A stretch of DNA of 16,475 nucleotides, from assembly GCA_002712305.1 (NCBI GenBank), contig PATE01000132.1, forward strand, positions 1-16,475, in the 5' to 3' direction. Positions 1-16,475 of the stretch are shown here, piece by piece (the stretch's first letter is position 1; every line of letters begins with the position of its first letter). Made by a program: the position numbers and the translations under genes. The stretch is from Gemmatimonadota bacterium. Its GTDB lineage: Bacteria; Latescibacterota; UBA2968; UBA8231. The notes under the pieces are model-generated. The model saw only the letters and a program-made list of their open reading frames with translations. It had not been told where the DNA came from and did no database searches.

Positions 1-1
1 C

Positions 2-121
2 GGTGGCGCCCGACCGGAAGGGATGATTATGCGCATGGATGCGAGCGTACACACGCCGGTCAGCGTGGGTGACCTGAGTTTTCGTTCCGGAATTGAAGTG
101 ATCTATGAACTGAAGGACTGA
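2..121 (+). CDS. SIMPL (DUF541) domain protein, C-terminal fragment
   Basis: Frame 2 is open from the window edge to a TGA at 119-121 and encodes the last 39 residues of a protein. The tail contains TPVSVGDLSFRSGIEVIYEL, which has the pattern of the end of SIMPL/DUF541 (YggE-like) proteins, where a T/I-P-x-x-x-G-x-L/V turn leads into a final beta strand ending V-x-Y-E-L/I. The next gene ends the same way (IPIEPGNVEV, then VFEI), so the two look like tandem paralogues. SIMPL proteins are exported envelope proteins of poorly defined role, sometimes linked to oxidative stress. The gap to the next start is 14 bases, so the two are probably co-transcribed. The start and most of the gene lie outside the window. 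The family call rests on a short tail and is therefore moderate. Confidence 0.6.
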   Translation, partial: GGARPEGMIMRMDASVHTPVSVGDLSFRSGIEVIYELKD

Positions 122-135
122 CTGGAGACTTGAGC

Positions 136-867
136 ATGTATTCCCGTATCCGCCGTTCGAAGCATGTGACTCTACTTCTTCTCACCGCTCTGTTCATGTG
201 GGGGTGTGACGGAGATACCGTGTTCTCGCCTGACGACAGCGTCGTCGGTGAAGACCGAATCGAGGTGATCGGCAATGCCACGGTCGCCGTCGAACCGGAT
301 ATTGCCAGTGCCCAGGTCGGCGTGCAGACCTTTGCTGGTGATGCCGTGGAAGCGGTGACACTGAACAATACCAACACCGACGCCGTGCTGGCCGCGTTGG
401 AGGTGCTCGGGATCGACGGACAAGATCTGCAGACCCGGTCGTTCTCGATCTCTCCGCAGCGCGCTTTTCAGGAAGATCGACCCGATTCGATCATCGGCTT
501 CTGGGTCAGCAACACGGTGGACATGACCCTGAGAGATCTCACCCAGGTAGGACAGATGCTGCAGGCGGCTGTCGACGCCGGGGCGAACTCGATCTATGGT
601 CTTCAGTTCACCGTGGCCGATCCAGATTCCGTAGAAGACCTGGCCCGTACGCGGGCCGTGGAGGACGCACGACGTCGCGCGGAAACCCTCGCAGCGGCGG
701 CGGGTGTAGAGGTGGGCGGGGTTGTGTCCCTACGGGAGAGTTCGCTCAGCGTTCCCTATTTCTTCCGCAACGATGCGGCCGAGAGTTATGCCAGTTCTGG
801 CATTCCCATCGAGCCGGGCAATGTCGAGGTGAGCGCTACCGTCGAAGCCGTGTTCGAGATCCGCTAG
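136..867 (+). CDS. SIMPL (DUF541) domain protein, probable lipoprotein
   Basis: This gene encodes 243 residues and is the second of two adjacent SIMPL genes. I place the start at ATG 136 rather than TTG 130, because GGAGA at 124-128 lies 7 bases before the ATG and only one base before the TTG. Residues 1-23 form an export signal with a basic n-region (RIRRSK) and a hydrophobic core (TLLLLTALF). Cys24 follows Met-Trp-Gly, an atypical but plausible lipobox, so the protein is probably lipid-anchored. From about residue 40 to the end it is a SIMPL domain: the opening strand RIEVIGNATVAVEPDIASAQ, a middle helix pair, the Arg/Ala-rich helix ARTRAVEDARRRAETLAAAAG, and the closing strand after IPIEPG. 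Family members are exported and of uncertain function. The amidohydrolase gene begins 8 bases after the stop. Confidence 0.85.
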   Translation: MYSRIRRSKHVTLLLLTALFMWGCDGDTVFSPDDSVVGEDRIEVIGNATVAVEPDIASAQVGVQTFAGDAVEAVTLNNTNTDAVLAALEVLGIDGQDLQTRSFSISPQRAFQEDRPDSIIGFWVSNTVDMTLRDLTQVGQMLQAAVDAGANSIYGLQFTVADPDSVEDLARTRAVEDARRRAETLAAAAGVEVGGVVSLRESSLSVPYFFRNDAAESYASSGIPIEPGNVEVSATVEAVFEIR

Positions 868-875
868 GCGATCCG

Positions 876-1721
876 TTGGCACATCTGTCTCTCGAAAGTC
901 TGCACGATCTGTTTGACCCTGAGGGTCCCGTCATCGATGCCCACGTACACCCGCTGCAGAATTTCGGGTCGCGCCGCCCCTTCGATGCTGCAGAGGATGT
1001 CCGTCTGCTGCGAGAGGCCGGACAACGTGCGGGTGTGACACAGGCGATTCTATTCTCGCTGCACAGCACCACGCCGAGGAATCCGACGATCGAACAGTGC
1101 CGGGAGGCCAACGACTATGCTCACCAGATGGCCCAGTGCAGCGACGGATATTTCCTGCCGTTCTGCTATGTCACACCCGACGAGCCGACGGCCTCGGTAG
1201 AGGAAATCGACCGCTGCATCAGTGACCTGCGCATGGTGGGTGTGAAGCTGTGGGTGGCGCGCAAGGCGACAGACCCGGGGCTGGACCCGATCATGGAGCG
1301 TTCGGTCCATTGGGATGTGCCCGTGCTGCAGCATGCCTGGCGCAAAACCACGGGCAACCTGGAAGGCGAGTCGACACCTGCCGACGTGGCCGACATGGCG
1401 CGCAGGCATCCACAGTCCCGCATCATCATGGCCCACCTCAACGGCTGCAACCCGCGTGGCATCGAGGAGGTGGCTGACACGCCCAATGTGTGTGTAGATA
1501 CGTCGGGTGGTGATCCTGAGGCGGGTGTCGTTGAACTCGCCGTCGAACGACTCGGGGCAGACCGTGTGGTGTTCGGCTCCGATGCGCCGATCCGGCACTT
1601 CGGTGTGTGTCTGGCCAAGGTGTTGGGCGCTCAGCTTCCCTCCGTGGTGAAGCGGCAGATCCTGTGGGACAACCTGCAGGCACGACTGCCGCCCTGGGGG
1701 CGTACGGAGGGCAGCCCATGA
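876..1721 (+). CDS. Amidohydrolase family 2, metal-dependent TIM-barrel hydrolase
   Basis: The 281-residue product starts at TTG 876, with a weak AGG at 866-868. No ATG, GTG or other TTG lies between it and the catalytic DAHVHP motif. It has the layout of Amidohydro_2 (PF04909): His23-x-His25 at the end of strand 1, Lys124 (VGVKLW), His153 (VLQHAW), His187 (MAHLNG) and Asp236 (VFGSDAP). This is the complete expected metal-binding and catalytic set. Family members hydrolyse lactones or amides, or decarboxylate small acids, in the cytoplasm; there is no signal peptide here. The substrate cannot be read from the sequence. Its stop overlaps the ATG of the next gene (ATGA at 1718-1721), so the two products are translationally coupled and may act as a complex. 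The family is secure and the reaction is unknown. Confidence 0.9.
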   Translation: MAHLSLESLHDLFDPEGPVIDAHVHPLQNFGSRRPFDAAEDVRLLREAGQRAGVTQAILFSLHSTTPRNPTIEQCREANDYAHQMAQCSDGYFLPFCYVTPDEPTASVEEIDRCISDLRMVGVKLWVARKATDPGLDPIMERSVHWDVPVLQHAWRKTTGNLEGESTPADVADMARRHPQSRIIMAHLNGCNPRGIEEVADTPNVCVDTSGGDPEAGVVELAVERLGADRVVFGSDAPIRHFGVCLAKVLGAQLPSVVKRQILWDNLQARLPPWGRTEGSP

Positions 1722-2488
1722 CACCTATCGATCTGGTCGACGTCTGCGCCTGGACGGGAGACTGGAATACGCTGTCGGTGGAAGGTGACCCGGAAACCGT
1801 GACGCAGAATCTACGTGCCTGTGGTGTGACGCAGATTCATCTGGCCAGTCTGCGCACCGTCTGGGGGCACAATCTGCACCTGGGGAACATCGATGCCTAC
1901 GTGGCGGCCGATCAATCGGATGTCGTCTGTCCCGTGCCTCTCATCGATCCCACGTTGGCCACGTGGCCTGAAGAACTGGCCAAGGCCGCACTGCACGAGG
2001 ATGTGCGGCTGGTCCGCTGGCTGCCATCCTATTCAGGATACACGCTTGACGATCCCCGGGCCTCTGATTGTGCCCGGCAGGTGCACGAGGCGGGACTGAG
2101 CTTGAGCATTCAGGTGAGGATCGAAGATGAGCGACGCCAACACCCCCGGGCACGCGTGCCGGATGTCTCCTTCGAGGAGGTGATCGCCTTCGCTCAGAAC
2201 CATCCCCAGTTACCGATCGTGATCGGTGGGGCCGCCTGGCGTACGGTATTGTCGGGGGCCGAGAAGATGCTGGCCGGCGAGCACATCTACGCCGAGACCT
2301 CCCAGATGGACGGTGTGGATAGTCTTGCCCTCATGGTCGACGCAGGATTGTCCTCGAGGCTGCTGTTTGCGACGCACGCACCGCTGTTCATGCCCCTGGC
2401 GGGTATCGCACGTATTCTGCTTGATCTGAACGAAGCCGACACTACGGCACTGCTGGGAGGCAATGCGCGGAGACTGCTCGACACCTAG
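1718..2488 (+). CDS. Amidohydrolase-like protein lacking all metal ligands (probable pseudoenzyme)
   Basis: The product has 256 residues. The start is ATG 1718, because GGAGG at 1706-1710 sits 7 bases upstream and the ATG overlaps the previous stop (ATGA). The open frame extends further upstream, but that part lies inside the previous gene. The fold layout follows its neighbour: an opening strand (IDLVDVCAW), alternating strands and helices, a strand ending LLFATHAP where the neighbour has VVFGSDAP, and the family's closing GNARRLL. Every catalytic position has changed. HxH is Cys10-x-Trp12, Lys is Arg100, the strand-5 His is Gln132, the next His is Gly170 or Gly171, and the Asp is His220. 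It is full length and undamaged, so it is not a decaying pseudogene. I infer a non-catalytic subunit or a binding protein paired with the upstream enzyme. By-eye alignment is the only support for the substitutions. Confidence 0.75.
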   Translation: MTPIDLVDVCAWTGDWNTLSVEGDPETVTQNLRACGVTQIHLASLRTVWGHNLHLGNIDAYVAADQSDVVCPVPLIDPTLATWPEELAKAALHEDVRLVRWLPSYSGYTLDDPRASDCARQVHEAGLSLSIQVRIEDERRQHPRARVPDVSFEEVIAFAQNHPQLPIVIGGAAWRTVLSGAEKMLAGEHIYAETSQMDGVDSLALMVDAGLSSRLLFATHAPLFMPLAGIARILLDLNEADTTALLGGNARRLLDT

Positions 2489-2495
2489 GCTGCCC

Positions 2496-2545
2496 CGTAG
2501 CCACCCTGGGCCGGCCCACAGTCACCCAGGCTGCCACTAGCTACG
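2496..2545. terminator. Nested stem-loop between convergent genes, putative bidirectional terminator
   Basis: CGTAGC at 2496-2501 pairs with GCTACG at 2540-2545, and inside it CCTGGG at 2505-2510 pairs with CCCAGG at 2525-2530. The alternative inner palindrome TGGGCCGGCCCA (2507-2518) could fold instead. The structure begins 7 bases after the plus-strand stop and lies about 60 bases beyond the stop of the convergent minus gene. There is no clear run of T after either side, so the terminator role is inferred from position and pairing only. Confidence 0.4.
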
Positions 2546-2604
2546 AGAGCGAGCCCAGGTAAGAGGCCGCTGGTGTCCGAAACAGTTCTGCAAGCCTTCT
2601 CCGC

Positions 2605-3726
2605 TTAGCTGGCCTTCATGCGGCGTACTCGCGCCGGCTCGCTATCGTCGCGAATCTCCGCTGACTCGATTCTCAACGACCGATCCTCCAGAGGCAAGTC
2701 AATTCTCTGACCCCCTTGCCGATGTGATTCTCGCAGGGCGATGGCGATCTCGAGAGCGGCACGCCCATCGGTGATGTCACTGCGCGGTTTCGAGTCCGAT
2801 TCGATGGCAGCCAGCAAGTCGTCCACAATGTCGAGTCCCATGCCACGCATGCGGGCGGGCCAGGGGAAGGGGACACGGGCAGGCAATCCACGCTGGCGTG
2901 GGCCACCTGCCACTTGAATCCACTTCTCCCATTCGATGGCGCCTGCCAGAGAGCGAACACGTCCTTCGGTTCCCAGCACATCGAACTCCCAGCTGGCGAC
3001 GCCTGTGGGCAGGGCTCGCAAATAGGCCCGTACGCCATTGTCGAAGGCCAGATACCCGTTGCCCTGGAGATCCATCTCACCCTCGGCGGCCGCGTCAGAT
3101 TCCATTTCACCGAATACCCAGGTCACCTCGCCTGCTGCCAGATACCGGATCGTGTCAATGGCGTGGGAGCCATTGTGCGACAACCCACACTGAGCATAAG
3201 CAGTGACTTGCAGCAGGCGGCCCAGTTCTCCGTCGTCCACCTGACGGCGGGTCTCGCCGAAGAAGGGATTCCAGCGGCGTGCGCAATTGATCGCCGTCGA
3301 CGTTCCGTGCTGCTGGCAGGCGGCGACCATCTCATCGGCCTCCTTGAGGGAGAGCGAAATGGGCTTCTCCAGCCAAATCCCGCGCACACCAGCCTCTGCG
3401 ACGGCGACGGCAATGTCGCGGCGAACGCGTGCTGTCGTGCAGATACTGACCAGGTCGAGGTCTTCCTTGGCCAGCATCTGTCCCACGTCGGCGTACATAT
3501 GGCTTGAGTCGATGCCCCAGCGTTCGCCGAAGATCTGCCGCTGCTCATCATGAGGGTCGGCGCCAGCGACCAGTTCGACGCGCGGGTGGGCGTCATAGCT
3601 GGGTGCATGACAGTAGGGAAGAAAGAGGGAGCCACCTTGCTCGATCTCATCGTCGAAGGTGCTGCCCATGCGTCCCAGGCCGATCACTGCGGCACGGTAG
3701 GTCTTAGTGGTCACGGTCTTCCTCAC
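2605..3726 (-). CDS. Gfo/Idh/MocA family NAD(P)-dependent oxidoreductase
   Basis: The product has 373 residues. An N-terminal Rossmann domain carries the dinucleotide-binding loop VIGLGRMG (residues 14-21). The family's Glu-Lys-Pro motif is at 120-122 (WLEKPISL). The sugar-facing motif HNGSHAIDTIRYL (184-196) carries the conserved His188 with Asp191 behind it. The length is normal. Family members oxidise or reduce hydroxyls of sugars, inositols or sugar-acids with bound NAD(P); no signal peptide is visible, so it is likely cytoplasmic. The start is GTG 3726. A second GTG at 3714, four codons later, has AGGAAG close in front of it and is equally possible. It is transcribed divergently from the phosphoesterase gene. 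The C-terminal 30 residues are charged and Arg/Glu-rich, beyond the usual family core. The family is certain and the substrate unknown. Confidence 0.92.
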   Translation of the reverse strand: MRKTVTTKTYRAAVIGLGRMGSTFDDEIEQGGSLFLPYCHAPSYDAHPRVELVAGADPHDEQRQIFGERWGIDSSHMYADVGQMLAKEDLDLVSICTTARVRRDIAVAVAEAGVRGIWLEKPISLSLKEADEMVAACQQHGTSTAINCARRWNPFFGETRRQVDDGELGRLLQVTAYAQCGLSHNGSHAIDTIRYLAAGEVTWVFGEMESDAAAEGEMDLQGNGYLAFDNGVRAYLRALPTGVASWEFDVLGTEGRVRSLAGAIEWEKWIQVAGGPRQRGLPARVPFPWPARMRGMGLDIVDDLLAAIESDSKPRSDITDGRAALEIAIALRESHRQGGQRIDLPLEDRSLRIESAEIRDDSEPARVRRMKAS

Positions 3727-3891
3727 AGGTCTAAAGGTGGGCGACGACTTGCGTCGCAGGCCATGATCTACAACAGGGATCGGGTTTCGGCAAACCGCCT
3801 CTTGATTCCCGATGGCTGCTGGCCACTAGAGGCAGACGTGATTACTCTCGATAGGTCCCCAATACATGTTCACACGCTCAAGGTCTTCTGC
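3727..3891. promoter_or_regulatory. Divergent intergenic region with hairpin
   Basis: These 165 bases separate the two divergent starts and must hold both promoters. GCGACG (3741-3746) and CGTCGC (3752-3757) form a perfect 6-bp stem around ACTTG, about 15 bases upstream of the dehydrogenase start, so it would lie in its leader or be an operator. A second small stem, GGTTT/AAACC (3783-3796), follows. AAGG at 3880-3883 is the likely ribosome site for the phosphoesterase. I could not identify convincing -35/-10 boxes. Confidence 0.35.
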
Positions 3892-4800
3892 TTGCGTATT
3901 TACGGGCTCGGCGATCTCCACGCCGACTTTGCTGCGAATCGAGAACTGATCGAATCGTTGTCGGGCCAGGACTATATGGCGGACACGCTCCTGGTTGCAG
4001 GCGACGTGGCTCACCGTCCAGAACTGATCCGTGCGATCCTGGTGGGCCTACGCAGGAGGTTCGCGCACGTGTTCTTCGTGCCGGGCAATCATGATCTCTG
4101 GGTGGCGGGCGCTGCGACTGAAGAGGTGACCGAAACCAGCCTCGACCGCCTCGACGAGATCTGGGCGATCTGCGAGGTCGAGGGGATTCAGAGAGAACGG
4201 ACGTGTCTCGGTGCCCTGGAGATCGTGCCGTTGCTCTCCTGGTATGAGCCCGGGCTCGACGGAGGCTCCATGGCCGGCGGCGTGGACGACACGGATGAGG
4301 TGATGCGCCGTCTTGGCCGGCGATGGGCGGACCGGCGCTACTGTCGATGGCCCTCGCATCTGGCCACTGATCCATCGCGCTGTCAGTTCTTCGAACAGAT
4401 CAATGAAACCATCCTCGATGGATCGTCGACGAAGCCACTACTGACCTTCTCCCACTTCTGTCCGCGCACGGACCTGTTGCCCGACGTCAAATACCTGCGT
4501 TTCGGCCACCTACCCAGGGTGGCCGGTTCGCCGCGTCTCGATCGCCAGATCCGCAGCGCCGGGAGCCGCCTACATCTCTATGGACACACACACATACCGC
4601 AGAACATGGTGATCGAGGGGGTTCGTTACGTGAACGCTCCCCTCGGTTATCCGCGGGAGCGGGAGCGATGGGGGAGGGAAGGCATTCGCCTTCGACTGCT
4701 GGTGGACGACGCTGACAACATCTCTGCCGAGACCATCGCTGCTGCCAAACTCACCGATGATCGATCGAACCGGGCCTCTCGACGAACTACTCGTATCTGA
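3892..4800 (+). CDS. Calcineurin-like metallophosphoesterase
   Basis: I choose TTG 3892 as the start (302 residues). It places the first strand and the metal motif at the very N-terminus (MRIYGLGDLHADF), as is usual in this family, and AAGG at 3880-3883 sits 8 bases upstream. The longer open frame runs back into the oppositely oriented dehydrogenase gene and is not credible there. The dinuclear-metal motifs are all present in order: Asp8-x-His10, Gly37-Asp38, Gly65-Asn-His-Asp68, Ser187-His188 and Gly231-His-Thr-His234. The predicted product is a soluble two-metal phosphoesterase; candidate substrates include nucleotides, phosphodiesters and phosphoproteins, and nothing in the sequence narrows this. 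The last 14 bases overlap the end of the convergent permease gene, so no terminator separates them. Confidence 0.88.
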   Translation: MRIYGLGDLHADFAANRELIESLSGQDYMADTLLVAGDVAHRPELIRAILVGLRRRFAHVFFVPGNHDLWVAGAATEEVTETSLDRLDEIWAICEVEGIQRERTCLGALEIVPLLSWYEPGLDGGSMAGGVDDTDEVMRRLGRRWADRRYCRWPSHLATDPSRCQFFEQINETILDGSSTKPLLTFSHFCPRTDLLPDVKYLRFGHLPRVAGSPRLDRQIRSAGSRLHLYGHTHIPQNMVIEGVRYVNAPLGYPRERERWGREGIRLRLLVDDADNISAETIAAAKLTDDRSNRASRRTTRI

Positions 4801-6037
4801 GCGCGTCGATCGGATTCAGCATCGCTGCCTGGCGAGCCGGATAGTAGCCGAATCCAATGCCCACACCGGCGGCGACACCGAAGGAGAGCACGATCGTCCA
4901 GGGCTGAACGATGGTCTTCCAGTGGGCATAGAGGGTGATGATCTTCGTCATGGAGAACCCGAGGACGATGCCGATGATGCCGCCGAGAAGACTCACCATC
5001 ACGGCTTCTACGAGGAACTGGGCCAACACGTCAGAACGTCGCGCCCCAAGGGCTCGCCGGATGCCGATCTCGCGTGTGCGCTCGAGGACGGATGCGAGCA
5101 TGATGTTCATGATACCAATGCCGCCGACGACGAGTGAGATTCCGGCGATGCAGCCCATGACGATGTTGAAGATCTGCTGGGTCCGCTGACTCTGGCGCAT
5201 GAGCTCTTCGGGAATGGCGATCTTGAAATCATCCACACCCCGGTGCCGGCGCTGCAGGATGCCGCGCACGATGTTGGCTGCTTCCTGCAGACGTTCGGGG
5301 TCGCCCACCTTCACCGTCAGCTGGGTGAGTTCGGCGTCTTTCGTTTCCCAGTGAAAACGGCGCAGGACCGTCGTCATGGGGATGTAGACGTCCTCGTCGG
5401 TGTTACGGACCTCAAGCACACCACCGATCTTGCCACCGGCTGCGCCCTTGTCTTCGAGAACCCCAACGACCGTAAACCACTGGTTTTGCACCTTGATCTG
5501 CTGGCCGAGGGGATCTTCGAAGAAAAACAGGGCGCGTTTGGCATCGGAGCCCAACACGCAGACGCGTCGGGATTGCAGCATGTCTTTTTCGGTGAGGAAG
5601 ACGCCTTGCTGCATCCGCGCATTGAGGATCTGAAGATACTTCGGTGTCGTGCCGACGATGACGGTTTGGAAGGAGTTGCTGCCTCTGTGGACTCGTGTCT
5701 TCAGTTCGCGTTGGGGCGTAACCAGTTCGGCGAGGGGGCAGATCTCTTCGATGGAACGTGCATCATCCCACGTCAGCCCCGCAGACAGATTGCTTGTGCC
5801 CGAGTCATCCTCCTCCTGACCTTCTTCTTCCTCCGGATTCCAGTGCTGGACGATGATGTTGTGGATCCCCATCTGGCTGATCTGATCAAGGGCTTCCTGC
5901 TTGGCGCCTTCGCCAATGGAGAGCATGGAGATGACAGCTCCCACACCAAAGATGATTCCCAGCATCGTCAAGATCGTGCGGAGCTTGTGTGACATCAGCC
6001 CCGCTGTCGACAGTTCAAAGGTCTCGCGAAGATCCAT
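4787..6037 (-). CDS. MacB/FtsX-type ABC transporter permease
   Basis: The product has 416 residues. The start is taken as ATG 6037 (MDLRETFELS), 4 bases after the stop of the preceding adaptor gene. It matches the usual short cytoplasmic N-terminus of MacB permeases. An ATG at 6088 would add 17 basic residues and overlap the adaptor gene. Residues 20-39 form the first membrane helix (RTILTMLGIIFGVGAVISML), followed by a periplasmic MacB_PCD domain of about 240 residues and then three membrane helices. The FtsX-type signatures ERTREIGIRRALGARRSDV and YPARQAAMLNPIDALRYE are intact. It should act as a homodimer with the ATPase encoded upstream, in mechanotransmission rather than conventional transport. 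An acidic loop (residues 69-78, nearly all Glu/Asp) follows the first helix and is unusual. The gene's end overlaps the phosphoesterase gene by 14 bases. Confidence 0.92.
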   Translation of the reverse strand: MDLRETFELSTAGLMSHKLRTILTMLGIIFGVGAVISMLSIGEGAKQEALDQISQMGIHNIIVQHWNPEEEEGQEEDDSGTSNLSAGLTWDDARSIEEICPLAELVTPQRELKTRVHRGSNSFQTVIVGTTPKYLQILNARMQQGVFLTEKDMLQSRRVCVLGSDAKRALFFFEDPLGQQIKVQNQWFTVVGVLEDKGAAGGKIGGVLEVRNTDEDVYIPMTTVLRRFHWETKDAELTQLTVKVGDPERLQEAANIVRGILQRRHRGVDDFKIAIPEELMRQSQRTQQIFNIVMGCIAGISLVVGGIGIMNIMLASVLERTREIGIRRALGARRSDVLAQFLVEAVMVSLLGGIIGIVLGFSMTKIITLYAHWKTIVQPWTIVLSFGVAAGVGIGFGYYPARQAAMLNPIDALRYE

Positions 6038-6041
6038 AGAC

Positions 6042-7439
6042 TTACGGCGTGGCCGCAGCGGTTTGAGTGGCGTCGTCACTACCCGCATCAGCGACGCCGC
6101 CCACCGTCTCGAGGGTCACCGTGGGATCGAGGAGGGTCACGCGATCATTTGCCCCCAGACCTTCCTCGACAACGACGAAGTCGTCGTTTCTTTTGCCCAG
6201 TACGACGACCTGCTTAAGCGGCTGGCCGCCCTCTATACGATAGACCAGTGTACGCCCGTTCTTCTCAAACACGGCATCGATGGGGATGGAGAGGGGCAAC
6301 TCGGCAACTTCGCCCTCCTGCGGTTCGGTGACGGGTGTGCCTTCCCCTTCGGCCACGGGCTCGGGGCGTGGCGGAATCGTCTCGATGATGATCTCACATG
6401 TGGCTGTCATGCCGGGTTTCAAACGTGAGTCCTCCATTTTGATCTCGACGGTGACGTCGAAGACTTTCACGTTCTTGTCGCCTTCCTTTTCATGGCCGAG
6501 AGAGGCGATGCTCGTAATCCGGCCTTCAAAGGTGGGGCCCGGAAGAGCGTCGAGGCGCACGTAGGCGATCTGGCCGACTTCGAGTTTGTCCACGTCTACC
6601 TCGTTTACCCACGTCTCAACCTGCATCGTGGACAGGTCTGGCAGTGTGATCAATGTCTGGCCACCCCAGGGTTCATCGCCGACACGGACCTTCTCGGCGC
6701 GGCCCCCCTTCCAGATCTTCTCGTAGACCACCAGCCCAGGTCGTTCAGCATTGACACTGAGGGATTCGAGGTCCTTCCGAGCCCGGTCGAGGCGGCGCTC
6801 TTTCTGGGCGACATCGAGTTCGCGTTTCTTGCGGTCTGCCTGATCGACGACATGCTGTGCATCGAGTTTTCTCTGCGCCTGCTCGAGAGCTAGTTCATCC
6901 TGCCGTGCTTTCAGGCGGGCCTCCTCGCGCTCGACGAGAGACTCGAACTTCATCTTTTCTACCTGCAGCTCCGCCAATCGAAGTTGGGCCGTCCGATTCT
7001 CGATGTCGGCTTCCTGGCGGCCAATCTCGACCAACTGGTTCGCCAGTGTCTTCTCGAGCTCGGCTCGCACCGCTTCCAGTTCCTGTTCGCGCTCGGTCAC
7101 CTTCTGCTCGAACTCCGCCTTGTCGAACTCGAGGATGAGGTCACCGACTTCGACGATTTCTCCCTCGGGGAACAGGTGTGTGATTTTGAGCTGGCCACGA
7201 ACCTGTGGCGACGTGATCTGTTCTGCCTCAACGGCCTCCAGTTCACCATTGCGCAACTCGATGGTGATCACGAACTCGCCCTGCTGAACCGCGTAGGAGG
7301 CGACGGTAGCCGCTTCCTCTTCGAGCAAGACACGCGAAGCCATCATGCCAGCGGCGACGACGAGAATTCCCGCGATGGCCAGCACGATCGTGCGTCGCCG
7401 GCCAGGGGATGTTCTTACAGTGGTCGCTGATTCAGTCAT
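6042..7439 (-). CDS. Periplasmic adaptor (membrane fusion) protein of MacA/HlyD type, adaptor B
   Basis: The product has 465 residues. A single N-terminal membrane helix (about 17-36) anchors it in the inner membrane. A first lipoyl half (GQLKITHLFPEGEIVEVGDLILEFD split across about 82-106) leads into a long charged coiled coil (about 107-228), and the second half follows at RPGLVVYEKI. The beta-barrel (VETWVNEVDVDKLEVGQ) and the membrane-proximal domain complete the adaptor. These proteins bridge an ABC permease to an outer-membrane channel. A Pro/Glu-rich insert (about 355-381) between barrel and last domain is absent from the paralogue encoded upstream (7518-8735) and makes this copy longer. 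No clear ribosome site precedes ATG 7439. The gene lies 78 bases after its paralogue and 4 bases before the permease. Confidence 0.9.
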   Translation of the reverse strand: MTESATTVRTSPGRRRTIVLAIAGILVVAAGMMASRVLLEEEAATVASYAVQQGEFVITIELRNGELEAVEAEQITSPQVRGQLKITHLFPEGEIVEVGDLILEFDKAEFEQKVTEREQELEAVRAELEKTLANQLVEIGRQEADIENRTAQLRLAELQVEKMKFESLVEREEARLKARQDELALEQAQRKLDAQHVVDQADRKKRELDVAQKERRLDRARKDLESLSVNAERPGLVVYEKIWKGGRAEKVRVGDEPWGGQTLITLPDLSTMQVETWVNEVDVDKLEVGQIAYVRLDALPGPTFEGRITSIASLGHEKEGDKNVKVFDVTVEIKMEDSRLKPGMTATCEIIIETIPPRPEPVAEGEGTPVTEPQEGEVAELPLSIPIDAVFEKNGRTLVYRIEGGQPLKQVVVLGKRNDDFVVVEEGLGANDRVTLLDPTVTLETVGGVADAGSDDATQTAAATP

Positions 7440-7517
7440 TGGGATTCATATGCGCAGAGGGGCAGGATGGTTTCAGGATGCGTCGACGTATTAACAGTGT
7501 CAAAACCATGTCCATAG

Positions 7518-8735
7518 CTAAATGAGTCCGAGATCGGTGAGGGATACTTCGTCGCCTTCTTGCAGGCCTGAGAGTACGAGGACTTCGAGTCCGTTGTCGT
7601 TGCCGATCTCCACCTCCACGGTCTCAAAGCCCGTCGGATCCCGCCGATAGACGACATGTCTTTCTCCACGTTGGAAGACGGCAACCAAAGGGAGCAACAG
7701 GACGTCGGCCTGAGATTCCACGATGATCTTGACCGACGCGGACATACCGGGGGCCAATCTCTTATCCTGTTCCTCCACATCGATGACCATCTCAAAGACC
7801 GAGACCGAGGGGGCGTCTTCCAATTCGTTGGCCATGGGAGCGATGTCGGTGACGATGCCGTGGAAGACAGGCCCCGGGAAGGCTTCAAGGCGAATTTCTG
7901 CCGCCTGGCCGACCTGCACCAGGTGGACATCCATCTCTCCTACCTGAGAAGTGACCTGCATCGCCTCCAGTTCGGGCAGAGACAGGAGGCTTGTTCCGCC
8001 CCAAACGACATCGCCCTCCATCACCTTTCCATGCCGGTCTGCCCCCCGCTTACGGATCTTCTCGTAGACGACGATTCCCGGGCGCGTGGCGTAGATATGG
8101 AGACGATTGTAGTCACGCAGCCGATCGTCATAATTGTCCTGTCGATGGCTGATGCGCAGCGCGATGTTCGCACTCTCCACGCGGTCGATGATTTCCTGTG
8201 CTTCGAGGTTCGTCTGTGCCTGCTTCAGGGCCCGTTCGGCACGCTCGAGGGCGATCTTTCGTTCTTCCTTTTCGATGGGGCTACCATACTCGGCTTTCTG
8301 CAAACTGATCCGCGCCAGTTCCAGACCCGTTGCACTGCGCTGAATCTGCATCTGAAGGTCGGAGAATCGGCGCTCCAAATTGGCGATGGACCGCTCCCGA
8401 TCAGCCTTGGCCTTTTCGAGTTCACTGGCCGCGTCCTTCAGCCATTCTTCATGAGCGCTTCGATCGAACTCAAGGATCAAATCACCCACCTCAACACGGG
8501 CACCCTCCGGCCACAGATGGGTGATTTTCAAATCACCGCGGACCCTCGGAGCGGACACTTTCTCGCTACGAGCGGCTCGAATCTCGCCCGCCTCGAGATG
8601 GTTGATGCGAAACTCGCCCCGTCGGACCTGGACGGTGGGCGCGTCTGCGATCACTTTCGCCGCACCGCCAAACCAGGTGGCGACGCCGCCACCGATTACG
8701 ACACAACCCAGAATCAGCTTCTTGGCATGATTCAT
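7518..8735 (-). CDS. Periplasmic adaptor (membrane fusion) protein of MacA/HlyD type, adaptor A
   Basis: The product has 405 residues and is a clear paralogue of the next gene: both share LKITHL-PEG-VEVGDLILEFD and RPGIVVYEKI-K-G. An N-terminal helix (about 6-29) anchors it. The lipoyl half is at about 60-91, the coiled coil at about 95-205 and the barrel at QVTSQVGEMDVHLVQVGQ. The start ATG 8735 overlaps the ATPase stop by one base (TGATG). GGGAAG lies about 8 bases upstream of the ATG, so translation is probably coupled. In a MacAB-like machine it would form the periplasmic hexameric tube. Its coiled coil is shorter than that of adaptor B, which matters if the two share one tube. The family is secure and the cargo unknown. 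Confidence 0.9.
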   Translation of the reverse strand: MNHAKKLILGCVVIGGGVATWFGGAAKVIADAPTVQVRRGEFRINHLEAGEIRAARSEKVSAPRVRGDLKITHLWPEGARVEVGDLILEFDRSAHEEWLKDAASELEKAKADRERSIANLERRFSDLQMQIQRSATGLELARISLQKAEYGSPIEKEERKIALERAERALKQAQTNLEAQEIIDRVESANIALRISHRQDNYDDRLRDYNRLHIYATRPGIVVYEKIRKRGADRHGKVMEGDVVWGGTSLLSLPELEAMQVTSQVGEMDVHLVQVGQAAEIRLEAFPGPVFHGIVTDIAPMANELEDAPSVSVFEMVIDVEEQDKRLAPGMSASVKIIVESQADVLLLPLVAVFQRGERHVVYRRDPTGFETVEVEIGNDNGLEVLVLSGLQEGDEVSLTDLGLI

Positions 8736-9514
8736 CAGGAAGCTTCCCGTTCTGCCGTCTTCTTCGTGCCCGCGGCCACTTCATCACTTTCCACCTCACC
8801 ATCCCGAAAACGGATGATCCGATGGGCGAAGGCCGCAATGTCTTCTTCGTGGGTGACGAGGATGATGGTGTTGCCCGACTCGTGCAATCGCGTGAACAAC
8901 TCCATGATCTCCTGCCCCGTGCGAGTGTCCAGAGCCCCCGTCGGCTCGTCGGCGAGGATGATGGACGGATGGTTGCTCAAAGCACGGGCCACCGCGACTC
9001 GCTGACGCTGTCCACCTGACAGCTCATTCGGGCGGTGATCCATGCGGTCACCGAGGCCAACAGCGTTCAGGGCCTCTTCGGCCCGCGCCTTCCGTTCGCG
9101 ACCCGGCATACCGGAATAAATGAGGGGAAGCTCGACATTTCGCAGCGCATCGGAGCGGGGCAGCAGGTTGAAGGTCTGGAAGACGAAGCCGATCTCCTGA
9201 TTGCGGATTCGCGCCAGTTCATCATCGTCCATGTCGCTCACCAACTGACTGTTCAGCCGGTACGTCCCCTCTGTGGGGACGTCGAGGCAGCCGATGATAT
9301 TCATCAGTGTCGACTTGCCCGATCCGGAGGGCCCCATGATGGCGACATACTCATTCCGTTCGATGGCGACAGACACTCTGTTCAGGGCGTGAACCTGCGT
9401 CGCACCCATATCATAGGTCTTGCGCAGATTCTGGATATCGATCATCTGCGCACTGGCTCCATCAGCCTGCTGTGGCTTGCCATTTCCCTGATGGATGTGA
9501 GGACGTTCGGTCAT
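8735..9514 (-). CDS. ABC transporter ATP-binding protein, MacB/LolD type
   Basis: The product has 259 residues and is a complete nucleotide-binding domain. Walker A is GPSGSGKST (61-69), the Q-loop Gln is 113, the signature is LSGGQRQR (165-172), Walker B is IILADE (185-190) with the D-loop at 195-196, and the switch His is 222. The sequence type ([10 protein letters not shown] and a preserved VTHE) is that of the MacB/LolD/FtsE group, which powers the FtsX-like permease encoded at the end of this operon. The start ATG 9514 is supported by its ATGA overlap with the upstream stop. The first 23 residues precede the usual family start and are polar, and an internal Met24 is a possible alternative. 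The protein is cytoplasmic and membrane-associated through the permease. Confidence 0.95.
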
Positions 9515-10173
9515 TGTGGATGCAGTGTGGTCAGTACGCTATCGGGGAGCCATCCCGTGAGTTGATGGGTAGGTACACGCACCTGGCTCCAACCTGCCAC
9601 CTGTTGTTGACGAAGCAGTATTTCGCCCTGCTGTGCGAGTCCCAGAGAATCGGTGCCTCCCGCACTGCCACGCAGTGGCTGATCGTCGATGAGAAGGACC
9701 ATACTCGTCAGATAGTCGTCGATCGTATTGCGCAGGGTGGTCAGCGCATCCCGGGCGAAGTCGTCGGCCGGTGTGACCTGCACAGAAGAGAGTGTACTCA
9801 ACTGCCATGTAACCGACAGTCTGTCGTCGACGCTGGCCCGCAGCGCCTGGGCGCGGAGGATGGTGTCCGCCTCGGCTCGCACCCCGCTCACGCGATAGTG
9901 CCCTGTGACGAGGGTTTCGGTTTCCGGATTCTGCGGATTCGGCTGGGCTTCCCATTCGAGCAGCTCGGCGTCATCATAGGCCGTGAGCGCATAGGCTTGG
10001 GTCAATTCGTCGAACGTGCCCGTGATGCCGCGATAGCGGACCTCTGCGGCCCGAACCAGTTCAATGTCGAGGTCGAGGTCCCGCTCGACAGGAGGCTGCA
10101 AGTCAGGGATGAAAGGGACCGAGGCGACAATGATGAATGCGAGAATACGCGCTGAACGCGGGAATCGGGGCAT
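9511..10173 (-). CDS. Exported protein of unknown function with C-terminal SH3b-like segment
   Basis: The 220-residue product begins at ATG 10173 and has a basic n-region (RFPRSAR) followed by one hydrophobic stretch (about 9-23), read as a signal peptide or anchor. The middle (25-180) is soluble, mixed and unrecognised. The end, from about residue 183, has GEILLRQQQ, then GWSQVRVP, then GWLPDSVL, which is the strand pattern of the second half of a bacterial SH3b domain. Such domains bind peptidoglycan or peptides. It is the first gene of the efflux operon, and its stop overlaps the ATPase start (ATGA), so it is probably part of the same system, perhaps a wall-facing accessory. No ribosome site is evident. 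The SH3b reading is pattern-based and moderate; the rest I do not recognise. Confidence 0.7.
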
Positions 10174-10216
10174 GCAAACCGGCTATCGATGCGCAAGGGA
10201 ATAGACGATGCGCACG

Positions 10217-10241
10217 TAACATGTTGATCTAACACATGTTA
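10217..10241. promoter_or_regulatory. Inverted repeat upstream of the efflux operon, putative operator
   Basis: TAACATGT (10217-10224) and ACATGTTA (10234-10241) are perfect reverse complements separated by nine bases. The centre lies about 56 bases upstream of the first gene of the minus-strand efflux operon (start 10173), where a dimeric repressor or activator would be expected to bind. The region is more AT-rich than its surroundings. No regulator gene is adjacent, so the binding protein is unknown. Confidence 0.45.
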
Positions 10242-10296
10242 ACCGACAAGGTGGGCATGGTCAAGGCGGCGGGATCAAGTGTCGAAGGAATCTGCC

Positions 10297-11805
10297 CTAC
10301 AGTTCGATACAGAACACCTGCGCCCGCCGAAGGTGCAGACGAAGGGCAACCTCGCGTCCTTTGAGAGCGGAAAGATCCGATCGTCCGCCCCAGTGAAAGA
10401 CCCGCTGCAGTTCATCGCCGCTGATTGCTTCGGCCTCCTGTATGCCGAAGCAAGGCAGGGCCTCCACAGGCTGCGGCGGGGTATGAGGCGGCTCGACCAA
10501 CTCGACGCGAATCCAGCCGTCGTGGGCAGTGCGGTAGTTGAGACGCATGGGCGCGCCTGACAACTGCCTTTCGACGAGCACGACAGATCCTTCATCCTCC
10601 GCTTCCAACCCCACCAACCGATCTGGCTTCCAGCTTGCCCAGCGCAGTTCGTTGTCGGGTGGGTAGGTGGCGCGACGCCGGCGGAAGTCGTGAGGGCTTC
10701 TGGATGCCTGAAGGGGCAGTCGCCACTGGTCACCGACGACGATCAGGTTCGGACTTGCGTAGAGACAGCCGAAGGTCTCCTCATCGATGCGCCGGTCGAC
10801 AATGGCACGTCGCTCTGGCCGTTGCCACTGACAGCCATCTCGACTGACGGCCAATTGGATATCGACGGTGGACTCAATACGATGATAGATGGATGGGAAC
10901 ATGAGGTGTCGGCCGGGCAGATCGGGGTAGGGACAGTAGCAACTGGTGTAGATGTCGTCATCGATCGGATCCTGTGGATCGCACAACAGACAAGGCTGTG
11001 CTCCACCCAAGTCGGTGAAACTGGCGCCTTCGGACCGCCGAACCAGGCGCCGGCGGTCCTGATGCCCTCTCAGATAAGCGACGTAGCGCTGAGTCTGGTC
11101 GTCGTATACGCAGAGATTGTGGGTGTCGAGGGCCGTTTCACCCACGTCGAGGATCGGTTCGGTCAGGTTTCGCCAGGTCAGGCCGTCGGGGGAGACGGAG
11201 GCGTGGAGGGCATGATGGATCGAGAGAGCCCGGCGCCGATCTTCACGCGAGACTCCGCCGAGGTCCAAGTCGGCCAGAAGTTTCTTGGCCTGCTTGGAGT
11301 CGAGGTCGGGATCGTGACGCCCATTCCTGAAGTAGCGACCCTTGGGAGCGATCGCTTTGTAGCGTTGGTCTGCAGGCGCCGTCGTGTCACGGAAGACAAA
11401 ACCCAGGTGATGTTCGCCGTCGACGCTGACAATGTTGTTTTTCGTTGAGCCATTCCAGGCTACGCGTCCCAGTGCAGGGCGCCGCCATTCAACACCGTCG
11501 TCGCTCTCGGCGTAACAGACAAGGCGATGGTCCTGGTCAGCCGGGGTTGTGGAATACCAGAGGCGATATCGTCCCTCGTCGTGCAACAAGGCGATGATTC
11601 CGGCAGTGCCGGGGCCCTCCCAGGGCCGATCCATCGGAAGAAACACTTCCGAAACGCTCGCCGGCTGCACGCGCAGATTTACACCGCGAGGTGGGTCCTG
11701 AGACCACACGCTGCCGTCTTCTTCGATCTTGCGATGGGAAGGCCAGATCCCGAACGCGTCGAGGAACGGATATCGTTGGTTTGTCTCACGGCTCATGGGA
11801 CTCAC
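10297..11805 (-). CDS. Beta-propeller protein of sialidase / glycoside hydrolase type
   Basis: The product has 502 residues. Three Asp-box motifs (S-x-D-G-x-x-W) occur at 101-107, 205-211 and 321-327, with a degenerate copy near 258-263 (RRSEGASF). Strand pairs such as YRLWYST (80-86) fit five- or six-bladed propellers of the sialidase, GH32, GH43 or GH130 kind. The last 100 residues look like a beta-sandwich appendage. There is no signal peptide, so it is probably cytoplasmic or uses an unusual export route. I cannot place the catalytic residues, so hydrolase activity is unproven. The start is GTG 11805; an ATG three codons later (11796) is equally plausible. An inverted repeat lies about 127-148 bases upstream. 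The family is likely and the substrate unknown. Confidence 0.75.
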   Translation of the reverse strand: MSPMSRETNQRYPFLDAFGIWPSHRKIEEDGSVWSQDPPRGVNLRVQPASVSEVFLPMDRPWEGPGTAGIIALLHDEGRYRLWYSTTPADQDHRLVCYAESDDGVEWRRPALGRVAWNGSTKNNIVSVDGEHHLGFVFRDTTAPADQRYKAIAPKGRYFRNGRHDPDLDSKQAKKLLADLDLGGVSREDRRRALSIHHALHASVSPDGLTWRNLTEPILDVGETALDTHNLCVYDDQTQRYVAYLRGHQDRRRLVRRSEGASFTDLGGAQPCLLCDPQDPIDDDIYTSCYCPYPDLPGRHLMFPSIYHRIESTVDIQLAVSRDGCQWQRPERRAIVDRRIDEETFGCLYASPNLIVVGDQWRLPLQASRSPHDFRRRRATYPPDNELRWASWKPDRLVGLEAEDEGSVVLVERQLSGAPMRLNYRTAHDGWIRVELVEPPHTPPQPVEALPCFGIQEAEAISGDELQRVFHWGGRSDLSALKGREVALRLHLRRAQVFCIEL

Positions 11806-11813
11806 GTTCTTTC

Positions 11814-11936
11814 TTAGCAGCCACGCTAGAACTGCAACTAACCGCCCCAGACGGCATCGTCAAGGTGCTGTTCAATCCCGAGACGACCATCCGCTTCGAT
11901 CTGAATTCAGCCGAACACGAGCTGTTGCTGATGTAA
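11814..11936 (+). pseudogene. Possible gene remnant, 40 codons without a start
   Basis: An open stretch of 40 codons ending in TAA (11934-11936) reads like real protein (LELQLTAPDGIVKVLFNP and then TTIRFDLNSAEHELLLM), with balanced composition unlike the surrounding shadow frames. No ATG, GTG or TTG start lies between the end of the neighbouring gene and this segment, and the frame continues backwards only by running antisense through that gene. It may be the remaining C-terminus of a lost gene, or chance. I do not recognise the family. Confidence 0.25.
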
Positions 11937-11953
11937 TAAGTGACAGTATTACA
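11932..11953. promoter_or_regulatory. 7+7 bp inverted repeat, putative operator for the propeller gene
   Basis: TGTAATA (11932-11938) and TATTACA (11947-11953) are perfect reverse complements around AGTGACAG. The site is AT-rich in a GC-rich setting and lies upstream of the minus-strand propeller gene (start 11805). On the minus strand the right arm contains TG-TAATAC, which could serve as an extended -10 box with TGGTCA 17 bases before it. Operator or promoter function is inferred from symmetry, composition and position. Confidence 0.4.
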
Positions 11954-12002
11954 CCTCGGCTAATACCCTGACCATGCCCATTGCTTCTGCATAACGGTCT
12001 TT

Positions 12003-12144
12003 GCGCGGGCATACGCGCTCAGGCCGAAGGATACTTCGTATCTGCGTCAGAAGGGGGTTTAGCGAACGCGGCTTCTGAGGGCGGGAATACGCAACAGAAG
12101 TTGCCGAAGCTGGAAGAGGCGAGGGCGCAGGCTCTCGCCTCTTC
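12003..12144. other. Cluster of five consecutive hairpins in intergenic DNA
   Basis: Within 142 bases there are five short inverted repeats in a row: GCGCG/CGCGC (12003-12018, 6-base loop), GATAC/GTATC (12030-12042, 3-base loop), TCAGAAG/CTTCTGA (12047-12078, 18-base loop), GCAAC/GTTGC (12091-12104, AGAA loop) and an 11-bp stem (12113-12144). TGCGT (12043-12047) can also pair with ACGCA (12089-12093), enclosing the third stem, an alternative to the fourth. This could be a structured RNA, an intercistronic processing or attenuation element between the OPT-like gene (upstream on the minus strand) and the propeller gene, or a REP-like repeat. The rest of the 364-base gap (11806-12169) holds only the possible remnant and the operator-like repeat. 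Confidence 0.5.
12113..12144 (-). terminator. Strong 11-bp hairpin after the OPT-like gene
   Basis: GAAGAGGCGAG (12113-12123) pairs perfectly with CTCGCCTCTTC (12134-12144) around a 10-base loop. It lies 25 bases beyond the stop of the minus-strand membrane-protein gene, the position of a terminator. No T run follows on the minus strand. On the plus strand GTGTTTCTGG follows, which is only weakly T-rich. It may terminate, or protect an mRNA 3' end. Confidence 0.45.
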
Positions 12145-12169
12145 GTGTTTCTGGATGATTCGACGGGGC

Positions 12170-14131
12170 TCACACCCAGTAGATGTTGTTGTCCGTCATC
12201 CCCGTGAAATAGTCGATGACGAGCCAGAGCCCGGCGACGAAGAACTGGCCAAGAATGAGCCCGAGGAAGAAGGGACGCGCTCTGTGGAACAACGTGGGCC
12301 CCCCATATTTCAGGATGATGGTCTTGATGAGCCAGGCAAGAAAGACCGACAGGGTCAGATAGTTCGTCATCGAAATCGTGCTGACGGCGAAGCCCAGGGG
12401 GTGCATGGGCCACCAGAGGAAGTTGTGTCGCGCCAGCATGAGCAGGGCCATGATGGTTCCACCAACGCCGGTGGAGATCCACCCGGTCCAGTCGGGGCCA
12501 TCGGGATTGTTCAACTCGCCCGTGGCGTAGTTCCACGGGTAGGCCGGACCCCCGGTGGGGCCGAAGAACCAACCGTTGAGATTGATCCCGCCATAGGCAT
12601 AACTCATGTGCATGACGGCCCAGATCGACGCGGCAATGCTGACGACGATGCTCAGGCCGATCGCCCAGAACAGGGCGCGCTTGTTCCGATGCAGCTGCTC
12701 TTCGGCCAGTTTGAGACCATTGGCAGTGGAGGCCATGACGAAGGTTCGCACATCGGCTGCCCAAACATACGTAAAGCCGAGCACGACCAACGTCGACGAG
12801 TCCAGGACGCTGTTGCCCAGACTGGATGAGACAAAGTCGGAGGGGATCAGCGGCGCCCGAGCAGCGGCGATTCCGCCTTCGGCAACGATCCGTGTGATGG
12901 CGAGAAACACGACATACATGATCCCGAGGTAGATCGGCACCACCCACAGTGTCATGCCCGCCGTCCACAGCCACAAGCCGATGAAGACATTCGCCAGGAT
13001 CAGGCCGAACACGGCGAAGCGATAGGACATCATTTCGTCGCTGTCATCGACTGTGGGGTCGCCCTTGAAGGCCTTTCGAAATACGTCCGACAGGTGACTG
13101 CGTGCCGTCCACAGCCCGAACAGAACCATCACCAGGAATGCCCCCATGCCCTGATGGGCGACGATCGGTTCGGGGGGCGCGTAGTAGAGTTTTTCCGGCG
13201 ACGAGATTCCCAGCACTCCGAAGGTGCCTTCCTGGGCCCTTGCGAGAAGACTGAAGAACCAGATCGAGAAGGCGATTTCCGTATTTACCAGATAGGTGAA
13301 GCCGAGCATGGGAAAACTCAGCGCGATCTGCAGTACGGCCGTGTTGCGGAACAGAGGAATCGACGTCTGGGTGATGACGGTGGGCACGAAGTTGTAATAG
13401 TTGTGCAGCGCTTTCAGCGAGCCGATCACGAAAGGGATGGCAAACCCCACCCACATGAGCCAATTGCGAAAGAAGGGCTTCAGTGCGCGTCCGGATCCGT
13501 CATCTTCCGTCATGGCCAGCGGGACCTGTACCAGAGGGAAGGCGAGTCGTTCGCGCACGATCCACTGCTTGCGCAGCATGACCATGATGCAAGCCATAGA
13601 GAAGTAGATCGACAGAATCAGGGGAATCCACGACAACAGGGGAACGATCCACGGCAACCACGTGATGCCGACACCCCGTGGTGATCCCTCGTAGAAAAAC
13701 TTGACGGCGGTGAACTCCTGCGGCACCATCCACGACTTGATGTAGGGATGGATGAGAACGCCCCATTCGTTCTCTATCGTGGCGTAATAGTGGGCGCCAC
13801 TCATGATGGGCAGCAGGTATTCGGTGAGACCCATCGTCGGAATCGAACATGACACGATGGCCATGATATAGACGACGACAAGCTCTTCGGGTCGGAAGGC
13901 CAGCCTTGGATGGATGAGTCCAAGGCCCGTGTGAACGAGGAACACGAGGATGAAGAACACGAAAATGGCCCCCGCCGTGCTGAAGTCGAGGGCCATATAG
14001 GAGCCACGCAGCACCATGTTCCCGTAGGGAGCGCCGGTGCTGATACAGATCGCCAGAATCGTACCGGTCAGCAGGGAACGAAAGCTCACCCCCGTGCTGC
14101 GGCGCGGGCGGTCACCGTCGTCTGCGCGCAC
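12170..14131 (-). CDS. OPT-like multi-pass membrane protein (probably DUF6785 group)
   Basis: The product is about 653 residues with some 14-16 hydrophobic helices spread along its length and hydrophilic loops between. Examples are AGAIFVFFILVFLVHTGLGL near the start, TLWVVPIYLGIMYVVFLAI in the middle and FFLGLILGQFFVAGLWLVI near the end. Size, helix count and the Asn/Trp-Tyr-rich loop GGINLNGWFFGPTGG fit the OPT-superfamily-like proteins labelled DUF6784/DUF6785 in planctomycete-type genomes. OPT proteins carry oligopeptides or metal-chelates; the substrate here is unknown. The frame is open back to 14362, but that enters the divergent reductase gene. I use GTG 14131; TTG 14164 and GTG 14089 are alternatives and none has a good ribosome site. 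The family assignment is from memory of pattern, not a search. Confidence 0.65.
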   Translation of the reverse strand: MRADDGDRPRRSTGVSFRSLLTGTILAICISTGAPYGNMVLRGSYMALDFSTAGAIFVFFILVFLVHTGLGLIHPRLAFRPEELVVVYIMAIVSCSIPTMGLTEYLLPIMSGAHYYATIENEWGVLIHPYIKSWMVPQEFTAVKFFYEGSPRGVGITWLPWIVPLLSWIPLILSIYFSMACIMVMLRKQWIVRERLAFPLVQVPLAMTEDDGSGRALKPFFRNWLMWVGFAIPFVIGSLKALHNYYNFVPTVITQTSIPLFRNTAVLQIALSFPMLGFTYLVNTEIAFSIWFFSLLARAQEGTFGVLGISSPEKLYYAPPEPIVAHQGMGAFLVMVLFGLWTARSHLSDVFRKAFKGDPTVDDSDEMMSYRFAVFGLILANVFIGLWLWTAGMTLWVVPIYLGIMYVVFLAITRIVAEGGIAAARAPLIPSDFVSSSLGNSVLDSSTLVVLGFTYVWAADVRTFVMASTANGLKLAEEQLHRNKRALFWAIGLSIVVSIAASIWAVMHMSYAYGGINLNGWFFGPTGGPAYPWNYATGELNNPDGPDWTGWISTGVGGTIMALLMLARHNFLWWPMHPLGFAVSTISMTNYLTLSVFLAWLIKTIILKYGGPTLFHRARPFFLGLILGQFFVAGLWLVIDYFTGMTDNNIYWV

Positions 14132-14227
14132 AGAGGTCCGGTCGTCTGAATGGGCGGAGGTCAAGATCGAGTCATCGGTTGGGGAGGGAAGGACGCAACC
14201 ACTGCGCGAAGTAAGATGGAAAGTCGC

Positions 14228-14248
14228 CGACCTTGGCGCCAGTGGTCG
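14228..14248. promoter_or_regulatory. Nested palindrome in the divergent promoter region
   Basis: CGACC (14228-14232) and GGTCG (14244-14248) flank the 8-base palindrome TGGCGCCA (14234-14241). The site lies in the 164 bases between the OPT-like gene (minus) and the reductase gene (plus), about 47 bases before the reductase start, and could be an operator shared by both. Being GC-rich, it could also be a chance symmetry. Confidence 0.3.
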
Positions 14249-14295
14249 TGCGTCCGATCCTGACGCAGGCGATTTCAAACAGAGGGCAATGACAG

Positions 14296-15255
14296 ATGCA
14301 GCAGCGACAACTCGGCCGCAGTGGACTCCAGTGCAGTGTGATCGCCCTGGGGACCTGGGCATTCAATGCCCAGGTGTACGGACCGGTCGCGATCAGCGAG
14401 GCGACGGCGACGGTGCATCGCGCGCTCGAGGAGGGGATCACGCTCTATGACACGGCGCCGTTGTATGGCAGTCGCGAAGAGGACGGGATCTCGGAACGTA
14501 TCCTTGGAGGGGCACTGGGCGCCGATCGCGATCAGGTCCTGATCTCCACCAAGTTTGGCCGCCGGCCCACGACGGGCAATCGACCTGAGTTTGATGCAGC
14601 CCATGCCACCGCCTCCGTCGAGGCGAGTCTGCAGCGGCTGGGCACGGACCGAATCGATGTGCTGTTCTTTCACTCACCCTTTGGGCCTGATGAGATCGCA
14701 GACGACGTCTGGGGTGCTCTCGAGAAACTACGCTCTTCGGGCAAAGTGCGGGCGATTGGACATTCGATCTCGAAATTCGAGGACACGGCGTCCATGGCAC
14801 GAACCTGGGCACAGGAGGGGCGCATTGATGTGATCCAGGTGGTGCTCAGTCTACTGAACCGTGAAACGCAAGGGTTGATCGAGGAGCTTGCGGCCGATGG
14901 CGTCGGCGTGCTGGCTCGGGAATCATTGGCCAACGGTTTCCTCTCGGGTACCATGACGGCCGATACGGTGTTTCCGGAGGGAAGCCTCAACGCGCGCTAT
15001 GATCCGCAGGAGGTGACAGCCCGTGTCGAACAGGTCGCTCGACTGGGGTTCCTCGTGGATGGTCAGATTGAGAGCATGCCGCAGGCGGCGATGCGCTGGG
15101 TGCTGGATCAGGAGGGGGTGTCTTCGGTGTTGACTGGCGCCCGAACGCCAGAGCAAATCAGCGACTGCGCCAGGGCGGCGGTGGCGTCACCCTATTCGGC
15201 AGATGATCTTGCACGGGCACGGGAGCTTCACCAACAGGACTTCTCCGCCGCCTGA
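14296..15255 (+). CDS. Aldo/keto reductase
   Basis: The 319-residue product is a complete (beta/alpha)8 NADPH-dependent reductase. The N-terminus QLGRSGLQCSVIALGTW is typical of the family. The catalytic tetrad is visible: Asp52 and Tyr57 (LYDTAPLYG), Lys86 (ISTKFG) and His126 (FFHSPFG). The C-terminal cofactor motif is present as VSSVLTGARTPEQI. It would interconvert a sugar or other carbonyl compound and its alcohol in the cytoplasm. AGAGGG at 14281-14286 lies 9 bases before ATG 14296, which fixes the start. It is divergent from the OPT-like membrane-protein gene and convergent, with a 20-base gap, on the repeat-protein gene. The family is secure and the substrate unknown. Confidence 0.95.
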   Translation: MQQRQLGRSGLQCSVIALGTWAFNAQVYGPVAISEATATVHRALEEGITLYDTAPLYGSREEDGISERILGGALGADRDQVLISTKFGRRPTTGNRPEFDAAHATASVEASLQRLGTDRIDVLFFHSPFGPDEIADDVWGALEKLRSSGKVRAIGHSISKFEDTASMARTWAQEGRIDVIQVVLSLLNRETQGLIEELAADGVGVLARESLANGFLSGTMTADTVFPEGSLNARYDPQEVTARVEQVARLGFLVDGQIESMPQAAMRWVLDQEGVSSVLTGARTPEQISDCARAAVASPYSADDLARARELHQQDFSAA

Positions 15256-15274
15256 CGACGGCCCTTTGCCGTCG
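15256..15274. terminator. Compact hairpin between convergent genes
   Basis: CGACGGC (15256-15262) pairs perfectly with GCCGTCG (15268-15274) around CCTTT. It begins directly after the reductase stop and ends one base before the stop of the convergent repeat-protein gene, so it fills the whole gap and could terminate both. No T run follows on either strand. Confidence 0.5.
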
Positions 15275-15275
15275 A

Positions 15276-16475
15276 CTACCAGCTGGGGCACATACCCATC
15301 TGTTGGTGTCGCTGCTGACGCCCCACGTCGTTGATCCGGATTCCTTTGTCACCATAGTTCACACACGCGAAATTCTGTCGGCCTACGTTTGAATCGGAAA
15401 GATCGACGGTCTTCTCGAGGATCATCTCTTTGGTGACGACATTGATGACGATCGCGTCATAGAGGATCTCGATGAGACGGCGTCGTTGGATTCGACGTTC
15501 GTTCGTCTGATTCTGCTGCGCATATTGCTTGACGACCGTCTTCTGCTCCATGTAGTTGCGATTGAGGCTGCTGGGCAGTGCCTCGCAGGCCACGATCGAC
15601 CAATCGAGCCCGGGGGTCTCACCTACGAAGAAGGCCTCGGTTCGATACTTGTTGATCAGCCCACCCACGTCGTCAAAAAGCTGCGGGTAGTTGCGCACCA
15701 GGTTGAGCATATTCGCCTGCACAACGGCGCCCCCCTTGAAAAACCGCGGCAACCGCGGAATCAGCGCATACGGATGTTCCATGGCCTTCTCGTTGGCCAC
15801 CAACGTGCGTATGTTCGGGTCTCGTGTCTTCTTCTGCCAGCTAAGTTCGAGCTTCTCACGATCGTTGGGCAAGATCTGCATGCCGAGGTATTGTTCCAGA
15901 TCCTCCAGGGAAACTTGGTGGGTCATCAGGTCGAAGTTGAGTTCCTCGTAGGCCTCTTCCTCTTCTTTCGACGCTTGTGGCTGCTCTTTCTTTCGCATCC
16001 GGGTCAGACGCTCTTCCTCGGGCACGTCAACACCTGGTCGGCGACCTACTACGGATTCGTTCTCGGGCTCACCGTCCGCGGTAAACCCAGGCCCATCCTT
16101 CTTCTTTTTCCGATTGTCTTCGCCTTCGGTCGGTGTAAAGCCGGGTGTGTCCTTGGTTTCGTGACCCTCGGTCGGTGTAAAGCCGGGGGTTTCTTCGACG
16201 TCGTGACCTTTGGTCGGGGTGAAGCCGGGTGTGTCCTCGGTTTCGTGACCCTTGGTGGGTGTGAAACCTGGGGTGTCCTCGGTCTCGTGACCCTCTGTGG
16301 GGGTGAAACCGGGCGTGTCCTCGGCCTCGTGTCCGACCGTGGGCTCGAATCCGGGCGTGTCCTCGGCTTCGTGTCCGACCGTGGGTTCGAATCCGGGTGT
16401 CTCTTCGACCTCATGCCCCTTGGTGGGCTCGAATCCGGGCGTGTCCTCGGCTTCGTGTCCGACCGTGGGTTCGAA
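15276..16475 (-). CDS. Unrecognised protein with N-terminal 14-residue tandem repeats (5' end outside window)
   Basis: The frame ending at the TAG 15276-15278 has no stop up to the window edge, giving at least 399 residues. GTG 16025 is the first in-frame start after the repeats, but the coherent repeat peptide upstream shows that the gene continues off the edge. In order it has: eight perfect-length repeats of the form F-[ET]-P-T-[VKE]-G-H-[ED]-x-[EK]-[DE]-T-P-G (16140-16475), a decayed ninth with KKKK, an acidic linker (near 16023-16082), a Glu/Lys-rich stretch (EEEEAYEELNF), and a roughly 215-residue globular domain. That domain includes a basic helix ERRIQRRRLIEILYDAIV and ends in GMCPSW. 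I do not recognise the globular domain. The repeats are acidic and Pro/Gly-rich, as in flexible stalks or surface spacers; that role is inference. The signal peptide, if any, is outside the window. Confidence 0.8.
   Translation of the reverse strand, partial: FEPTVGHEAEDTPGFEPTKGHEVEETPGFEPTVGHEAEDTPGFEPTVGHEAEDTPGFTPTEGHETEDTPGFTPTKGHETEDTPGFTPTKGHDVEETPGFTPTEGHETKDTPGFTPTEGEDNRKKKKDGPGFTADGEPENESVVGRRPGVDVPEEERLTRMRKKEQPQASKEEEEAYEELNFDLMTHQVSLEDLEQYLGMQILPNDREKLELSWQKKTRDPNIRTLVANEKAMEHPYALIPRLPRFFKGGAVVQANMLNLVRNYPQLFDDVGGLINKYRTEAFFVGETPGLDWSIVACEALPSSLNRNYMEQKTVVKQYAQQNQTNERRIQRRRLIEILYDAIVINVVTKEMILEKTVDLSDSNVGRQNFACVNYGDKGIRINDVGRQQRHQQMGMCPSW
16140..16475 (-). repeat. Eight in-frame 42-bp tandem repeats
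   Basis: The 336 bases divide exactly into eight 42-bp units (unit borders 16140, 16182, 16224, 16266, 16308, 16350, 16392, 16434), and the array probably continues past the window edge. Unit 16434-16475 and unit 16350-16391 are identical in all 42 bases although another unit lies between them, and unit 16308-16349 differs from them at three sites. The four units nearest the N-terminus encode F-E-P-T; the four nearer the globular domain encode F-T-P-T. This pattern points to recent duplication or gene conversion within an older array. Confidence 0.95.

Follow-up and report, generated by a model that had tools for sequence, protein, structure and literature searches.

An acidic 14-residue repeat array in one member of a paralogous gene pair from a family of uncultured bacteria

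The window, i.e. the whole stretch of 16,475 nt analysed here, is contig C132 of a 4.77-Mb genome in 146 contigs (G000). At its far end, on the minus strand, lies the C-terminal part of a gene here called B (15276..16475), which comprises 399 codons plus the stop codon and runs off the contig; starting at the window edge, the frame stays open as far as a TAG at 15276–15278, and a complete ortholog is available in the sister genome G001. The first 112 residues consist of eight exact 14-residue units of the form (E/D)TPGF-x-PT-x-GH-(E/D)-x-(E/K) (16140..16475, minus strand). They are followed by a ninth, degenerate unit, FTPTEGEDNRKKKK, leading into a Lys run (16098..16139, minus strand), which is the positional counterpart of a single copy located beside basic sequence in distant orthologs. 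A charged low-complexity spacer (15969..16097, minus strand) connects the repeats to a conserved C-terminal domain of approximately 230 aa (15279..15968, minus strand); the internal GTG at 16025 falls within this spacer. Convergent with B is an aldo/keto reductase gene (14296..15252, plus strand), next to a gene for a DUF6785/DUF6784 membrane protein (12173..14131, minus strand). The latter is commonly found downstream of B and, in genus g4, is directly adjacent to it on the same strand. DUF6785/DUF6784 proteins are greatly expanded in this bacterial family, the genomes of which contain between 4 and about 50 matches each, and with so many paralogs co-occurrence is uninformative for a functional link with B.

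The 14-residue repeat array is real. TRF reports a 42-bp array at 16126–16457 with 7.9 copies and 80% matches, and the identity of the B protein with itself at an offset of 14 is 0.77, compared with at most 0.27 in shuffled sequences at any tested offset (n = 5000). This bears out the eight exact units of the original prediction. The core Pro-Thr-x-Gly-His, described there as invariant, is indeed present in 8/8 exact units of the window and holds among the units of this genome, but not across the orthologs, in which TPGF, mostly preceded by an acid and with flanking acids, is the constant part.

The start of B was found on another contig of the same genome, C39, which likewise ends within the 14-residue repeat. 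Read on the minus strand, C132 begins with 78 nt that exactly match the final 78 nt of C39, from which we infer a join of the two contigs within gene B. From C39 come the ATG start, an acidic linker and an N-terminal domain that spans about 75 residues; the N-terminus of the protein reads MSDTERIEQLRHTIQEEEKRFLMDRY. The minimal join yields a protein of at least 607 aa with at least 11 units, the first of which begins with APGF; both numbers are lower bounds, as further copies may be collapsed. In G001 the whole locus lies on one contig in the order DUF6785 gene, reductase, B (935 aa, uninterrupted), A, SH3-like gene, NurA, HAS-barrel gene, HerA. Thus, the expectation that the frame continues past 16475 was correct: directly beyond this position neither a stop codon nor a frameshift was found, and C39 carries the frame up to an ATG 234 codons before its end. 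It had also been suggested that annotation from a start codon would truncate the protein. The internal GTG at 16025 does exist, but the gene starts on another contig, and what looked like a truncated start is a contig edge that falls inside a repeat not bridged by the assembler. The assembly of G007 is broken inside the B array as well, between contigs C116 and C104. No signal peptide was found at the start on C39. A hydrophobic N-terminus and a membrane span are also absent from B, the highest mean hydropathy over 19 residues being 1.39, within the C-terminal domain. Therefore, B is probably a cytoplasmic protein, and a secreted or surface-exposed repeat stalk was rejected for lack of a signal peptide or membrane anchor. 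Comparison of G000 with G001 gave a dN/dS of 0.06 for the C-terminal and 0.065 for the N-terminal domain of B, with synonymous sites close to saturation; judged from these alignments, both terminal domains are under purifying selection.

The C-terminal domain had been described as globular and without a placeable family, which agrees with our searches: the domain and the whole protein gave only scattered matches below threshold in Pfam, NCBIfam, PHROGs and PADLOC, and nothing credible among PDB sequences, so that a known family covering all of B was not found above cut-off. By sequence, four candidates can be discarded. The PGF-CTERM sorting domain (TIGR04126) reached 12.4 bits (E 0.098) where at least 24.5 bits are needed; moreover, the match is internal (residues 65–73 of the fragment) instead of C-terminal and lacks the membrane helix. 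The Spt5 C-terminal repeat (PF12815) scored 21.7 bits against the G001 ortholog, below the cut-off of 25.4, and no stretch was significant. The heptad tail of RPB1 (YSPTSPS) differs from the 14-residue unit in length and sequence, and Pfam gave no PopZ match for full-length orthologs of B (935 and 714 aa). AlphaFold2 modelling of the C-terminal domain from alignments of three and two sequences gave poor models, with a mean pLDDT of 42 and 35, respectively. A resemblance to uncharacterised proteins of other phyla with a GW-L-...-S-SKTW-EQ pattern may exist, but this pattern returned no matches when used as a query.

Comparison of the orthologs shows how variable the array is. Genus g4 has a single copy, ETPGFAAPExxxER (ETQGF in G011). 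TPGF occurs in one clear copy in G013, three times in G006, six times in G009 and eighteen times in G001, where the units have the form ETPGFEGGVGHEVE and lack PT; in G003 the motif is missing. One of the unit scans fixed T and F in its search pattern, and the sequences obtained without this gate are the fairer evidence for TPGF. When the DNA pattern (D/E)TPGF....GH was searched in 25 whole genomes of the family, matches were almost confined to gene B and the reversed control gave 0; one match in G013 (contig C185) lies in an unrelated frame and was treated as chance. Changes between units in the arrays of genera g1 and g5 are mostly synonymous, with a dN/dS of 0.135 in the window, 0.09 on C39, 0.24 in G001 and 0.27 in G009; a weaker value of 0.54 was obtained for G007, the units of which are of mixed types. 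In a few genera, to which the expansion is confined, TPGF was amplified to 6–18 copies, with the peptide kept by purifying selection between units. Recent duplication may account for some of this similarity among units.

The arrays are embedded in a linker whose net charge amounts to −66 over 295 aa in the minimal protein of G000 and to −156 over 623 aa in G001. Because of this strongly acidic composition and a negative FoldIndex the linker is predicted to be disordered. Outside the repeats, Leu-Phe-acid motifs (GLFDDE, DLFAEDE) occur in it, and B linkers also have a conserved AGVLFxxDIYSG box, which was not observed in the portion of G000 that is assembled. Since the array length varies and G003 is without the TPGF motif, the core function cannot depend on the repeats.

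Upstream of B, on C39, lies gene A (331 aa), the end of which is separated from the start of B by 11 bp. Its C-terminal half is a diverged paralog of the C-terminal domain of B: profile–profile alignment of A with B gave a probability of 98.4% (E 8.7e-15) over 195 columns. Homology between the N-terminal domains was not detected in a gappy and hence weak alignment. Wherever the locus lies unbroken on a contig, A and B are neighbours. In a midpoint-rooted tree of 28 C-terminal domains, all A sequences separate first from all B sequences (support 100/100), followed by the splits of A from A2 and of B from B2 (91/90 for A2, 97/99 for B2), A2 and B2 being the members of a second pair. From the order of these splits it follows that an old tandem duplication gave rise to A and B and that both genes were subsequently duplicated together. 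This pairwise duplication is the strongest sign that A and B would function together. The linkers of B2 contain unrelated repeats of a like character, with Phe and acids (FSGDDE, DFGRDE). A conserved protein of about 940 aa regularly precedes A2–B2 (L036, 4089–6905); it has no Pfam match and looks glycosidase-like by eye.

Genes of the A or B type were found in 16/25 genomes of the GTDB family to which the window belongs; 'Candidatus Handelsmanbacteria' is a named relative (locus L025). B was found in 0/361 genomes outside the family, 39 of the same phylum included, and no relatives of A or B were found in collections of phages, plasmids and viruses. Judged from this sample, the pair appears restricted to one family of uncultured bacteria. 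In G015 the flanking SH3-like and DUF6785 genes adjoin each other about 380 bp apart, A–B being cleanly absent. Decay has occurred repeatedly: in G000 all that is left of the second pair, between its usual flanking genes, is some 112 codons of B2, interrupted by a stop (L045, about 14567–15086; G000:C25:26655–26990). Remnants also exist in G002, G012 and G014. In the last of these, a deletion between the two genes has apparently joined the beginning of A2 in frame to the end of B2 (L048, 8967–9584).

A compact cluster of NurA, a stand-alone HAS-barrel protein and HerA is located divergently from A–B (L003, 3089–6822, minus strand), the HAS barrel thus occurring twice, within HerA and as a separate neighbour. 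In genus g4 a STAS-plus-ATPase-like regulatory protein, as read from its sequence, and a MarR/STAS-like protein are encoded beside A–B; such genes are also present at the site of G018 that lacks A–B (loci L137, 9224–10168, and L025, 6296–7228).

We suggest a cytoplasmic assembly of two proteins, A and B, with B as its long subunit, which would serve as a disordered, acidic and multivalent tether; we give this proposal about an even chance. A and B would associate via their homologous C-terminal domains, while the linker of B, judged by its composition, would form a disordered arm. Each TPGF or LF motif may dock weakly onto the surface of a partner, the motif copy number setting the valency and reach of the arm, and B could in this way tether or concentrate a client near the A–B core, possibly as a condensate.

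Other explanations have to be weighed against this one. Spacer, multivalent binding surface and cation-binding stalk had all been named as possible roles of the array, and the first two remain the best readings. A passive entropic spacer, expanded by replication slippage and relevant only for its length and negative charge, would explain why the copy number ranges from 0 in G003 to 18 in G001, why other acidic low-complexity sequence fills the B linker in other genera and why the B2 linkers use unrelated repeats. Against it, a lone copy of the TPGF core persists across genera, where it would not be needed if charge alone mattered, and synonymous changes between units by far outnumber amino-acid changes (dN/dS 0.09–0.27); we consider a purely passive role rather unlikely. 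For the stalk, in which divalent cations would be bound by His and acidic residues, either to buffer metals or to make the stalk rigid, speaks the G-H-(E/D) that most units of the G000, G007 and G009 arrays keep at fixed spacing. But His is missing from the single-copy units (APExxxER in g4) and is replaced in some units of G001 (GRD, GQD, GED) and G006 (GER), a single His in every 14 residues makes for a sparse set of ligands, and neither a signal peptide or membrane span nor a metal-related neighbour was found. A role in cation binding is therefore very improbable.

An accessory function in DNA repair, together with the divergent NurA, HAS-barrel and HerA genes, is suggested by their position flanking A–B in genera g1, g4, g5 and g6, as well as by the conserved Arg pairs of the B domain and the neutral to basic character of its C-terminal part (pI 7.7–9.8). 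Yet NurA is present in 22/25 genomes of the family, among them single-contig genomes without A–B, G003 possesses A–B without NurA, and the A2–B2 pair sits among unrelated genes (URO-D, ferredoxin oxidoreductase), which makes such a function quite improbable. The proposal of B as a multivalent tether can be extended to a family-restricted scaffold, in which a paralogous core assembly with an acidic arm of tunable motif number would recruit a client into a condensate-like body; in this extended form we regard it as speculative and unlikely.

Within the libraries searched, the A–B pair and its repeat expansion were not found described; a scaffold with a repeat-bearing disordered arm is of a known kind. 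PopZ of Caulobacter, a cytoplasmic protein that acts as an acidic, disordered hub of condensates, combines a helical part with an expanded disordered region in which attractive and repulsive forces are balanced (PMC9512792). B may be likened to it as a bacterial, probably cytoplasmic protein with an acidic, putatively disordered region, of which for B the acidic composition is what was seen, but differs by its large C-terminal domain, its paralogous partner gene and its regular tandem motifs, and has no sequence match to PopZ. The linkers of algal pyrenoids have a repeat structure and bind one client in a multivalent manner. The Rubisco linkers EPYC1 and Chlorella CsLinker are disordered and poorly conserved between species, with their role being kept (PMC11570498). 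As disordered multivalent linkers they would be functional analogues of B, not homologs; they are eukaryotic with a known client, whereas B is one of a paralogous pair. The heptad tail of RPB1 and the C-terminal repeats of Spt5 carry tandem Thr-Pro-containing repeats on a disordered tail that docks many factors. Their likeness to B is weak, below threshold and a matter of compositional low complexity, not of homology; they are eukaryotic, differ in unit length and sequence and, in the case of RPB1, contain few acids.

For annotation, the locus is a reminder that arrays of this kind are places where assemblies break, leaving two truncated unknown proteins on record instead of one. The family offers a natural series of 0, 1, 3, 6, at least 11 and 18 motif copies, leading from a single-copy linear motif to what may be a multivalent array, and an unmatched domain together with a paralogous gene pair is added to the unexplored proteins of Handelsmanbacteria-like bacteria.
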